Position numbers and translations under genes: made by a program. The notes beneath the pieces were generated by a model. The model did no database searches and was not told the DNA's origin. It was given only the letters and a program-made list of their open reading frames with translations. 64,000 nucleotides of DNA from Candidatus Nyctobacter psychrophilus. Its GTDB lineage: Bacteria; Vulcanimicrobiota; Vulcanimicrobiia; Vulcanimicrobiales; Vulcanimicrobiaceae. This document shows, one piece after another, positions 1 through 64,000 of this stretch. Position 1 is the stretch's first letter. The number at the start of each line of letters is the position of its first letter. The stretch lies in NCBI GenBank assembly GCA_014305025.1, contig JACRTY010000021.1, positions 124,001 through 188,000 on the forward strand, in the 5' to 3' direction.

Positions 1-60
1 TCGTCTTCGACGCACCACAGTCGATGACGGCATCCGCGTAATCTGCGCGGCGCCTACGGT

Positions 61-345
61 CTATCGCTGCTCCCGAGCGCGTCGCGTCGCGAGGAGGCGG
101 CGGTCGTAGGTGAGTTCGTCGAGCGTGGACTGTACGTCCTTGAATTGCGGATGCAGCGCGTTGAGCAAGACGTTTCGCTCCGGTGTCGCGAGCGGGACAT
201 GGACGCACGGAACGATCAGCGCGAGTGAACGGCCTTCGTTCACCCATGCATCGCCGACCGCAGCATCGATGGCCGGAGCAGGGATGTCGTTCCAGTTCGT
301 CTGCAGCGTGATCCCGATGGCATCGAGCGTAAGGGCCGCGTCCTC
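61..345 (-). pseudogene. C-terminal remnant of a RES-domain protein (toxin-like)
   Basis: The minus-strand frame ends with a segment typical of RES-domain C-termini: a 'GDAW' block, then 'EGRSLALIVPC', then 'NVLLNALHPQF'. RES proteins are usually about 150-200 residues and act as NAD-degrading toxins paired with a Xre/MbcA-type antitoxin. Here only about the last 95 residues are recognisable. Upstream, the same frame stays open but becomes arginine-rich and unlike the family, and no antitoxin gene is visible beside it. The break coincides with two copies of a 12-bp palindromic repeat at 345-377. I read this as a decayed toxin gene and see no credible start codon. Confidence 0.55.
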
Positions 346-377
346 CCATCTGGGACTCAGTATAGCCCATCTGGGAC
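345..377. repeat. Two tandem copies of a CCCA-NN-TGGG palindrome, 21-bp period
   Basis: The 12-mer CCCATCTGGGAC occurs at 345-356 and again, identical, at 366-377, separated by nine bases. Each copy contains a 4-2-4 inverted repeat (CCCA TC TGGG). The 21-bp period is two helical turns, the usual spacing for operator pairs bound by dimeric repressors on one DNA face. The pair lies just upstream, on the minus strand, of the RES remnant. It could equally be a target duplication or a recombination scar. The function is unproven. Confidence 0.5.
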
Positions 378-480
378 AAGGCGTAACCCTAAGCGACAGG
401 GGTGCAGTTGCCGCTTCACCGCGGCGCTTCTCGCCCTCGCGGTTCGCAGTGCGGGAAACGACGCAGGAAACGGCGGTTGT

Positions 481-909
481 TCAGAAGCGCTTGGAGACGG
501 CGGCGTGCCCCGTGGGCCGGCTCGCCAGATGCGTGTCGCTTTGCAGCACCCACCCGTAGCGGCCGCGATACCGGCCGCTCATAACGCGAACGCCGATCGT
601 GCCGGGCTGGCCCGGCGGCGCGGCCGAGCGGGACGCGACGGCCGAACATGAGATGACGACCGCTTGGGTGCCGGGCTCGGCGAGCAGGGTGTGCGCGAAG
701 ATCGCACGCGTGTCACGCCATTGTCCCGCCGCATAGGTGAGCAGGCGATCGCGCGAATCCCACACGAAGACGTCGGGGTCGACGGCCTCCGACGCCAGCA
801 CGATCCGGTCGCCGTGCGGCGCGCGACACGCGGCGTCGGCGGCTTCACCACACGAGAGCGACGTGGCCAACGCGGCCGTGGCGGCAATCGCGCGGGCGGC
901 GTGGATCAC
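481..909 (-). CDS. Small secreted protein, SH3-like C-terminus
   Basis: This 142-residue protein has a GTG start whose G-T-G-A overlaps the TGA of the upstream GGDEF/EAL gene, so the two are probably translationally coupled. The N-terminus (HAARAIAATAALATSLSC) looks like a signal peptide with a possible processing or lipidation cysteine near residue 20. Two further cysteines, near residues 28 and 90, could form a disulfide outside the cytoplasm. The C-terminal stretch 'VMSGRYRGRYGWVLQSD' resembles the end of a bacterial SH3-like fold. I know no named family for it. Coupling to a c-di-GMP-type protein suggests a cell-surface or sensory role, but that is inference. Confidence 0.6.
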   Translation of the reverse strand: MIHAARAIAATAALATSLSCGEAADAACRAPHGDRIVLASEAVDPDVFVWDSRDRLLTYAAGQWRDTRAIFAHTLLAEPGTQAVVISCSAVASRSAAPPGQPGTIGVRVMSGRYRGRYGWVLQSDTHLASRPTGHAAVSKRF

Positions 910-3053
910 GCTTGCGTTTCGACGAACCGGCGTTCGCGTAACCACGTTCCGAAATCGGCGGCGGTCATGGGGTGGGCAACGAAAAATCCTTGAATGGCGT
1001 TGCAGCCGAGGGTCACGAGTGCCTCTTGTTGCGTCGCGGTCTCGACACCCTTTGCGATCACCGTCCATCCGAGGGAGCGAGCCACGATCACCGTTCCTTC
1101 GACGACCGCTCGGGTCGTGCGGCTTGTCCCTATTTCATCGACGAGCGGCCGTTCGAGTTTAAGCGCTTCGATCGGAAGGTGCGCGAGCGACGGCAAGGTG
1201 CCGAGCCCCCCATCGAACCCGTCGAGCGCGAAGCCGATGCCGAATTCCGCGCAATGCGAGACGAACGCCGTAACGCGCTCCGCCTCGTCGCCGCCGAATT
1301 GATCGGGGGAAAGCTCGATGCGCAGACGGCGTAGTCCCGCAGCGAGCGCTTCATCGTCCAGCAGCGAGTCGACCTCGCGGCTATCATACGCCGCCAGGTT
1401 CACATCGATACGAAGCGGCGTTCCGGCCTGCTGCCACGCTCGCGCTTGTGCCGCCGCTTCGTGGAGAACCCATCGGTCCAGAGCGCGCCGTCCGGCTTCA
1501 TCGTGCGCAATCGACCAACCGCGCTCGGGAGCAAGCAGTCCGTGCAACGGATCGATGCGGCGAATGAGTGCCTCAGCCGCGATAATGCGTCCGCTTGCGA
1601 CTTCGAGAATCGGTTGGTAGCACAGCAGATAGCCGGCATGCGGTACGAGCGTACCGGGCTCGGCATCGCGGGACGCCGTTTCGGCAAAGCCGCCCGCCTC
1701 ATCGCGGAAGCGCACGCGCGAACCACCGTCTTCCTTCGCCGCGTACATTGCCGCGTCCGCGCAGGCCAACAGATCTTCGCGGGAACCCGCGTCGTCGGGA
1801 TACACCGCCACGCCGATGCTCGCGGAGAGCGAAAATTGGTGGTCGTCGATGCCGAAGGGGTGTTGCAACGTTGCGCCGATACGCTGCGCGATCGCCTCGA
1901 TCTCTTCGCGACCGCTGATGCGCGGCATCACGACGGCGAATTCGTCGCCTCCTAAACGTCCGATGTACTCGACGCGCCGTAACGTTCCCCGCAATCGTTG
2001 CGCCACTTCGGCCAAGACGATATCCCCGCCGCGGTGGCCGACGGTATCGTTCACGTTCTTGAAGCCGTCGATGTCTAGAAAGACCACGGCGGCATGGCCG
2101 GCCAGCCGGTCCGCTTCGGCAAGCGCTTCGTCGAGTCGTGACAACAGCGCCACGCGGTTCGGCAGCGCCGTTAGCGCATCCGAGTAAGCGAGCCGTTCGA
2201 TCCGTGAGTCGTTTTCGCGGCGCTCGATCGAGCGCGCGAGCGCCTCGACGACGTGTTCGACGTACTGCCAATCGGCGGGCTCGAACGGCGCCTGACGCGG
2301 CTTGGGCGAAGCGAAGGTCACTGCCCAGCGCTGGTCGCCGACCCGAAACGCAGCGCACAAAAAAGCGCGGCCCGCTTCGGCGGCGAGCGCAAATTCGCGT
2401 TCCGCGGCGGCATCGAGGACGGCGAACGTCCCGGCGCGTTCGAGTGCCGCCTGCGCGAGAGAACCTGCCAGGGGAAGGCGCGCCCCCGCTTCACCGTCAC
2501 CGTCGGCAAACTCGACGACGAGTTCGTCGCCGTCGACCCGCGCGACCGTCGCGGAATCCAGTTCGATGCCGCGCAACGCTTCACGCAGCAACGCGCGGAC
2601 TTGATCGTTTCCCGCAATCCCGCGCCGGACGACGAGCGTCCACAGCGACTCCAGCCGCTCTTCTCGCGGAATCGGCGTGCGGGCGTCGGTCGCCGTGCCG
2701 TCTTGCGGCGTGGCGCGCTCTTCGCTGGAGCGCATCGTACGCACCACCACCAGGATTGCGCCGATCTTGGCGAACGCGCCCGAGTGCAAGCGCTCCAACC
2801 GAACGGCGAGTTCTTGCTCGGCCTCGCCTAAACGCCGATGCGTCAAAAACGTACGAGGCGTAAAATCGGCAAGCTCAGGCAACAGATCGGCGGCTTTGAC
2901 TCCGTCCAATGCCTCGCTTCGCAGGCCGAACAATGCGGCGGCGGCGGCGTCGATCAAGGCGATGCTTCCGCTCGAAGGATCGAGCACCAAGTGCGCGTCG
3001 TCGGCGGCGTCGCCGGCGACCCGATCACTGCGGGACGACGGCTCTTCGGACAT
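906..3053 (-). CDS. Sensor protein with GGDEF domain and degenerate EAL domain
   Basis: A 715-residue cytoplasmic signalling protein. The order is a PAS-like N-terminal region (about 20-130), a GAF-like middle (about 170-330), GGDEF (about 340-460; RLGGDEF near 369) and EAL (about 480-700). GGDEF domains make cyclic di-GMP and EAL domains hydrolyse it. The GGDEF motif is intact, so cyclase activity is plausible. The EAL half keeps 'AEAL' near 493, but the usual DDFGTG loop reads DGFDGG and the usual KID motif reads 'LKLER', so metal-binding residues look lost and hydrolysis is doubtful. I chose the ATG at 3053 because the frame upstream is unlike the family and would run into the divergent mutase gene. 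No good ribosome site is visible. The stop overlaps the start of the downstream small secreted gene. Confidence 0.9.
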   Translation of the reverse strand: MSEEPSSRSDRVAGDAADDAHLVLDPSSGSIALIDAAAAALFGLRSEALDGVKAADLLPELADFTPRTFLTHRRLGEAEQELAVRLERLHSGAFAKIGAILVVVRTMRSSEERATPQDGTATDARTPIPREERLESLWTLVVRRGIAGNDQVRALLREALRGIELDSATVARVDGDELVVEFADGDGEAGARLPLAGSLAQAALERAGTFAVLDAAAEREFALAAEAGRAFLCAAFRVGDQRWAVTFASPKPRQAPFEPADWQYVEHVVEALARSIERRENDSRIERLAYSDALTALPNRVALLSRLDEALAEADRLAGHAAVVFLDIDGFKNVNDTVGHRGGDIVLAEVAQRLRGTLRRVEYIGRLGGDEFAVVMPRISGREEIEAIAQRIGATLQHPFGIDDHQFSLSASIGVAVYPDDAGSREDLLACADAAMYAAKEDGGSRVRFRDEAGGFAETASRDAEPGTLVPHAGYLLCYQPILEVASGRIIAAEALIRRIDPLHGLLAPERGWSIAHDEAGRRALDRWVLHEAAAQARAWQQAGTPLRIDVNLAAYDSREVDSLLDDEALAAGLRRLRIELSPDQFGGDEAERVTAFVSHCAEFGIGFALDGFDGGLGTLPSLAHLPIEALKLERPLVDEIGTSRTTRAVVEGTVIVARSLGWTVIAKGVETATQQEALVTLGCNAIQGFFVAHPMTAADFGTWLRERRFVETQA

Positions 3054-3209
3054 GTGCGTACCACTATTGTCCGAGCAATGTCGGCCGGCCCTTCCAAAGA
3101 CGCGTCGCGCGAGCGCCGTCGCCGTGCGCGCTGTCAACGAATCCCCGGAACGCGGGGGCGCACGCGCGAGGCGGCGAGGAGCCGAGCGGCGTGACCCGAA
3201 GCGCGCGAC

Positions 3210-4559
3210 ATGGCGCCGATAACGGTCCCCGACATTTTCAAGAGCTACGACGTTCGCGGCATCTATCCGGCGGAGATCAATGCCGATCTCGCGCATGCCA
3301 TCGGCCGGACCTTCGTCACCGAACTGGGCTTGGGATCGGTCGCCGTCGGCCGCGACATGCGACCTTCGGGGCAAACGTTGTTCGAAGCGTTTGCCAGCGG
3401 CGCTACGAAGGCAGGTGCCGACGTTACCGACATCGGGCTCGTGTCGACCGACGCGCTCTATTTTGCCGTCGGGAAGTACGGCTACGCCGGCGGCGTCATG
3501 ATTACGGCCTCACACAACCCCGCCAATTATAACGGCATGAAGTTCACGCGCCAGGCGGCTCAAGCGATTTCGCTCGACACGGGACTTTCGGCCATCCGCG
3601 ACCGCATCGCACGCAACGACCTGGGTCCGACGGCTGCGCGCCCCGGCTGCATCGAGCAGCGCGATGTCCTTGAGGACTTCGCCGAGCATTGCTTAACGTT
3701 CGTCGAGCGCAGCGCCGTCAAGCCGTTCAAGATCGCCATCGATGCGGGCAACGGGATGGCGGGCTTGACGGTGCCGCGCGTGTTCGCCCATCTCTCGTGC
3801 CGCGTGACCCCGCTTTTCTTTGAACTCGACGGCACGTTTCCGAACCATCCCGCAAGCCCGATCGAACCCGACAACATGGTCGACCTGCAAAAAGCCGTGC
3901 TGGCAGGCGGCTGCGACTTGGGCGTCGCGTTCGACGGCGATGCGGACCGCATGTTCATCGTCGACGAGAAGGGCGGCCTCGTCGGCGGCGACATGGTCAC
4001 GGCGCTCGTTGCGATCAACACGCTCAAGCGCTATCCCGGCGCAAAGATCCTCTACAACCTGATTTGCAGCCGCAGCGTTCCCGAAGAGATCGAGAAGCAC
4101 GGCGGCATTCCGATCCGCTCGCAAGTCGGTCATTCGCTCATCAAGAAAACCATGCGCGAACAAAACATCGTCTTCGGCGGGGAGCACTCCGGGCATTTCT
4201 ATTTTCGCGACAATTGGTTTGCCGATTCCGGCATGATCGCGCTGCTGCAATGTTTGGAGGTCTTCAGCGACGCGGGCAAGCCCGTGAGCGAGGTCATCGC
4301 GCCGATCGACACGCGCTTTCGTTCGGGCGAGATCAACAGCCGCGTGCACGACATTCCCCAGAAACTGGACGAGCTGCAAGCGCACTACAAGGATGCGCGG
4401 ATCGACCATCTCGACGGCGTGACCATCGGCTACGACCGCTGGTGGATGAACGTGCGGCCTTCCAACACCGAGCCCTTACTGCGCCTCAACGTCGAAGGCG
4501 ATACGAAGGAACTGATGGAGACGCACCGCGATGAGGCGCTCCGCTTGATCCGGTCTTAG
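3210..4559 (+). CDS. manB: Phosphomannomutase/phosphoglucomutase
   Basis: A 449-residue alpha-D-phosphohexomutase, normal length for the family. It interconverts hexose-6-phosphate and hexose-1-phosphate, supplying GDP-mannose or UDP-glucose precursors for surface polysaccharides. The active-site phosphoserine loop reads 'TASHNP' (near 98-103), the metal loop 'DGDADR' (near 244-249), and a late 'RPSNTEP' phosphate-binding loop is present near 419. The N-terminal 'FKSYDVRG' is also typical. Substrate preference cannot be told from the sequence; the family often accepts both sugars. It is divergent from the GGDEF/EAL gene, leaving a 156-bp shared promoter region, and is followed by three hairpins. 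Confidence 0.93.
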   Translation: MAPITVPDIFKSYDVRGIYPAEINADLAHAIGRTFVTELGLGSVAVGRDMRPSGQTLFEAFASGATKAGADVTDIGLVSTDALYFAVGKYGYAGGVMITASHNPANYNGMKFTRQAAQAISLDTGLSAIRDRIARNDLGPTAARPGCIEQRDVLEDFAEHCLTFVERSAVKPFKIAIDAGNGMAGLTVPRVFAHLSCRVTPLFFELDGTFPNHPASPIEPDNMVDLQKAVLAGGCDLGVAFDGDADRMFIVDEKGGLVGGDMVTALVAINTLKRYPGAKILYNLICSRSVPEEIEKHGGIPIRSQVGHSLIKKTMREQNIVFGGEHSGHFYFRDNWFADSGMIALLQCLEVFSDAGKPVSEVIAPIDTRFRSGEINSRVHDIPQKLDELQAHYKDARIDHLDGVTIGYDRWWMNVRPSNTEPLLRLNVEGDTKELMETHRDEALRLIRS

Positions 4560-4561
4560 AT

Positions 4562-4639
4562 GGATTCAGCTCCGCTGAATCCCTGCGCGATTCGGCTACG
4601 CCGAATCATGCAGATGGCGGAAGTCGGGCAAAGCCCGAC
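4562..4639. repeat. Three consecutive short hairpins after manB
   Basis: Three perfect inverted repeats lie in the 90-bp gap: 4562-4582 (GGATTCAGC-tcc-GCTGAATCC), 4589-4607 (GATTCGGC-tac-GCCGAATC) and 4623-4639 (GTCGGGC-aaa-GCCCGAC). Each has a stem of seven to nine base pairs and a three-base loop. The first two share the GATTC...GAATC outer arms, so they look like variants of one element. No clear run of T follows the first two, and only CTTATTT follows the third, so terminator function is possible but not certain. They could instead be a REP-like dispersed repeat or an mRNA-stabilising array. Confidence 0.6.
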
Positions 4640-4649
4640 CCTTATTTAA

Positions 4650-7322
4650 ATGCCCGCGATTCCCGCAGCGTTGTCCGCGGCGCTCGACGGGCTCGAAGCG
4701 GTTCTCGAGAGCGACGCACGTGCCGGATGGCCGGCACCCGACGACGATCTCAGCGCACTGCGCGCGGCACGCGAACGACTGAGCCGCCGCTACGCACTGG
4801 CGGTCGTCGGCGAATTCTCGAGCGGAAAATCGTACCTACTCAACGCGCTGCTGGGAAAAGTCCGTTACGATGAGCGCGGGCGGATCGAAGGCGTGCTCGC
4901 GACCGACATCAACCCGTCGACGGCCACGATCACTGAGCTCGAGTACGGCCAGCACGAAAGCGCCTACGCCACATATCCATCGGGCCGAAGCGAACGCATT
5001 CCGCTCGACCGTCTCTCGCGTTTCGTCGCCGTCGCCAGGAACGACGCGCCCGGCGCCGTGCACGATGCAACCGCGGACGAGGACGCAGGGCCGTCGTTCG
5101 TCGTCGTCACGCTCGATTCACCGTTCCTGCGCGGCGGCTTCGTCGTCGCCGATACGCCGGGGCTGGCGTCGCCCAACGCCGCCCACCGTCGCGCGACGCT
5201 CGGCTATCTGCCGCGCGTCGACGCCGTGCTCTACTTAATCGATACGCAGCAGCCGTTCAGCGAGGGCGACGCAGCGTTTCTCGGACTGATCGGCGAACAC
5301 GTACGCACGATCTTCATCGTGCAAACGAAGATCGACCTGTGGCGCATGCCGGAGGCCGACGGCAGACCGGCCTGGGAAGCGGCACGAGAACGCATCGTCG
5401 CGCGGGCGGCGCGCTTTGCTCCACAGGCTGAAGTGTTCGCCGTCTCCGCCCACGATTACGCGCTCGCCACGCTGCAAAGCGACGAGCGGCTCGCCGAAGG
5501 CAGTGGCTTCTCGGCCATGCTGGCATCGCTCGAATGTTCCCTGGAAGCGCGGGCACAGGCCGCGCGCATCGCGCGCACGCTGGCGCTCGCGCGGCAAATC
5601 GCGGCAAGCAACGCTGCACGCATTGCGCGCGCCGCCATGCTGGTGCAGACGGCGCCGGCCGACTTGGAGCGCGAGCGCCGCAGCGCCGAGACGGAGCTCG
5701 CCGAGCACGAACGCGCGCTGTCGCGCGCGCGCGATGACATCGAACTGGCGGGTACGGCGCGGGGCGCCTGGATCGCCGCGGCCGGGACGACCGTGCGCGA
5801 AGACGCCGGGCGGGCGCTGGCAACGATGATTGACGTCGCCGATATCGAGCGCATCCGAGACCGCGGAAAGCTGCACGCGCTCGTCGATGCAACGCTGGCC
5901 CCCGTGTGGAACGCGTTCGCCGCTGAGGTCTCGAATGATGTCGCGCGCGAGCTGGAGCGGATCGCACGTCGCCACGCCGAGCTACGAATCAACGATGTGG
6001 CCGCACTGCGGCTGGGAGGCGAACCGGGGACGGGAGCATGGTCGCGCGATCTCGCGCGTGGAATCGCATCGACGATCGTGCTGGGCGCCGTCGGTGGACC
6101 GGCCGCCTCCTTCGTAGCAGCGGTCGCGAAGGGTTTCGCGAGCCGGCCGCACGGCACATATATGAAGCGTGAACTAGGCGCCGATCTCGCGACGACGCTG
6201 CTGCCGGCGTTCGAAGGAGCGATCGCTGCCTTCACGGACGATCTTGCGGCGCGTCTGGGAGCGGTCTACGACGACGCGGCCGCCGTCCTCGAACGTGTAC
6301 GAGCGTTAGCGCGTGGTCAGACGCTGGGCCCCATCGAGCGGGCCCGCGTGCTCGCCGGCGATGCGCCGGCGCGGCACGCCGCCGCCACCGCCCTGACCGT
6401 AAGCGCCGAGCGGTTGCGGGCCCTGGAAACCGACTTGGCGCAGGTCTGGGCGGCCGGCCCGCATGCCGACGCGGCGACGACCGTTGCGCTCGGGCGGTCT
6501 CCGGCCGCAGTCATCGCTTTCGACTCGGATGCGTACGACCGAGCCTTGCGCCCCGAGCGGTATCGCGTCGTCTTGCTCGGTGCGCTGCGGCGCGGGAAAT
6601 CGAGCCTGATCAACGCGATCGCAGGGACGCGCCTTCTGCACGACGATGCCGCGCGCGAAGTCCGCTTTCCGGTGCATGTTCGTTACGGCTCCGTCGAGCG
6701 CGCCTATGCGCTGGCGTCGGACGGCGGTTGGCGCGAGATAACGATGGGCGAAGCCGCCGCCCGAGCCGCGCAAGCCCCGGTGCTCATCGAAGTGCCGTGG
6801 ACGATGCCGCGAGAACTCGTCATCGTGCACGCACCCGCCTTCGATTCGGGTAGCGCCGAAGCGGAGTCGATCGCGTTCGCCGCTGCCCGCAACGCGAGCG
6901 AAGTCTTGGGCCTCTTTTCACGTCAGCTGTCGGACCGCGAGCTGGCACTCTACGAGCGCGTCGCCGAATTGCCCAAGCCGATGCTCTTGGCACATACGAT
7001 TGCCGACAATGAGTCGGCGAGCGAACGGCGCACGGTCGTCGAACTGGCCGGACGTTACGTTCGCGAACGCGGGCTTCCGGTGGCGCGCATCTTTACGATT
7101 TCGGCGCTGGACTATCTAGCCGCCGTCCAAGGCCGCCACGCCGCGGCACCCTGGAACGAACTCGGCGCCCTGCGTGAAACGCTGCATGCCCATGCCGAGG
7201 AACACATGCGCCGCGCGCTCGAACGGCAACGCATGACCGAACTGGTACGGCAGCACCCAAAAGACCATACTTCACAAGCGAAGTTTTCCGGCACCTTCGC
7301 GCGCTTGTTCGGTCGCCGCTGA
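4650..7322 (+). CDS. Double-headed dynamin-like GTPase
   Basis: An 890-residue protein with two dynamin-type GTPase units. The first head has a complete set: P-loop GEFSSGKS (54-61), DTPG (168-171) and TKID (226-229). Next comes an alanine/arginine-rich helical region of about 350 residues, with a short glycine/alanine-rich hydrophobic stretch near 475-500 that may touch membrane. A second P-loop (GALRRGKS) lies near 645, but its G3 position reads 'HAPAFDS' rather than DTPG and its G4 region reads 'HTIAD', so this head may bind nucleotide poorly. Bacterial dynamin-like proteins remodel or repair membranes, and tandem fusions such as Bacillus DynA are known. The ATG follows a TTATTTAA stretch without a clear ribosome site. 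NagA follows 46 bp later. Confidence 0.85.
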   Translation: MPAIPAALSAALDGLEAVLESDARAGWPAPDDDLSALRAARERLSRRYALAVVGEFSSGKSYLLNALLGKVRYDERGRIEGVLATDINPSTATITELEYGQHESAYATYPSGRSERIPLDRLSRFVAVARNDAPGAVHDATADEDAGPSFVVVTLDSPFLRGGFVVADTPGLASPNAAHRRATLGYLPRVDAVLYLIDTQQPFSEGDAAFLGLIGEHVRTIFIVQTKIDLWRMPEADGRPAWEAARERIVARAARFAPQAEVFAVSAHDYALATLQSDERLAEGSGFSAMLASLECSLEARAQAARIARTLALARQIAASNAARIARAAMLVQTAPADLERERRSAETELAEHERALSRARDDIELAGTARGAWIAAAGTTVREDAGRALATMIDVADIERIRDRGKLHALVDATLAPVWNAFAAEVSNDVARELERIARRHAELRINDVAALRLGGEPGTGAWSRDLARGIASTIVLGAVGGPAASFVAAVAKGFASRPHGTYMKRELGADLATTLLPAFEGAIAAFTDDLAARLGAVYDDAAAVLERVRALARGQTLGPIERARVLAGDAPARHAAATALTVSAERLRALETDLAQVWAAGPHADAATTVALGRSPAAVIAFDSDAYDRALRPERYRVVLLGALRRGKSSLINAIAGTRLLHDDAAREVRFPVHVRYGSVERAYALASDGGWREITMGEAAARAAQAPVLIEVPWTMPRELVIVHAPAFDSGSAEAESIAFAAARNASEVLGLFSRQLSDRELALYERVAELPKPMLLAHTIADNESASERRTVVELAGRYVRERGLPVARIFTISALDYLAAVQGRHAAAPWNELGALRETLHAHAEEHMRRALERQRMTELVRQHPKDHTSQAKFSGTFARLFGRR

Positions 7323-7368
7323 CGGGAGGGACGGGGGCGGATTTCGTCACCGCCGCGAAACTCACGGC

Positions 7369-8568
7369 GTGGCACGCTCCTTCACCTTGGGTCCCGCGCG
7401 CATCGCCGTCGGCACGGGCGATGCCTCGTTCGGGCGGCTTCGTGTGAGCAATGGGCGCATCGCCGACATCCTTAGTGCCGAGGGTCCCACCAGCGTACCG
7501 CTGCCCGCCGGCACGACCATCTCGCCCGGCCTGATCGACGTGCACACCAACGGAGCCCGCGACGCACTCTTCAACCGGGAGCAAGGCGCCGCCGTCGACG
7601 TAGCGGCCCGGGCCTATGCCGCCGCCGGCGCGACGGGCTTTGTGGCAACCATCATGACCGCGCCGTGGGAGTCGATGCTGCACGCCGCCCGCGAGGTGGC
7701 CGAGGCGGCCCATGAGCGAGCCGAGCGCCCCGTGATCGGCGCGCGTTGCCTGGGCATCCATTTCGAAGGACCGTTTCTGAACAATAAATTTCGGCGCGTG
7801 CATCGCCACGATTGGTTGCTGCCCGCCGACCCGCAGCGAGCGCGTGCTCTCGTCGAAGCGTGCCGCGGCGCTCTCGTCATGGTGACGATGGCGCCCGAAG
7901 TCGAAGGCGTCGACGACTGCACGCGTTTTTTCTTCGATCAAGGCATCGTGTGCTCTGCGGGACACACGGCGGCGAAATACGGCGACGGCATGCTGGCGAT
8001 CGCGCTCGGCTTCCGCTCGTTGACCCACGCGTTCAACGCGATGCCGCCGCTGGACCATCGTGAGCCTTCTTTGTTGGCGGCGTTCATCCAAGAACGGCGC
8101 ACGAGCGTTCAAGTGATCTGCGACGGTCATCACGTCGCGCCGGTCATGATCGACGTTCTGTACCGTGCGGTCGGAGAGCGGCTCGTGCTCGCCACCGATT
8201 ACATGGCGCCGGCGGGCGAAGGATACCGGATCGAGGGCGGCGTGGTGCGCGCCGAGGACGGCACGATCGCCGGCGCGGCACTTCAGGTTGACCAAGCGCT
8301 GCGCAATCTCATGTCGTATGCCTCCTTGCCGTTTGAACGTGCCATCGTCAGCGCGACGGCGGCTCCTGCGCGGCTGCTCGGCATCGACGGCGAGTGCGGC
8401 ACGCTCGAACGCGGCAAGCGCGCCGACCTAACGTTGTGGGATCGGGATTACGCGGTCATCGCGACGCTCGTCGGCGGAGAGCCGGTGTACGGTTCGGCGC
8501 GCTTCGCCGGCGAACCGGGTGAATCCGGGCACCGCTTCGGCAACACCGCACACGCAGCATCGTTCTAA
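7369..8568 (+). CDS. nagA: N-acetylglucosamine-6-phosphate deacetylase
   Basis: A 399-residue amidohydrolase-superfamily enzyme that removes acetate from GlcNAc-6-phosphate, the first committed step in amino-sugar recycling. Family motifs are present in order: 'DVHTNG' (near 62), 'HFEGPF' (near 132, metal-ligand Glu), 'AGHT' (near 200), 'THAFNAM' (near 223), 'CDGHHV' (near 249) and 'ATDYMAP' with the catalytic Asp near 276. The start is GTG. No strong ribosome site is visible, and a slightly different start is possible. No nagB or PTS gene lies nearby, so it may serve cell-wall or amino-sugar salvage. Confidence 0.92.
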   Translation: MARSFTLGPARIAVGTGDASFGRLRVSNGRIADILSAEGPTSVPLPAGTTISPGLIDVHTNGARDALFNREQGAAVDVAARAYAAAGATGFVATIMTAPWESMLHAAREVAEAAHERAERPVIGARCLGIHFEGPFLNNKFRRVHRHDWLLPADPQRARALVEACRGALVMVTMAPEVEGVDDCTRFFFDQGIVCSAGHTAAKYGDGMLAIALGFRSLTHAFNAMPPLDHREPSLLAAFIQERRTSVQVICDGHHVAPVMIDVLYRAVGERLVLATDYMAPAGEGYRIEGGVVRAEDGTIAGAALQVDQALRNLMSYASLPFERAIVSATAAPARLLGIDGECGTLERGKRADLTLWDRDYAVIATLVGGEPVYGSARFAGEPGESGHRFGNTAHAASF

Positions 8569-8595
8569 CGGAAGCTGCCTGGGGAAGGGTCCGCC

Positions 8596-8945
8596 ATGAA
8601 GCACACAGCCGTCGCCGTTACCGGTGCGTCGGCCGGCCCCGCCGTGCAGCGCAGCAAGGCTAGGCACCATGCTGCCGTCCGGAGGAACCGTGCAGTCGCA
8701 GTCGCTGCACGACATCTGGGTGACGTTCTTCTGGGGGAATCGGCGTCGCGATCGTGGTCTACGGGTTGATCGGCTGGTGCATCGTGCGCTACCGCCGCCG
8801 TGCGCACGATACGACGTATCCCGATCAGTTCCGCCGCAACAATACCTGGGAGATCATCTACACGAGCATCCCGATCCTGATAGGTGAGCGGACTGTTCCT
8901 GATCACCTACGCCTCGGAGCGGCACGTCGAGACGATAAAGACGGC
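8596..8945 (+). pseudogene. coxB: Broken cytochrome c oxidase subunit II N-terminus
   Basis: Translated with frame corrections, this reads as the start of a CoxB subunit: an ATG with upstream GGAAGGG, a leader, then 'QSQSLHDIWVTFFWG', the first membrane helix 'VVYGLIGWCIVRYRRR', the linker 'NTWEIIYTSIPILI', and a second helix ending 'LITYASERHVE'. At least two frameshifts are visible, near 8733-8739 (a G-run) and near 8879-8884, and probably one in the leader. The whole copper-A domain (about 100 or more residues) is missing, because the coding signal stops where the convergent SMP-30-like gene ends. No other oxidase subunit lies in the window. It is a truncated relic. Confidence 0.75.
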
Positions 8946-8952
8946 ATCCTGG

Positions 8953-9795
8953 CTACGAGCCGGCCACAATTGAAACTGCGAAGATTCCCCCGGCGCCTTG
9001 CTCATCGTCGATGCCGCCTGAGACGTACATCGTTCCGCCATCCGGCGAAAACGCGACGTGGCTCGCCGCTTTGTTCCCTGCATCCAGGCGCCGTTCGAGC
9101 GTTCCGTGCGGTGCATACACGAGAATCTCGCGGTCGCCGTGGTTGGCCAAGTACAAGCGGTCGCCGGGGCCTACCGTCAAACCATCGGGCACGGTATCCT
9201 CGTTGCCTGCCGGAACGTCGGCCAACAGCATGCGTTCGCCGAGGTCACCGTTGTCATGCACGCGATACGCCCACAGCCGCCGCGCGGTGCTCTCGCTGAC
9301 GTACAACGTCGCACCGTCGCGCGAAAGCGCGACGCCGTTGGAGTACGCGATGCCGTCGGCGACTTGGCGTACCGTGCCATCGGGCTCGACGCGATACACG
9401 CGACCCTGCGGGTCCGACGGCATCGTCTTGGGCGTACTCTTGTAACCGGAATCGGTGATATAGAAGCCCCCACGCTGTGGGTCGAGCCAGACGTCGTTCG
9501 GATACGTCAACCAGCGACCCTCGACGCGGGAAGCGACCACGTCGCAAACCCGTCCGCTCGCATCGAGGCGCAGGATTGCACCCGTGCTCGACATGACGAC
9601 ATGCGTTCCGTCGGCGTCAATCTTATGCCCGTTCGAGTCGGGAACGTGAGCCCAAACCTCGGCCGCCTCCGCTCCGGGCGCATAGCGCGAGATCGTTCCG
9701 AGATTGGTCATCGAGAAAAAGATCGTTCCGTCGCGATCGACGACGACGCCCTCGGTATAGCGCTCGGTGCGCAGCAGCAGACGCGCGGTAGCCAT
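8953..9795 (-). CDS. SMP-30/gluconolactonase/LRE-family beta-propeller protein
   Basis: A 280-residue protein of the SMP-30/gluconolactonase (SGL) family, which folds as a six-bladed propeller holding one divalent metal. Likely metal ligands are visible: Glu in 'YTEGVVVD' near 13, Asn in 'TYPNDVWLD' near 98, Asn in 'YSNGVALSRDG' near 150 and Asp in 'PDGLTVGPGD' near 200. Members hydrolyse lactones of sugars or related compounds. The actual substrate is unknown, and no sugar-acid pathway lies next to it. The ATG at 9795 is preceded by ACGGGA. A GTG at 9813, just after the LivF stop, is an alternative that adds six residues. There is no signal peptide. Confidence 0.8.
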   Translation of the reverse strand: MATARLLLRTERYTEGVVVDRDGTIFFSMTNLGTISRYAPGAEAAEVWAHVPDSNGHKIDADGTHVVMSSTGAILRLDASGRVCDVVASRVEGRWLTYPNDVWLDPQRGGFYITDSGYKSTPKTMPSDPQGRVYRVEPDGTVRQVADGIAYSNGVALSRDGATLYVSESTARRLWAYRVHDNGDLGERMLLADVPAGNEDTVPDGLTVGPGDRLYLANHGDREILVYAPHGTLERRLDAGNKAASHVAFSPDGGTMYVSGGIDDEQGAGGIFAVSIVAGS

Positions 9796-9816
9796 GCTAT
9801 CCCGTGTTCCCACACT

Positions 9817-10527
9817 TCAGGCGCCCAAATATGCCGCACGGACCGTTTCGCTCGCGAGCAAGCGGGATGCGGTGTCTTCCTGCGCGACGCGCCCGACTTC
9901 GAGCACGTAGCCGCGCGTCGCGAGCGCTAGGGCTTGGCGCGCGTTCTGTTCGATCAGCAGAACGGTCGTGCCGGCCGCGTTGATCTCCCCGATGATGCCG
10001 AAGATCGTCTGCACGAGAATGGGCGACAGACCGAGCGACGGTTCGTCGAGCATGAGCAGACGCGGACGAGACATCAGCGCCCGTCCGATCGCCAGCATCT
10101 GTTGCTCGCCGCCTGAAAGCGTGCCGGCCTTTTGCCCGAGACGTTCCCGCAAGCGCGGGAACGTCTCCAATACTCCGGCCATGTCTCGCGCGGAATCCGC
10201 TTTGGAGCGACGCGTGTACGCACCCAACTCCAGATTCTCACGGACGCTCATCCGCGCGAACACGCGGCGGCCTTCCGGGGCGTGTCCGATGCCGCGACGC
10301 ACGATGGCATCGGGGGTGCACCGGCGAAGGTCCTCACCGGCGAAGCGGATGCTGCCGGAGCCCGGTTGCAGCAAGCCGCTGATCGCCCGTAACGTCGTCG
10401 TCTTACCGGCACCATTTGCCCCGATGAGGGCGACGATCTCGCCTTCGTTCACGTGTAAGCTCACGTCGCGCAGCGCGCGGATGCGTCCGTAGAACGCGTC
10501 GACGTTGTGGAGTTCCAGGAGCGCCAT
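9817..10527 (-). CDS. livF: Branched-chain amino acid ABC transporter ATPase LivF
   Basis: A 236-residue ABC ATPase of the LivF type. Walker A reads GANGAGKTT (near 36), the signature LSGGEQQ (near 136) and Walker B LLMLDEP (near 157), followed by the switch histidine-region equivalent 'LLIEQNA', which is typical for LivF. With LivG it forms the ATPase pair that drives uptake by LivH/LivM. It is the last gene of a livJ-H-M-G-F run on the minus strand, 4 bp after livG. The set is complete and intact. Confidence 0.93.
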   Translation of the reverse strand: MALLELHNVDAFYGRIRALRDVSLHVNEGEIVALIGANGAGKTTTLRAISGLLQPGSGSIRFAGEDLRRCTPDAIVRRGIGHAPEGRRVFARMSVRENLELGAYTRRSKADSARDMAGVLETFPRLRERLGQKAGTLSGGEQQMLAIGRALMSRPRLLMLDEPSLGLSPILVQTIFGIIGEINAAGTTVLLIEQNARQALALATRGYVLEVGRVAQEDTASRLLASETVRAAYLGA

Positions 10528-10531
10528 CTGG

Positions 10532-11311
10532 TTAGGGGTCGCTCGCGCCGAGATAGGCTTCGATCACCCGCGGGTCGGCGCGTACGTGCGCCGGCGTCCC
10601 TTCGGCGATTTTTCGCCCTTGGTCGAGGACGGTCACGCGTTCGCACAACCCCATGACCAGTTTCATGTCGTGTTCGACCAGCACGATGGTGACGCCGCTT
10701 GCGCGGATGCGCTCGACGAGCGCGATCAGGTCGTCTTTCTCGCGCGGGTTCATGCCGGCGGCCGGCTCATCGAGCAGCAAGAGTGTCGGACTGCTGGCCA
10801 GCGCGCGTGCGATTTCGAGGCGGCGCTGACTACCGTAGGAAAGGTTGTGCGCGTCGTCACCGGCGCTGCGCTCCAGGCCGACGAAGCGCAGCAATTCTCG
10901 CGCGCGCTCGCGGACGCGGCGTTCCTCGCGCCGTTGACGCGGGGTATGCAAGAGGGAGTCGGCGAGCGACGCCTGCATCCGCGCATGGCGCCCCGTCATC
11001 ACGTTATCGAGTGCCGACATGAACGCAAACAAGCGAATGTTCTGGAAGGTGCGGGCGATGCCGAGCGCGGCGATCTGATGCGTGCCGAGCTTGGCGAGCG
11101 AACGTCCGCCGAAGGAAACCGTACCCGAGGTCGCGCGGTAGATGCCGGTGATCAGGTTAAAGACTGTCGATTTACCGGCGCCGTTGGGGCCGATCAGCGC
11201 CACGATGCTGTTCTGCTCCAACGCAAACGAGAGATCGTCCACCGCCACGAGACCACCGAACGCACAGCGCACGTTTCGCAATTCGAAGAATGCCGGCTCC
11301 GGTGCCCGCAT
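10532..11311 (-). CDS. livG: Branched-chain amino acid ABC transporter ATPase LivG
   Basis: A 259-residue ABC ATPase. Walker A is GPNGAGKST (near 39), the signature is the LivG form LSYGSQRRLE (near 155), Walker B is 'LLLLDEPAAGMN' (near 175), and 'LVEHDM' holds the switch His. The 'PAAGMNP' stretch after Walker B is characteristic of LivG. The start overlaps the livM stop as TGATG, implying translational coupling. It energises import of leucine, isoleucine and valine, or of a related compound such as an amide or urea, since the family is broad. Confidence 0.93.
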   Translation of the reverse strand: MRAPEPAFFELRNVRCAFGGLVAVDDLSFALEQNSIVALIGPNGAGKSTVFNLITGIYRATSGTVSFGGRSLAKLGTHQIAALGIARTFQNIRLFAFMSALDNVMTGRHARMQASLADSLLHTPRQRREERRVRERARELLRFVGLERSAGDDAHNLSYGSQRRLEIARALASSPTLLLLDEPAAGMNPREKDDLIALVERIRASGVTIVLVEHDMKLVMGLCERVTVLDQGRKIAEGTPAHVRADPRVIEAYLGASDP

Positions 11312-12375
11312 CAGCGTGCGTGCGCCCCTTCGTATTCCGTTTGCTCGTGAGCGGCCAATGCCGGATCGGTCAGCGCCGCCTCGAGTTCGGCGCGGCGCTT
11401 GGCGCTGGGAAGAAGCCCCGCGGGCCGCAGCAGCATCATCCCGACTAGGATCACCCCGTAGAGCATGAAGCGATAGTTCGTGAAGTCGAGATACGTGAAG
11501 CCGGCCGTGTGTGCGATGTTGCTCGCCTGCGGCAGCAAGAAACTGTTGACGAACGAGAGCACGAGACTACCGACGATCACGCCCGCGACGTTGCCCATCC
11601 CGCCGAGCACGAGCATCGAGAGAATGAGCACGCTGACGTTGAAACCGAACTGATCCGGCGAGACGAGGTCGAGTTTGGCCGCGTAGGCCACGCCTGCGAC
11701 GCCGCTGAACGCGGCCCCGAGCGCAAAGGCGGACAGCTTGGCCGTCGTCGCATTGATGCCCATATGGCGCGCGGCGAGTTCATCCTCACGAATCGCCATC
11801 CAGGCGCGGCCCAAGCGGCTGTGTTGCAGGTTGCGCGCCGCCACGATGCCGAGCGCGATCAACCCCAGCACAACGTAGTAATACGGCGTCGCGCTGAAGC
11901 CGAAGGGCCGTCCGAAGAGTGACGGCTGGTCGAGCGACCCGATGCCGTTGGGGCCGTTGGTGTACTGGGCGAGATTGAGAAACGTTTGGGGCACGATTTC
12001 ACCGAAGCCGAGCGTCACGATGGCCAGGTAGTCGCCGCGCAACCGCAAGGTCGGCGCGCCGAGCAGAATACCGAACAGCGCTGCAATCGCCGCGGCCACG
12101 AACAACATGATCCAAAACGGAACGTGCAATCCGAATTGCTGGCTCGCGAAGATCGCGTAACTATACGAGCCGATCGCGAAGAAGGCGGCGTAGCCGAGGT
12201 CGAGCAAGCCGGCAAAGCCGACGACGATGTTGAGCCCGAGCGCGAGCAGTACGAACGCGCCGGCGTTCGCAAGAAAGTCGACGTGCGCGTTGTTGTGGTC
12301 AGCGAACGGAACGACGAGCAGCACGGCCGCAAGCAGCCCAAGCCGGAGCGCGCGGACAGGCTTGCGACCCTTCAC
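11311..12375 (-). CDS. livM: Branched-chain amino acid ABC transporter permease LivM
   Basis: A 354-residue inner-membrane permease. It has about eight to nine hydrophobic helices, with the family signature 'NAGAFVLLALGLNIVVGFAGLLDLGYAAFFAIGSY' region (residues about 35-70; given by position because of its length) and the cytoplasmic coupling loop 'WMAIREDELAARHMGIN' near 190-206, which contacts the ATPases. The C-terminal 25 residues are charged. The start overlaps the livH stop (ATGA) and its own stop overlaps the livG start, so it sits inside a tight operon. It pairs with LivH to form the channel. Confidence 0.92.
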   Translation of the reverse strand: MKGRKPVRALRLGLLAAVLLVVPFADHNNAHVDFLANAGAFVLLALGLNIVVGFAGLLDLGYAAFFAIGSYSYAIFASQQFGLHVPFWIMLFVAAAIAALFGILLGAPTLRLRGDYLAIVTLGFGEIVPQTFLNLAQYTNGPNGIGSLDQPSLFGRPFGFSATPYYYVVLGLIALGIVAARNLQHSRLGRAWMAIREDELAARHMGINATTAKLSAFALGAAFSGVAGVAYAAKLDLVSPDQFGFNVSVLILSMLVLGGMGNVAGVIVGSLVLSFVNSFLLPQASNIAHTAGFTYLDFTNYRFMLYGVILVGMMLLRPAGLLPSAKRRAELEAALTDPALAAHEQTEYEGAHAR

Positions 12376-13289
12376 ACTTTATCGGGGAGCGCTTCCCCCA
12401 GCAGCCCGGACGGGCGGAAGATCAAGACGAGCACCAGCACCGAGAAGACGACGACGTTGGACCACTGCGCGCCCGCCGGTATGTACTGCGTCGCAATCGC
12501 CTCGATCAAGCCGATCGAAAAGCCCCCGAGCATCGCGCCGGCGATGTTGCCGATGCCGCCCAGCACGGCCGCGGTGAACGCCTTGAGACCGGCTTGGAAG
12601 CCGTTGAAGAACCACGTCGTTCCATAGTAGACGCCGCTGACGAAGCCGGCCGCGCCGGCTAGTGCGCTGCCGATCAAAAACGTCGCGGCGATCGTCGTGT
12701 TGACGTTGATGCCCATCAGCTGTGCGGCCTCGCGATCTTGCGCCGTCGCGCGCATCGCCTTGCCGAGTTTGCTATTCGCGATGAAGAGTTGCAGCGCGAC
12801 CATCAGCCCGAGCGCGAGCACGATGGCGAGGCCCTCTTTGGTCGTCACCGTCACGCCGCCGAGCGTAACCCCCGGATTGGGGATGACCGGGGGAAACGGA
12901 ACCGGCGACGGTCCGCGCCAGAGCTGCATCACGTTTTCCAGGATGAACGACATGCCGATGGCGGTTATCAGCGGCGCGAGGCGCGGTGCATTGCGCAACC
13001 TGCGATATGCCAGCCGTTCAATGAGCACGCCGACGATTCCGCATAACAGCATTGCCGCCAAAACGGTCACGACTACGACGCCGAGCAAAGCGGCGCCGTG
13101 CAGCTCGCCTGAGACGCCGAGCGCCGCCAGGATGGCGAGTGAGAAAAACGATCCCAGTGTGTAGACGTCCCCGTGGGCAAAGTTGATCAGTTCGACAACG
13201 CCATACACCATCGTATAGCCAAGCGCGATCAGCGCATAGATGGCACCGAGCGATAGACCGTTGACGACCTGCTGTAAGAAAACGTCCAC
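12372..13289 (-). CDS. livH: Branched-chain amino acid ABC transporter permease LivH
   Basis: A 305-residue inner-membrane permease. The N-terminal helix 'LQQVVNGLSLGAIYALIALG' and 'VVELINFAHGDVYTLG' are the classic LivH opening, and the coupling loop 'GKAMRATAQDREAAQLMGI' lies near 195. I chose the GTG at 13289 because the family begins here. The longer open frame upstream is arginine-rich and overlaps livJ. The start lies about 10 bp after the livJ stop and the end overlaps livM by four bases. Confidence 0.92.
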   Translation of the reverse strand: MDVFLQQVVNGLSLGAIYALIALGYTMVYGVVELINFAHGDVYTLGSFFSLAILAALGVSGELHGAALLGVVVVTVLAAMLLCGIVGVLIERLAYRRLRNAPRLAPLITAIGMSFILENVMQLWRGPSPVPFPPVIPNPGVTLGGVTVTTKEGLAIVLALGLMVALQLFIANSKLGKAMRATAQDREAAQLMGINVNTTIAATFLIGSALAGAAGFVSGVYYGTTWFFNGFQAGLKAFTAAVLGGIGNIAGAMLGGFSIGLIEAIATQYIPAGAQWSNVVVFSVLVLVLIFRPSGLLGEALPDKV

Positions 13290-13299
13290 GGCTACGGGA

Positions 13300-14538
13300 T
13301 CACGACGTTTTTCGCGAGACCTGCTCGACGAACACCGGCTTGCCAGCCTTGACTTCATAGACGGTCAAAATCGGGTTGGTCGTATCGCCGTTCTGATCGA
13401 ACCTGATGGTACCGAGGGGCGTCGCAACGCCGGAGGTGTTGCGCACGTTCGCGAGCACCGCAGCGCGGCTCGGAAAGGCGCCACCGCTTGCGATCAGCGC
13501 CTTACGGATTGCGGCAATAGCGATCGCCGTCGCGGCGTACGCGTTCGCGCTATAGGGTCCGACGTCGCTGCCCCAGCGTTTGCGATAGGCCGCGATGAAG
13601 CGCTGTGCGCTCGGCAGCTTCGACGTCTGCGGCGCGGCGACGATGTAATACGTTCCGTCGGCGGCACTGCCGGCCGCTTGCACGAAGGCCGCCTCGGCGA
13701 TACCGTCGCCGCCGATGAACGGCAGTTTGCCGAGGCCGACGTCCACCATTTGTCGCCGCAACTGTCCGCCGCCCGTCGACGTGGTGCCGCCGAAAAAGAT
13801 GACGTCGGGCGACAGAGCGCGTGCCTTGGTCAACAGCGCCTTGTAATCCGATTGGCCTTTGGTGAGATGCTCGCGCCCGAGCACCGTGCCGCCATGCGAG
13901 GCGAACACGGCCGCGAAGATGTCGGCGATGCCCTTGCCGTACGTTTCATCGTCGTCGATGACGAACGCCCGCGAAAGCCCCAGCGTTCGAGCGAACTCGG
14001 CCGCCGTTGCGCCGACGCGGTCATCGGTCGCATTGACGCGGAAGTAGGTGTTGACGTCGGGATGCGAACTGCGCAACTTGCGCGCCGCGGCGCCTTTGGT
14101 GAGCCCCGGATTCGTCGTCGCGGGACTGATCTGCACGAGCCCGGCGTCGTTGGTGATGGGGATCTCCGCGGCGCCGACGTTTGAGTTGAAGGGCCCGATC
14201 ACGGCAAGCACGGCCGGATCCGACACGAATTGACGAACGTTTTGAGCACCTTGGCCGGGATCGTGGGTCCCCTGCGGCGCGTCGTCGAGATCGTACGCTT
14301 TGAGCGTATAGCCGTCGGGTAAACCACGCGCGTTGGCGTCTTCGATCGCCTGAACCGCACCGTTACGGGTCGGAACGCCGGTCGACGCATCGGCGCCGCT
14401 GACCGGCAGATCGATCCCGATTTCGATCGTCTTGTCGGCCGAGCCGCCCGAGGTTGTTTGCGCCGAATGCGAGGCGCAGCCGGCGAACGACGCGAGCGCA
14501 ACGAGCGCGACGACGCGAGTAAAAACGCGAGGAGGCAT
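13300..14538 (-). CDS. livJ: Branched-chain amino acid ABC transporter substrate-binding lipoprotein
   Basis: A 412-residue type-I periplasmic binding protein. The N-terminus has a short basic start, a hydrophobic stretch and the lipobox 'FAGC' at about residue 20, so it is probably lipid-anchored outside the inner membrane. The mature part opens with 'IEIGIDLPVSG' and continues with 'VIGPFNSNVGAAEIPI', typical of Leu/Ile/Val-binding folds, including 'SPATTNPGLT' lining the ligand site. It is the first gene of the liv run, divergent from a VanZ-like gene. The 56-bp gap holds its promoter. The ligand is not certain from sequence; amides, urea or other amino acids remain possible. Confidence 0.92.
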   Translation of the reverse strand: MPPRVFTRVVALVALASFAGCASHSAQTTSGGSADKTIEIGIDLPVSGADASTGVPTRNGAVQAIEDANARGLPDGYTLKAYDLDDAPQGTHDPGQGAQNVRQFVSDPAVLAVIGPFNSNVGAAEIPITNDAGLVQISPATTNPGLTKGAAARKLRSSHPDVNTYFRVNATDDRVGATAAEFARTLGLSRAFVIDDDETYGKGIADIFAAVFASHGGTVLGREHLTKGQSDYKALLTKARALSPDVIFFGGTTSTGGGQLRRQMVDVGLGKLPFIGGDGIAEAAFVQAAGSAADGTYYIVAAPQTSKLPSAQRFIAAYRKRWGSDVGPYSANAYAATAIAIAAIRKALIASGGAFPSRAAVLANVRNTSGVATPLGTIRFDQNGDTTNPILTVYEVKAGKPVFVEQVSRKTS

Positions 14539-14594
14539 CGGGCTCCTCTACGGTGAGAGTGAAGCCGGTCCTTTCGGACGAACCTTTGCCCAAC

Positions 14595-14990
14595 ATGAAG
14601 CGCTGGACGTTGGCCGCGACGCTGGTCGCATGCGCGCTCTACGTGCTCGCGCTACGCGACGATTTCTACCATCTGACGTCGCCGACCACGCTTGCGTGGC
14701 ATGTGGCCTTACGCAAGCTCTATAGCATCATCGCCTTTACCGTCGTCGGCTATCTGGGACGGCGTGCGCTGATCGAAAACGGACGCGACCGCGTCGTCAT
14801 GCCGTGCATCGCCGGCGTCGCGCTCTACAGTGCGCTGATCGAAGTGGGCCAGTACGTGTTAGGCTCGCAAGAAGGCTTGGGCTGGAACGCGATCGACACG
14901 CTCTGCGGCGCCGTCGGCGGCGCGCTCGCCGTTTGGGATCGGTTGCGCTCCTTCACACGGCAGCCAATTCACGTACAGCCGCCGCGTTGA
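14595..14990 (+). CDS. VanZ-like small membrane protein
   Basis: A 131-residue protein with about four predicted membrane helices. The C-terminal half has the pattern of the VanZ superfamily: 'SALIEVGQYVLGSQEGLGWNAIDTLC' (residues about 77-103), with the E-x2-Q, D and paired glycine positions, followed by a glycine/alanine-rich helix. VanZ proteins give low-level teicoplanin resistance in some Gram-positives, but most members have no known role. The ATG at 14595 is preferred because the earlier in-frame start adds a charged, non-family tail. The 3' end overlaps the convergent metH 3' end by about 38 bp. Confidence 0.6.
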   Translation: MKRWTLAATLVACALYVLALRDDFYHLTSPTTLAWHVALRKLYSIIAFTVVGYLGRRALIENGRDRVVMPCIAGVALYSALIEVGQYVLGSQEGLGWNAIDTLCGAVGGALAVWDRLRSFTRQPIHVQPPR

Positions 14991-17900
14991 AGTACGACGC
15001 CTGCGGATGGTGCATGACGATGGCTGCCGTCGACTGTTCGGGCACGATCTGATAGGCCTCGGTGAGTTTGGCCCCGAGCGCGCGTTCGACGTCGAGCAGT
15101 CGCCACACGAGTTCGTGTTGCGAGAGATCGGGACACGCACCGTAGCCCCATGAGTAACGCTTGCCGCGGTCGCCGTCGATGCCGAGTTCGGCGCGAATGC
15201 GCTCGTGCGTGTGCTCGGCCAGCGACTCGGCGGCTTGCACCGAGAAGCCGTGCAGATAATAGCTTTCGCTGTAGTCGCCGGCTTGTTGCAAGGCGTCGAT
15301 GCGTTCCGACACGTCGCGCCCGACGGTGACCACCTGCAGTGCGATCACGTCGCTTGCACCGCCGTCGAGGGGTTCGTGCAGATAGTCGGCCAAGCAAAGG
15401 TGTTCGCCGCCCGCCTGCCGCGCAAAGGTGAAGCGCCCGAGTTCCTGAGTCGGCTCGGCGGGAGCGTACACGATCACGTCATCACCGGAACCGGCCGCCG
15501 GAAAGTAGCCGTACACCACACGCGGCGCGAGCACCGGTTCGCGTTCCGCAAGCAGCTCGTAGCGACGCAGGCGCGGCTCGAATTCATCGCGCACCAACCG
15601 CTCCCACTCGTCGCCTTTGAGGTTGGCGGCGCCCCACGATAAGCGGTACAGACTGCGTAGATCGTAGTGCGGCCACAATTCACGCACCGCGATGCGTTCG
15701 ACCGTTCGTGCGCCCAAGAAGGGCGCGCGCGGCGGTTCGACGAGAGCCAGGTGTTGCCGCGCCGTGGCGCCGTCGGAGACCGGTGGCGCAGCTTTCCTGC
15801 GCGCGGCATCACGCGCACGCTCGGCATCGCGGCGCATGCGCGCTACGAACGCTTCACGCCGATTCACATCGGACGTCAGCGCGTCCATGATGTCGAGGCC
15901 CTCGAAGGCGTCCTTGGCGTAATAGACCCCGGGTTCGAAGTAGCGGGAACCGTCCTCGAGAAAGGCGATGCGGCGTCCGAAATCACGATTGATCGCCGCG
16001 CCGCCGATCATGACCGGGAAGGCGAGCCGGCGTGAATCTTGCTCGGCGACGCAGACCGGCATCTGTTTCGACGTCGACACCAGCAGGGCCGATAACCCGA
16101 TCGCGTCGGCCTTAACGGCGACCGCCTTCTCGAGAATCGCATTCATCGGCACTTGCTTGCCGAGATCGTGCACGGTGTAGCCGTTGTTGGTGAGGATCGT
16201 ATTGACCAGGTTCTTGCCGATGTCGTGCACGTCACCGAACACGGTCGCCAGCACCACCGTCCCTTTGGTGACGCCCTCCTTCTTTTCCAGAAACTGTTCG
16301 AGGTGGGCGACCGCCTTCTTCATCACTTCCGCCGACTGCAGCACGAAGGGCAAGATCAACTCACCCGAGCCGAATTTGTCGCCGACTTCTTTCATGGCGG
16401 GCAACAGCACGTTGTTGAGCGCATCGACGGGATCGCGGTGTTCGAGCACCGCGTCGAGCTTTGCTTCGATGCCGTCCTTGCGGCGGCGCAGGATCGCGTT
16501 GTGGACGCGCGTCTCAGCGGGGTCGCCGGCATCGTCGTCCACGGTCGCCGCCGCTTTTTGTCCGGGTGCGGCGCTCTCGAAGTGTTCAATCAAACGCGCC
16601 AGCGCGTCGGGACGGCGGTTGAGCACGAGGTCGTCGCAGAGTTCGCGTTCGGTTGTGTCGATCTCGGCGTACGGCTTGATCTCTTTGGCATGCACCAGCG
16701 CCATGTCGAGCCCGGCGTTCACGCAGTGGTGCAGCATCACCGAATTGAGGGCAGCGCGGGCCGCCGGTTTGAGGCCGAATGAAACGTTGGAGACCCCGAG
16801 CGAGGTGAGCACGCCCGGTAGACGATCTTTGATGAGTCGGATGCCTTCGATCGTCTGTACGGCCGAGTCGACGAACTCCGCATCGCCGGTCGCAAGCGTG
16901 AACGTCAGCGCATCGAAGATTAGCGCGCCCGGCGGAATACCGTACTCGCCGACGACGATGTCGTAAATGCGTTCGGCCACTTCCAGCTTACGCTCGGCGC
17001 TCTTGGCCATGCCGGTTTCGTCGATGGTGAGCGCAACGATGGCCGAACCGTGTTGCCGGACCATCGGCATGATCGTGTCGATTTTGGTGCGCCCGTTTTC
17101 GAGGTGAACGGAATTGACGATCGCGCGTCCGGCGTAAATTTTCAGCGCCGCTTCGACGACTTTGGCTTCGGTCGAATCGATCATCAGCGGCGTTTCGACC
17201 GCCTGCGCCAGCCGCTTGACCAAGGTCGCCATCTGCACGTCTTCATCGCTGCGCTCGGTGAGCGCCGTGCAGATGTCAAGGACGTGCGCGCCGCCTTCGA
17301 CCTGTTCGCGCGCGACCAGCACGATCTCGTCGTAGTCGTCCTCGAGCAGCAGGCGTTTGATCCGGCGTGAACCCTGTGCGTTGATGCGCTCTCCGACCAG
17401 CAGCGGCGAACCGTCCTGTTTGAGGGCCGTCGCCGTCATCGAAGAGGCGGCAAACTGCAGCGGTTTGGGTTCGGGCGCGCGGCCGCGCTTGCCGGCGACG
17501 GCCGCGACGAACGCGGCGATGTGCGCCGGGGTCGTTCCGCAACATCCCCCGATCGCGTTGACGCCGAAGTCGGTCACGAAAGCGCCCAATTCGCGCGCCA
17601 TCTCAGCGGGCGTCTCGGGGTAAATCGTCTCGCCCTTGGGGCCCATCAGCGGCAGACCGGCGTTGGGAATCACGGCGACGTAGCAGCGTGAATTTTCCAC
17701 CAGGTACCGCACGGCGTCGCGCATGTGCGTCGGACCCGTCGAACAGTTGAGGCCGATGATGTCGATGGGCAGCGCATCGAGCGTCGCCGTCACCGCCCGG
17801 ATGTCGGTCCCGAGCAACATGCGCCCGGTAACGTCGAGCGTCGCCTGCGCTTGAATCGGAACGCGCCGCAGACCCCGCTCGAATTCCGCCGCGATGCCGG

Positions 17901-18429
17901 CGACGGCCGCTTTGATCTCCAGCAGATCTTGACTGGTTTCGAGCAGCAGCAGGTCGGCGCCGCCCTCGACCAGATACCGCGCCTGTTCGCCGTAGAGCGT
18001 CGCCAACTCATCGTACGTGACCTTCGAGAGCGCGGGGTCCGACGACGAGATCAACATCCCCGTGGGGCCCAGACTTCCGGCGACGAAACGCGGACGCTCT
18101 TGGGTTGCAACGGCATCACAAGCGGCGCGGGCCAGCGTCGCGGCCTTATGGTTGATCTCGCCGGTGTGCTCGCCAAGGCCGTACTCGTCGAGTTTGAGAC
18201 GCGACGCCGTGAACGAATCGGTCTCGATGACGTCCGCCCCGGCAGCGAGATACCGCTGGTGAACGTCGGCGACGAGGTCGGGCCGGCTCAGCACCAAGGC
18301 CTCGTTACAGCCGGCATAGCGCGCGCCGCCGAAGTCCGCCGGCATTAGGTCGCGCGCCATCATTTCGGTGCCCATCGCGCCGTCAAAAACCAGTACCCGG
18401 CGGTCGAGGCTCTCGAGATACGAAGCCAT
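14953..18429 (-). CDS. metH: Cobalamin-dependent methionine synthase
   Basis: A full-length 1158-residue MetH, which moves a methyl group from methyltetrahydrofolate to homocysteine through cobalamin. Modules in order: homocysteine-binding domain (about 5-310; zinc cysteines in 'GLNCS' near 229 and 'GGCCGT' near 297), pterin-binding domain (about 335-600; starts 'LVGERINAQGS'), cobalamin cap and binding domain (about 640-870; DVHDIGKN near 733 with the axial His), and the SAM-dependent reactivation domain (about 900-1158; 'PHYDLRSL' near 918, 'SWGYGACPDL' near 1095). The ATG at 18429 follows an AGGA ribosome site, whereas the earlier ATG at 18459 has none. I saw no obvious cobalamin or SAM riboswitch in the 114-bp upstream gap. 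Confidence 0.96.
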   Translation of the reverse strand: MASYLESLDRRVLVFDGAMGTEMMARDLMPADFGGARYAGCNEALVLSRPDLVADVHQRYLAAGADVIETDSFTASRLKLDEYGLGEHTGEINHKAATLARAACDAVATQERPRFVAGSLGPTGMLISSSDPALSKVTYDELATLYGEQARYLVEGGADLLLLETSQDLLEIKAAVAGIAAEFERGLRRVPIQAQATLDVTGRMLLGTDIRAVTATLDALPIDIIGLNCSTGPTHMRDAVRYLVENSRCYVAVIPNAGLPLMGPKGETIYPETPAEMARELGAFVTDFGVNAIGGCCGTTPAHIAAFVAAVAGKRGRAPEPKPLQFAASSMTATALKQDGSPLLVGERINAQGSRRIKRLLLEDDYDEIVLVAREQVEGGAHVLDICTALTERSDEDVQMATLVKRLAQAVETPLMIDSTEAKVVEAALKIYAGRAIVNSVHLENGRTKIDTIMPMVRQHGSAIVALTIDETGMAKSAERKLEVAERIYDIVVGEYGIPPGALIFDALTFTLATGDAEFVDSAVQTIEGIRLIKDRLPGVLTSLGVSNVSFGLKPAARAALNSVMLHHCVNAGLDMALVHAKEIKPYAEIDTTERELCDDLVLNRRPDALARLIEHFESAAPGQKAAATVDDDAGDPAETRVHNAILRRRKDGIEAKLDAVLEHRDPVDALNNVLLPAMKEVGDKFGSGELILPFVLQSAEVMKKAVAHLEQFLEKKEGVTKGTVVLATVFGDVHDIGKNLVNTILTNNGYTVHDLGKQVPMNAILEKAVAVKADAIGLSALLVSTSKQMPVCVAEQDSRRLAFPVMIGGAAINRDFGRRIAFLEDGSRYFEPGVYYAKDAFEGLDIMDALTSDVNRREAFVARMRRDAERARDAARRKAAPPVSDGATARQHLALVEPPRAPFLGARTVERIAVRELWPHYDLRSLYRLSWGAANLKGDEWERLVRDEFEPRLRRYELLAEREPVLAPRVVYGYFPAAGSGDDVIVYAPAEPTQELGRFTFARQAGGEHLCLADYLHEPLDGGASDVIALQVVTVGRDVSERIDALQQAGDYSESYYLHGFSVQAAESLAEHTHERIRAELGIDGDRGKRYSWGYGACPDLSQHELVWRLLDVERALGAKLTEAYQIVPEQSTAAIVMHHPQASYFNAAAVRELAAV

Positions 18430-18543
18430 CGGTCCTATCGTACGGCAGTACCGGGCCATTGCGCGCGGACACTTGTCCCAAAATCACGCTTTGTCCGCCC
18501 CCGCCTCTCAAGGGCCGTCTTCGGCGGCCGATATAGCGTTACG

Positions 18544-19161
18544 ATGGCCATTGCCAAAGCGCGCATCCCGTCTTCGTCGCCTCCGCAGCGGATGGTCGAA
18601 GGTGCTTCATCCCTGACCGATCTGGCGGACGCCTCCGTCATCGTGCGGCGTGCCGCGCCTGAACTCTTCATTCTGGACGCCGACCTGCGCATCGTCTGCA
18701 CCTCCGGGGGAGCGGCGTGGCTCTTCGAAGCGGCGGACCCCAGCGTCTCCGAGCAACTGAGCGAAACCGTCCGCCGAGCGCTTTCCGAACCGCTGCCGCG
18801 GGTGGCGGACGGCGAAGGCGAGCCTGAGCCGGTAACGGGCGTCGCCATCGGCGAGTTGTTCGGCGAAACCGTCCTGCTGCGAGTCCTACCGTTACACGGA
18901 GGGCCGCTCGGCTACGTCGCCGTCCTCTCGGAACGCCTCCAACTCCGCGATCCGATCACGCGCGCGGCCGCACACTTCAACCTCTCCCCGCGCGAGCGCG
19001 AGGTCTTGCGCGAAGTGATGCTCGGTCACGGCACCAGTCAAATCGCCGACACGCTCGGCATCGCGGAGACCACCGTCGCCGACCACGTCAAACGCATCGC
19101 CATGAAGACCGACTCGCACCGCCGCAGCGAAATCATCGCAAAGGTCCTGGGCACGCGCTAA
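18544..19161 (+). CDS. LuxR-type transcription regulator with PAS-like N-terminus
   Basis: A 205-residue regulator. Residues about 30-135 look like a small PAS-type sensor ('ELFILDADLRIVC'). The C-terminal 60 residues form a LuxR/GerE helix-turn-helix: 'NLSPREREVLREVMLGHGTSQIADTLGIAETTVADHVKRI' spans about 145-185, with the usual L-T/S-x-R-E-x-E-V-L and T-V-x-x-H motifs. There is no receiver Asp pocket and no transmembrane segment. It is divergent from metH and ends four bases inside the convergent DoxX-like gene. The ligand and targets are unknown. It could control metH or itself from the shared 114-bp region. Confidence 0.8.
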   Translation: MAIAKARIPSSSPPQRMVEGASSLTDLADASVIVRRAAPELFILDADLRIVCTSGGAAWLFEAADPSVSEQLSETVRRALSEPLPRVADGEGEPEPVTGVAIGELFGETVLLRVLPLHGGPLGYVAVLSERLQLRDPITRAAAHFNLSPREREVLREVMLGHGTSQIADTLGIAETTVADHVKRIAMKTDSHRRSEIIAKVLGTR

Positions 19162-19547
19162 CGCACCGACGTCGTCGGCTCCAGAAGCGGCGCGAATTGA
19201 GCGCGCAGGTGCCAGGCGACGATGAACCACAGCACGGTTACGACGATCGGCACGGGCAGCCCCGCCGGCTGCATCGTGATGTGAAAAACCAGAATGTTCG
19301 CGATCACGGCGGCGAGCGCGACCAAGGCCAACGGCACGTAACGATTTATCAGCAATAAGAGGCCGGTCACGGCCTGAACGCTGGACACCAACAACATATA
19401 CCGCGAGCGGAAGAACACGTCTTGAAGCTCACCGGCCAAGCCGGGGGGAGCCGGCGGCGGATGGTTGATCAAGAAGAATCCGCTCAGTCCCGCTGCGAGA
19501 AAGACCAGTCCAAGCAGGATGCGCGCGATGGTCGCCGCGATCTTCAC
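19158..19547 (-). CDS. DoxX-like membrane protein
   Basis: A 129-residue protein with four predicted helices: 'IARILLGLVFLAAGLSGFFL' at the N-terminus, then segments near 48-65, 70-90 and 97-115. The layout 'R-I-L-L-G-L-x-F-x-x-A-G-x-x-x-F' is typical of DoxX/DoxD-family proteins, which are small quinone- or thiol-linked membrane proteins in some species but mostly of unknown function. It follows the RND permease by 16 bp on the same strand and is probably the end of that run. The last four bases overlap the convergent LuxR-type gene. Confidence 0.65.
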   Translation of the reverse strand: MKIAATIARILLGLVFLAAGLSGFFLINHPPPAPPGLAGELQDVFFRSRYMLLVSSVQAVTGLLLLINRYVPLALVALAAVIANILVFHITMQPAGLPVPIVVTVLWFIVAWHLRAQFAPLLEPTTSVR

Positions 19548-19563
19548 GATGCGATACCCTCCT

Positions 19564-22500
19564 CTACGCGCGCGCCACGGCTGAAATTTCCGGTGCGCCG
19601 TCGGCGCTCGTGCGGCCGTTGGGGCCGCCGGCCGGTCGTGGTTTGCCGCGCTCGCGCAGATTGACGATCATGACGTAGATGACCGGCACGAGAAATAGGT
19701 TCAGTACCGTCGATAAGATCATGCCGCCGAAGACCGGCGTGCCGAGGGAATGGCGGCTGGCGCTGCCGGCGCCGCTCGCGACGACGAGCGGCACGATCCC
19801 CAAGATGAAGGCGAACGACGTCATCAAGATCGGCCGTAGCCGCGTCTCGGCCGCTTGCCGGGCGGCGGCCACCGGAGACAGTCCTTGGGCGCGCAGTTGG
19901 TTCGCGAACTCGACGATGAGAATCGCGTTCTTGCTGGCGAGCCCGATGAGCATCACGTAGCCGACCTGCGCGTAGACGTCGCTGAGCACGAAGCCGATCG
20001 GCGGCAGAATGGCGGCGAGCAGATCGCGGAAGATCACCGCCAGCAGCGCGCCCAAAATTGCCAGCGGGACCGAGACGAGAATCACGAGCGGGTCCGTCCA
20101 GCTCTCGTATTGCGCTGCCAGAACCAAAAACACGACGATGATGCCGAGCGCGAAGATCAACACCGCTTGACTGCCCGACTCGATCTCGTCGAGCGAGATG
20201 CCCGACCAGCTGTGCGAGATGCCTGTCGTTTCGAGGCGCGACGCGAGTTTATCCATTTCGGCAATGGCGTCGCCCGAACCGTAGCCTTGACCCGGTTGAC
20301 CGTTGAGCTCGATCGAACGGAACAAATTGTAATGCGTGATGACGGGGGCGGTGCGTTCCAAGGCGCCGGTTAATAAGGTCGTGATCGGCATGATCGCGCC
20401 CGTGTTGGATTTCACGTAAATCTGCTGCAGGTCGCCGACGGTCGATCGATAGGGCGTGTCCGCTTGCACGTAGACGCGATAGGCGCGGTTGAGATAGTCG
20501 AAATCGTTGACGTAGAGTGAACCCAGGTATATCTGCATCGTGTTGAAGATGCTGGCCAGCGGGACGCCCAGTGATTGTGCCTTGGCTCTATCAGGATCAA
20601 CGACGAGTTGCGGGCTGTCGTCACGAAACGCCGTGAAGACGCCGCGCAACTTGGGATCGCGGGCTGCGGCGCCCATGAAGGTGAGCGCGGTTTGATCGAG
20701 CTTTGGCAAGCCGACGTTGCCGACGTCCTGCAATTCGTATTGGAACCCGCCGAAGTTGCCGATGCCTTGGATCGAAGGCGGATTGAATGCGAACACCTGC
20801 GCATTCGGAAGACGCGCAAATTTGCCGGCTAAGCCGTTCGGCGGCACGTATAGGATAGCCGTAAGCGAGTGCATGAACCCCGGCCGGTCGCCCCAATCCT
20901 TGAGGCGTACGAACATCGTCGCCTTGTTCGGGCCGTTGCCGGTAAAGCCGAAGCCGTTGACGTCGAAGATGTCGAGCACTTCAGGACGTGAGCGAATGAT
21001 GTCTTCGACGTGACGCGTAATCGCTTCGGTCGCGTCTTGCGACGTGCCCTCGGGCGCTTGCACCGTCGCGATGAAGTAGCCTTGATCTTCATCGGGCGTA
21101 AAGCCGGTCGGAGTCGAGGTGAACAGGAATCCCGTAAACGCAAGGGCGACGACGAACAGCGCGACGATCGCGTAGCGGAAGCGGAACGTGCCGCCCAGTG
21201 AGCCATGGTAACCGTTGCGGACCCGACCGAGGCCGCCGTTGAAAGCCCGGAAGAACCGGTTACGCGGTCGCTCGCCGCGGCCGAGCAGCAGCGCCGACAA
21301 CGTCGGGGTCAAGGTCAAGGCGTTGAACAGCGAGATCGCGATCGAGCACACGATCGTGAGCGCGAACTGCTTGTACAGTTGGCCGGTCGTTCCCGGGAAG
21401 AACGCGACCGGCACGAACACCGCGAACAGGACGAGCGAGGTCGCGACGACGGCGCCGGTGATCTCGCGCATCGCCGCCGACGCACCGGCGAGCGGCGCCA
21501 TCTTCTTTTCTTGAATGAAACGCGCGATGTTCTCGATGACGACGATGGCATCGTCGACGACGAGCCCGGTCGCCAACGTCAGACCAAAGAGCGTCAGCGT
21601 GTTGATCGAGAAGCCGAGCACCTTCATCAGCGCGAACGTGCCGATCAGCGAGACCGGAATCGTGATCGCCGGAATCAGCGTCGTACGCCAGTCCTGCAAG
21701 AACAGGTAGATGACCAGCACGACGAGCACGACCGCCACGACGAGCGTGACGATGACGTCCTTGATCGACTCGTTGACGAACGTCGTTACGTCGAACGCGA
21801 GTTTGTAGTACATGCCCGGCGGGAACTTTTGCGACAGCCGGTCCATTTCGGCGCGCACACGTTTGGAAACGTCGAGCGCATTGGAGCTGGGCAAGGCGAG
21901 AATCCCGATACCGGTGGCGGCGCGGCCGTCGAAGTGCAGGTCCGAGGAGTACGTCTCGGCGCCCAAGGTCACGCGGCCGAGGTCGCGGAGGTAGACGTGG
22001 CCACCGTCGGGTGTGTTTTTGACGATGATGCCCGCAAACTCAGCCGGCGTCGAGAGCCGGCCGAGCGCGCGCACGGAATACTGGTACGGCTGGTGGCCGT
22101 TGGTGGGGGGCTGGCCGATTGCGCCGGCCGCCACCTGGACGTTCTGATCGGCGATCGCCGTCGTCACGTCGGTTGCCGCGAGCCCGTTATCGGCGAGCTT
22201 TTTGGGATCGAGCCAGACGCGCATCGCGTACTTGCGCTCGCCGAAAATGATGACGTCGGAGACGCCCGGAATGCGCTTGAGGTCGTTCTTGATATAGAGG
22301 TCGGCGTAGTTGGAGAGGTCCAGCGCCGTCGTCGAATTACGACGCGACGAGAAGCCCATGCCCATGATGAAGTTGCCGGAGTTCTTGCTGATCGTGACGC
22401 CTGTCGCCTTGACTTCATTCGGCAGGCGCGCTTGGACGGTGTTGATCGCGTTCTGCACGTCGTTGGTCGCAAGATCGAGGTCGCGTTCGAGATCGAAGGT

Positions 22501-22776
22501 GCACGTGATCGTGCTGGTTCCGTCGTTGCTCGACTGTGAAGAAATGTAGCGCAGTCCCTGAACGCCGTTGATCGCGTTCTCGAGGATCGTCGTCACGGAG
22601 TTTTCGACGGTCTGCGCGCTTGCGCCGGTATATGTGGCCTGCACGGTTACGACCGGCGGCGCGACTTTCGGAAACTGCGCGATCGGCAAAGTCGGAATCG
22701 AAACGATGCCGGCCAGCACGATGATCAGCGAGCACACCATCGCGAAGATGGGGCGCCGCAGGAAGAACTCGATCAC
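19564..22776 (-). CDS. RND efflux permease, HAE1 (AcrB/MexB) type
   Basis: A 1070-residue inner-membrane proton-driven exporter with two repeats of six helices and two large periplasmic loops. The N-terminus 'FFLRRPIFAMVCSLIIVLAG' is the standard opening. The proton-relay aspartates are present in 'GLVVDDAIVVIEN' near 400-412, and the later signature 'GLASKNAILIVEFA' is near 960. These pumps form trimers that work with a periplasmic adaptor and an outer-membrane TolC-like channel to expel drugs, dyes and detergents. No adaptor or channel gene lies in the window, which is unusual for this family. The start is GTG, four bases after the asparaginase stop, so coupling is likely. Confidence 0.92.
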   Translation of the reverse strand: MIEFFLRRPIFAMVCSLIIVLAGIVSIPTLPIAQFPKVAPPVVTVQATYTGASAQTVENSVTTILENAINGVQGLRYISSQSSNDGTSTITCTFDLERDLDLATNDVQNAINTVQARLPNEVKATGVTISKNSGNFIMGMGFSSRRNSTTALDLSNYADLYIKNDLKRIPGVSDVIIFGERKYAMRVWLDPKKLADNGLAATDVTTAIADQNVQVAAGAIGQPPTNGHQPYQYSVRALGRLSTPAEFAGIIVKNTPDGGHVYLRDLGRVTLGAETYSSDLHFDGRAATGIGILALPSSNALDVSKRVRAEMDRLSQKFPPGMYYKLAFDVTTFVNESIKDVIVTLVVAVVLVVLVIYLFLQDWRTTLIPAITIPVSLIGTFALMKVLGFSINTLTLFGLTLATGLVVDDAIVVIENIARFIQEKKMAPLAGASAAMREITGAVVATSLVLFAVFVPVAFFPGTTGQLYKQFALTIVCSIAISLFNALTLTPTLSALLLGRGERPRNRFFRAFNGGLGRVRNGYHGSLGGTFRFRYAIVALFVVALAFTGFLFTSTPTGFTPDEDQGYFIATVQAPEGTSQDATEAITRHVEDIIRSRPEVLDIFDVNGFGFTGNGPNKATMFVRLKDWGDRPGFMHSLTAILYVPPNGLAGKFARLPNAQVFAFNPPSIQGIGNFGGFQYELQDVGNVGLPKLDQTALTFMGAAARDPKLRGVFTAFRDDSPQLVVDPDRAKAQSLGVPLASIFNTMQIYLGSLYVNDFDYLNRAYRVYVQADTPYRSTVGDLQQIYVKSNTGAIMPITTLLTGALERTAPVITHYNLFRSIELNGQPGQGYGSGDAIAEMDKLASRLETTGISHSWSGISLDEIESGSQAVLIFALGIIVVFLVLAAQYESWTDPLVILVSVPLAILGALLAVIFRDLLAAILPPIGFVLSDVYAQVGYVMLIGLASKNAILIVEFANQLRAQGLSPVAAARQAAETRLRPILMTSFAFILGIVPLVVASGAGSASRHSLGTPVFGGMILSTVLNLFLVPVIYVMIVNLRERGKPRPAGGPNGRTSADGAPEISAVARA

Positions 22777-22780
22777 CTAG

Positions 22781-23806
22781 CTATGACGCCGCAACCGCCT
22801 GGAATGTGTCAGCGCGGACTTCAACCGCGCCGACGATCCGGCCGGCGACGTTGCGCACGGCAGGACGCGCGAATTCCGCCAGAGCGTGCGCTTCGCCGGG
22901 GGCAAAAGCTCCGAGTTCGGAGAGCAGGGCAATCGCGGCCGGCGGCACGGCACGCTTGCCGCCGTCGATCACCTTGACGACGAGACCGAGCCCAGAGCGG
23001 AGCAGCGCATCGGCGTGCACGCCTTCCGCACCAGCCTTGCCGACGATGCGACCACCGGTGACGGCGAGCAAGGCACTATCGAAGCGCGCGGTGCCCCCGA
23101 CGTAGGCGGGCTCAGCCGCCATCGCTTCGCGCACCGTTTGCAGCGCCTGCGCATCGGCATCGGGAACGTCGACGAGCGTCGCGACGCGCGCAAACCCGCG
23201 CGCGGCGGCGCGCAGCGACGTCGCGAAAACCGGGATACCGCAGCCATCGACGCCGACCGGCAAGTCTTCGAGCGGTTTGCCCACCAGCCGGGCGCACAGG
23301 GCGAGGATGCGCTGCTGGGCGGGATGCGCCGGTTCTAAATAGGTTGCCGTATCCAGCCCCAAGTGAACACACATCGCCAGGATGCCCGCATGCTTTCCCG
23401 AGCAGTTGTTGTGCAGCGCGCTCGGCGCCTCACCCGCGGCCGCGAGTGCCGCCGCCGCCGGTTCGTATGACGGCGGATGTGCGCCGCAGCGCAGATCCTG
23501 CGGACCGAGACCAGCCTTCGCGAGGATGCCGCGCACCGCATGGACGTGAAAGGTTTCACCGTTGTGCGAAGCGGCGATGACGGCCAACTCGCGCGCATCG
23601 AAACCGAAGTGGGCCGCGGCACCGGACTGGACGATCGCTGCTGCGATGAACGGCTTTGCCGCCGAACGGAGATAGACGGGCGCGTCGACGTCGCCGTACG
23701 ACAGTGCGATGTCGCCCTGCGTGTCGGCCGCGCAAGCCGCGATCGCGTGAACCGATTCGACGACGTCGCCGCGCGTGACGGCAACGAACGGAACGCCGCA
23801 AATCAA
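22781..23806 (-). CDS. L-asparaginase II family protein
   Basis: A 341-residue member of the asparaginase II family (Pfam Asparaginase_II), distinct from the classical AnsA/AnsB fold. Family features seen: 'YLRSAAKPF' near 47, 'SHNGE' near 80, 'CGAHPP' near 107, and 'NNCSGKHAGILA' near 132-143, the likely catalytic cluster. Rhizobial members hydrolyse asparagine. The only credible start is TTG at 23806, overlapping the TGA of the upstream peptidase as TTGA, which implies translational coupling. No signal peptide is present. Placement between a peptidase and an exporter hints at peptide or amino-acid turnover. Confidence 0.85.
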   Translation of the reverse strand: MICGVPFVAVTRGDVVESVHAIAACAADTQGDIALSYGDVDAPVYLRSAAKPFIAAAIVQSGAAAHFGFDARELAVIAASHNGETFHVHAVRGILAKAGLGPQDLRCGAHPPSYEPAAAALAAAGEAPSALHNNCSGKHAGILAMCVHLGLDTATYLEPAHPAQQRILALCARLVGKPLEDLPVGVDGCGIPVFATSLRAAARGFARVATLVDVPDADAQALQTVREAMAAEPAYVGGTARFDSALLAVTGGRIVGKAGAEGVHADALLRSGLGLVVKVIDGGKRAVPPAAIALLSELGAFAPGEAHALAEFARPAVRNVAGRIVGAVEVRADTFQAVAAS

Positions 23807-26571
23807 CTCGGTTGCAGGCCCTGCACGACTTGCACGAAAGCACCGGGACGGATGTACTTGGCGAACGCCGCGCGGACTTGCGGCGCCGTCAGGCGCGCAT
23901 AGATCTCCGCCGCGCGGTGGCGCTCGTCGAGCGGAAGGCCGTCGACCGAATCGGCCGCAAGCGAATCGGCGACGGCATCTTCACTCGATTCGGCGAGCGG
24001 CAGTTGACGCAACAGAATCGCTTTAGCCTGTTCGAGCTCCGCGGGGCTGACGTTCACCGTCTGCATCGCGTGGAGATCGCGCACGACGAGCCGCCGGGCC
24101 CGGGCAACGTTGGGCGGATCACTGCCGAAGGCAACTTCGTAGGTCGAACGCGTCTTGCCCGCGTGCAGCACGTTGCTGACGTTGTAGACCAGGCCCGCAA
24201 CCTGGCGTAGATCGTGGTACAGCCGCGTCGCGTAGAACCCGCCCCCGAGCACGTGATCGCCGAGTTCGAGGGCATAGTAGCCCGGACTCGTGCGCGAGAT
24301 CGGGACGGTTTCGACGAGCGTCGTCTCATCTTGCACGCGGGTCGCGTCGGGAACGACCGCAGCGCCCGGCCTGCTCGGAGGAACGGGCGGTAGTGCAACC
24401 TTGGGCTTCGGGCCGCCGACCGACCAATCGCCGAAATACTTCTCAATCGTTGCGCGCGCGTCAGCGGCCGTGACGTTGCCGGTCACGACGATCGTCGTCA
24501 TATCGGGCCGGTACACCGATGCGTGATACGCCTTGATGTCGGGTAGCGTCACGGAACTGACGGTATGCGGCGTCGCATGCCGTAAGCCCGGATCGCCGGG
24601 CGGCAGGATTGCCGTCGCGATTGCGCGCTGCGCGAGATATTCGGGGCTCTGTTCTTCGCCCGCGACTTGCTGCGCCGTCTGCGTCCGAACGATGGTGAAG
24701 TCGGCCGGCGGTAACGCGGGGTGCAGTTCGTCGTCGGCCAGCAGTTGCACGCCGCGGTCGAAATTCGCCTTGAGCACGTGCAGCGAGAAGGCCGTGCCGG
24801 CGGATTCTTGGGCGGCGATGTCGTCGAGCGCTTTTTGGAACGCGAGCCGATCGAGCGACGTCGTTCCATAACTGAAGAGTCCGGCGAGCACTGCATCTTC
24901 GCCGTCTTTACCGCGCGGCGTCTGCAAAGCGTCCTGATGGTCGATCACCCCCGTCACCGTCACCGTATCGCTCGCGCTCTCCGGCTGGACGATGAGGCGC
25001 AGCCCATTGGGTAGACGCACGTCGCTGGGATGAAGGGTCGAATTCGGAACGGTCACGGCAGCGAGTTGCGCGCGCGCCCACGGCGGCAAAGCGACGGGCT
25101 TGGCCGGTTGCGACGTCAACGTTTCACCGCCGCCGAAACCCTTTGCGCTGACGGCCTTGCCCGACGGTTGCGGAATCAGCGTCGCGGTGACGGCCTGCGC
25201 CGGATCGAGGTACTTCCGGGCGACGCGGTTCACGTCATCGAGCGTCACCGTTCGGATCGTCTTCACGTCTTCGTCGGGCGACGTACGGCCTTCGTTGGCG
25301 AGCGCATCGGACCACGTCGACGCCAACTCGTCGATGGAGTTGCGTTGAAATTCGGCTGCGGCGATCTCGCTGCGTTTGGCGGCGTCGACCAGTTCGGCCG
25401 GAACGCCGTTTTGTGCATAACCAGCGATCACGCTTTGCAACGTCTTCGAGAAGGCAGCGGCGTCGGCACCGACGGGCAACGCGCCGTACGCGAGCCCGAG
25501 GCCGGCCTTGGGGTACGTGGCGGCCAGCTCGAAGCCCGTTCCGAGCGCCTTTCCTTGCACGGTCAATCCGTACACGTCCGCACGCTGGCTGCCGAGTACG
25601 TCGGCCAACACCTTCCCGGCCGCAAAGTCGGGATCGTCCGAGCCCGGCATGCGGTATCCCGTGAATGAGACCACGTACGGGAGATCGCTTGGAAGGGTAA
25701 ACGATTCGGCTTTGACCGGCTGCAGCGCAACCGTGGGTTTCGCCGGAATAGGGTGCGGTGGAATCGCTCCGTACAGCGACTTCACGCTCGCGAGCGCGGC
25801 TTGCGCGTCAACGTCGCCCGCAATGACGAGGATCGCATTATTCGGAGCATACCAGGTTCGATCGAATTCTTTGAGCGCTGCGCCCGTCGTGCGATCGAAC
25901 GACGGGCGCGTGCCGAGCGGATCGTGGGCGTAGGGCGTCCCGGCGAACATGTCTTCGCTGAGGCGAGAAAACGCTTTATACGTGGGGTTGGAAAGGTCGC
26001 GTGCGACTTCTTGTTCGATCGCGCCGCGTTCTTGTTGCCACTGCGCTTGACTATCGTCGATTGACCGCATGCAGTCGCTGTCGACGTGCAACGCCACGTC
26101 GAGATCGGCGGCGGGAATCGTCTCGTAGTACTGCGTGATCGTTTGCTGGGTGTCCGCGTCCCCTTCACCGCCCAATTGCGCGAAGATGGCCGACGTTTGA
26201 TCGGCGGTGACGCCTTGGCAGCCGCGAAACGCCATGTGCTCTTGAGCATGCGCCATGCCCGGAAAGCCGGGCGGCGTTTCGTTTGCCCCGACGAGGTAAT
26301 TGTCGTACACGGTCACGACCGGCGCCAGCGGATCGCGCACGACGACGACCCGCAGTCCGTTGGGCAGCGTCGCGCGGGTCACGTTCTCGAGGGCCGTCGC
26401 GACCGCCGGGACGGACGACACGGCAGCCGGCGAGGACGTGGCCGGCGCGGATGGACTCACGCTTGGAGCAGCTGACGGTGGCGGGCTTATCGACGGGAGA
26501 GGCTGAGCGGCGCCAAGCAAGATGCACGCCGCCGCAACAGCAGCGAGACGTTGAAACGGTAACGGAGTCAC
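23803..26571 (-). CDS. M16-family zinc metallopeptidase, two-domain, exported
   Basis: A 922-residue M16 (insulinase/pitrilysin) peptidase. A signal-like N-terminus ('RLAAVAAACILLGAA') is followed by a proline/serine/alanine-rich linker of about 45 residues. The first M16 domain begins near 65 and has the inverted zinc motif HAQEH near 110, with the distal Glu about 75 residues later in 'QQERGAIEQEV'. The second half (from about 500) is the usual non-catalytic M16 copy, with 'YFGDWSVGG' near 760. The start is the GTG at 26571, preceded by AGAGGGG. The longer upstream frame is arginine-rich and unlikely. It heads the peptidase - asparaginase - RND - DoxX run. Confidence 0.88.
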   Translation of the reverse strand: MTPLPFQRLAAVAAACILLGAAQPLPSISPPPSAAPSVSPSAPATSSPAAVSSVPAVATALENVTRATLPNGLRVVVVRDPLAPVVTVYDNYLVGANETPPGFPGMAHAQEHMAFRGCQGVTADQTSAIFAQLGGEGDADTQQTITQYYETIPAADLDVALHVDSDCMRSIDDSQAQWQQERGAIEQEVARDLSNPTYKAFSRLSEDMFAGTPYAHDPLGTRPSFDRTTGAALKEFDRTWYAPNNAILVIAGDVDAQAALASVKSLYGAIPPHPIPAKPTVALQPVKAESFTLPSDLPYVVSFTGYRMPGSDDPDFAAGKVLADVLGSQRADVYGLTVQGKALGTGFELAATYPKAGLGLAYGALPVGADAAAFSKTLQSVIAGYAQNGVPAELVDAAKRSEIAAAEFQRNSIDELASTWSDALANEGRTSPDEDVKTIRTVTLDDVNRVARKYLDPAQAVTATLIPQPSGKAVSAKGFGGGETLTSQPAKPVALPPWARAQLAAVTVPNSTLHPSDVRLPNGLRLIVQPESASDTVTVTGVIDHQDALQTPRGKDGEDAVLAGLFSYGTTSLDRLAFQKALDDIAAQESAGTAFSLHVLKANFDRGVQLLADDELHPALPPADFTIVRTQTAQQVAGEEQSPEYLAQRAIATAILPPGDPGLRHATPHTVSSVTLPDIKAYHASVYRPDMTTIVVTGNVTAADARATIEKYFGDWSVGGPKPKVALPPVPPSRPGAAVVPDATRVQDETTLVETVPISRTSPGYYALELGDHVLGGGFYATRLYHDLRQVAGLVYNVSNVLHAGKTRSTYEVAFGSDPPNVARARRLVVRDLHAMQTVNVSPAELEQAKAILLRQLPLAESSEDAVADSLAADSVDGLPLDERHRAAEIYARLTAPQVRAAFAKYIRPGAFVQVVQGLQPS

Positions 26572-26710
26572 GGGGTCCCCTCTAGATGAAACGGCTGCAT
26601 AGTGTTGCACGCGGGCCGTAATGGGACCCGGTCGGCGCGCCGTCACGCGCTGACGAGAAAACGTGTGGCGCTGCGCGAAAATTCACGTGCCTGCGGAGCG
26701 GCCTGCTGCG

Positions 26711-27673
26711 CTATGCGAGCGCTGGTTCGACGACGTGTTCTTCCTGATCGGCGAACACCGCATTGGACAGATAGCGCTCGCCCGTGTCGCAGCCGAAGGT
26801 CACGATCGTTTTGCGCGCCATTTCGGGCCGGGCCGCGACGCGCAGCGCTGCGGCGATGTTCGCGCCCGCCGAGATGCCGACCAGCATGCCCTCTTCACGG
26901 GCCGCGCGCCGCGCCATCGCGATGGCGTCGTCGTTGCTGACGCGCAGGACTTCCTCGTAGCACTCCGTGTTGAGATTTTTGGGAATGAAACCGGCGCCGG
27001 CGCCTTGGATTTTGTGCGGCCCCGGTTTGTCGCCCGAAAGCACCGCCGATGCGTCGGGTTCGACGGCGATGACCCGCAAGGACGGCTTGCGCGACTTCAG
27101 CACCTCGGCCACGCCCGTGATCGTGCCGCCGGTACCGACGATCGCAACGACGACGTCGACCCCGCCGTCGGTATCGCGCCAGATCTCCTCGGCCGTCGTG
27201 CGGCGGTGGATTTCGGGATTCGCGGGATTGTCGAATTGCTGCGGCATGAAGTATTTGCCGGGGTCGCTGTCGTGAATCTCCTGCGCTTTGGCGATCGCGC
27301 CTTTCATGCCGTCGGCGCCCGGAGTCAACACGAGTTGCGCGCCGTAGGCTTTGAGGAGATTGCGCCGCTCGAAGGTCATCGTATCAGGCATGGTCAGCAC
27401 GATCGGGTACCCTTTGGCGGCGGCCACGAAGGCGAGCGCAATGCCGGTGTTGCCGCTGGTGGGTTCGATGATGACCGTGTCGGGTCGCAAGCGACCGTCG
27501 CGCTCGGCCGCTTCGATCATCGCGACGCCGATGCGGTCCTTGACGCTCCCGGCCGGATTGAACGACTCCATCTTGACGAGGACCGTACCAGGCAGGCCGG
27601 CGTTCAGGCGTGGAATCTTGACCAGCGGCGTGTTGCCGAACGTGTCGGCGAGGTTGTCGTAGATGCGTGCCAT
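26711..27673 (-). CDS. cysK: Cysteine synthase A (O-acetylserine sulfhydrylase)
   Basis: A 320-residue PLP enzyme making cysteine from O-acetylserine and sulfide. The PLP lysine sits in 'NPAGSVKDR' near 40-48, the substrate loop is 'TSGNTG' near 72, and the phosphate-binding glycine loop is 'GTGGTITG' near 180. The N-terminal 'GNTPLVKIP' is diagnostic. The length is typical and the gene is intact. It is on the same strand as the M16 gene but about 140 bp upstream of it, so probably a separate unit. It is about 90 bp downstream of the RAM-domain gene. No cysE lies nearby. Confidence 0.94.
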
Positions 27674-27762
27674 GCGAAGTCTCCGTGCGGTGGTCGGTGC
27701 GCGCTGTTAAGACCGCCGTCGGGGCGGCGCCGTTGCGGCGAACCCTTGTTTGGGCCGTTTTC

Positions 27763-28035
27763 TTACCCCACGTCCCACATCAGCCCGAGGTCGCGCTTCG
27801 AGAAAGCGCGGAACGCGATCAGGGTTTCCGTCCGTACGATCCCCTCCAGGCTCGAGATGCGATCGGTAACGAGGTCGGAGAGGTCTTCGTGACGGGCCAC
27901 GCGCGCGATTGCGACCAAGTCGAATGGGCCGGCGACGCTGTAGATTTCAGCGACCCCCGGAACCTCGAGCAGTTGATCGGCCAGCGGTTTCACCCGGCCG
28001 GGGGCGATGGTCAGCAACACGAACGCGGTGATCAT
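27763..28035 (-). CDS. Stand-alone RAM-domain (Lrp/AsnC effector-binding) protein
   Basis: A 90-residue protein equal to the effector-binding half of Lrp/AsnC regulators without the DNA-binding helix-turn-helix. It starts 'MITAFVLLTIAPG', then 'VPGVAEIYSVAGPFDLVAIARV' (about 27-48) and 'ISSLEGIVRTETLIAF', the usual alpha/beta RAM pattern. Such single-domain proteins bind amino acids and assemble into octamers, sometimes modulating full-length Lrp partners. I chose the ATG at 28035. The longer frame upstream would run into the divergent ligase and is not family-like. It is divergent from the DNA ligase with a 30-bp gap. Its mRNA leads towards cysK. Confidence 0.82.
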   Translation of the reverse strand: MITAFVLLTIAPGRVKPLADQLLEVPGVAEIYSVAGPFDLVAIARVARHEDLSDLVTDRISSLEGIVRTETLIAFRAFSKRDLGLMWDVG

Positions 28036-28065
28036 CGGTACCTCGTTGAAGCGGCTCGTAACGGA

Positions 28066-29739
28066 ATGATTGCGTTCGCGCGGACGTGTGACGACATCGC
28101 CGCGACGCCGGCAAAGACGCTCAAGGTCGAACGCTTGGCCGACTACATCCGTTCGCTCGGCGCCGAAGACCTGCGGGCGGTCGTTCGCTTTCTCGCTGGT
28201 CGGCCGCTCGGCGCGCACGATGAACGCAAACTCGCGATCGGCGGCCGCATCCTGACCACGGCCGCGCGCCGCCTGTGGCACCCGAGTGACGAGGAATTGA
28301 GTGCGGCGTATCGCGCCACGGGCGATTTGGGCGATGCGCTCGCACGGATCGTGCGCGCGCCCCAGATGTCCTCGCTCTTCGCGGAAACGCTGACGCCGGC
28401 GGACTTCGCTACGATCCTCGATGAGCTCGCCGCGGCTCCGGGCAAAGCGGCCGGCCGGCGGCGCGAGTTGGTCTGCGAGCGCGTGTTTCGAGCGTGTCGC
28501 GATCCGCGCGAGGTAGCCTACGTGGCCAAAATCTTGCTCGGCGAACTGCGCATCGGTTTGCGTGAAGGACTCATCGTGGACGCGGTCGCGCTTGCGTTCG
28601 GGGAAGATTCCTCCGCCGTGCGCCGAGCCGCCATGGCCGCGGGTGATCTTGGCGCCGTGGCGCTCGCGGCAGCCGAGAAGCGGCTGGAGTCGCTTGCGAT
28701 CACCTACGGCAAGCCGCTCGGTTTTATGCTGGCGACGCCGGTCGCCTTCGGCTCATCGTACCGCGAGATCGCCGGCGGCGAGTGGCTCGTCGAAGACAAG
28801 TACGACGGGATCCGCGCACAGGCGCACGTGCGCGCTGGCCGCGCGCGCCTGTTCTCTCGCACCATGCGCGACATATCTCGCGCTTTTCCGGAACTGATCG
28901 ATGCGCTCGCGCGAAACTCCGACGTCATCCTCGATGGTGAAATCGTGGCGCGGCGCGACGGTGTGGTGCTGCCGTTTCGCTACTTGCAAGCGCGCTTGGG
29001 GCGCATCGATCCGCCACTCGAGTTGCGCACCGACGTTCCCGTCGCGTTCGTCGCCTTCGACTTGCTCGCCGTCGGTGACCGCTTCGTGCTCGACGAACCG
29101 CTCGGTTCTCGACGCCGCCTGCTGGCCGAGCACGTGTCCAATACGCCCGCGCTCGAAATAGCCCCGTGGGCCGCACTTGAAGCCGAAGCGGCACCCGGGG
29201 CGATCGCCACGTTGTTTGCGGCGGCTCGGGCGCGCGGCAACGAAGGCTTGATGCTCAAGCGCACCGACTCGCCGTATGCACCGGGACGGCGCGGCAAGTG
29301 GTGGCTCAAGCTCAAACGTGAACTCGGAACGCTCGACTGCGTCGTGATCGCCGTCGAGTGGGGTCACGGCAAGCGCCGCAACGTCCTTTCCGACTATACG
29401 TTTGCGGTACGCCGCTCTGCCGACGACGCTGAACTGCTACCGATCGGAAAGGCCTACAGCGGCCTGACCGATGTGGAGATCGCCGAGTTGACGCCGTGGT
29501 TTCTCGCCCATCGAACCGGAACGCCGGGCTCGCACGCGCTGCCGGTCGAGCCGACGATCGTGGTCGAGATCGCCTTCGACATCATCCAAAAAAGCAAACT
29601 GCATCGCAGCGGCTTCGCGCTCCGCTTCCCGCGCATCGTGCGCCTACGGCATGATAAAACGGCAGCCGACATCAATACGCTCGCCGACGTCGAGCATCTC
29701 TACCGCGAGATGTTGGAACGCGAAGGCGTCCACATTTGA
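28066..29739 (+). CDS. ATP-dependent DNA ligase
   Basis: A 557-residue ligase that seals nicks using ATP. The N-terminal 200 residues are the helical DNA-binding domain seen in archaeal and actinobacterial LigB-type enzymes. The nucleotidyltransferase motif I is 'EDKYDGIR' near 243-250, with the adenylated Lys. Motif III is around 'FDLLA', motif IV around 'EGLMLKR', and motif V is 'KWWLKLKR' near 410. An OB-fold tail follows to the end. This is accessory to the NAD-dependent LigA that bacteria need for replication. It probably acts in repair, but no Ku or primase partner is in view. I start at the ATG at 28066, because the upstream frame overlaps the divergent gene and lacks homology. Confidence 0.9.
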   Translation: MIAFARTCDDIAATPAKTLKVERLADYIRSLGAEDLRAVVRFLAGRPLGAHDERKLAIGGRILTTAARRLWHPSDEELSAAYRATGDLGDALARIVRAPQMSSLFAETLTPADFATILDELAAAPGKAAGRRRELVCERVFRACRDPREVAYVAKILLGELRIGLREGLIVDAVALAFGEDSSAVRRAAMAAGDLGAVALAAAEKRLESLAITYGKPLGFMLATPVAFGSSYREIAGGEWLVEDKYDGIRAQAHVRAGRARLFSRTMRDISRAFPELIDALARNSDVILDGEIVARRDGVVLPFRYLQARLGRIDPPLELRTDVPVAFVAFDLLAVGDRFVLDEPLGSRRRLLAEHVSNTPALEIAPWAALEAEAAPGAIATLFAAARARGNEGLMLKRTDSPYAPGRRGKWWLKLKRELGTLDCVVIAVEWGHGKRRNVLSDYTFAVRRSADDAELLPIGKAYSGLTDVEIAELTPWFLAHRTGTPGSHALPVEPTIVVEIAFDIIQKSKLHRSGFALRFPRIVRLRHDKTAADINTLADVEHLYREMLEREGVHI

Positions 29740-30364
29740 TGTCTTCGCCCTGGGAGCCGATGGCACGCTTAAAAAGCTTTCTCATACCGCCGCTAAACAC
29801 GGCGTTGTGATGACCCCGAATCAGCGGCCTTGAACGTGAACCTTCACGGACCAAGCGGCCGTTTTGACACCGTTGTCGAAATCGGTATAAAGATCACGTG
29901 CAGCGCTCCGTATGATGCCACCCGAATGCTGCGTACCATCTCCGTGAATTTCTTGCGAGCCGGCACTGGACGTCGCGGATGAACGCACTTTCAGATCGGC
30001 AAAGTGGCGCCCGTCAAAACTGACGCGCACGTGCGAGGCATCTACTGCTACCGCGCTCGCGACAGTCGGCCCCGTTGGGACCAGCCTTTCGACGCGGCCC
30101 TTGCTGAGCATATTAGGAGTGTAGCGGGCCAAGGCGAACGCCTGTTCGGTGATGAGCGAAGGTGTTAAAGCGCTCCGCGCTAGATTCGGGACGCTCTGCC
30201 GTGCGGCGTGGCTCAAGGAACGCTGGGAAGTACGCGCCGCGCCGCAATTTTGGGACCGCAGCTCGACTGAGCCAGCGCGCGTCTCCCGACCAACGAAGAA
30301 GGAGAGCTCACGGATTCCGACGATTCTGAGGATCACATTAGACTCAGGAATAGAAGAGGGAACC
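29740..30364. other. Sparse region between ligase and accessory island
   Basis: This 625-bp stretch has no strongly supported gene. It holds one weak minus-strand frame (listed separately) and the leader of the secreted protein that starts at 30365. I saw no tRNA, clear terminator or attachment-site repeat. It marks the change from GC-rich ligase coding sequence to the more A/T-containing island. Confidence 0.5.
29821..30111 (-). CDS. Hypothetical protein, doubtful
   Basis: A 96-residue frame from an ATG, with mixed composition and a few beta-like stretches ('DASHVRVSFDGRHFADLKV', 'AAWSVKVHVQG'), so it could be a small secreted or cell-surface beta protein fragment. The frame continues upstream to 30336 without an obvious ribosome site, and there is no signal peptide at either start. 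I recognise no family. Base composition is close to its neighbours. It may be a remnant at the island edge or not a gene. Confidence 0.35.
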   Translation of the reverse strand: MLSKGRVERLVPTGPTVASAVAVDASHVRVSFDGRHFADLKVRSSATSSAGSQEIHGDGTQHSGGIIRSAARDLYTDFDNGVKTAAWSVKVHVQGR

Positions 30365-31525
30365 GTGCGTTTTTCGTCAGTGCGTTATCTGATAGCGTCA
30401 ACCGTAGCGTTCTCGGTAGCGGCATCCTCTGCGTTTGCCATGCCGATACAGCGTGTCCCCATGAGGCCTTCTCACCATACGTCAGGAATCGTCCCACCGT
30501 ACCGAGCAGTTCCCGACATCTCGCTTCCGCCGATTAGCGATTCGCAGATCGATCAGCACATATCCCAGGCCCTCCCGCAAGGCGAGAGAGCACTGATGCG
30601 CACCATTATGCTGCAACTGCCGGAGAACAAAAGATATGATGTTATTTATTACGCGTTAGACGGTACGGTCCATGCAAATTATCCAGCGCTCTTGAAAACG
30701 ACGGTGGTCTATCAACCGAGCAAATTCGACTATCGTCAAGGAATCGGCTCAGATGGCAGCAGCATCGTGCTGGCGCCAACGACATCGATTCCCAAGGCGT
30801 TATATAGTTGCAGCAATGTTCCGCAGAGCACCTCTACGGGTGGCTATCGCGAGGTTGCGTCGGTATGCAACACCCCATACGAATTCACGCACGTTTTCTT
30901 GCCTTGTAACTCAAATAACGAAATCTACTTACACTATCCCTTGAGCGAAGGGGTATACATTTACGGCGGTGGTTTTAGCGGCAACGGCAATGCCGTTGAC
31001 GCGGGGATGCAATTTAGCAACACGTATGATGACTGGGCGCTTTTCGTAAGTGTAAACAAGCATCAAGTAAGTAATTATACTCGCTTTCAATGCAACCAGA
31101 CGGTCTCGCTAGAATTTTATCCGTTAAGTTCTCAGACTTTGGTGCTGTATGGTACCGGATACACTGATTCTGGGCAGTTCATGCAAATCTCGCAGACATA
31201 TGCGGTAAGCGCTTCGCAGGGATGGTCGGACTCCTGCGGAGGGTGCGTAGTGAAACGCGTTACTTCGCTGGCTCAAAATAACTTCTTGAATTTTAAGGAC
31301 GGCTCATTTGCCGGCATCGACGTGTACGCAAACCCCTTAATAGCTTGGTCGAACTCGTTGGTAGGTTATTGGAATGGGAGGTATCCGCCCCTATACAACG
31401 CCGCCACGTGGACAAACTACTACACCGGCGGCTACTACTCTTATCCGTCAAACGACCCAAGCCGTGTGATTGTTAACTTTGTGAACGGTGGACAAGAGAC
31501 CGACGGACTGTTTTACCACGGCTGA
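30365..31525 (+). CDS. Secreted protein of unknown family, horizontally acquired look
   Basis: A 386-residue protein with a clear signal peptide ('YLIASTVAFSVAASSAFA', residues about 7-24) cut before MPIQRV. The GTG start has a good AGAGGG ribosome site five bases upstream. The mature part begins with a proline-rich 40-residue segment, then a domain rich in Tyr, Asn, Ser and Gly, with several cysteines (pairs near 152/168 and 178, and 'DSCGGCV' near 297) suited to disulfides. No motif names a function. Codons are distinctly more A/T-ending (AAT, TAT, TTA) than in neighbours, so it looks imported. An extracellular binding or toxin-like role is possible but unsupported. Confidence 0.7.
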   Translation: MRFSSVRYLIASTVAFSVAASSAFAMPIQRVPMRPSHHTSGIVPPYRAVPDISLPPISDSQIDQHISQALPQGERALMRTIMLQLPENKRYDVIYYALDGTVHANYPALLKTTVVYQPSKFDYRQGIGSDGSSIVLAPTTSIPKALYSCSNVPQSTSTGGYREVASVCNTPYEFTHVFLPCNSNNEIYLHYPLSEGVYIYGGGFSGNGNAVDAGMQFSNTYDDWALFVSVNKHQVSNYTRFQCNQTVSLEFYPLSSQTLVLYGTGYTDSGQFMQISQTYAVSASQGWSDSCGGCVVKRVTSLAQNNFLNFKDGSFAGIDVYANPLIAWSNSLVGYWNGRYPPLYNAATWTNYYTGGYYSYPSNDPSRVIVNFVNGGQETDGLFYHG

Positions 31526-31574
31526 GCTGCGCCGGCTGAGCGAAGCATTGGCCGGGCCATCGCGTCCAAGATAA

Positions 31575-32132
31575 ATGGGAGGGCATCTGTTCGCGTTGGT
31601 GCTGGGTCTCATGCAGCACTACGGCGTCGGCGCAGGTATTTCGCAAACCATCTGCTACCCACAGATCTTTGGCAGCGACACTAAGCTCTTTCAAAGGCGG
31701 TATCCGGTCGCGGATACCGCCTTTGACCAGAAGCGGTACGCGGAAGCCTTTCGGGCCTATTACCAGTACTTCTTTTGCTTGGGCGGTCCGACCGAGACCG
31801 TAAATCCCCGCGCTGAGGATTCCGGTGCTGCCGCATTACTTAGAACTGGTATAGCCGCGGCCATGGAAGGCAAATATCGGCTTGCCATAGCGGAAACCCA
31901 GGCTGCAACGGCACGGGATACTCAGTTTGGAGAGGCTCAGTTCATCCTCGGCGATCTGTTTTTCGTCGTTCGAAAATGCGAAGCGGCGCGGGCTGCTTGG
32001 CGTGATGCCGAAGTGAACCCAGGATACCCTGTCCCACCTGACGCTGACACCAGACAGCCTTACGCATCCGCAGCTTCGGAAATGCTTAGCAGGCACTGCA
32101 CCAAAGCTGCAGCCACAACGAGGCCTTGCTGA
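31575..32132 (+). CDS. TPR-like protein of unknown function
   Basis: A 185-residue frame. From about residue 45 it has helical repeats in the TPR style: 'AFDQKRYAEAFRAYYQYFF', 'AAAMEGKYRLAIAETQAA' and 'AQFILGDLFFVVRKCEAA', each with the small-large-aromatic spacing of tetratricopeptide repeats. The first 40 residues are weaker and cover a perfect 15-bp hairpin, so the true start may lie further in. There is no signal peptide. It follows the secreted protein on the same strand in the lower-GC island, with about 50 bp between them. It is probably a protein-interaction adaptor. Confidence 0.5.
   Translation: MGGHLFALVLGLMQHYGVGAGISQTICYPQIFGSDTKLFQRRYPVADTAFDQKRYAEAFRAYYQYFFCLGGPTETVNPRAEDSGAAALLRTGIAAAMEGKYRLAIAETQAATARDTQFGEAQFILGDLFFVVRKCEAARAAWRDAEVNPGYPVPPDADTRQPYASAASEMLSRHCTKAAATTRPC
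31692..31725. repeat. Perfect 15-bp inverted repeat with four-base loop
   Basis: CAAAGGCGGTATCCG at 31692-31706 is exactly complementary to 31711-31725, with GTCG as the loop. The hairpin is GC-rich in the middle, ends in CTTTG, and looks like a rho-independent terminator with a short T-run on the plus strand and an equivalent one (CTTTG) on the minus strand. It sits inside the N-terminal part of the TPR-like frame, which is odd for coding DNA and casts doubt on that start. It may end transcription of the upstream secreted-protein gene. Confidence 0.6.
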
Positions 32133-32496
32133 GTTATCTGCGGAGCGCTCGTAGACGTCTCTTTCGGCATGTCCCGCGCCATAGACGTGGATAGCTTTGC
32201 AAAGCCCAAAGCTGACCAAATCCCTGCGGCACGACTGGCGTTAGCAAGTTCCGGTTTCGGCCCAAACCTCTGCGGTTCTTACACCCGTGACAGAGCGTTC
32301 CGGCGGTTTATCGTCAACACGGTCGACCGCCAAGCTCAGTCGGGATGAGATGTGACGCATAGCCGCCGCTGGTAACGGCACCGAGTAATTGATCCCCTTT
32401 CGGCGCCGAGGATTCGACCCCCAAGCAGGGCGGTTCGGTTCCTTCAGTTGCACGACCTGGATGCCGGAGGATCGCGAGAACTCGCGTTGTAGGGCT
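32133..32496. other. Gene-free stretch left of the IS21 remnant
   Basis: I see no supported gene in these 364 bases. Minus-strand frames are open but have no family features. The stretch may contain the decayed left end of the insertion sequence. I could not identify a terminal inverted repeat or target duplication by eye. Confidence 0.4.
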
Positions 32497-33273
32497 TCAT
32501 TTTGATCGCTGAACGGAGTTTCTGCCGGGCTGGGCGCTCTGTTGAGCGCGTTGTTGTCGGCTCTTAAGCCTTTGGCTTTCGCCGGCGAATTCAAAGACCG
32601 CGCCGTGATGAACGAGCCGATCGATGACCGCGGTTGCGGCCATCGGATCCGGGAAGATGGTGGTCCAATCGGTGAAGGCGAGGTTGGTCGTGACGGCGAT
32701 GCTCTGCCGTTCGTAACGGCGGGAGATGACGATGACTTGGAATAGCAAATCGGTTGCTTCGCGTTCGAAGGGGATGTACCCGAGCTCGTCGATCAGAATA
32801 ACGTCGTAACGCTCGAGGGAGCGCAGTTTGCGTTGGAGTTGATCGTCGCGCTTCGCAGCGATCAAGCTCATCAAGAGTTCGGCTGCGGTAACGAAGAGCG
32901 CACGATGTCCGCGGGTGCATGCGGCAAGACCGATCGCCAGAGAACGTGCGTTTTGCCCGTTCCAGGCGGCCCGATGCAGATCAAATTGGAGTGTTGTTCG
33001 ATGAAGGTGCAGTCGAAGTGTGCAAGCAGCTTGGCCTTCGGAAGCTGCGGCTGCAAACTGAAATCGAACGATTCGATGGTCTTGATCACCGGGAAACGCG
33101 CGGCAGCGATGCGCGCGCGGACGCCGTTCTCATGGCGTTTGCCGACCTCGAGCGCGGCGAGCTGCGTGAGATACTCGACGGGCGCGGCGACGTCCGCGGC
33201 GAGTCGTCGATAGTTACCCAGCATCGCGCTTCAGACTGCGCAGATGCATTTCAAGCAACGGATGTTGATCCAT
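32497..33273 (-). pseudogene. istB: IstB-type transposition ATPase, frameshifted
   Basis: IstB is the DnaA/DnaC-like ATPase that helps IS21 transposase choose targets. The original ATG at 33273 gives 'MDQHPLLEMHLRSLK' before the frame breaks near 33224. The next frame starts 'MLGNYRRLAA' and carries the Walker A 'GPPGTGKTH' near 32970. A two-base duplication (CTCT) near 32939-32943 shifts it again. The rest reads 'MSLIAAKRDDQLQRKL', the Walker B region 'VILIDELGYIPF', and 'AVTTNLAFTDW'. Apart from these two breaks the family sequence is nearly complete, so inactivation is recent or the breaks are sequence errors. Confidence 0.82.
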
Positions 33274-33563
33274 TACGCTCCTCCTTCGACAAGGGAGGGC
33301 ACATCGTAGCGCGTCATGTCGACCACCGGCCGTTGCAATCCGCCAGGTGCGCGTAAGGCCAGCAGCGGGGCGGCCGGCGGAATTGGCGTCGTCCGCTGAC
33401 GAACGAGCAACTCGATCGCGGCCGGATCGAGGGTTCCGCAGGCCAACGCCTTCGACACACAATCAGCGACGGTCTTCGCGGAGTACGTCAACAGCAGCCG
33501 TAGAACGGCCACGAAAGCGCGGCCGGCGTGCGCGCGATCGTGTGCCAGCAGTTGCTCTCGCAA
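33273..33563 (-). pseudogene. istA: C-terminal fragment of IS21 transposase IstA
   Basis: About 96 residues remain, matching the IstA tail: 'AFVAVLRLLLTYSAKTVADCVSKAL' (about 16-40) and 'PRGGL/APGGLQRPVVDMTRYD' near the end. Full IstA is about 500 residues with a helix-turn-helix and a DDE catalytic core, all missing here. The stop overlaps the istB start (TAATG). The fragment abuts an Ig-like protein gene at its 5' side, showing where the rest was lost. Confidence 0.72.
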
Positions 33564-34158
33564 GGTCAGTAATATCGTAGATACCGACGGTTTGTGTCGT
33601 GCCTCCGGTCGACGGCCCAGAAAGGTTCGTGTTCGTGCAGGTTGCGGTTATCGATATCGTTGCGACCCCAAACGCGGCATTTGCCGCCGCTGCTATCGTC
33701 AACAAAGTCGTGCCGGTCGGCGCCGTCGTAGGCGGTGAGTAGGTGCCTGTAACGCCTGAGGGCAGTCCGCTCACTGTCCATGCGAGGCTGCCGCAGTTGG
33801 GATCGAAACTGCCCGCCGGGAAACTCCAGTATTGGCCGCTGCTCTGTCCCCGTTCGAGTTGGATATTGGCTGATGCTACAGGTCCGATCGGATTTGCGTA
33901 GGGACGCACGCCCACCGGCGTCCGCCCGCGGGCTCGCGGCAGCGGCGTTGCACGTAAGTGCACCCGAAGCAGTGTTACTGATCGACGCGCCTTCCGAACC
34001 GGTGTCGGCGGAATGACGCGGAGTAAGCGAGGCGACGGATGGTGGCGTCCGAGCGGTCTCGTCGGCGGGTGCGTGGTCGTAGCGGGAGTTATAGCGAGAC
34101 GCCGAGCAACTGCGTTGTAGTCCCCGCTGAGATGCCTACGACATTGCCGTTGGTACAT
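33463..34158 (-). pseudogene. Ig-like domain protein, copy A, 3' end replaced by IS remnant
   Basis: The recognisable part (about 33568-33910) reads 'SFDPNCGSLAWTVSGLPSGVTGTYSP', then threonine/serine-rich strands 'TGTTLLTIAAAANAAFGVATISITATC', ending '...GTTQTVGIYDI', where it enters the IS remnant and continues about 35 residues in a meaningless frame. It is a paralogue of the next gene, aligned at 'FDPNCGxLxWxVSGLPxG'. Such 'W-x-V-S-G-L-P-x-G' segments occur in putative Ig/cadherin-type extracellular domains. The N-terminal part is proline/arginine-rich and the true start is unclear, because the open frame overlaps the end of copy B by 70 bp. Confidence 0.45.
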
Positions 34159-34565
34159 GAAGCGGTGATGGCCATCCTGAAAATGCCGGGAACAGACGCT
34201 GCACCGCCCGCAAGCGTGAGCAGCGTTGAGCCGGTAAGGCTCGTGATCTTCGGAAGAAACGTCGCGGCGAGACCGGTCGGCAAGCCGCTAACCGCCCACG
34301 TCAGTGTCCCGCAGTTTGGGTCAAATGTTCGCGGTGGAAACGCCATGATGAGACCGGTACTCTGATTGGGTTCCACTTTTATGCTTGTCGTGGGAGCGAA
34401 GCGCACCGTATCCGGCAGCGGTGACGGTGGCGCGATCACGTTTAGCAGGCGGGGTTGCGGAAGACGCCTCCACAACGATGCGGTTGGCAGGCGGTTAAAG
34501 AGGTGCTGTCCGTTCGGAACGGCGCGGGAGGGCGGTTGGGCTTGCGCGGACCTCGGCTGCGGCAT
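34089..34565 (-). CDS. Ig-like domain protein, copy B
   Basis: From an ATG at 34565 this gives 158 residues. The C-terminal 110 residues carry 'TFDPNCGTLTWAVSGLPTGLAATF', then a Ser/Thr/Gly-rich beta pattern 'TGSTLLTLAGGAASVPGIFRMAITASC', ending in '...GTTTQLLGVSL'. It is clearly homologous to the neighbouring copy A. The paired cysteines in 'PNCG' and 'TASC' suggest a disulfide and therefore export, but no signal peptide is visible at this start, and the frame stays open much further upstream (to 34907), overlapping the hydrolase gene in another frame. The start is uncertain and the function unknown. Confidence 0.45.
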   Translation of the reverse strand: MPQPRSAQAQPPSRAVPNGQHLFNRLPTASLWRRLPQPRLLNVIAPPSPLPDTVRFAPTTSIKVEPNQSTGLIMAFPPRTFDPNCGTLTWAVSGLPTGLAATFLPKITSLTGSTLLTLAGGAASVPGIFRMAITASCTNGNVVGISAGTTTQLLGVSL

Positions 34566-34710
34566 GTCAGATGGCGGTATGCTGAGAATCGAGAGTCTTT
34601 CGGTCGTGGCTCCGCGTGACGCGCTCGCCGTGCACGCCGCATGGCCATGGCGAGAAGCTGTCACCGACGGAATAGGCGGCGCAAGACCAATGCGGCTATC
34701 GCGACGCGGC

Positions 34711-35472
34711 CTAGTTACTACTGCGCCGAGTCTGTGAGTCGCCGACGAGATGTTGGGCGAGGAACGCGCGCACGCGCGGCCACACGTCACGCGCGCCGTC
34801 GTTCTTTTCTGGACCGGGGCGGAAAAACGCGTGGCCTTCATCGGGGTACACGCGAAGTTCGAAGTCTTTGCCGTGTGCTGCGAGAGCAGCGCGCATGGCG
34901 GCGACATCGTGCGGCGGAATGCTTGTGTCGCGGCCCCCGAAGACCAGCAGCAGCGGCGCCTGAATCTCCGGGGTCAACTCGATCAACGCAGGGCGCGTCG
35001 GCACGTTTGAGCGTGCAATCTGGCCGCCATAGAAGGAGACCGCCGCCGCCACGAACGGTAACGTCGCGCTCAGGAACGCGACCGAACCGCCGAAGCAAAA
35101 GCCCCACGTGGCGATCTTCGCCTCGTCTCCCAATTCCGCGCGAAGGTAGTCGGCTGCGGCCGTGAGGTCGGCCCCGAGTTGCGCCAAGTCGAGGGCTCCG
35201 GCGGCCGCGCGTCCCTTGGCGATGCCGGTTTCATCGTGTTCGGCCGCGAACTGGGGGTCGGTGCGGTGGAAGATCGCCGGGACGATCGCGAGGTATCCTT
35301 CGTCGGCCAGTAAGGTTGCGGCACGCTGCATGTCGGCGTTGACGCCGAATATCTCCGCAATGACGATCACGCCGCCGCGCGTGGCACCGCTCGGGCGCGC
35401 CACGAAAGCTGGCATCGCCTCGCCCGTGACGTCGAGATCAACCCAGTATTCGTCCGCGGCGGACGAGCTCAT
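34711..35472 (-). CDS. Dienelactone hydrolase family protein
   Basis: A 253-residue alpha/beta hydrolase of the dienelactone hydrolase type. The nucleophile elbow is 'GFCFGGS' with Cys near 120, the acid residue is in 'GGRDTSIP' near 180, and the His is in 'DEGHAFF' near 213, giving the Cys-Asp-His triad of the family. Classical members open dienelactones in chloroaromatic breakdown, and many others act on unknown esters or lactones. I start at the ATG at 35472, since the preceding residues are not family-like. There is no signal peptide. It sits beside an AI-2E type transporter on the other strand. Confidence 0.87.
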   Translation of the reverse strand: MSSSAADEYWVDLDVTGEAMPAFVARPSGATRGGVIVIAEIFGVNADMQRAATLLADEGYLAIVPAIFHRTDPQFAAEHDETGIAKGRAAAGALDLAQLGADLTAAADYLRAELGDEAKIATWGFCFGGSVAFLSATLPFVAAAVSFYGGQIARSNVPTRPALIELTPEIQAPLLLVFGGRDTSIPPHDVAAMRAALAAHGKDFELRVYPDEGHAFFRPGPEKNDGARDVWPRVRAFLAQHLVGDSQTRRSSN

Positions 35473-35582
35473 CGTAGCGTTCGCGTCCGGCTCATATGAT
35501 GCGGCTTCTCGTTTCGTTCGCGGCGTTCCGGCACGGTGAGCCGCAGATTTTTGCACCTCGCCATCGATGATGGAGAAATTCA

Positions 35583-36755
35583 GTGGTAAACGAGCCGTTC
35601 AATGCAAGAGACCGGACCAACCAGCGACTGATCCGTGCGCTGCTGATCGCCGGCTTGGCGCTCGTCGTCGGCGGCCTCCTGTGGATGCTGACTGCCGTCT
35701 TCGACCGCGTGCACAACACGCTCATCGTCATTATTTTCTCTATCTTGTTTGCGTACTTCGTGTATCCGCCCATCAAGTGGCTCGCCGCGCGGCGCGTTCC
35801 GGTAGCGCTCGCCGGCCTCATCGTCTATGCGGTGCTCGCGATACTCGTGCTGGGTGCGATTGCATGGCTCTCGCCGGCGATCGCCTCCCAAGCGCAAGCG
35901 CTCACGCGCGATTTCCCGCACATCGTCACCAACGTCCAGCAACAGATCGCCGATCCCCGCCACTCGCCACTTTTGCGACGCCTACCCGGCGGCGCGCGCG
36001 ACGCGATCGCCAAGAACGCCGGTAAGGTGGGCACGCTCGTCGGCGGATTTGCAGGCGTCTTCGGCGCGCAAGCACTCGCCTTCGTGCAGGGCACGACCGC
36101 GTTGCTGATCGACCTCGCGCTCGTTCTCGCGATAACGTTACTGATGGTGGGCGATCTCGCCAACATTCAGGCATTCGGCGTGCGGCTTGTGCCGCGAGCC
36201 CATCGCTCGGTGGCGATCTCCTTCATGAACGAGGTCGACACGGTAGTCGGCGGCTTCGTGCGAGGCCAGATTCTGCTCGCAGTCGGCGTGGCGGTCGCCG
36301 GCACCATCGTACTCGTCGCGGTCGGCGTCCCGTACGGGCTGCTGCTCGGGTTGTTGGCGGGCATCGCAAGCATCGTGCCGATGATCGGTCCGATCGTCGC
36401 GATCCTTCCCGTCTTGGTCATTGCATTTTTCACCGTCGGCATCGTCAAGACGATCGTCGTCGTGGCACTCTATGTCGTCATCATCATGGTGCAGCAGAAC
36501 GTGCTCGTTCCGGTCGTCGTCGCGCGCTCGGTCGGCGTCACGCCGCTGGTGATCTTCATCGCGGTGCTGCTCGGCAGCGAAGCATTCGGCATCCTCGGCG
36601 CGCTCCTCTCACTGCCGATCGCCGGCATCCTGCGGGTCGTCTTCGAACGCATCTTTCCGCCCGACCCGGAAGCCGACGCGCAACTTCGCCTGGCACGTGA
36701 CCGCGCCGGCGAACCCAAAGCCGTCACCAGGAAAGCGACGGGAGCGGAAAGCTGA
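35583..36755 (+). CDS. AI-2E family transporter (PerM/YdgG type)
   Basis: A 390-residue membrane protein with about seven to eight helices. There are two near the N-terminus ('LIRALLIAGLALVVGGLLWML' near 19-38; 'LIVIIFSILFAYFVYPPI' near 47-64), a soluble stretch of about 90 residues, then clustered helices with the family segment 'GLLLGLLAGIASIVPMIGP' near 258-276 and 'LLGSEAFGILGALLSLPIAG' near 335-354. Members export small molecules such as autoinducer-2, or act as sodium/proton antiporters. The substrate is unknown. The GTG start has GGAG eight bases upstream. The C-terminal tail is charged. Confidence 0.88.
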   Translation: MVNEPFNARDRTNQRLIRALLIAGLALVVGGLLWMLTAVFDRVHNTLIVIIFSILFAYFVYPPIKWLAARRVPVALAGLIVYAVLAILVLGAIAWLSPAIASQAQALTRDFPHIVTNVQQQIADPRHSPLLRRLPGGARDAIAKNAGKVGTLVGGFAGVFGAQALAFVQGTTALLIDLALVLAITLLMVGDLANIQAFGVRLVPRAHRSVAISFMNEVDTVVGGFVRGQILLAVGVAVAGTIVLVAVGVPYGLLLGLLAGIASIVPMIGPIVAILPVLVIAFFTVGIVKTIVVVALYVVIIMVQQNVLVPVVVARSVGVTPLVIFIAVLLGSEAFGILGALLSLPIAGILRVVFERIFPPDPEADAQLRLARDRAGEPKAVTRKATGAES

Positions 36756-37458
36756 GGTCGCAGCAACACACCGGCACGGTCCCGGTCGTCGCCCCGCCGG
36801 CTACGTTTACCCGCTTCGGAACGGTGCTCGAGCCCAACGGTTCCGAGATCGAATGTGGCGGAACGATCAATCCCGCCTCAGCGCGTCTGCGCGATGGAAC
36901 GCTCGCGCTGTAGCCGCGACTCGTCGGGCCCAGCAACGTGTCGCGCATCGGTCGTTGCCGAGCGATATGGACGCTCGATCGCGTGGCGTTCGAACGCGAC
37001 GGCTTTGCGCTCGAACCCGAAGCCGGATACGAGTTTCGCCAGGACCCTGGCGGCTACGGGCTGCGAGGACGCACGCGTCACGTATGTCGCTGCCCTCGAT
37101 CTCTATCTCATGGCGTATTGCGCCTACGGCCCCGGCGGGACGAAGGTCGCCGTCGCGTACCCGCACGCCGACTTCGGGGCGGTCAAAGTCGGAGCCGGTC
37201 ATGCAGTATCGCGCAGCCCTTCGCCCTCCTCGACGCCGAGCGTCCCGACGAGGTGATCTACCGCGCGACGCGCCGTTTTTCTGACGCCGGAACTGCCCGA
37301 AGAAATGCACGGCATCGTTGACGAGGTGGTTTTTCCGACCGCCCATCGATCCAAGACCCGACATCGGTGAGCAAACCTTTGACATCTACTACGGCATGGC
37401 CGATACGCGCATCGGCCGCGGGCGTTTTGTGCTGCAAGAACCGCAAAAACGCGGCTAA
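36756..37458 (+). pseudogene. Dead GH130 glycoside phosphorylase/hydrolase gene
   Basis: With frame corrections the region reads as a GH130 (beta-mannoside phosphorylase family) protein: 'FGTVLEPNGSEIECGGTINPA', 'ARLRDGTLAL', then a stop codon TAG at 36912-36914 exactly where the family has Tyr ('LYPRLVGPSN'), then 'NVSRIG', 'VAFERDGFALEPE', 'GYGCEDARVTYV', 'LMAYCAYGPGGTKVAVA', 'DEVIYRATRRFLTPELPEE', 'MHGIVDEVVFPTA', and the conserved 'FDIYYGMADTRIGRGRF' near the end. At least three frameshifts (near 37058, 37215 and 37275) plus one near 37340 break it. The normal family length is about 300-350 residues and about 230 survive. It follows the AI-2E gene immediately. Confidence 0.8.
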
Positions 37459-37597
37459 CTTGGCTCCGCGGAGCGGACATGTGGGGTTTCCTCTACTGCG
37501 GCTGCGTCGCTGTCCTTGGTAGCATTGGAATCGGGACAGCCCGCGCTGGTTCGTCGGCGATCGCCGCAAACAAACTTCGAACATTGAAAGGTGATCG

Positions 37598-38734
37598 GTG
37601 AGGATGTCGTTTTCGTCCCTTCGGCTTTTGGTATGGGCAACTATCAGCATGGTGCTCGTAGCAGGATGCAGCGGTGCCGGCAACATAACGCCGGCGCCAG
37701 CGAGCGATGTGGGCGACGCGCTCTCCGGCGCGCAGACGGTCTCTGTGGCGTTTCCCGATGCTGCCGTCATGCGACGCTGGGATGAAGAGGGCGCCCCTGC
37801 GCTCCCGACGGCGGGCACCAGTCCGCTTGGCAGCGGCATCGGGCGCGAGTACGTTCTCGCCAATTTGGGTTCCGGATATATCTATGTCGCCAATCCCGTG
37901 GCGAACTCGATCGAGATGTTCCCCAAGGCCGGCAATGGCGACATCCCTCCGGCGGCGACGCTGAGCGGGTCCAACACCGGGCTCGATGAGCCGGTGGACC
38001 CCTATGTCTCCACGAGCGGCGCAATCTACGTCACAAGCGTGATTTCCAATTCCGTTGCAGTCTTTCCGGCAGGCTCCAGAGGCAACCAAGCGCCGACGCA
38101 GCATATCTTCGGGCACAACACTGGACTTGTGGGGCCGAGCGGTATCGCGCTCGACTCCAAAGGCGACATCTTCGTCGCCAGCTCGAAACTGAACACGATC
38201 TGCGTCTTCGCGCCGAATGCAAACGGCAATGCCAAGCCCATCCGGACAATCGTGGGATCGAGCACCGGCCTCTCGGATCCCGACGGCATCGCGCTCAACT
38301 CGAAAGACGAACTTATCGTCGCGAACTTCAAGGCTAATTCGGTCACCGTCTACGCCGCCAATGCGACGCAGAACGCGAGACCGATACAGACGATTTCCGG
38401 CACGGCAACCGGATTGTTGGCTCCGGTGTTCGTCGCGCTTGACAGCGCCGGCAACATTTACGCTACGAACGTCACCGGCAACAGCGTTGTCGCGTTCAAG
38501 CCGGCCGCGAACGGAAATGTCAAACCGATCCGCATGATTTCGGGGACCAAGACGGGCCTGTCGCAACCGATCGGCATCAAGGCGGTCGCGAACGGAATGC
38601 TGTTCATCGCAAACTCCGGCGCGAACGACATCAACGTGTATGCCGCAGGCGCCACCGGCAATGTCGCGCCGACAGCGAGCATCGGCGGCCGAACGACGAA
38701 GCTCACGCATCCCGACGGCCTCTCGGTGTTCTAA
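37598..38734 (+). CDS. Lipoprotein with NHL-like beta-propeller repeats
   Basis: A 378-residue exported protein. The N-terminus has a hydrophobic stretch and the lipobox 'LVAGC' (Cys near 24). From about residue 90 there are about six repeats of 45 residues of the form 'ANGNxxPxxTIxGxxTGLxxPxGIALDSxGxIYVAN' (given as a consensus), each ending in a strand such as 'NSVAVF'. This is an NHL/Vgb-like propeller, used for binding rather than a known reaction. GTG at 37598 follows AAAGGTG, and ATG at 37604 is two codons on. Similar proteins are, as I recall, numerous in Eremiobacterota-like genomes. It lies between two decayed genes but is itself intact. Confidence 0.8.
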   Translation: MRMSFSSLRLLVWATISMVLVAGCSGAGNITPAPASDVGDALSGAQTVSVAFPDAAVMRRWDEEGAPALPTAGTSPLGSGIGREYVLANLGSGYIYVANPVANSIEMFPKAGNGDIPPAATLSGSNTGLDEPVDPYVSTSGAIYVTSVISNSVAVFPAGSRGNQAPTQHIFGHNTGLVGPSGIALDSKGDIFVASSKLNTICVFAPNANGNAKPIRTIVGSSTGLSDPDGIALNSKDELIVANFKANSVTVYAANATQNARPIQTISGTATGLLAPVFVALDSAGNIYATNVTGNSVVAFKPAANGNVKPIRMISGTKTGLSQPIGIKAVANGMLFIANSGANDINVYAAGATGNVAPTASIGGRTTKLTHPDGLSVF

Positions 38735-38826
38735 TTACGGCGCAAGCAGTCGCTGCTTTCAATCTATTGACGTCGACTCGTACAGCCAGGGCGAACGGGT
38801 CCGGGGCGCGTATGCCTGCCTAGCCC

Positions 38827-41547
38827 ATGGTTTCGGAGCGGGTTGTTTGCCCGTCTTTCGTCGGCCGCATCCCCGAGCTGGATCACCTGCTCGCGCGCCG
38901 GCGATTGGCTGCCGATGGTTTCGGCGGCGGAGTCTTCGTCAGCGGGGAAGCGGGCATCGGCAAGTCGCGTTTACTGCGCGAGTTTCGCGCTCGGATGACG
39001 CCGGCGTGGACCCAACTTGCCGGCGCCGCGTGCCGCGAATTCGCGCAGCGCCCACTCGAACCGCTGGCTACGATATTGGCGCGACTCGAACCGAACGAGC
39101 GCAATCCGGTCGGCTCAAAGGCGCTCTCTAAGAGCGAGCAATTCGACGCCATCGTTGCGACGATGGCGCGGCTCGCGCAGCGCAGAGTAACTGCGGTTCT
39201 CATTGAAGATCTCCACTGGGCCGACATCGAACTCGTCGCCACGCTTGCTGAGCTGGTACAACGTTCGGCCACCCAGCGCATGCTCTTCGTCATCACGTGT
39301 CGCGACAACGAAATCTCCGCGTCTCACCCGCTCTACGTCGCCATCGGAAAATTGTTGAGGGAACCTGCGCTCTCGCGACTTGCTCTCGAGCCGCTCGTCG
39401 GCAATGAGCTCGAGCGTTTCTTGAGCGCAGCACTCGCCCAGCGGGCGCCGCTATTGCCCCAAACATTGGTTGACATACGGCGGCGTTGCGGCGGAAATCC
39501 GCTGTTCGCCGAGGAGTTGCTGCGGCATGCCGTCGACCATCGCCGCACGGGCGGAACTGCGGCGGGCCGAAGTTTGCCTCATTCACTGCAAGCGGTCGTA
39601 CGCGAGCGCCTGAACCGGTGCTCGCCCGAGGAACGAACCTTTCTCGGCGCGGCCGCAATCTTCGGGCGCCGGTTCCGCATCGACGTGCTTGCCGAAACGC
39701 TTGGTTTCTCGCTGGACGAACACGCGGAGGCATTGCGCCGCTTGCGCGGGCTGCAGCTGATCGAGCGCATCGAGGGGTCGGCGTTCGGCTATGCCTTTCG
39801 GCACGCACTCACGCGCGACGTCGTTTACGCCGAGATGCCACCGACTCAAACGCGGCCTTTGCACCTACGAATCGCCGAAGCAATCGAGCGACGAGCCGAC
39901 GCCCAAGCCTACCCCGAGGATCTCGCTCATAATTTCTGGGAAGCCGGCGAACTAGCGCGTTCGGCTCCGTACTGCGAACGCGCGGGCGACGCGGCGCGCG
40001 ACGAGGTTCACGCTTACGAGGATGCGGTTGGGTGGTTCGAGCGCGCGGCACTCGCGTTCGGCGATGAATCGCCGGACCGCGGCCGCGTCCTCGCAAAGGC
40101 TAGTGAGGTGCTGATTCGGTGCGATGAACTCGAACGAGCGCTCGACCTGCACCAACGTGCCTTCGAGGCGCTGCGCCGAGCCGGCGATCGCGAAGGGGCC
40201 GTGAACGCGCGGATTATCACCATGGGAGCAGTCGCGAATGGCGGCCGCGTCGACGATGCGATCGCACTCGGGGAATCGACCCTCGCATTTCTCGCAAGCG
40301 GGCCGGACGACGAGTTGCATATCCGCGTGCTCGTCCGATCCGCCGGCGTGCACGGCACATGGCCGCACCGACGCCGGCCAACGCACGCTCGAGCGAGTCG
40401 ATGAAAGCTCATTGTCTCCAGAGTCTCGGTACACCGCGGAATACTATCTCATCCGTAGTTCGCTGTGCGCGCAGCGAGGCGATGCGGTCGCGTGGCGCGC
40501 AAACAGCACACTGGCAATCGAGCTATTTCAACGGGCGGACGTCTCCGACCATCTGAAAAAAACCGTATTCGGCAGCCTCGCCGTTCAAGCACTGCACTTG
40601 GGTGAGAGCGAACTGGCTGCATCGCATCAGCGCAAGAGCCTCGACCTCGCCATCGCCCTGCATGCCGATGAAGCCTATGCACGCGCCGTGATGGCACGCG
40701 TCGAATTACGCCGCGGTAAAATTGCGACCGCACGAACGCTCATGCAGGAGGTCGGCACGGCACGGTTCTTCCTACCGAAGATGGCCGTCGCCACGGCCGG
40801 TGCTGAATTGGCGCGCGCGATCGGCGACGACAAGCTGCTGAATGCGTACATGGATGTCGCTCTCATCGACGAAGCGCTGGCCGGCGGCGCGAGCTCGACC
40901 GCTATCACGTTAGCCGCCGCGTTCGTTCCCGCTTACTGGAACGTGGGCGGGACGCAGAAGCCAGCAGCCTGCTGCGCCCCGTGCGCGAGGCGATACGCGC
41001 AGGAATCGCGCCGACGTTTGAGCTGGCCACGATCGCGCTGTGGGAACCCGATGTTGCCATACAGCTGCGCCCGGCCTTGGCGAATCTAGCCGCGTGTCCA
41101 GGCGATCGCGTCTCCAAGGCGCTGTTCGCGGCGGTCGACGGGTCGCTCGCGAAGCGCAACGGCGACGACGTGCGCGCGCGCGAGCAGGCCACGATTGCCG
41201 CAGAAGCGTTCGCAAACATCGGCTGGCCGCTTGTCGAGGCAGCGTGCCGGGAACTGGCGGGAGACGTGGCTCGCGCGCTTGCGATCTACCGCCGCACGGG
41301 CGCGCTCGGTGACGTAGAGAGGCTCAACCGGAAGCGTCGCGGACGTGCGGACAGCCTTGCACCCCTCGCATCGCTAACGCCTCGCGAACGGGAGCTTGCG
41401 CTGTTGATCGCGGCGGGCCACGCCAACCGCGCCGCAGCCCGTTCGCTTTCGATCACGGAAAAGGCCGTCGAGAAATCGCTAACCACGATCTATTCGAAAC
41501 TCGGCGTCGCCTCGCGTACGCAACTGGCCTCGCTGCTCGCGCAGTAA
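38827..41547 (+). pseudogene. Large AAA-type LuxR regulator, two frameshifts
   Basis: Joined across frames this is about 900 residues, the usual size for ATPase-LuxR (LAL/MalT-like) regulators. The N-terminus has 'FVGRIPELDHLL', Walker A 'GEAGIGKS' near 41 and Walker B 'VLIEDLHWAD' near 133. The middle is helical, TPR-like. The C-terminus has a LuxR helix-turn-helix 'LTPRERELALLIAAGHANRAAARSLSITEKAVEKSL' (about 845-880). The frame changes near 40350-40370 and returns near 40905-40930. Coding signal continues smoothly across both, so either the gene died recently or the consensus has two indels. Such proteins activate transcription when they bind an inducer. Confidence 0.78.
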
Positions 41548-41589
41548 GCCTTCGCAGCGATTGCGCCCACCCATTTAGCAGCACGGCGC

Positions 41590-42634
41590 TCAATGTGGCT
41601 GCAGTTGATGGAACCCGACGCCGGGAGACGCGTTCGAGTTGACGATCGTCCCCAAGCCGTTTTCCCAATAACTGTTGCCGGGGCCGGTCCAAACGTCGCG
41701 CAGCTGACCGTTCAACGGGTCGACCGTGGGCGTCACGCCCGTTAAGACGTTTCCGAACGCTTGCACGCGGTCGGCCTGCGCGGCTTGGCCTCGTTCGAAT
41801 GCGCTGACTTGATCCTGCATGCCGCGCATCCTTGATTCGAATTGGGCCACCTGCTCGCCGAGTTTGACGCGCCGGTCGCGCTGCCGCGCAACTTGATAGC
41901 GCAGTCCGTCGTCATCCATTCGTTTCTGGTAAGCGATCCACGCAGGCCTAAAGTGAAGCGTCTGAACGGCTCGCGTGATGATGCGATGCACGAGCTCAAC
42001 GCGATCGCGCGGCACAATAAAGCTCGTCAATGAAACCACGCGCCATAGTGCTGGGGGCGCCTGCTCCGCCATCGCGTCTACGTAAGCTATTCGCGGCCGG
42101 CCGCCCGAGTCGCAGCGGTATGTAACGCTGCCTTGCGAAATCTGAGCCCTCCTCGTCCCGCTGAGCATCGGTGGAGTCCAATCGCTCGCTTGCGGCGTCA
42201 ATGTGCGGCAGAGTGCCTTGAACCGATGTAAACGCGTAAAGCCGCGCGTAGTGCCCTCCATCGCGGTAGGTCGCATACACGAGCTGAGCTTGCGCGCCGA
42301 GATCGTCGCTTTCGCCGTCGGTCGGATGTTGTGGGGTGGGCAACGCATAAGCCGCCGGCACCGCGACATCGCCGAAGCGCACGTTCGCCTGACCGTCGCC
42401 CGATCTCAGATCCACCATCGGGCGGAAGTCGGCGTAGCCGACCCGGAACAGACCGCCTCTTGCCGCCCAACCTCCCGGCACATCGAAACTGAACGCCCGC
42501 TCTCGTGGGTCCTCATACTTCACCCATCCGCGCGCGGCGAGTGCAAGCGCGGCCGTACTCGACGCCAGAAGCCCAATAACCAGACAACCTGCAGCGCAAC
42601 GTCGTGATGCTGCAGAAACCGGACGTTTTAGCAA
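41590..42634 (-). pseudogene. Secreted coiled-coil protein, one frameshift
   Basis: The N-terminal frame starts at TTG 42634 with GGAG six bases upstream. It has a signal peptide ('CLVIGLLASSTAALALA', about 17-33) and a soluble domain with 'FSFDVPGGWAARGGLF', which resembles the opening of PsbP/serine-hydrolase-like exported domains. The frame breaks near 42140-42165 in a GA-rich run (GGGACGAGGAGGG) and continues in the next frame as 'QGSVTYRCDSGGRPRIAYVDAM', then a charged coiled-coil of about 55 residues and a C-terminal tail ending 'GVGFHQLQPH'. Total length if repaired is about 345 residues. The family is unknown. A single indel in an otherwise coherent gene could be a sequencing error. 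Confidence 0.6.
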
Positions 42635-42788
42635 CGTTCACTCCGATTCATTGCCGCCGTTAGCTTGTTTCCGCGTGCGCGGTATCGGTCGAAAAGCCGA
42701 GCGGACCATCCCATTATCGGTCCGATCTCGCTAGGCCACAATGGGGAATCCCCTACCGCATTACTGACGCGCCGGCCGCTACGCAGAT

Positions 42789-43583
42789 CTACTGTGCCGA
42801 AAAAATCGGCGGCCTTTTTTCGAAGAACGCCTGCATGCCTTCACGCAGATCGGGGCGCTCCGACGCTTCTTGCTGAAGGTTCGCTTCAGCCTGTAGCCAC
42901 TGCGCGAGGTGCGGTAAGAGCGCGCAGTTGAACGCGCGTTTGGTCAGCCCTAGCGCCGCGGGCGACATCTCGGTGAGGCGCGCGGCGAACGCGAGTGTGC
43001 GCGCTTCAAGCTGGTCGGCCGGAGCGATTTGATTTACCAAGCCGATGCGATGCGCTTCGGCCGCGTCGATGCGGTCGCTCGTCCACGCGAGTTCGAGCGC
43101 CCGTCCGAGACCCGCGAACAACGGCAAGAACAGGCTTCCGCCGCCGTCGGGGATCAGTCCGATTTTCGAGAAGCCGAGCGCGAAGGTCGCGTCGTCCGCC
43201 GCGATGCGTACGTCGCATGCGAGCGCAAGCGACAGCCCGAAGCCGGCGGTGATGCCGCCCAGCGATACGATGACCGGCTTCTCCAAAGCGCGGATTCTTA
43301 GGGTCAGCGCGTTGTAACCGCGGCCGAGGTGGTCGGCGACCGAGACGGGCTGGCCGCCTGACTGCATGCGCACGAACGCCTCGAGGTCCTGACCGACTGA
43401 AAAACTGCGGCCGGCACCCCGCAGAACGAGCGCGCGAACGTTCGGGTCGTTCGCGGCGTGATCGAGCGCGGTGATCAACGCCTCGGTCATGGCTTCGTCG
43501 AAAGCATTGAGCTTGGCGGGACGGTTGAGAGTCAGGCGGAGGACGGTACCGTGGGCCTCGCGCAGGAGAACGGGATCGTTCAT
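42789..43583 (-). CDS. Enoyl-CoA hydratase/isomerase family protein, PaaG-like
   Basis: A 264-residue crotonase-fold enzyme. The oxyanion-hole segments are 'GRSFSVGQDLEAF' near 58-70 and 'GGITAGFGLSLALACDVRIA' near 107-126, with 'FSKIGLIPDGGGSLFL' near 138-153. The 'P-D-G-G-G-S' form, with Asp rather than Glu at the second catalytic position, matches the PaaG group (ring-epoxide isomerase of phenylacetate breakdown) better than simple fatty-acid hydratases. The ending is 'EGMQAFFEKRPPIF', typical of the family. No other paa gene lies nearby, so the pathway is open. The gene is intact. Confidence 0.87.
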   Translation of the reverse strand: MNDPVLLREAHGTVLRLTLNRPAKLNAFDEAMTEALITALDHAANDPNVRALVLRGAGRSFSVGQDLEAFVRMQSGGQPVSVADHLGRGYNALTLRIRALEKPVIVSLGGITAGFGLSLALACDVRIAADDATFALGFSKIGLIPDGGGSLFLPLFAGLGRALELAWTSDRIDAAEAHRIGLVNQIAPADQLEARTLAFAARLTEMSPAALGLTKRAFNCALLPHLAQWLQAEANLQQEASERPDLREGMQAFFEKRPPIFSAQ

Positions 43584-43687
43584 GCCGCCCGCTTCCAGCG
43601 CCGGACGAGCGGCTCCCCGCTTGGGCGTGAGGCGGCTTACGCGGGGATTGCACCCGGTTGCCGTATGATCGGGTTATGGGAGATGAC

Positions 43688-44170
43688 GTGAACAGAAGCA
43701 GCATGATCGGCAGTCTGTGCGGCATTGCGGCCTCGCTCGGCATCGCGAGCAAACCGGCCGACGCAGCTCCAGAACATTTCGACGTGAGATTCACCGACGC
43801 GGAGTGGCGGGCACGCTTGTCGCCGGCGGCCTTCGGCGTCCTGCGCGAGCACGCGACCGAAGCGCCCGGGTCGAGTCCACTCGATCATGAGACGCGTGCC
43901 GGGCTCTACGACTGCGCGGGCTGCTCGTCGCGGCTATTCGACGCCAAAACGAAATTCGACAGCGGCACCGGATGGCCGAGCTTTTACGAGCCGCTGTCCG
44001 GCGCCGTCGAGACGTCGCGCGACACGTCGCTTTTCATGGCCCGCACGGAAGTCCACTGCCGCCGCTGTGGCGGTCATCTCGGCCATGTTTTCGATGATGG
44101 ACCCAAGCCGACGGGCCTGCGGTATTGCATGAACGGCGTCGCGCTGCAGTTTCATCCGCACTCAAAATAG
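43688..44170 (+). CDS. msrB: Peptide-methionine (R)-S-oxide reductase, probably exported
   Basis: A 160-residue MsrB, which repairs oxidised methionine in proteins. Zinc is held by 'CAGC' and 'CRRC' pairs. The substrate site is 'FDSGTGWPSF' near 96-105, and the catalytic Cys is in 'LRYCMNGVAL' near 147. The motif is more often 'RYCINS', so the N-G here is a small variant. The GTG at 43688 has GGGAG at good distance. An ATG at 43676 would add four residues. The first 27 residues ('SLCGIAASLGIASKPADA') look like a signal peptide, so it may work outside the cytoplasm. It is adjacent to treZ on the same strand. Confidence 0.9.
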   Translation: MNRSSMIGSLCGIAASLGIASKPADAAPEHFDVRFTDAEWRARLSPAAFGVLREHATEAPGSSPLDHETRAGLYDCAGCSSRLFDAKTKFDSGTGWPSFYEPLSGAVETSRDTSLFMARTEVHCRRCGGHLGHVFDDGPKPTGLRYCMNGVALQFHPHSK

Positions 44171-44261
44171 TCGGACGAGGCCGGTTCCATTTTGGCGCGT
44201 GGCTCGTGCCATGAGCCCCATAGCGACGACGTCCACACGGTAAAGCGGAGCCTCGCTCGCG

Positions 44262-46052
44262 ATGCTCGATGGGTTCAGGCACGATATGCCGTTCGGCGCG
44301 CAGCTCTGCGCCGGCGGCGTTCGCTTTCGGCTGTATGCGCCGCAGGCAACGCGGGTCGAGGTGTTCACGACGACCTCGGGACGCGACCGGTCGATGCCGC
44401 TCACGAGCGTCGATTCCGGATGGTTCGAGGCCGTGGATGACTGCGCGCGGGCCGGAACGCGGTACGCCTTTTCGCTTGACGGCGCCGTGCTGCGCGTCCC
44501 CGATCCAGCGTCCCGCTTCCAACCCGACGGCGTTCATGGGCCTAGCATGGTCGTTGATCCCACGCTGTTCGAATGGACCGGCTCCTGGAACGGTTTGCCG
44601 TGGACCGAACACGTCTTTTATGAACTGCACGTCGGAACGTTCACGCCGGAAGGAACGTTTGCCGCGGCCCGAACGAAATTCGATCATCTCGTCGCACTTG
44701 GAATCACCGCGCTCGAATTGATGCCGCTCGCCGAATGTCCGGGAGAACGGAACTGGGGCTACGACGGCGTGCTGCCGTTCGCGCCGTCTCACAACTACGG
44801 AACGCCGGAAGAACTCAAGGCTTTTATCAGCGACGCTCACGCGCACGGCCTGGCCATTTATCTCGACGTGGTCTACAATCACTTCGGCCCCGAAGGAAAT
44901 TATCTGCACGGCTACGCGCCGACGTTCTACACGAGCCGCCATCAGACGCCGTGGGGCGCGGCAATCGACGCCGACAACGCCATCGCTCGAGCGTTCTTCA
45001 GCGAGAACGCGCTCTACTGGACGCACGAATACCGCTTCGATGGACTTCGTCTCGACGCGGTCCATGCGATCTACGACGGACCGGAGCGTCACTTCTTGCG
45101 CGAACTCGCGCGCACGGTGGCAGAGCGTTCGGACCGGCGGATTTTCCTCGTGCTCGAGAACGACCGCAACGAAGCCGCGCTGCTGGAAGCCGGTTTTCGC
45201 GCGCAATGGAATGACGATGCGCACCATGCGATGCACGTGATCGTTACGGGTGAACGCGACGGCTATTACCGCGACTACGCCGCCGACCCGGTCGCATTGC
45301 TCGGAAAAGCGCTGACGACGGGGTTCGGCTATCAAGGCGACTTTTCGGCATACCGCACTGCCGAGCGCGGCACGCCGAGCGAGCAGCTACGCCTGGGGTC
45401 CTTCGTGACGTTCTTGCAGAATCACGATCAGATCGGCAACCGGCCGTTCGGCGATCGCCTCGGTGCACGTGCCCCCTCGGCTGCACTGCGCGCGGTCGTC
45501 GCCGTCTATCTGCTGGCGCCATCGCCACCGCTGCTCTTCATGGGCGAGGAATGGGGGGCGAGTTCGCCGTTCCTCTACTTTTGCGACTTCGAACCCGAAC
45601 TTGCGCGCGCGGTCACCGCCGGGCGGCGCAGTGAGTTCGGTTCGTTTGCCGGGTTCGCCGATCCGGCCGCGCGCGAGTCCATTCCCGACCCGTCGGCGCG
45701 GGCCACGTTCGAGCGCAGCAAACTCGATTGGGATGAAGTGGCGTGCGACACGCACGCCGCCTGGCTCGCATACTACCGGAACTTGCTCGCCCTCCGCCGG
45801 GCGGAAGTTGCACCGCGCATCGCCGGCGTGCGCGGGACCGACACGTCGTCAAAGCGGGTCGGTTCGGCCGGGTTGCAGGCGCGCTTCCGTCTTGACGACG
45901 GGACGATGCTCACGCTCGACGCAAACTTAGGCGCGTGCGAGGAATCGGGCTTTGCCGCACACCCCGGCGGCTACGTTTTGTTCTGCACGCACGACCCGAC
46001 GTATCCGAATTCGATAGCGCCGCCCTGGAGCGTCCGCTGGACCCTCGCGTGA
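44262..46052 (+). CDS. treZ: Malto-oligosyltrehalose trehalohydrolase
   Basis: A 596-residue GH13 enzyme that releases trehalose from maltooligosyl-trehalose. The N-terminal beta-sandwich domain (about 10-95) is followed by the TIM barrel. Catalytic residues sit in 'FDGLRLDAVHAI' (Asp near 263), 'LVLENDRNE' (Glu near 297) and 'LQNHDQIGNR' (Asp near 387). 'ALELMPLAECPGERNWGYDGV' near 148-168 is the usual first barrel block of this subgroup. The gene is intact and full length. It lies four bases before treY, so the two are surely co-transcribed. I see no ribosome site beyond a weak GCGATG context. Confidence 0.95.
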   Translation: MLDGFRHDMPFGAQLCAGGVRFRLYAPQATRVEVFTTTSGRDRSMPLTSVDSGWFEAVDDCARAGTRYAFSLDGAVLRVPDPASRFQPDGVHGPSMVVDPTLFEWTGSWNGLPWTEHVFYELHVGTFTPEGTFAAARTKFDHLVALGITALELMPLAECPGERNWGYDGVLPFAPSHNYGTPEELKAFISDAHAHGLAIYLDVVYNHFGPEGNYLHGYAPTFYTSRHQTPWGAAIDADNAIARAFFSENALYWTHEYRFDGLRLDAVHAIYDGPERHFLRELARTVAERSDRRIFLVLENDRNEAALLEAGFRAQWNDDAHHAMHVIVTGERDGYYRDYAADPVALLGKALTTGFGYQGDFSAYRTAERGTPSEQLRLGSFVTFLQNHDQIGNRPFGDRLGARAPSAALRAVVAVYLLAPSPPLLFMGEEWGASSPFLYFCDFEPELARAVTAGRRSEFGSFAGFADPAARESIPDPSARATFERSKLDWDEVACDTHAAWLAYYRNLLALRRAEVAPRIAGVRGTDTSSKRVGSAGLQARFRLDDGTMLTLDANLGACEESGFAAHPGGYVLFCTHDPTYPNSIAPPWSVRWTLA

Positions 46053-46056
46053 CGCG

Positions 46057-48864
46057 ATGTCCGTGAGGCACGTCCCGGCGACGCCGCTGTCGACGTACCG
46101 CTTGCAGTTCACGCCCCGCTTCGGTTTCGCAGCCGCGCGCGCAATCGTTCCGTATCTGGTCGAACTCGGCGTCGGCTATCTCTACGCCTCGCCGTATCTC
46201 AAAGCGCGTCCCGGCAGCGAGCACGGCTACGACGTGGTCGACCCCAACGCCCTCAATCCCGAAATCGGGACGCCGGCCGAACATGCCGCCCTCATCGACG
46301 CGTCGCAGGCCGCCGGACTCGGACACCTCTTGGATTTCGTCCCCAACCACATGGGCATCGGCGTGCAGAACGCGTGGTGGCAGGACGTGCTCGAATGGGG
46401 CGAGGCGTCGCCCTACGCGGACTTTTTCGACATCAATTGGCGGCCGCTGCGCGCCGAGATGCACGGCAAGCTCTTGATCCCGTCCCTTGGGGACTACTAC
46501 GGTCGCGTGCTGGAGCGCGGTGAGCTGACGCCGGTATTCGAAGCCGAAAGCGGCACGTTCGCCGTCGCCTATTTCGACGGGCGATTTCCGCTCGCAACGC
46601 GACATTACGCCGACATCCTGGCCCTGGCCGCCGAAAAACGCGGTGGCCATGCCTGGCCGCTGCGGGCGCTCGCGGCCGAGTTCGGCCGTGCTTCACGTGA
46701 ACGTGCCCTCGAACTCAAACGCGAGCTTGCCGGCGTCGCGGCGGATTCCGTCAACCGCGCTGCAATCGAGGCGGCGCTCGATACCTATCGCGTCGGCGCC
46801 GCGCCATCGGCCATCGACCGGCTCGACGAGATCCTCCAGCAGCAACACTACCGGCTGGCGTACTGGCGCGTCTCGGCCGACGAGATCAACTACCGGCGCT
46901 TCTTCGACATCAACAATCTCGCCGGGTTGCGGATCGAAGACGCGCAGGTGCTCGGGCAGACGCACCGCCTGATCTTCGAGCTGATCGCCTCGGGACGCAT
47001 TCAGGGGCTGCGGATCGATCACGTCGACGGGCTGTACAACCCGGGCGGCTACTGTCAGCTCTTGCACGATCGCGCCGCGGCGCTGGGCCATCCTCAATAC
47101 CTAGTCGTCGAGAAAATTTTAGCGCGCTTCGAGCACTTGTCGCCCCACTGGCGCATCGCCGGCACGACGGGCTACGATTTCATGAATCTGGTCAACGGAC
47201 TGTTTGTCGACTCGCGCGCCGAACTCGCCTTCGATCGCATCTACCGCCGCTTTGCCGGCATCTCGGGAACTTTCGACGCCTTCGCGTACCGCGCCAAAAA
47301 GGACATCATCCGCACCGCGCTCGCCAGCGAACTGGAGGTGCTGGCGACGATGCTCGATGCGATCGCTGACAACGACCGGCGCTCCAACGACTACACGTAT
47401 AACGTGCTGCGCGATGCGCTCGGCGAAGTGGTCGCATCCTTTCCGGTGTATCGAACGTACGTGACGAGCGAGGACGTCGACGCACACGACCGCACGTACA
47501 TCGCGTTGGCGATCGATGCGGCCCGCAAGCGCAGTGAACTCGGCGACGAGCACGTTTTCGGGTTTCTCGAAGACGTCCTGACGATGCGTCTGCCCGAGGA
47601 GTCACCCAACTACGACGGCCGCTCGGTGCTGCGCTTCGCCATGAAGTTTCAGCAATATACGAGCCCGGTGATGGCCAAAGCCGTCGAAGATACGGCGTTC
47701 TACCGCTACGTGCGCTTAGCATCGCTCAACGAAGTCGGCGGCGATCCCCGCCGCTTCGGGACATCGGTCAGCGCCTTTCACCAAGCCAATCTCGAGCGCG
47801 CCGCCACGTTTCCGCACGCCATGTTGGCAACGGCGACGCACGACCACAAGCGCGGCGAGGACACGCGCATGCGGATCGACGCACTCTCGGAGATGCCGGG
47901 CGCGTGGGAGCGAACGATTCGGCGCTGGAGCCGGCTCAACGCGAACTGCAAGCGAGAGGTGGAAGGCAACCCTGCACCTACCGACAACGACGAGTACTTC
48001 CTTTATCAGATTCTGATCGGAACGTGGCCGTTCGAATGGTTGGCCGACGACGCGATCATCGATGCCGCAGCCCTGGACGCCTACGTGGAGCGGATTCAAG
48101 CGTATCAGCGCAAGGCGATGCGAGAAGCGAAGTTTCGCACGAGTTGGACGAATCCGAACGTCCCGTACGAAGAAGCGAGCCTCGGCTTTACGCAAGCCCT
48201 CCTCAGATCACCGCCCTCCACGGGCTTCGTGCCTGAATTGCAGCCGCTCGCGCATCAGTGCGCGAGGATCGGTGCGGTCTCGAGTATCGCGCAAACCGTG
48301 CTCAAACTGATGTCGCCCGGCGTGCCGGACATCTATCAGGGCTGCGAGTTCTGGGACCTCTCGCTCGTCGACCCCGATAACCGCCGCCCGGTGGACTACG
48401 CCGTTCGCCGCCACGCTTTAGCCGAAATGCGAATGCGTTGCGAACGGGGTGAGCGCGAAGCACTGGGCCGCCATCTGCTTACCGCCTGGCACGACGGTCG
48501 TTTGAAAGCGTACATCATCTGGCGCCTCATGCACCTGCGCCGCGAGTGCTCGACGACATTCAGCGGTGCCGCTTACACGCCGCTGGAAACCGGCGGCGCC
48601 CGCGCCGGCCACCTCGTTGCCTTTGAGCGCGACGGAATCATCGTCGTCGTGCCGCGGCTGGTACGTCGCTTGCTCACGAACGGTGCATTGACGTTGGCGT
48701 TCGGAGATGAGACCGTGCGCCTCCCCGGGCGTGGACCTGCGCGCTATGCCGAGCGCTTCACCGGCGCGACCGTCGCCACTCGTGAAGACGCCGACGGTCG
48801 TTACCTGGCTGCAGCCGATCTGCTGAACCCATTCCCCGCCGCGGTGCTGGAACCGGTACGGTAA
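46057..48864 (+). CDS. treY: Malto-oligosyltrehalose synthase
   Basis: A 935-residue GH13 enzyme that rearranges the reducing end of maltodextrins to a trehalose unit, the substrate of TreZ. Motifs: 'TPLSTYRLQFTPRFGF' at the N-terminus, 'DFVPNHMGI' near 93-101, 'GLRIDHVDGLYNPGGY' near 316-331 (nucleophile Asp) and 'VVEKIL' near 350 (acid Glu). The barrel closes with 'ATATHDHKRGEDTRMR' near 590. It starts four bases after treZ. The pair gives the TreY/TreZ route to trehalose, a desiccation and osmotic protectant. No treX debranching gene follows inside this window. Confidence 0.95.
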   Translation: MSVRHVPATPLSTYRLQFTPRFGFAAARAIVPYLVELGVGYLYASPYLKARPGSEHGYDVVDPNALNPEIGTPAEHAALIDASQAAGLGHLLDFVPNHMGIGVQNAWWQDVLEWGEASPYADFFDINWRPLRAEMHGKLLIPSLGDYYGRVLERGELTPVFEAESGTFAVAYFDGRFPLATRHYADILALAAEKRGGHAWPLRALAAEFGRASRERALELKRELAGVAADSVNRAAIEAALDTYRVGAAPSAIDRLDEILQQQHYRLAYWRVSADEINYRRFFDINNLAGLRIEDAQVLGQTHRLIFELIASGRIQGLRIDHVDGLYNPGGYCQLLHDRAAALGHPQYLVVEKILARFEHLSPHWRIAGTTGYDFMNLVNGLFVDSRAELAFDRIYRRFAGISGTFDAFAYRAKKDIIRTALASELEVLATMLDAIADNDRRSNDYTYNVLRDALGEVVASFPVYRTYVTSEDVDAHDRTYIALAIDAARKRSELGDEHVFGFLEDVLTMRLPEESPNYDGRSVLRFAMKFQQYTSPVMAKAVEDTAFYRYVRLASLNEVGGDPRRFGTSVSAFHQANLERAATFPHAMLATATHDHKRGEDTRMRIDALSEMPGAWERTIRRWSRLNANCKREVEGNPAPTDNDEYFLYQILIGTWPFEWLADDAIIDAAALDAYVERIQAYQRKAMREAKFRTSWTNPNVPYEEASLGFTQALLRSPPSTGFVPELQPLAHQCARIGAVSSIAQTVLKLMSPGVPDIYQGCEFWDLSLVDPDNRRPVDYAVRRHALAEMRMRCERGEREALGRHLLTAWHDGRLKAYIIWRLMHLRRECSTTFSGAAYTPLETGGARAGHLVAFERDGIIVVVPRLVRRLLTNGALTLAFGDETVRLPGRGPARYAERFTGATVATREDADGRYLAAADLLNPFPAAVLEPVR

Positions 48865-48889
48865 CTGAAACATCCTTCCCGGTCCGCTT

Positions 48890-49093
48890 CGGCAAAATAC
48901 TCCTCGACCGAAAAACCGAAAGCGCCACTCGGTTCCAACGGTACCCCGCCCTCTCGCCCACTCGCGCAGCATGGCACCAACGCGCTCTGCAAGACGGCGT
49001 GGCGCGCAGCGGGCTCATCTTGGGGACCTCGATACCGTCGATGAGTTCGATTTCCAATTTGTCGTAGAGCGGTTCGGCGTTGGTTGCTTGCAT
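48890..49093 (-). pseudogene. Possible small nuclease-like (Uma2-like) remnant
   Basis: An ATG at 49093 with GAGGGA six bases upstream begins 'ATNAEPLYDKLEIELIDG', followed by 'KMSP', which resembles the 'ELIDGEIVEMSP' start of Uma2-family proteins. The frame then becomes arginine-rich nonsense, while another frame (about 48992-48890) carries 'FGFSVEEYFAEAD'. It looks like a short decayed gene rather than a working one. The match rests on about ten residues, so the family call is weak. The rest of this 270-bp gap shows nothing clear. Confidence 0.25.
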
Positions 49094-49134
49094 CGATCGT
49101 CCCTCACGCTGACACTATCACGCGCTGCGGTGCT

Positions 49135-50592
49135 TTAGCCAGGGTCGATGGAAGCGACCGTCCTTGACTCGACCGTGCCCAGGGGCGTGGCGATCTCTTC
49201 GAGCGGCCGGCGCGCCGCTTCGACGCCGAACGACCACTCGATGAGACCTGCCGCCAACATCGCAGCGCTCGCGCAGGCGTAGCCGATGAAGACCGAAGCG
49301 GGCTGCTTGGTGGCGATCAACATGCCGAAGAACGCCGGGGCCGCCACCCCGCCGACCAACGTGCCGATGCTGAAGACGATCGCAATGGCCATCGCTCGAA
49401 TCTCGAGCGGAAACGTCTCACTCACCGTCAGATAGGCCGCGCTCGCCGCTGCCGACGCGAAAAAGAAGATGATCGACCACGCAATCGTCACCGTCACCGC
49501 ATCCAGCGCCCCGCGCATGAAGAAGATGCCGGTCGCAAGGAGCAGGATGCCCGACAGCGCGTAGGTCCCCGCGATCATCGGCTTGCGCCCGACGACGTCG
49601 AAGGAGCGCCCCAGCACGACGGCGCCCAACAGATTGCCGACGGCGAACGGGAAAATGTAGTAGCCGACCCGTCCCGACGGTACGCCGAAAAACGTTGAGA
49701 GCACGAGCGATTCGGTGAAAAAGATGCCGTTGTAGAAGAACGCCTGCGCGGCCATCAACGACAGGGCGACAAGCGTTCGCGAGCGATAGGTTTGCAGCAT
49801 CGTTCTCGTCACGTCGGCGAAGGCGTTACGGCGGCGCGCCGTTACGAGAAGGTCGCCGCGTGGCTGGGCTAATGCCCGGCCTCCGCGCTCGCGCGTGATG
49901 CGCGCCTCGATGTCCGCGAGCGTTTGCTCCGCTTCTGCTCCTCGGCCGTGCAGCAGCAGCCAACGCGGGCTCTCCGGAATCGCTCGGCGCACGAAAACGA
50001 TCGCCACCGCCAGCCCGGCGCCGATGCCGAACGCAATGCGCCAGCCGTACGCACCGGGGACGACGCTGCGATCGAGTAGCACGATGCTCGCACCGGCGCC
50101 GAGCATAGCCCCCAGCCAAAACGTGCCGTTGATGGCGAGGTCGACCCAGCCGCGCCGGGCGGCCGGAATCAACTCGTCGATCGTCGAGTTTATCGCCGCA
50201 TATTCGCCCCCGATGCCCAGACCCGTCAAGAACCGAAAAGCGACGAAACTCCACAGGTTCCACGAGAACGCCGTCAGCAACGTCGCGCCCATGTACCACG
50301 CAAGCGTGATGATGAACAGCTTCTTACGGCCGAAACGATCCGTCAGGTAACCGAAGCCGAGCGCACCGATGACGGCCCCCAGCAGATACGCCGTAGCCGC
50401 AAGCCCGACGTCCTGCGCGCCAAGGCCAAGTCCGTCGCGCTCTTGCAAACGCGAACCCACGGAGCCAACGACCGTCACTTCCAGGCCGTCCAGAATCCAG
50501 GTGATCCCAAGTCCGATCACGACGATCCAATGAAAGCGGCTCCACGGCAACCGATCGAGGCGCTGCGGGACGTTCGTGCGGAGGACCGTCAT
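49135..50592 (-). CDS. MFS transporter, metabolite-proton symporter type
   Basis: A 485-residue protein with 12 predicted helices. Family motifs: 'GYLTDRFGRKKLF' between helices 2 and 3 near 82-94, 'RFLTGLGIGGEYAA' near 118-131, and 'ESPRWLLLHGRG' after helix 6 near 210-220, a mark of the sugar-porter/metabolite-symporter branch. The second half repeats 'GRSFDVVGRKPMI' near 335. Close groups carry aromatic or dicarboxylic acids, but the substrate is unknown. The gene is intact. It lies downstream of isocitrate lyase on the same strand, with a gap of about 50 bp, so it could import a C2 or related acid feeding the glyoxylate shunt. That link is inference. Confidence 0.88.
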   Translation of the reverse strand: MTVLRTNVPQRLDRLPWSRFHWIVVIGLGITWILDGLEVTVVGSVGSRLQERDGLGLGAQDVGLAATAYLLGAVIGALGFGYLTDRFGRKKLFIITLAWYMGATLLTAFSWNLWSFVAFRFLTGLGIGGEYAAINSTIDELIPAARRGWVDLAINGTFWLGAMLGAGASIVLLDRSVVPGAYGWRIAFGIGAGLAVAIVFVRRAIPESPRWLLLHGRGAEAEQTLADIEARITRERGGRALAQPRGDLLVTARRRNAFADVTRTMLQTYRSRTLVALSLMAAQAFFYNGIFFTESLVLSTFFGVPSGRVGYYIFPFAVGNLLGAVVLGRSFDVVGRKPMIAGTYALSGILLLATGIFFMRGALDAVTVTIAWSIIFFFASAAASAAYLTVSETFPLEIRAMAIAIVFSIGTLVGGVAAPAFFGMLIATKQPASVFIGYACASAAMLAAGLIEWSFGVEAARRPLEEIATPLGTVESRTVASIDPG

Positions 50593-50645
50593 CGCATCAC
50601 GCGCCGAAACGCCGCCGCGGCACGTGAGACGATGCGTCCCAAACG

Positions 50646-51953
50646 TTACGGCGTGATGCCGGCAACCGCCTCAGCGTGCGCCGCAAACTGCTCTTGTTCG
50701 GTCGAGCCGTGCAACGCGGTCGTCGAGGATTTCCCTTCGGCGACGACCTGGGCGATCGCGTCGAAGTAGCCCGTGCCCACTTCGCGCTGATGCCGCGTCG
50801 CGGTGTAACCGTCACGTTCGGCGTCGAACTCGGCCTGCTGCAATTCCGAGTAGGCAGCCATGCCACGGGCTTTGTAGTCGCGCGCCAGCGTGAACATCGA
50901 ATGATTGAGCACGTGAAAGCCGGCCAGCGTAATGAACTGGAACTTGTAACCCATCGCCGCGAGTTGCTGCTGGAACGTCGCGATGTCGTGCGCCTCCAGC
51001 TTTGCCTTCCAGTTGAACGATGGGGAGCAGTTGTAGGCCAGCCACTTGCCGGGATATTTCGCGTGGATCGCGGCAGCGAAACGCTGCGCTTCGGCGATGT
51101 TCGGCTCCGAGGTCTCACACCACACGAGATCGCAGTACGGCGCATACGAGAGGCCGCGGGCGATCGCGGCGTCGAGGCCGCCGCGGATCTTGAAAAAGCC
51201 CTCTTCGGTTCGTTCACCGGTGATGAATTCGGCATCGACGGGATCGATGTTGCTCGTGATCAGGTGCGCGCCGTTGGCGTCGGTGCGGGCCACGATCAGG
51301 GTGGGGACGCCCATCAAATCGGCGGCCAACCTCGCCGCGACGAGGTTGCGGATCGCCGTTTTGGTCGGGATGAGCACTTTCCCACCCATGTGACCGCACT
51401 TCTTTTCCGATGCAAGCTGATCTTCGAAGTGCACCGCGGCGGCGCCGGCTTCGATGAACGCCTTCATGATCTCGTGGACGTTGAGGGCGCCGCCGAAGCC
51501 CGCTTCCGCATCGGCCACGATCGGCACGAAGTACGAGACGTCGTTCATGCCTTCCATCGTCGCAATCTGATCCGCGCGCGCGAACGCGTTATTGAGGCGC
51601 TTCACAAGCGCCGGGGCCGAGTTGGCGGGATATAAACTCTGGTCGGGATAGGTTTGGGCCGCCCCATTGGCGTCGGCGGCGACCTGCCAGCCCGAAAGAT
51701 AGACGGCTTGTAAGCCGGCTTTGACCGCCTGTACGGCTTGGCCACCGGTCAGCGTGCCGAGCGCGGCGATATACGGCTCCTCGGACAACAGCCGGAACAA
51801 CTTCTCGGCTCCGAGCCGCGCGAGCGTGTAGTCGATCTCGATCGAGCCACGCAAGCGGACGACGTCGTCGCCGCGGTAGGGCCGGGTCAGGCCGGTCCAG
51901 CGCGGATCGGAAGCCCACATGAGTTCGAGCTGGGCGGCATCGGTGAAATTCAC
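50646..51953 (-). CDS. aceA: Isocitrate lyase
   Basis: A 435-residue ICL that splits isocitrate to glyoxylate and succinate, the entry to the glyoxylate shunt for growth on acetate or fatty acids. The signature 'KKCGHMGGK' is near 185-193 with the catalytic Cys. Other blocks are '[10 protein letters not shown]' near 90-99, 'ADAEAGFGG' near 147-155, '[12 protein letters not shown]' near 224-235, and '[11 protein letters not shown]' near 307-317. The length is normal. The start is GTG, with GGAG upstream at a long spacing. No malate synthase gene is in the window. Confidence 0.95.
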
Positions 51954-52121
51954 GCTCGTCGATCTCCTCGGCGGGTCCAGGGTAGTGCGGGCATTCTACC
52001 ATTGGACCGGCGCTTTCTAACCGCTGGCCGGGGCAGTCCGCATCTATATTTAACGGATCGTGTGCGCTGGCGCAATTCCCCGCTTGGAGGGGCAGGACCG
52101 GACGAGCGGCCCGCGGGCCGG

Positions 52122-52457
52122 TTAATCGGGATCGTGAAAGTGGAGGTGCGTGCCGTCTTCGGCCTCGTCGAGCACCTCGCGGGCTTCGTCCAGCACGGCA
52201 GCCGAAAGGTCGTCACCGCCGTCGATCGAGCCGTCGCGTCCCAGAAAATCGCTCTGGGCCCAATCTTCCCACGTCTCCAGCGGCTCGCCGTCGACATCGG
52301 TGGGGAAACGCACGCAGAAGCCTTGCTCGAGATGCAGCCCGGCGACCATCACCCGCGTTCCGCGCGGGAAGTACGTCCCGTCCTTCCAAAGCGTCCCGGA
52401 CGTGGTCTGGTACTGTTCTCCGATGCGTAAGACTTCGATCGTGTTGCGGCTCCGCAA
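52122..52457 (-). CDS. Hypothetical small acidic protein
   Basis: A 111-residue frame starting TTG (weak start). It has 'TTSGTLWKDGTYFPRGTRVMVAG' near 19-40 and an acidic tail 'AREVLDEAEDGTHLHFHDPD'. The composition and even codon use look coding. There is no signal peptide, helix bundle or known motif. It is divergent from the NUDIX gene with only 42 bp between starts, so they share a control region. The family is unknown to me. Confidence 0.5.
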   Translation of the reverse strand: MRSRNTIEVLRIGEQYQTTSGTLWKDGTYFPRGTRVMVAGLHLEQGFCVRFPTDVDGEPLETWEDWAQSDFLGRDGSIDGGDDLSAAVLDEAREVLDEAEDGTHLHFHDPD

Positions 52458-52499
52458 AGTGGTAGGTCGCGTTTTATTTACCCGAATGCCGACTCTCCT

Positions 52500-53063
52500 A
52501 TGAAGGCTGCACGCGCGCCGGGCTGGCGCATCGTCGATTCAAAGATGGTGATCGATACGCCGCACCTGCGGCTGCGCCGCGACGAGATCGAACTCCCGAG
52601 CGGCAAACGTGTCGGACCCTACTACGTTCGAGAATCCCGCGGCTTCGCCGTCGTCTTCGCCGTGACTGCGGACGAACGCGTCGTCCTGGTTCATCAGTAC
52701 AAGCACGGCATTGGGCGGCACGTCCTCGAACTACCCGCCGGCGGAATCGATCCCGATGAAACGCCGCAGGGATGCGCGCGGCGCGAGCTGGCTGAAGAAA
52801 CCGGCTACGTCGGCGACCCCGCCGCTCTCGAGTTGCTCGGCACGTACGTCTTCGATCCGACCAGTTCGACGACGACCTATCATCTTTACCTGGCGCGCAA
52901 CGCTCATCCGCTTCTGCCGCAACGCTGCGATGATACTGAAGACATCACCCTCGAGCTAGCGACGTTCGAGCAAATCCGGCGCTACGTTGCGAACGGGACG
53001 ATCGACGTCGGTATCCACATCGCCTCAATCTACATAGCACTCGAGCATCTGGGCAAACGATAG
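52500..53063 (+). CDS. NUDIX hydrolase, ADP-ribose pyrophosphatase-like
   Basis: A 187-residue NUDIX enzyme. The Nudix box G-x5-E-x7-R-E-x2-E-E-x-G is complete in 'GGIDPDETPQGCARRELAEETGY' (about 81-103; motif described by position). 'VLVHQYKHGIGRHVLELPAGGI' just before it is the usual ADP-sugar pyrophosphatase lead-in. Such enzymes hydrolyse nucleoside diphosphate sugars or oxidised nucleotides to clean up metabolites. The exact substrate is unknown. The ATG start and full length fit. The stop is TAG, and the same frame continues open into a hydrophobic 52-residue segment. Confidence 0.87.
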   Translation: MKAARAPGWRIVDSKMVIDTPHLRLRRDEIELPSGKRVGPYYVRESRGFAVVFAVTADERVVLVHQYKHGIGRHVLELPAGGIDPDETPQGCARRELAEETGYVGDPAALELLGTYVFDPTSSTTTYHLYLARNAHPLLPQRCDDTEDITLELATFEQIRRYVANGTIDVGIHIASIYIALEHLGKR

Positions 53064-53069
53064 CGAGCG

Positions 53070-53228
53070 CTGAAACGCCGGCGCACCGCAGGCGGTAAAC
53101 GTGCGGAGGATCACAATGCCGCGCTCATTCTCGCGCTCGTCGTCGTTGCGCTCTATGGCGTCAATTTCTTGCGCGCGTACATTCGTCGCCGGCGCGGTTC
53201 CCATGGGCTTGTTGCCAAAATCCTCTAA
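53070..53228 (+). CDS. Possible small membrane protein after the NUDIX gene
   Basis: In the same frame as the NUDIX gene, six bases after its TAG stop, runs a 52-residue segment: a basic start, one hydrophobic stretch 'AALILALVVVALYGVNFL', and a basic tail 'RAYIRRRRGSHGLVAKIL'. This is a convincing single-helix membrane protein by pattern, but the only start is CTG at 53070. It may instead be a tail of the NUDIX protein made by stop-codon readthrough, or a mutated fusion. The evidence is composition only. Confidence 0.35.
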   Translation: MKRRRTAGGKRAEDHNAALILALVVVALYGVNFLRAYIRRRRGSHGLVAKIL

Positions 53229-53317
53229 AAAGGTTATAAAGGTAACAACTACCTGGCGATGACGAACCGACCGTCGCCAGACGGAACGGTTCGCGGAAAG
53301 GATGACTACCAAAAATA

Positions 53318-53587
53318 ATGGCAGTCAAGAAGACTTCAACCCGCAAGAAATCAACGGCAAAACGGACGTCGGCGCGTAAGGGAACGGGCCGCAAGAAAAC
53401 CGCCGGAACCACGGCGCGTAAGAAAACCACGCGTAAGACCGGCGCTCGCAAGACCACCCGCAAGAAGTCGACGGCGAAAAAGACCGCCGGACGCAAGAAA
53501 ACGGTCCGCAAGGCCGGCGCTCGCAAGACGACGGCCCGCAAGACCACCCGCAAAACGACACGTCGTAAGGTCGCCAAAAAAGCCTAA
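53318..53587 (+). CDS. Histone H1-like lysine/arginine-rich protein
   Basis: An 89-residue protein made almost wholly of K, R, T, A, S and G in short repeats such as 'ARKTTRK', 'RKKT' and 'GARKTT'. There are no acidic residues and no aromatic residues, so it is strongly positive. It resembles the tails of bacterial histone H1-like DNA-binding proteins (HctB and AlgP types), which compact DNA or modulate transcription. No folded domain is visible. The ATG follows ACCAAAAATA with no clear ribosome site; an ATG at 53302 with GGAAAGG upstream opens a different frame of 25 codons. A strong terminator follows 11 bp after the stop. Confidence 0.75.
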   Translation: MAVKKTSTRKKSTAKRTSARKGTGRKKTAGTTARKKTTRKTGARKTTRKKSTAKKTAGRKKTVRKAGARKTTARKTTRKTTRRKVAKKA

Positions 53588-53597
53588 AACGACCGGA

Positions 53598-53632
53598 GCA
53601 GTGGGGATCGCGCAGAGCGCGGTCCCCACTGC
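53598..53632. terminator. Strong hairpin terminator between convergent genes
   Basis: GCAGTGGGGATCGCG at 53598-53612 pairs with the segment ending at 53632 (CGCGGTCCCCACTGC) with one G-U wobble, making a 15-bp stem with a five-base loop (CAGAG). The plus strand continues CTTTAT. The minus strand continues into CGGTCGTTTTAG. It fits a bidirectional rho-independent terminator for the histone-like gene (plus) and the deacetylase (minus), whose stop codon touches it. Confidence 0.8.
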
Positions 53633-53634
53633 CT

Positions 53635-54444
53635 TTATGGCGCGATCAGTGCGGCGAAACGCGCCAGGTCGTCGTCGCGGCGCACCCGCAAGCGCGGCAA
53701 GGCGTATGGCCGCTCCAAACCCTCGACGTCGCCGGGCATCTCGGTAAAGGCCGCCCTCATGCCGATCTCGCGCATGACCGACACGGTCGTCGCATCGTAT
53801 TGCCCGGAGGGATACGCGTACGTCGTCGGCGCGGGGCCACCGAGATAGCGCGTGAAGCGTTCCATGCACCCGGCGGCTTCACGTTCCTGACCCGCACGGT
53901 CGAGCTTCGCGAGGTCGAGGTGGAACGTGCCGTGACAGGCGACTTCCATACCGGCGCCACGCAGCGCGCGCATCTGTTGCCAGCTTAGATGATGCGGCGT
54001 GCCGATGAAGCCGCTGGAAACGTAGAACGTGCCGCGCGCACCGTACTCGCGCAGTAGCGGTAACGCCGTGGTTGCCGCGTCATCGTAGCCGTCATCGAAG
54101 GTGAGCACGACGATGTTACGCGGCCGCTCATGGCGGCCCAGCCGCGCAACGAGATCATGTGCGGTGATGGCAGCGATGTGCCGCTCGCGCAGATAGCGCA
54201 ATTGCGCGGCGAACGCACCGGGGGCGATGGTCAGATCGCGGCCGACGGCATCGCGCGGGATGTCGGCATCGACACGGTGGTACATCAGCACGGGAACGCC
54301 GGGCCAATGGCCGGTCATCGCGTGCGTGGCCGAGGTCGCTGCGCGTGGGTGCGTCGGCTCGTCCGCGCCGCCGCAGGCCGTCGAAGACGCGAACGCCAGC
54401 GCGACAGACCAGAGCACGCGGCGTACCGTGAAGCCGGCGCTCAC
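53635..54444 (-). CDS. Polysaccharide deacetylase (NodB/CE4), exported
   Basis: A 269-residue CE4 deacetylase. The N-terminus is a signal peptide with a possible lipobox ('SSTAC', Cys about 24). Motif 1 is 'LTFDDGYDD' near 110-118, with the catalytic and metal Asp. Motif 2 is 'ACHGTFHLDL' near 167-176, with two His ligands. Later motifs are 'YAYPSGQYD' near 210 and 'AAFTEMPGD' near 235. Such enzymes strip acetyl groups from chitin-like, peptidoglycan or exopolysaccharide sugars. The start is GTG, overlapping the TGA of the upstream glycosidase (GTGA), so it is coupled to the phosphodiester-glycosidase genes and probably shares their substrate. Confidence 0.9.
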   Translation of the reverse strand: MSAGFTVRRVLWSVALAFASSTACGGADEPTHPRAATSATHAMTGHWPGVPVLMYHRVDADIPRDAVGRDLTIAPGAFAAQLRYLRERHIAAITAHDLVARLGRHERPRNIVVLTFDDGYDDAATTALPLLREYGARGTFYVSSGFIGTPHHLSWQQMRALRGAGMEVACHGTFHLDLAKLDRAGQEREAAGCMERFTRYLGGPAPTTYAYPSGQYDATTVSVMREIGMRAAFTEMPGDVEGLERPYALPRLRVRRDDDLARFAALIAP

Positions 54445-56420
54445 GGCGTGCCCGCGACCACGACGCTCGGATTACGAAAGCCGAGCGTACCGCGCGCGGG
54501 CGCACTCGCGGCGATTGCCCCCGCAGTGCCGACCGGCGGCACGACGTATAAAGACGAGAGGCGCACCGGCGGGTTGAGATCGGCCGGTACGGCGATCGTG
54601 CGCGTTCGCCAGCCCGTCCAGTCAACGTTCTTCGCGATAGTCAGCGCCCGGCGTTCACCGAACCGATTGACGAACGCAGCACGAACCGTTGCGCCCCCGC
54701 CGTCGCCGTTTACGTCGACCGAGAACTGTAACGGTTCACCCGGCAAAACATAACGCACATCCGCGGTTGCGATCCGGCGTGTGCCCGAGAGATCGTACAC
54801 GAGCGTGAGTTGCGGCTCGAAGAGCGGTAACGCGATCCGCCGGCTTCCGACGTGAAGGGTCATGTCCGTGCGCAGTCCACCTGCGCGTGCGACGATCCGT
54901 GCATCGCGATTGCTCGCGCGATACACGCCCGCTTCGGTAAACGCGCCGCGATCGGCGCTCCACTGCACGCGATTCCCCAGTTGCACGACGGCACCCGACG
55001 CATCGTAGCCCGTCGCGCCAAGATGCACCGTGCCACCCGGGTCGACGGCGCGCTCGTCGTGTTGGATGTCCAGTCGCGCGAGCCGTTCGACCACACGGAT
55101 CGGCACCCGCGCTACCAAGCCGCGCGCGTGCAGCGCGACTTCGCCGGACTCGGGCCCGGCTTGTAGCACTTCACTCGGTGCAGAAGCCAGCAGATGACCG
55201 GCAGCATCGACGACGGCAAGCCGTACCGGAACGCCGGCACCCGACAACGCGACGATCGACGACGGCCGGGCTACGAGCATCGCCGGCGGACCGAGCGGTG
55301 CATCGCTGTACGCGAACAATCCGTCCGCTACGGGCCGCTCTGAGCCGTCGCTTGGCGATCCCAAGACCTTCGGCATCCCGTCGCCGAGTTGGCGCGCGAC
55401 CAGCGTGGCTGAGCCCCCGGAATCGAAGGCCATCGCGTCACTTGCGCCAAGTCCGCGCAACAGCGCCGCAAATTGGGGACGCGTCACCCCGATCGAGGTA
55501 GCGGCGTTACGTCCGTCGACGCTGACGAGAAGCAGCGTCTGCGCTGCCGTCGTTGCTGCGCCGGCAACGGGAAACCGCACGTTACGTTCTTCGGGCGCCG
55601 GCGCATTGGGATCGTCAACGGCGTGTCCGCCCTGGAGCAGCAACGGTCCACCGCCGAGGGCGCTGACGACATCGCTAAGCGGCGGCGTCGTCGTCATGGC
55701 GATCGTCACGCCATCACCCGGCGCAGGGGGCGGCGCGAGGGTCTGCGCCGCCGGACCGAGACCGAGCACGATTCCGTGCGCCGTCTGCGCGTCCGCCGGG
55801 CCGATCGCCGCAACGCGATACGCACCGGCAAGCTCAGCACCGTGAAGCGCATCGGCCGGCACTAGCGTCGCGGCGGTTACGCCGAAGGCCGCGCGCATCG
55901 CCCCGAACGCGGCTCCGAGCACGCTCGCGCCGCCCTGCGGCGGCCACTCGTCGACGCCGGTCAACGGAATGGTCGCTGCACCGTATTCCACCGTTCCGTT
56001 GAAACTGAAGGAATCGAAGTGAACGCTACGGTCGCGGCGTACGTCGAGCGCGACGCGTTGCGAGGGCGTGCGGAGCAACACGCCGTCACGCACCACGATG
56101 TTCAGCGGTTGGTTTGTTTGACCGATGTCGAAGTAGTCGCCGTTGATGCCCGCGACCGCGCCCGTGCGGCGCGCCATCGACGAGACCGTTTCGCCCGCTG
56201 AGATCAAGCGGTCGTGTGAGAGCACGACGCCAAGCCGTACGTTCGGCTCGCCAAGATCGAGGGCGACGACGTTGACGACGAGCGGCCCATCCGACGTGGT
56301 GAGCCGATAGGTAGCACGTCTCATGCCCGGGGCGAAGACTTCCTGCGTACGCGACTGCGCGATGACCAGCGGAAACGGCGCGGGCGGCGCGAGTTCCGCC
56401 GGAAGCGACGGTCCGATCAC
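54441..56420 (-). CDS. Phosphodiester glycosidase-family protein, no signal peptide
   Basis: A 659-residue protein with a NAGPA-type phosphodiester glycosidase domain (Pfam DUF2233 family). Marks are 'AGINGDYFDIGQTNQPLNIV' near 90-109 and 'AMAFDSGGSATLVARQLG' near 330-347. Residues about 380-659 are beta-rich, with an Ig-like segment (about 380-510) and a final sandwich (about 560-640). Human NAGPA removes GlcNAc from a phosphodiester, and bacterial relatives act on wall polymers such as teichoic-like or phospho-sugar links. Oddly, it begins 'MIGPSLPAELAPPAPFPL', proline-rich without any signal peptide, and its GTG overlaps the upstream stop. It may be a domain of the upstream protein lost by a frame change. 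Confidence 0.85.
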   Translation of the reverse strand: MIGPSLPAELAPPAPFPLVIAQSRTQEVFAPGMRRATYRLTTSDGPLVVNVVALDLGEPNVRLGVVLSHDRLISAGETVSSMARRTGAVAGINGDYFDIGQTNQPLNIVVRDGVLLRTPSQRVALDVRRDRSVHFDSFSFNGTVEYGAATIPLTGVDEWPPQGGASVLGAAFGAMRAAFGVTAATLVPADALHGAELAGAYRVAAIGPADAQTAHGIVLGLGPAAQTLAPPPAPGDGVTIAMTTTPPLSDVVSALGGGPLLLQGGHAVDDPNAPAPEERNVRFPVAGAATTAAQTLLLVSVDGRNAATSIGVTRPQFAALLRGLGASDAMAFDSGGSATLVARQLGDGMPKVLGSPSDGSERPVADGLFAYSDAPLGPPAMLVARPSSIVALSGAGVPVRLAVVDAAGHLLASAPSEVLQAGPESGEVALHARGLVARVPIRVVERLARLDIQHDERAVDPGGTVHLGATGYDASGAVVQLGNRVQWSADRGAFTEAGVYRASNRDARIVARAGGLRTDMTLHVGSRRIALPLFEPQLTLVYDLSGTRRIATADVRYVLPGEPLQFSVDVNGDGGGATVRAAFVNRFGERRALTIAKNVDWTGWRTRTIAVPADLNPPVRLSSLYVVPPVGTAGAIAASAPARGTLGFRNPSVVVAGTP

Positions 56421-58471
56421 GGCGACGGACGCGCTTCGGGAACCGGCGTCGGCACCTGCGCGGGTGCGACGACCGCGGGCAACGGCGCACTGCTATAGAG
56501 GAAGAGCCCGTCGGAGACCCAGCGTTCCGCGCTGTTGTCGGACGGTACGTTGCGGACGCTCGCATTGGCGTCGCCCGGCGCGCGCGACACGAGCGTAACG
56601 GAGCCGCCCGAGTCGAGCGCCATCGCGTCGACGCCGCCCAGACGCAACAACAGCCGCGCGAATTCCGGGCGCGTCATGCCGACGGAACGTTCGGGGTGGC
56701 GCCCGTCGACGGCAACGAACATCAAACGCCCGTCGAGCGTACGCACGAGTGCGATCACGGGCCAACGATAATTGCGTTCATCGGGCGCGGGAGCGTGCCG
56801 GTCTTCGAACCATGCACCGTTGCGGAGTAAGACGGGTCCACCGCCGATTCCGGCAACGACGTCGTCGACGTGCGGTTCGAGCGCATAGGTCACCGTCACG
56901 ACGTCGCCCGGCTTCGGCAGCGGCGTGCGCACGAGCGGACCGATGGCAATGCCGAAGCGCGGCGTCGTCGGCGCGTTCATCGGCACGACGTCGGTCACGC
57001 GAAAGCGCGTGCCGTTGCGGTCGCCCAGCGGCTGCAACGCGACGAACGTGCGCCCCGGCGATGCCGGCAACACCTTGCCGAACGCGGGCGTGATCACGCA
57101 CACGTCCCCCGGCGGCCAGTCGTTGACTTCCGTGATCGGCATGCTGCCCGCCGCGGTACGGACTTCGCCGCGGATGCGAAACTCCGCGATCGTGACCTGC
57201 TTGTTACGGTCGATCACCAAAGCCGCGCGGTCGGTCGGCCCGCGCACCAGCTCGCCATGACGCACGAGCATGCCCTGCGGTTGATACGTGCGTCCAATAT
57301 CAAAATAATCGCCGTTGACCCCGGCGACGGCACCCGTGCGCACGCTCATCGCCGAGGTTCGCTCGCCGCCGGAGATCACGTGATCTTCTGCAATCGCCGT
57401 ATCGAAGCGTAGCGTCGGTTCGGCCGGATCGACCGAGAGCAAACTGATGGCCAGCGGACCGTGATCGCTGCCAAGCGCGTATTGGGCGTACGCGAGGCCC
57501 GGAGCCGTCGCTTCAAGCGTGACCGAACGCAAGCGAGGCTCGTCTGCGATATGCGTCAACAAGGCGGTGAGGGCGTTCAAATCACGCACTCCGCCTGCGT
57601 GTTCGCCGAATAGGGCGTGTAGTTCGCCACCGAAGTTGAAGGGGACGCCGTCGAGGGTACCCACGATAGCCCGCGACCCGATGCCGTCTCCAGCGAACGA
57701 AACCTTTCCATGCAGCCCGCGCAGCTCGTGTGGCGCGGTCCCCGCTGCGGCGTCAGCAGCGAGCGCGAGCGACGTATCATCGAGCCGGGCCTGTGCGTGA
57801 ACCGCCGTACCGCCGTCGACCTCGACGTCGCGCAGCCAACCGCCTTGCAACTCCAACGTTGCGTCATCGGGTAGAATCCCGGCCAGCGGTTGCAGCGGCA
57901 CGGCAGCCGCCGTCCACACGCTCGGGCCACCCGCGGCATGGCCTGTAACGGGATACCGGTTTGTCAGCTCGTCCAGCGCCATCGTAACGTCGTAACGTGG
58001 GGGCTGCCCGGCCCTCAGATTGACGTCGGCTTCGACGCCGGCGAAGGTCAGTGCGGGGACGGGGACCGCCCCGGCGGTCACGACCAGCGTACCGTCACGC
58101 ACCGCTAAGCGCGTCGCGCCGCCTGCCAGGGCCAAATGCGTTTCTTCTTGGGCGTGATAGCGAAGCGGCGCCACGACGATGTGCGGCTGCTCGAGCTCGA
58201 TCGTATCGCCGCTTGGGCCCAACGCTACATGGGCGCGAGGGGCGCTGGCAAAGAACGCGCCGTCGCCGGTCGAGGCCGTCATGTCGCGCAAGAGATAGCC
58301 GTCTTTGGTCCGCATCACGTCGCCGGCGCGGAACCGCAAACCCGTCGCGTGATCCGCGTACGCCAGGAAGGCGCAACTCTGGAGCTTGCCTGCGACGGCG
58401 AAACCGGCGGCGAGTGCAACGAGTGCAACGACGCCCACGAGGATCAGGCCACGGCGTCCGGATACCTTCAT
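56417..58471 (-). CDS. Membrane-anchored protein with AsmA-like region and phosphodiester glycosidase domain
   Basis: A 684-residue protein. An N-terminal membrane anchor ('RGLILVGVVALVALAAGFAVAG', about 7-28) is followed by about 300 residues of beta-rich sequence ('MRTKDGYLLRDMTASTGDG' near 53), resembling AsmA/DUF3971-type lipid-binding repeats. Then comes a phosphodiester glycosidase domain (about 360-660) with 'AGVNGDYFDIGRTYQPQG' near 385-402 and 'DAMALDSGGSVTLVSRAPGD' near 625-644. It ends in the proline-rich 'APAQVPTPVPEARPSP'. It is paralogous to the next gene over the glycosidase domain and translationally coupled to it (GTGA). It heads a three-gene run and is divergent from a second deacetylase-like gene, 45 bp away. 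Confidence 0.85.
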   Translation of the reverse strand: MKVSGRRGLILVGVVALVALAAGFAVAGKLQSCAFLAYADHATGLRFRAGDVMRTKDGYLLRDMTASTGDGAFFASAPRAHVALGPSGDTIELEQPHIVVAPLRYHAQEETHLALAGGATRLAVRDGTLVVTAGAVPVPALTFAGVEADVNLRAGQPPRYDVTMALDELTNRYPVTGHAAGGPSVWTAAAVPLQPLAGILPDDATLELQGGWLRDVEVDGGTAVHAQARLDDTSLALAADAAAGTAPHELRGLHGKVSFAGDGIGSRAIVGTLDGVPFNFGGELHALFGEHAGGVRDLNALTALLTHIADEPRLRSVTLEATAPGLAYAQYALGSDHGPLAISLLSVDPAEPTLRFDTAIAEDHVISGGERTSAMSVRTGAVAGVNGDYFDIGRTYQPQGMLVRHGELVRGPTDRAALVIDRNKQVTIAEFRIRGEVRTAAGSMPITEVNDWPPGDVCVITPAFGKVLPASPGRTFVALQPLGDRNGTRFRVTDVVPMNAPTTPRFGIAIGPLVRTPLPKPGDVVTVTYALEPHVDDVVAGIGGGPVLLRNGAWFEDRHAPAPDERNYRWPVIALVRTLDGRLMFVAVDGRHPERSVGMTRPEFARLLLRLGGVDAMALDSGGSVTLVSRAPGDANASVRNVPSDNSAERWVSDGLFLYSSAPLPAVVAPAQVPTPVPEARPSP

Positions 58472-58516
58472 CGACCACGGGGAGAGTGCGCGGCCGTCGG
58501 CGCAACACCCTTCGTC

Positions 58517-59296
58517 ATGCGGGCCCTTCGTTGTCTCATCGCTTGCGTCGCGGCGCTGTGCAGTTCGGTAACCGGGCTACGCGCCACGCCGAGCGGGCTA
58601 CCGCAGATCGCACCGCACGCACGCACGCCCTACATTGCCGTTCTGGTCTGGCACGACGTTCTGCCGTCCAAAGAGGTGTGGTTCGACACGACGGCTGCGC
58701 TCTTCGCGCACGAGCTCGATCAGATCGCAACCGGCGGGTTCCATGTCCTCAAGCTTGCGACGTTACGCGATCATCTCGTGCGCGGCACCGACGTCCCGCC
58801 GAAATCGCTCGTCCTGACGTTCGATGACAACGGGTCCGGCATTTATCGCTACGCGTACCCGCTGCTGCGCGCGCATCGCTTTCCGGCAACGCTCTTCGTG
58901 CACACCAACTACGTCGGTAAGACGACGAGCAAGCACCACAACACGTGGTCCCAACTGCACGAAATGATCGCTAGCGGACGCATCGACGTGCAAAGCCTCA
59001 CCGCCAACCACCCACCCGACCTCACCAAACTGAGCGATGCCGACGTCGTCCACGAGCTGCGCCTCTCGAAATTTTCGCTCGAACGACGCCTGGGGAAACC
59101 GGTCTACGCGCTCGTTTATCCGTACGACGCATACGACGATCGCGTCGCCCGGTTGGCCGCCGACAGCGGCTATACGCTCGGATTTACCGAAGACTGGGGA
59201 GCAGCCGGTGATTCATCGTCGCTGCTGGAGATCCACCGCTACTCGGTCCTCACGCGGTTCGATCAAGCCTTATCGGACGTCGCCGCGCATCGCTGA
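58517..59296 (+). CDS. Polysaccharide deacetylase-like protein with altered active site
   Basis: A 259-residue exported protein with a signal peptide ('CLIACVAALCSSVTGLRA', about 6-23). It follows the NodB layout but with changes: motif 1 reads 'LTFDDNGSG' rather than TFDDG, and the metal-His motif reads 'SLTANHPPDL', where the first His of H-x3-H is Leu. 'VYPYDAYDD' and 'GYTLGFTEDWG' keep the later family pattern. It may be a weak or non-catalytic binder. I start at ATG 58517, because the open frame upstream overlaps the divergent gene. Its start lies 45 bp from the start of the glycosidase gene, so both share a promoter region. Confidence 0.83.
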   Translation: MRALRCLIACVAALCSSVTGLRATPSGLPQIAPHARTPYIAVLVWHDVLPSKEVWFDTTAALFAHELDQIATGGFHVLKLATLRDHLVRGTDVPPKSLVLTFDDNGSGIYRYAYPLLRAHRFPATLFVHTNYVGKTTSKHHNTWSQLHEMIASGRIDVQSLTANHPPDLTKLSDADVVHELRLSKFSLERRLGKPVYALVYPYDAYDDRVARLAADSGYTLGFTEDWGAAGDSSSLLEIHRYSVLTRFDQALSDVAAHR

Positions 59297-60127
59297 ATTC
59301 CGCTGTCCCAAAGACTTTCCAACCTCTAGCGGCAAGCCTTGCAAACGCGGAAAGACGCGTGCCAGCACGGCTTGGCAGATGCGCGACGCAACGCGGGTGG
59401 GAACACCGGCATCACGCTCGACGCCGAACACGGTCGCGTGGGGAGCATGCGCCTGCAATGCTGCCGGCCCGTCGGAATAATAATAGGCGGCCAGGGAGTC
59501 GCGCGTCTCATCGGCCGGAAAGCGGAGACGGCGATAGCCATGAAAGGCGCGGTCGTGCACTTCCATGATGATGCACCGATTGAAACGCGGTTCGATCGTC
59601 CGCACGACGTGGGAACAATCCGCGTCCCACAGTTCGAGTTCTCCGCCCCAGGCAGGTACCCAATGCGGATTGAGATAGACGAGCACGTTTAGGCGACGAT
59701 AGCGCGTGGGATCGCTCGGATGGGTGTTGTGGTCGGCGTGCACATGAAGGTGGCTGCCGCGGGCCCCTTGGTGGACGCCGGCGCCGACGTTCTCGGGGTC
59801 CATTTGTGCGTCGCGCACACCCGTCAGCGTACGGAGCCAGTGCGTGAAGGGCGCCTCCCCGAGTTCGGAAAAGACGGCGCGCAGACTCGGCCCTAAGTGG
59901 GCTGTACCGACGTTGTAACGGCGCGCTTCCAATAACCAAGCCGCCGTTCTGGCAGCCCGCGCCAACGGAGGGAATTCGGCATGTATCGCCTGCGCCGCCG
60001 GCTCGGTTAGGAAATCGTCGATGACGATGTGACGGAATGGAACGGCCGCATCGAAGCGCGCACGCCAGCCGTCGACATCGGTTGCGAACCGCTCGACATT
60101 GAGAACCGACGTGAAAGCGCGGCTCAC
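59270..60127 (-). CDS. 2-oxoglutarate/Fe(II)-dependent oxygenase-like protein
   Basis: A 285-residue protein with the double-stranded beta-helix pattern of prolyl-4-hydroxylase-like oxygenases. The Fe ligands are likely the H-x-D in 'LHVHADHNTHP' near 136-146 and a distal His in 'AFHGYRRL' near 196, with the 2-oxoglutarate Arg soon after. 'RRLNVLVYLNPHWVPAWGGELELW' near 153-176 is the family core. The substrate is unknown. The GTG at 60127 is the probable start, though the frame is open to 60160. Its 3' end overlaps the convergent deacetylase-like gene by 27 bp. No signal peptide is present. Confidence 0.8.
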   Translation of the reverse strand: MSRAFTSVLNVERFATDVDGWRARFDAAVPFRHIVIDDFLTEPAAQAIHAEFPPLARAARTAAWLLEARRYNVGTAHLGPSLRAVFSELGEAPFTHWLRTLTGVRDAQMDPENVGAGVHQGARGSHLHVHADHNTHPSDPTRYRRLNVLVYLNPHWVPAWGGELELWDADCSHVVRTIEPRFNRCIIMEVHDRAFHGYRRLRFPADETRDSLAAYYYSDGPAALQAHAPHATVFGVERDAGVPTRVASRICQAVLARVFPRLQGLPLEVGKSLGQRNSAMRGDVR

Positions 60128-60217
60128 CGTAAGTGAGCCCCGTGTCCGACCATGCCTCACACGTTCGGAGGCCGCCCAAGCGCGCCTGGCGACCGACGCT
60201 TGGTGGTACCATAAGTC

Positions 60218-61036
60218 TCAGCGCCAGCAGGTCAGTGGTCTGGCTATCCCTGCTTTCCCGGTGGGCCGAAGGTGGTATGCGTCTTCGAGGGTGCGTAGCA
60301 CATCGTAGTGATCGATCCGTTCACCGTAGCGCCCAGGCCGTACCATCGGTCCAAACACGATGGTCGGGATGCTGTTGGCGGCATCGTATCCCTCGTCCCA
60401 GGTCAAAACGACGAGCGAGTCATGCGCGTTGGCCCACGTCACCAGCGGGGCGAGGCGCATGCGCAACCATGCGTCACCTTGAGCGATCGTTCCGTCGTGC
60501 ATGTCATCGTCGACGTCCGGAACGACGAATGCCACCGTAGGCAGCAGATCGTACAGAGACGGTAGGGCAGCGAATGCTCGAGCGTCGGCTGCCGGAACGT
60601 TGCTGAACGCGACCCACGGTGCGTGCTTGCGTGCATAGGTTCCGGCGGCGCACACCGGCGACCCGGTTGAGGGAAGCGCCTCGGCATAACCGATGAACGT
60701 TAGGTGCGCAGCGAGGAGTTCGCTCGCGAGGTTCGGCGCGTTCGCTGAGATACCGGTCGCGGGGCAGCCGTCGCCGTTGTCGTTGGTGACGCCGGCGAAC
60801 AAGGCGAGATAGTTCGGCAGGCTGGGGTGCGTCACGCCGTGCGCGTTCGTGAACAAGGCACCTTTTTTTGCGAGCGCATTGATGAAGGGAGCGGACTGGT
60901 TGCCCACGATCTCCGCCAGCGTCTTATTCTCTTCGACGATGACGATCGTATGCGCCGGGCGCGGAACACGCGCCGCCGCCGATACCGGAAATAAGCACGC
61001 GGCGAGCACAACAAACGACAGCACAAGACGCGTCAT
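60218..61036 (-). CDS. Secreted phosphoesterase (acid phosphatase/phospholipase C-like)
   Basis: A 272-residue exported enzyme of the phosphoesterase family (Pfam PF04185). A signal peptide 'LVLSFVVLAACLFPVSAAA' (about 4-22) precedes the opening 'HTIVIVEENKTLAEIVGN', the family's usual start with the metal Glu-Asn. 'THPSLPNYLALFAG' near 68-81 has the probable nucleophile Ser/Thr region, and the distal block is 'VVLTWDEGYD' near 208-217. Relatives hydrolyse phosphomonoesters or phospholipids outside the cell. The ATG at 61036 is chosen because the signal peptide begins there; an upstream start at 61078 is possible. It belongs to the envelope-modifying cluster only by position. Confidence 0.85.
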   Translation of the reverse strand: MTRLVLSFVVLAACLFPVSAAARVPRPAHTIVIVEENKTLAEIVGNQSAPFINALAKKGALFTNAHGVTHPSLPNYLALFAGVTNDNGDGCPATGISANAPNLASELLAAHLTFIGYAEALPSTGSPVCAAGTYARKHAPWVAFSNVPAADARAFAALPSLYDLLPTVAFVVPDVDDDMHDGTIAQGDAWLRMRLAPLVTWANAHDSLVVLTWDEGYDAANSIPTIVFGPMVRPGRYGERIDHYDVLRTLEDAYHLRPTGKAGIARPLTCWR

Positions 61037-61093
61037 CGGCGCGACGTTCGAATGGCAGGCCGCGACCTCCGCTTTCATGGGGAAACGCTTGAG

Positions 61094-61249
61094 CTACTGC
61101 GTTCCCTCTTCGAGCGCGGCTTTCACATCGCCGAGATCTTCCGCGTTACCGTCATCGTCGACGTTGGGCTCACCGGGGTACGCCTCGGTCTTACGCTGCG
61201 GTTCCAGGGCGTCGGTCTCGGCGTGCGTGCCGCCTGTCGCGTCGTTCAT
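61094..61249 (-). CDS. Tiny acidic protein, 51 residues
   Basis: From ATG 61249 the frame reads 'MNDATGGTHAETDALEPQRK', then a very acidic segment with 'PNVDDDGNAEDLGDVKAALEEG', ending in TAG. The start overlaps the TGA of the 77-residue gene as ATGA, so it is coupled to it. It has no Cys, no aromatic residue except one Tyr, and no hydrophobic core, so it is probably disordered. The family is unknown. Hydrophilic acidic proteins of this kind sometimes serve in stress protection, which is only a suggestion. Confidence 0.55.
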   Translation of the reverse strand: MNDATGGTHAETDALEPQRKTEAYPGEPNVDDDGNAEDLGDVKAALEEGTQ

Positions 61250-61479
61250 CGGTCGGCGTCCTCTCTTGCATTTTGATCTTGCGCTTCGGCGATCCGGGCT
61301 TCTTCTACATCATCCGAAGCCGGATTGCGCATGCGGCTCGCCACCTCGTCTTCGGCGGTCACCCGTGCCGTTTCCGGTGAAAGGTTGAACGCGTTCCCCA
61401 AGATCGTCGTTTGATCGTCCACTTCTTCGCCGATGGTGCGCTCGCCGCCGTCGCGGCCGGTCTCCTTGCGATCATTCAT
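61246..61479 (-). CDS. Small acidic hydrophilic protein, 77 residues
   Basis: From ATG 61479 it reads 'MNDRKETGRDGGERTIGEEV', then 'TTILGNAFNLSPETARVTAEDEVASRM', ending in an acidic 'DDVEEARIAEAQDQNAREDAD' tail. It starts as ATGA with the stop of the dead acyltransferase and ends overlapping the next tiny gene. It has no signal peptide, membrane segment or cysteine. It shares the 'MND' start and acidic nature with its neighbour but no clear sequence repeat. It is probably a small disordered or partly helical protein; function unknown. Confidence 0.6.
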   Translation of the reverse strand: MNDRKETGRDGGERTIGEEVDDQTTILGNAFNLSPETARVTAEDEVASRMRNPASDDVEEARIAEAQDQNAREDADR

Positions 61480-62303
61480 GCAGGCAGCTTCTCCACATCG
61501 GCGCTCGGTGAATCCGGGGCTGCGTCCCGCGCCGCTAGCGCGGCCCAAACGACACGAAGATGCCGGGTACGCCAGCCGGCACGGGAGAACGCTTCCGCCC
61601 TCGCCGCCAGGTGCGCGAACTCCCACGCGAACGGACGCGCTCGCAGCAGCGGGCGCTCGATCGCGAACGTGATGAGCGACGCAACGCCGAGAGCGGCTGC
61701 CGCCGCCGCGAACGTAAACGCGAGACCCCAACCGGCGTCCGCGTGTTGATCGGCGCCGTGCCAGCCCGGGATGCGCCGCTCCAGCAGTGCGTGCGCGACG
61801 GCCGCATGCCACAGGTAGAGATTATATGAGTGCCTCGAGCCGTGAACATCCCCCACGCAAACAGATCCAGCGCTCCAGGCAATTGGTCGATCAAATGCAC
61901 GACGTCGTATGCGCCGTGCACGGCTGCGCGATAGACGTTGGCGATGACGACGAGGCCGAAGAACGTTGCGAGGGCATGTCGCCGCGCCGCCCATGCGAGC
62001 AGCGGAAAAAGCACGTACGAAGAGAGAATCTTGAGCGCACGGCGGTACGCAAACTCACCAGTAGTCGGTGCCGTCCGCCCGCCAAACCTAGCGCGCGCAT
62101 ACGGGTAGTACAAACAGAAACCACTGATGAATAAGAAGAGATCGACCCAGAGAAAACCGGCCTCCGGAATGGCCCCAAGTCGAGCGCGTGGCCAAAGGGT
62201 GCCACGGTCGCGGGCAGCCACGTGACCTGCCACAGGCAAACCACACGACCAGCGCCATCGCGATGGCGCGCAAACCGTCCAGCGGTTCCAGCCGTGCCTT
62301 CAT
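61476..62303 (-). pseudogene. Broken acyltransferase-3 family membrane protein
   Basis: Acyltransferase-3 (OafA-like) proteins of about 350-400 residues transfer acyl groups to surface sugars. Here 'MKARLEPLDGLRAIAMALVV' (the typical start) is followed by a frame change near 62235, another near 62195, then 'GFLWVDLFLFISGFCLYYPY' and helices to 'DLFAWGMFTARG'. Another frame change near 61855 joins directly to 'SYNLYLWHAAVAHALLE', the late family motif, so about 80-100 residues of the middle are missing. The tail to 61476 is in one frame. ATGA overlaps link it to the MFS gene before it and the acidic gene after it. It is dead. Confidence 0.78.
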
Positions 62304-63562
62304 ACGGTCCGCAACTGCGGATTGCCCATCCACACGACGGCGGAGATGATGAGGGCGAGTACGCCGCCCGCGATCAAACTCGCCGGCAAACCGACGAACG
62401 ATGCGACGGTGCCGAGCAAGAGTGAACCCGCCGGAACCAAGCCGAGGATGATCATCGAAAATACCGAGATCGCGCGCCCGCGCATGTCGTCGGGCGACAG
62501 GGTCTGCAACAGGACGTTCGAGTTTCCCGCAAACGACATCACCGCAAAACCGATGAACACGAGGACCACGAACGAGATGGCAAAGACGTGCACGGAGCCG
62601 AGCACGATCGTGCCCGTCGCGAGCAACATGGCGCTCGCGAACCAGACGCTACCGCGCCGGTGCGTGCCGAGCACCGCCGTCGCGATGGAACCGATGATCG
62701 CGCCGCTGCCGCTCGCTGCCAGCAGCAAGCCCAAGCCCCGCGCGTCGACGTGGACGACGTGGGCAGCGTACGCCGGCATCAGCTGCGAATACGGCCTCAC
62801 GAGCAGTGCCGTGACGACGAGCAGCAACAGCACCGAGCGCAGAACGCGATCGTTCCAGAGAAACCGAACGCCCGCCAAGATCGACGCCAGCACGTTCTCG
62901 CGCACGCTGGAACTGGGCGCGACGGGACGCATGAAGACCAGCGCCACGACGACCGCGAGCGTCGCCACCGCGTTGACGTAAAACGACGTCGCGATCCCGA
63001 CGCTTAGAATGAGAACGCCCGCAACAGGCGGCCCGACGATGCTCGGTGCGTTGAACGCGACGGAGTTCAGACCGATTGCATTGCCCAGGTTTTCACGCGG
63101 CACGAGCAGCGGCACCCAACTCTGCCGGGCCGGCGCGTCGAACGACTGCCCCGTCGAGCGAAGCCCGGCGATCATGAAAATTTCCCACAGGGCGATGCGA
63201 TGCGTGCTCGTGAGGATCGCAAGCGCCAACGCGAAGCACACTTCCAGGCCGTTGGTGACGAACAATACCTGGCGGCGCGGGTACCGGTCGGCAATGACGC
63301 CCGCCAGCGGTGAGAACAGCATCACGGGAACCGCCGAGGATGCCCCCAGGATGCCGACGTCGAGCGACGCGAGTTTCGCCGAGCCGGCGAGTTTGACGAC
63401 GAGGTATCCGAGCGTCGTCAACTGCATCCACGTGCCGAGGTTGGAGATGATGAGCCCACTCCACAACAATCGGTAATCGCGCGACCGAAACGGAGCCAAA
63501 ACCGACGTACGCGGCTTAGGAGCCGACGACTCCAGCGGCGTTTGCGGGCGAACGGCGCTCAC
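62300..63562 (-). CDS. MFS exporter (EntS/MFS_3 type)
   Basis: A 420-residue transporter with about 12 helices. The opening 'LAPFRSRDYRLLWSGLIISNLGTWMQ' (about 20-45) is the hallmark of the MFS_3 group (enterobactin exporter EntS and macrolide exporters). 'LAGVIADRYPRRQVLF' near 78-93 is the helix 2-3 loop, and 'FDAPARQSWVPLLVPRENLGNAIGLN' near 122-147 is also typical. The start is the GTG at 63562, five bases after the upstream stop; the longer frame is not family-like. The end overlaps the dead acyltransferase. The likely role is efflux of a drug or siderophore-like compound. Confidence 0.87.
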   Translation of the reverse strand: MSAVRPQTPLESSAPKPRTSVLAPFRSRDYRLLWSGLIISNLGTWMQLTTLGYLVVKLAGSAKLASLDVGILGASSAVPVMLFSPLAGVIADRYPRRQVLFVTNGLEVCFALALAILTSTHRIALWEIFMIAGLRSTGQSFDAPARQSWVPLLVPRENLGNAIGLNSVAFNAPSIVGPPVAGVLILSVGIATSFYVNAVATLAVVVALVFMRPVAPSSSVRENVLASILAGVRFLWNDRVLRSVLLLLVVTALLVRPYSQLMPAYAAHVVHVDARGLGLLLAASGSGAIIGSIATAVLGTHRRGSVWFASAMLLATGTIVLGSVHVFAISFVVLVFIGFAVMSFAGNSNVLLQTLSPDDMRGRAISVFSMIILGLVPAGSLLLGTVASFVGLPASLIAGGVLALIISAVVWMGNPQLRTV

Positions 63563-63566
63563 GCTG

Positions 63567-64000
63567 CTAGCGGCCGGCCTCGAGCGTGCGGACTGCCGTT
63601 GCCACGAGCGCGACGGCGCCGTCGACCGTAAGGCGCGACACGTCGGCGACCAGATCGTAAGCGTGCGGATCGCCCCACCGTAAATCGTAGCGGTCTTTCG
63701 CGAGTCGCTTACGGGCCGCGTCGATCCGGTCGACCGCCGCGAGCGCCGTCTGGGCGCTCCACGCGAAAGTTTCGACCAGGCGCGCGCAGCGCCACTGCCG
63801 TGTCGCGACGAGAAAGACGCGCAATACGTCGCCGCGCGCTCCGAGGACGGCGTTCGCATAACGGCCGAGGATGACGACGTCGCCGATCGCGGCGCGCTCG
63901 CGGATGGTGCGTTCGATCTCGCGCCGCACCGATTCGTCGAAGTCGCCGTCCGGTGAGGAAAACCCGGCTGCCACGGCTTCGGGCGTCCCAGCGTCGAGCG
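63567..64000 (-). CDS. Cytidylate kinase-like family protein, 5' end outside window
   Basis: About 144 C-terminal residues are present, and the frame runs off the right edge. The recognisable block 'GDVVILGRYANAVLGARGDVLRVFLVA' (about 40-66 of the visible part), followed by 'RLVETFAWSAQTALAAVDRIDAARKRLAKDRYDLRWGDPHAYDLVADVSRL', matches the AAA_26/cytidylate-kinase-like group (PF13189), small nucleotide kinases of unknown substrate. Walker A would be upstream, outside the window. It is the first visible gene of the overlapping run to the left, ending 4 bp before the MFS start. Confidence 0.75.
   Translation of the reverse strand, partial: LDAGTPEAVAAGFSSPDGDFDESVRREIERTIRERAAIGDVVILGRYANAVLGARGDVLRVFLVATRQWRCARLVETFAWSAQTALAAVDRIDAARKRLAKDRYDLRWGDPHAYDLVADVSRLTVDGAVALVATAVRTLEAGR

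Follow-up and report, generated by a model that had tools for sequence, protein, structure and literature searches.

Two adjacent NAGPA-type genes of Candidatus Eremiobacterota, probably translationally coupled, in which the downstream protein lacks a signal peptide

Background

The NAGPA family of phosphodiester glycosidases (PF09992) includes the vertebrate uncovering enzyme NAGPA (6PKx), BACOVA_00430 (3OHG), Burkholderia BPSS2145 (6OZD) and a protein of Synechocystis (5H3K). Two neighbouring genes of an uncultured soil bacterium, here called P1 and P2, encode proteins that share with this family its profile, its predicted fold and its motif residues. They differ from it in that P1 adds an AsmA/TamB-like, membrane-anchored region, while P2 adds C-terminal beta-sandwich domains and has no signal peptide.

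In hitchhiker export, for example that of hydrogenases, the Tat signal on the small subunit also exports the large subunit, which lacks a signal peptide. P2 is likewise devoid of a signal peptide and encoded beside an exported partner, P1, but here no cofactor protein is involved, the P1-P2 complex is putative, and P1 has no conserved twin-arginine motif. Tat hitchhiking via P1 was considered and rejected, the RR of the P1 studied here (GRRGLI) being absent from its relatives.

Short gene overlaps couple translation and are enriched among the subunits of heteromeric complexes (PMC10666635), and the termination-reinitiation site proposed below at the GTGA draws on this paper and on PMC6728339. 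P1 and P2 resemble known termination-reinitiation pairs (ATGA/GTGA, TGATG) in their overlaps of -4 and -1 nt and in the conserved start at the stop; they differ from them in that coupling accompanies the absence of a signal peptide on the downstream protein. A text search of PMC10666635 found no mention of signal peptides, and a narrow literature search found no paper on signal peptide loss linked to coupling.

Organization of the locus

The window, i.e. the whole stretch of 64,000 nucleotides that was analysed, is part of G000:C51 in a 3.2-Mb draft genome. Its relevant features, with P1 and P2 taken from the listing of open reading frames, are as follows.

53635..54444, minus strand: CE4 polysaccharide deacetylase (PF01522), 269 aa, overlapping P2
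54441..56420, minus strand: P2, 659 aa, GTG start
56417..56420, minus strand: GTGA overlap of the P1 TGA stop and the P2 GTG start, proposed termination-reinitiation site (junction comparison; PMC6728339, PMC10666635)
56417..58471, minus strand: P1, 684 aa, ATG start
58517..59296, plus strand: second CE4 polysaccharide deacetylase, divergent from P1, a neighbour kept in relatives
60218..61078, minus strand: phosphoesterase-family protein (PF04185), adjoining the pair locus in most relatives
P1, about aa 8-30: N-terminal transmembrane helix
P1, about aa 44-290: AsmA/TamB-like beta region (sequence matches and AlphaFold model)
P1, about aa 313-665: NAGPA phosphodiester-glycosidase domain (PF09992 profile)
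P1, C-terminus: Pro-rich tail, TPVPEARPSP
P2, aa 19-375: NAGPA phosphodiester glycosidase domain (PF09992 profile)
P2, aa 378-656: Ig-like/beta-sandwich domains (AlphaFold model)

Both of the NAGPA-type reading frames sharing a GTGA that an earlier note on this DNA had described are found at these coordinates, with P2 in the -1 frame, and the coupling to a CE4 gene that it had claimed is borne out: a second GTGA overlap (54441-54444) joins the end of P2 to the CE4 deacetylase, whose N-terminus bears a signal of its own that includes a lipobox-like SSTAC, and the link to CE4 is kept in relatives, the order CE4< P1> P2> CE4> being conserved. For the divergent CE4 gene we chose the start at 58517 (MRALRCLIACVAALCSS..., a signal peptide) over the mechanical ORF start at 58136.

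Domains of the two proteins

The NAGPA profile matches both P1 (91.3 bits) and P2 (83.6 bits) well above its curated cut-off of 25, with E-values of 1e-25 and 2.5e-23 for the two catalytic domains; NCBIfam holds no family for either protein. The conserved motif residues (NGDYF, GGGP, VDGR, DxGGS) are intact in both, as are the 25 catalytic-domain positions that were checked, here and in almost all relatives. Judged from sequence, P1 and P2 thus carry an intact predicted NAGPA active site, and their substrate would presumably be a glycan phosphodiester.

The AlphaFold2 model of P2 (pLDDT 89) has the NAGPA domain followed by beta-sandwich domains, so that profile and model agree with the second NAGPA domain and Ig-like regions previously assigned to P2. 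Of the architecture previously given for P1, the transmembrane helix, the NAGPA domain and the Pro-rich tail stand, while the AsmA-like region goes unnamed by Pfam (no AsmA/TamB profile matched P1, and only NAGPA appeared at E up to 0.1) and is weakly indicated by sequence and model. For the first 301 residues of P1, matches were found in P1 relatives and, at a weak level, in long proteins of the same family (open frames of 1510-1774 aa), of which the two that were scanned both have a Pfam TamB match. The AlphaFold2 model of P1 (pLDDT 83) begins with a helix (5-43) and is then all-beta to 285, and Foldseek matched it to the NAGPA structures 5H3K, 6OZD, 3OHG and 6PKx and weakly to the N-terminus of Atg2 (prob 0.95, E 0.014). 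We propose that P1 sits in the inner membrane via its N-terminal helix.

Two genes rather than one

We compared 99 genomes of the family and 117 of the class; the relatives identified by name are mostly Candidatus Eremiobacterota MAGs. P1 was observed in 17 genomes, every one within the window's family, and the P1-P2 pair in 13 genomes from 11 genera of this one family of Ca. Eremiobacterota (the window, L033, L035-L040, L060 and L072-L075). In these paired loci P2 comes directly after P1, together with CE4 genes and usually also the phosphoesterase gene. Since the arrangement recurs in so many genomes and genera, it is beyond chance. The four genomes in which no P2 adjoins P1 are G020, G005 and G089, where the two genes lie on separate contigs, and G014 (L064), where P2 is gone and P1 overlaps the CE4 gene directly by GTGA. 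The G014 locus looks as if P2 had been excised from GTGA to GTGA, and the tail of P1 (PEARPTP) is retained. Nearly every genome of the family has a P2-type protein, in most cases encoded by a lone gene that is typically flanked on one side by a YncE-like propeller gene and on the other by two genes resembling TldD and TldE (named from sequence); the order YncE-like propeller, P2, TldD-like, TldE-like is conserved in such lone loci (e.g. L041, L045).

The earlier note had suggested that P2 may be a frame-split domain of P1, and had listed a real split pair, programmed frameshifting and an assembly error as the options. As the genome is a draft in 58 contigs, an assembly or sequencing error at 56410-56425 might in principle have broken one gene in two; however, the arrangement, including a start codon that coincides with the stop or lies close to it, is found in 12 further genomes, and this recurrence refutes the error, whose probability we take to be practically nil. 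Nor is P2 a split-off part of P1, for the NAGPA domains of the two proteins fall into separate clades in the tree (support 100/99), and in most relatives P2 stands alone, usually with a signal peptide.

The junctions of the 13 pairs are GTGA in eight cases, TAGTG in two, and TGA-CCC-ATG (L040), TAG-GTAGCAC-GTG and a 107-nt insert before ATG (L037) in one each. Relative to P1, P2 is in the -1 frame in 10 of the 13, including all GTGA and TAGTG junctions, in frame 0 in L040 and L037, and in frame +1 in L060. Except for the 107-nt insert, the start codon overlaps the P1 stop or lies no more than about 10 nt from it (12/13). As background, a G precedes TGA at 47 of 154 uncoupled stops and TG follows any stop in 22 of 441 uncoupled cases; we give no joint probability, as the pairs share ancestry. 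The L037 insert is missing from L075 of the same genus; the L037 contig contains N, and its genome (G018) is listed with 7% contamination.

A different way to join the two frames would be recoding, by a -1 shift at the overlap or by readthrough of the stop, which would yield one anchored protein of 1343 residues with two NAGPA domains and a Pro-rich linker, where P2 rides on P1 and needs no signal peptide. This would account for the absent signal peptide, the Pro-rich tail of P1 and the -1 frame of the ten pairs, and it is consistent with G005, in which P2 lies elsewhere with a signal peptide of its own and P1 has no Pro-rich tail. Against it stand the pairs in frame 0 and +1, the start codon that every pair retains at the stop or close to it (beyond the insert in L037), and the printed junctions, where no slippery heptamer was seen by eye at the overlap. 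Moreover, the P1 of G014 retains its tail although P2 was lost, so that the tail is not a mere fusion linker, and no fused single gene was found in the 99 family or 117 class genomes; a long frame in G028 (1451 aa) that was considered as such a fusion contains an in-frame TGA, then CCC ATG. The predicted length of about 1340 residues is arithmetically correct (684 + 659 = 1343), but the sum is no evidence of fusion, because every GTGA pair could be "fused" in this way. We therefore regard recoding as very unlikely. Because the start codon is kept and the frame is not, termination-reinitiation is favoured over frameshifting, and among the options listed previously it is the real split pair that fits the variable frame and the 13 recurrent pairs. 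The proposed best reading of these sequences is of two proteins made by termination-reinitiation; that P1 and P2 are two separate proteins we consider highly probable, and we infer that they are translationally coupled in vivo.

The missing signal peptide

The absence of a signal peptide from P2, noticed before in the window, is real and conserved, as hydropathy and inspection revealed none in any of the 13 paired P2; it is the interesting part of the system. Paired P2 begin 11-15 residues ahead of a conserved PFP motif with nothing upstream, and lone P2 have a hydrophobic leader followed by a mature start of the form LPxxLxPPxPFP. The P2 of the window begins at the mature N-terminus of its signal peptide-bearing homologues (LPAELAPPAPFP). 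A hidden upstream start was rejected for it: the frame is open for only 24 codons upstream of the GTG, and these contain no ATG, GTG or TTG and no hydrophobic stretch. The 34 lone P2 that were scored bear a signal peptide or a similar leader, and among intact lone P2 of the family the only one without a signal peptide is that of G020. Mean N-terminal peak hydropathy is 1.48 in paired P2 vs 2.70 in a sample of 13 signal peptide-bearing lone P2. Borderline cases were decided by eye: L035, L043 and L069 have short hydrophobic starts that were not taken as signal peptides, and L053, L054 and L082 have short leaders that were.

Several lone P2 (e.g. L045, L053, L054) overlap or almost touch the upstream gene but retain their signal peptide, so coupling alone is insufficient for its loss. 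Conversely, the P2 of G020 (L043) has none although it lies in a lone-P2 locus with its own Shine-Dalgarno sequence and no coupled upstream gene, so that the absence does not strictly require coupling. This L043 protein, whose P1 is on another contig, has a long branch and intact catalytic-motif residues.

In genus g6 (G005, G089), where P2 is separated from P1, it has a signal peptide, and in the tree these P2 fall inside the paired clade (94/87). This suggests, from the tree, that the signal peptide was regained in g6, and does no more than suggest it, since a topology with all paired P2 in one clade passes the AU test (p = 0.09). In L082 (G089) a TGATG joins the stop codon of a gene for a TRAP-transporter-like membrane protein to the start of P2, whose short signal peptide-like leader reads MLPALLLSALA.

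Where P2 may act

A composition classifier (246 proteins from these loci, grouped-CV AUC 0.88), whose exported labels derive from our own signal-peptide rule, gave a median P(exported) of 0.95 for paired P2, all of them on the exported side, and 0.88 for lone P2. Cysteines per 1000 aa amount to 0.38 in paired P2 (three in total over the 13 proteins), 2.8 in lone P2 and 0.68 in P1; low cysteine is weak on its own, as exported neighbours can be Cys-rich. Given the intact active site and this exported-type composition, we modestly favour a P2 that acts outside the cytoplasm, probably as a partner of P1 or in complex with it.

A P2 without a signal peptide should remain in the cytosol, and one may consider that it turned cytoplasmic in the paired lineages, so that the two proteins would serve one pathway from opposite sides of the membrane, P1 from the periplasmic side and P2 from the cytosolic one. 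No paired P2 bears a signal peptide, and G020 shows that such a form is possible in the absence of a coupled upstream gene; the exported-type composition could also be inherited and slow to change. A cytosolic P2 is nonetheless at odds with that composition, with the near-zero cysteine content and retained Ig-like/beta-sandwich C-terminus, with the signal peptide of the G005 P2 that lies apart from P1, and with the exported type of the lone enzymes, and we consider it unlikely.

In the reading that we prefer, P1 and P2 would be distinct cell-envelope proteins of the NAGPA fold that diverged anciently, and a single mRNA would yield both of them, along with the CE4 deacetylase, through termination-reinitiation at the GTGA. 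The helix would anchor P1 in the inner membrane and leave its AsmA-like and NAGPA regions outside. P2 would descend from an ordinary secreted enzyme whose signal peptide is absent where an exported partner is encoded in coupling with it, and would still act outside, most likely alongside P1. Taken as a whole (separate proteins, probable coupling and a P2 that probably continues to act outside), we hold this statement to be fairly probable. A more specific idea, that P2 is exported free of a signal peptide by being translated right after the exported P1, is decidedly doubtful; the ribosome finishing P1 at the translocon might restart on P2 there, or P2 might bind nascent P1 and be carried along.

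A signal peptide that is absent beside an exported neighbour over 11 genera and present after relocation constitutes a natural experiment on protein export. If P2 is outside, this would point to coupled or piggy-back export, and if inside, to an enzyme that changed compartment. A comparable case is another family, f2, in four genomes of which (L069, L070, L160, L161) P2 has no signal peptide and overlaps by GTGA a propeller gene that encodes a different exported protein; this recurrence with a YncE-like propeller upstream would make coupled export, if true, a general route. The f2 P2 have His in place of Arg304 of the VDGR motif, and seem about 100 residues short after query position 120.

Follow-up and report, generated by a model that had tools for sequence, protein, structure and literature searches.

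The NAGPA family of phosphodiester glycosidases includes the vertebrate 'uncovering enzyme', NAGPA, whose substrate is made by a Stealth/GNPTAB partner, and bacterial DUF2233 proteins such as BACOVA_00430, Slr0280, and BPSS2145. In the accessible parts of the literature our search found annotations and comparative studies of the bacterial proteins, and no functional test. A second point of reference is PplD from Streptococcus pyogenes, a deacetylase that, in the portion of PMC8807736 available to us, acts on the GlcNAc that links a polysaccharide to peptidoglycan through its 1-phosphodiester.

Here we describe a locus of a little-known soil bacterium, contained in a 64,000-nucleotide stretch of DNA (the window), in which relatives of both systems are encoded together. 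Five enzyme-like genes, most of them with export signals, make up a conserved block—a phosphoesterase (PE), a NodB-like protein (PDL), two NAGPA-type proteins (NAG1 and NAG2), and a CE4 deacetylase (CE4). Our main reading, to which we give a probability of roughly 0.45, is that the block is old and probably operonic, has passed vertically through one Eremiobacterota/Vulcanimicrobiota family, and processes an envelope glycan with an amino sugar joined via a sugar-1-phosphodiester. It is the gene overlaps that suggest a probable operon, and the glycan would be lipid-carried and processed in the periplasm. A literature search, with most subscription papers beyond its reach, found no publication that names the locus.

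Gene calls and domain searches support all six genes of the locus as real (Table 1). They lie where an earlier, sequence-only reading of this DNA had placed two NAGPA proteins, two PF01522 deacetylase-like proteins, a 2OG-Fe(II) oxygenase (PF13640), and a PF04185 phosphoesterase; that reading needed correction on the start of PDL, on how many of the proteins are exported, and on the membership of the oxygenase gene.

Table 1. Features of the locus, with positions in the window.
Feature	Positions	Strand	Evidence
CE4, NodB/CE4 deacetylase, 269 aa, probably exported	53635..54444	-	PF01522 E 9e-26
NAG2 stop/CE4 start, 4-base overlap	54441..54444	-	ORF coordinates
NAG2, phosphodiester glycosidase, 659 aa	54441..56420	-	PF09992 E 2.5e-23
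NAG1 stop/NAG2 start, GTGA overlap	56417..56420	-	sequence read
NAG1, 684 aa, membrane helix + TamB-like groove + NAGPA catalytic domain	56417..58471	-	PF09992 E 1e-25
NAG1 catalytic domain, residues 324-661	56489..57502	-	fold match to 6pku and 3ohg, invariant motifs
NAG1 groove domain, residues 46-285	57617..58336	-	hhalign to TamB N-termini, fold comparison
PDL, NodB-like protein, signal-like N-terminus, divergent from NAG1	58517..59296	+	PF01522 E 1.4e-21 (on longer ORF)
2OG-Fe(II) oxygenase-like gene, between PDL and PE	59270..60160	-	PF13640 E 2.8e-15
PE, PF04185 phosphoesterase, signal-like N-terminus	60218..61078	-	PF04185 E 2.8e-35

Conservation was surveyed in 99 genomes of the same family as the host. 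An ortholog of PDL is present in 18 of them, spread over 14 genera, and NAG1 accompanies it in 17, the 18th having an assembly gap at the NAG1 site; NAG1 occurs alone in none, and 81 genomes have neither gene. The PDL-NAG1 association has a p of 3e-18 over the 99 genomes, a value that ignores kinship among carriers that fall in one clade of the rpoB tree. CE4 was counted in 19 genomes and PE in 18, with shared occurrences of 16 for PDL-PE, 15 for NAG1-PE, and 17 for NAG1-CE4. Among the 18 carriers, the gene order is complete in 10, compatible but interrupted by contig ends in 4, and disturbed by lost or moved genes in 4; the exceptions are G074, which lacks NAG2, G047, with only PDL and NAG1 linked, and G045 and G044, which split the set over two places. 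The whole block is present in the cultured type strain Vulcanimicrobium alpinum WC8-2. The sequence-only reading had proposed a cluster, and the same order indeed recurs across genera, beyond close strains. Genes outside the block differ between loci—a few loci share a CMK-like, MFS, NUDIX, or alpha/beta hydrolase gene or a repetitive ORF—and the limits were therefore set at PE and CE4.

Stretches of rpoB were fetched for 40 of the 99 genomes and 38 were used, with reading frames chosen by similarity; they came from 14 of the 18 carriers (G004, G029, G062, and G063 were not among them), of which G098 and G059 were excluded as short. All 12 remaining carriers fall inside a 17-row group (100/96) that also contains 5 non-carriers, which fits a single old gain with later losses and vertical inheritance of the block. 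The 2OG gene is a local insertion outside the block: it is unmatched in the other block loci displayed, and its relatives, found in 15 of the 99 genomes with the window included, show no association with the block, being present in 4 of 18 PDL carriers and 11 of the 81 remaining genomes (Fisher p 0.47). We therefore dropped the oxygenase from the set to which it had been assigned.

NAG1 has a new architecture—a membrane helix (residues 6-43) and a groove, which together are homologs of the N-terminus of the lipid-transport protein TamB, are fused to a NAGPA domain, with the approximate domain limits of Table 1. Its match to PF09992 scores 91.3 bits (cut-off 25), and the model resembles guinea-pig NAGPA (6pku; Z 21.6, 228 aligned, rmsd 2.7) and BACOVA_00430 (3ohg; Z 23.9, 260 aligned); the motifs NGDYFD, GGGP, DGR, GM, and DSGGS are invariant in 9 of 9 members. 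In a tree of 68 NAGPA domains, from which the NAG2 domains of L009, L010, and L091 are missing and in which L008 and L093 represent a single gene, NAG1 forms one clade of 16 rows, one of them a duplicate (100/100). The Stealth domain PF11380 was found in none of the 99 genomes, but also in none of 14 control genomes.

The kinship of the N-terminal part is seen in hhalign comparisons with residues 29-347 of one TamB protein (99.1%, E 4e-19, 296 columns) and residues 27-365 of a second (97.3%, E 2e-11, 291 columns), both from related genomes and recognized by PF04357 at E 4e-37 and 6e-29. In the fold comparison, for which this part was modelled at a mean pLDDT of 80, the top seven rows belong to TamB (Z 9.3, 8.7, and 7.1), LPD-3 (7.9), Vps13 (7.7), and Atg2 (7.0), and beta-barrel rows reach at most 5.9; the ranking covers the families listed, and a family missing from the fold tables is not thereby excluded. 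The best groove match (TamB, Z 9.3) aligns 181 residues at an rmsd of 8.1, and since these Z scores are modest, it is the sequence result that carries the TamB claim. In Pfam, NAG1 matches NAGPA alone, and PF04357 is absent from 9 of 9 NAG1 members, so that NAG1 contains a TamB module without being a TamB itself; full TamB genes are found in 18 of 18 carriers (95 of 99 genomes overall), making the NAG1 N-terminus an extra copy of the module. Neither the groove nor the kinship with TamB proves lipid binding on its own, and we treat lipid binding by NAG1 as putative.

CE4 has canonical motifs (LTFDDGY, CHGTFHLDL, and AYPSGQYD), and its metal triad—MT1 Asp-Asp and MT2 His...His, as defined in the available part of PMC10967932—is intact in all 15 aligned orthologs; no clear score gap separates its orthologs from other proteins (1.5e-59, 8e-57, 6e-54, 2e-51). 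PDL most likely starts at the ATG at 58517, within a longer ORF listed from 58136, and its motif 2 reads S(L/Q)TANHP(P/E)DL throughout the 15 aligned orthologs, the first metal His (MT2) giving way to Leu in 13 and to Gln in 2. A conserved His of PDL in a (K/R/A/H)H(N/T/S)(T/S)W stretch is a candidate substitute for this ligand. The changed active site noticed from the sequence is thus real and fixed, and because the Asp-His-His triad is incomplete we file PDL as NodB-like rather than as an active CE4 enzyme. The best solved relative of both proteins is PplD (6dq3; E 4e-20 for CE4 and 1.6e-17 for PDL), and we count this in favor of a phosphodiester-linked amino-sugar substrate.

The same kinship would also suit turnover of a linkage unit, in which a glycopolymer is held on peptidoglycan by an LCP-made GlcNAc-1-phosphodiester: CE4 would deacetylate the GlcNAc, giving a durable bond, NAG1 and NAG2 would cut the bond, and PE would remove the leftover phosphate. 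The bond described in the available part of PMC8807736 belongs to the class that NAGPA cleaves, and LCP domains occur in 94, and matches to a NAG1 query in 95, of the 99 family genomes. The LCP distribution does not follow the block, however, the similarity to PplD is moderate and common to PgaB/IcaB-type enzymes, and the TamB-like half of NAG1 is left without a role; we consider this explanation unlikely.

PE matches PF04185, a broad phosphatase family, at 122.6 bits (cut-off 23), and EEN, HPSxPNY, DMH, and DEG are invariant in 12 of 12 sequences. At 61036, where the sequence-only reading placed the start, the signal-like segment begins, and the ORF reaches 61078. Near homologs also occur without PDL (G055 and G091); among solved structures, phmmer returned only rows at E 0.74-0.79, and the PE profile only 4upk (E 0.0037, best stretch i-Evalue 0.22). 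Export was scored by hydropathy across the first 45 residues, on a simple scale alone: the signal is clear for NAG1 (3.26), PE (2.92), and PDL (2.58) and weaker for CE4 (1.97), and no signal-like segment was seen in NAG2 (1.48) or the 2OG protein (1.19), so that 'most exported' holds for the first three, less firmly for CE4, and not for the last two.

Secreted enzymes of this kind might serve nutrition in poor soils, freeing sugar and phosphate from teichoic acids, phosphoglycans, or nucleotides of foreign origin; the families are hydrolytic, and that of PE is a broad family of phosphatases. The available part of PMC9758169 places the phylum at oligotrophic sites. Such scavenging is quite improbable, however, as NAG1 is membrane-anchored and has a TamB-like half, NAG2 shows no visible export signal, and the conserved block includes no transporter.

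NAG2 matches PF09992 at 83.6 bits (cut-off 25), and its last 269 aa have no Pfam match. It lacks a signal peptide when linked to NAG1, whereas unlinked copies carry one, and in 13 of 13 loci read the linked start lies near the mature N-terminus of the unlinked copies (counts by eye). N-terminus scoring skipped 12 loci in which the motif was not found (L003, L101, L102, L104, L105, L108-L110, L112, L117, L011, and L012); the L003 start was read instead from the NAG1/NAG2 junction sequence. A block copy without a signal peptide runs against the proposed export of NAG2 and leaves a wholly periplasmic scheme incomplete. One way out would be that NAG1 and NAG2 were formerly one polypeptide and that some fused product, still made by frameshift or readthrough, carries NAG2 out—the start positions fit, as do the Pro-rich tail that ends NAG1 in most loci read and the -1 frame of NAG2 relative to NAG1 in 10 of 13. 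Yet the frame is 0 in L008 and L092 and +1 in L005, the stop codons differ, and no slippery run was seen; a programmed frameshift was rejected on these grounds, and we hold the fusion to be very improbable.

Least probable of all is modification of a PNAG-like exopolysaccharide by CE4 and PDL as counterparts of PgaB and IcaB: IcaB and PgaB-type enzymes follow PplD among the solved relatives of PDL, and PgaB is the best NCBIfam match of PDL and CE4, but at 72.9 and 61.2 bits, far under the equivalog cut-off of 321.9, and although sub-threshold PgaC/IcaA-like glycosyltransferases occur in 99 of 99 genomes (the top two, 182 and 178 bits, in carriers G004 and G086), the cut-off of 422 bits is reached in none of the 99, with 1 of 14 control genomes above it, and PNAG is not known to contain a phosphodiester.

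We thus return to the processing of a lipid-carried envelope glycan as our main reading. NAG1, placed in the inner membrane, would use its TamB-derived groove to hold the lipid portion of a passing glycolipid or lipid-carried glycan, and its NAGPA domain on the periplasmic side would split the phosphodiester into free sugar and a phosphomonoester; PE could then take off the remaining phosphate, and CE4 would deacetylate the amino sugar. PDL, with its incomplete metal site, may bind the glycan or CE4 instead of catalyzing, and NAG2, probably co-produced with NAG1, may act together with it; the substrate, the order of steps, and these two roles are all putative. The sequence-only reading had proposed trimming of a phosphate-bearing surface polymer—a periplasmic phosphoglycan role does fit the families and most N-termini, but, given the TamB-like half of NAG1, a lipid-carried molecule at the inner membrane is at least as good a fit. 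A bolder proposal would make NAG1 a new kind of enzyme: an inner-membrane phosphodiester glycosidase fed by a built-in, TamB-derived lipid-transport groove, which cleaves sugar-1-phosphates off polyprenyl-phosphate or glycolipid molecules bound for the outer membrane. A deacetylase pair and a phosphatase would be dedicated to this enzyme, and its partner NAG2 would have lost its signal peptide for coupling to NAG1. We offer this tentatively and consider it somewhat unlikely as a whole.

Compared with known systems, the block deacetylases share with PplD a NodB2-like order and a VxxxH motif at the N-terminus, and the site of PplD is a phosphodiester-linked amino sugar (available part of PMC8807736). 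PplD is Gram-positive, however, one of its three metal ligands (D168, H223, and H227) is lost in PDL, and the same part of that source mentions no NAGPA partner. PgaB and IcaB, the PNAG deacetylases, share the NodB2-like deacetylase domain, but the block contains no PNAG operon genes. Vertebrate NAGPA and the bacterial DUF2233 proteins have the catalytic fold and motifs of NAG1 and are related to NAG2 by sequence family; the listed matches to their structures never reach the TamB-like half of NAG1, and the block differs from them in having two paralogs in tandem with deacetylases. TamB, AsmA-like, and Vps13 groove proteins share a membrane helix and groove fold with NAG1, whose N-terminus is a sequence homolog of TamB N-termini from the same bacterial family; in NAG1, however, only about 290 residues correspond, and a glycosidase replaces the C-terminal TamB domain. 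The V. alpinum type strain has an LPS-covered outer membrane and mostly unidentified polar lipids, including four glycolipids (available part of PMC9758169), and a conserved block in this cultured type strain of the phylum is a handle on its envelope glycans. If the fusion of a TamB module with a glycosidase is what it appears to be, lipid transport and glycan cleavage would be linked in one protein, and that link would become testable.

We searched NAG1 (one of two NAGPA-type, PF09992, phosphodiester glycosidases), PDL (a degenerate NodB-like deacetylase), PE (a PF04185 phosphoesterase), CE4 (a NodB/CE4 deacetylase), and the 2OG-Fe(II) oxygenase-like protein (2OG) in 99 Vulcanimicrobiaceae genomes (G-numbers; fetched loci have L-numbers), and counted orthologs by score. 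PDL (E < 1e-80; next match 3e-22) and PE (E < 1e-85; next match 4e-66) each have orthologs in 18 genomes, NAG1 is found in 17, and CE4 (E < 1e-55) in 19, the last without a clear score gap (next 6e-54 and 2e-51). A genome was taken to have NAG1 when the match extends into the N-terminal domain; only the end of that domain was matched in G060 (from residue 257), and G047 matches from residue 116. The 18 PDL carriers span 14 genera. The only one lacking NAG1 is G097, where one contig carries PDL and PE close to its start and a second opens with CE4; NAG1 may therefore fall in an assembly gap.

The complete order PE-PDL-NAG1-NAG2-CE4 (NAG2 being the second glycosidase) is present in 10 of the 18 carriers—the window, where the 2OG gene is inserted into it, G027, G029, G058, G059, G060, G063, G085, G086, and G093. 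Four more (G004, G062, G097, G098) are consistent with this order as far as contig ends allow it to be seen; G074 has the block without NAG2, G045 and G044 divide the set between two places (PE-PDL-NAG1 and NAG2-CE4), and G047 links PDL and NAG1 only. Identities to the window copies are 61-75% for PDL among carriers, 54-69% for PE in the carriers having it, and 48-69% for CE4; the catalytic part of NAG1 is 49-70% identical, and its N-terminal pieces aligned by tblastn only 27-41%. Among 149 genomes of the phylum (threshold 1e-30), matches reaching the N-terminal half of NAG1 occur only in this family; this half was matched in 8 of 47 loci (L003-L010) from a scan of named genomes.

Genes of the block, and the 2OG gene inserted in it, in the window
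Gene	Position	Strand	Remarks
NAG1	56417-58471	-	PF09992 over Pfam cut-off
NAG2	54441-56420	-	PF09992 over Pfam cut-off
CE4	53635-54444	-	main family match over Pfam cut-off
PDL	58517-59296	+	divergent from NAG1; family match over Pfam cut-off
2OG-oxygenase gene	59270-60160	-	past PDL; family match over Pfam cut-off
PE	60218-61078	-	past PDL and 2OG gene; family match over Pfam cut-off

NAG1, NAG2, and CE4 lie head-to-tail on the minus strand with 4-base overlaps between neighbours, and both NAGPA matches of the window's genome (3.22 Mb, 58 contigs) fall in this block. Other features of the window were also seen. At 61246-62244 (-), between PE and an MFS gene, overlapping frames match part of the acyltransferase family PF01757 (22 bits, cut-off 31), and the stretch resembles a broken or mis-sequenced acyltransferase gene. 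A repetitive ORF of uncertain coding strand, without a Pfam match, adjoins CE4 (53161-53577), and similar sequence adjoins the block in L003, L004, L006, L007, L087, and L090. G+C dips to 0.543 at 30001-32000, against about 0.65 around it. In other genomes, a GH38 alpha-mannosidase gene follows CE4 in G059 (L091:12895-15360; the G060 copy, L092:13200-15650, is 83% alike), and in G063 an ORF with a weak PMT-like match (19.4 bits, cut-off 22.7) shares 4 bases with the PE ORF (L003:6565-8238).

NAG1 joins the N-terminal module of TamB, but not TamB's C-terminal domain, to a NAGPA domain; this assignment combines fold scores that are modest by themselves with sequence comparison that agrees with them. 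AlphaFold2 models of the whole protein and of its N-terminal part (mean pLDDT 78 and 80) contain a membrane helix, long beta strands in series, and the NAGPA domain. For the C-terminal half, fold comparison gives BACOVA_00430 (Z 23.9) and guinea-pig NAGPA (Z 21.6). The N-terminal half, which has no Pfam match, matches TamB when modelled alone (Z 9.3 over 181 aligned residues, rmsd 8.1; 8.7; 7.1), followed by LPD-3 (7.9), Vps13 (7.7), and Atg2 (7.0 and 6.9)—all three lipid carriers—and then by LptDE and an outer-membrane barrel, tied at 5.9; Foldseek ranks LPD-3 first (E 2e-4). In sequence, the NAG1 query gave weak N-terminal hits in two long ORFs, in G043 and G089. PF04357, the TamB domain, is found in both proteins (E 4e-37 and 6e-29), which at 66 and 47 bits stay far below the cut-off of the NCBIfam TamB equivalog (825 bits). 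Against a profile of nine NAG1 N-termini, hhalign placed these N-termini at 99.1% (E 4e-19, 296 columns) and 97.3% (E 2e-11, 291 columns); a single BLASTP comparison of the NAG1 N-terminus with TamB gave 26% identity over 174 residues (E 1e-9). TamB matches occur in 95 of the 99 genomes, including all 18 carriers. Many of the genomes searched, including those of L174 and L175, have at least two places with matches, several in separate long ORFs; TamB itself may therefore be duplicated in the family.

In the loci read, linked NAG2 begins at or just past the NAG1 stop, with a GTGA junction in the window, L003, L004, L006, L007, L088, L089, and L091, TAGTG in L009 and L010, short gaps in L005 and L008, and a gap of 15 to about 110 bases in L092, depending on the start chosen. 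Every linked copy lacks a signal-like segment upstream of the conserved LxPPxPFP motif, along with the 12 or more residues where a signal would fall; their 11-residue hydropathy is 0.8-1.8 (10 scored; L003, L005, and L091 judged by reading). In contrast, the segment is present, at 2.1-3.2, in the 15 lone copies scored (leaving out 11 lone loci) and in two split copies (L095, L097), the difference between 1.83 and 2.13 being small on this simple scale.

DEACETYLASES. CE4 retains all metal ligands. PDL retains TFDD, the second His (NHP(P/E)DL), and the N-terminal VxVWH; the first motif-2 His is replaced by Leu or Gln in all 15 orthologs aligned. In PplD (structure 6dq3), the ligands are D168, H223, and H227 (PMC8807736). 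The strong conservation surrounding the broken site of PDL points to a function in binding or regulation, or else to another residue that replaces the lost metal ligand.

The simplest account of the block's history is a single gain with a few losses. On an rpoB tree of 38 rows, all 12 carriers included fall within one 17-row group (support 100/96), together with five non-carriers (G003, G087, G090, G094, and G096); the carrier label needs 3 changes, and none of 500 shuffles was as low (mean 10.4). When 68 NAGPA domains are placed in a tree, NAG1 forms one clade (16 rows, two being the same gene; 100/100) and the carriers' NAG2 another (11 rows; 97/90). The NAG1 query matched in 95 of the 99 genomes, mostly through the NAGPA domain, and outside the carriers the NAGPA gene stands alone. 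The neighbourhood of this lone NAG2 is largely fixed in the 27 loci compared (L096, L098-L119, L011-L014; exceptions L101 and L014), with neighbours that, by eye, resemble TolC/HlyD, nitrilase, beta-propeller, TldD/PmbA, TlpA, and FolD.

Each part of the proposed substrate has its own basis: membership of the NAGPA family points to the sugar-1-phosphodiester, the PplD-like deacetylase to an amino sugar, and the TamB module to lipid carriage. Turnover of a linkage unit, a GlcNAc-1-phosphodiester made by LCP (LytR-CpsA-Psr) proteins, is kept alive as a rival by LCP domains in 94 of the 99 genomes; modification of PNAG by the block is unlikely. The cultured member of this family, where LCP domains are so common, is Gram-negative.

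No description of the block or of a TamB/AsmA-NAGPA fusion was found in the literature searched; AsmA and NAGPA co-occur in one paper found, where the NAGPA passage concerns other fusions (the sources consulted are PMC8807736, PMC10967932, PMC9758169, PMC12419801, and PMC11188070). The cultured Vulcanimicrobium alpinum WC8-2 (G086), described in PMC9758169 as Gram-negative with an LPS-covered outer membrane, carries the complete block at 1,627,252-1,633,755 of its chromosome—a handle for testing.
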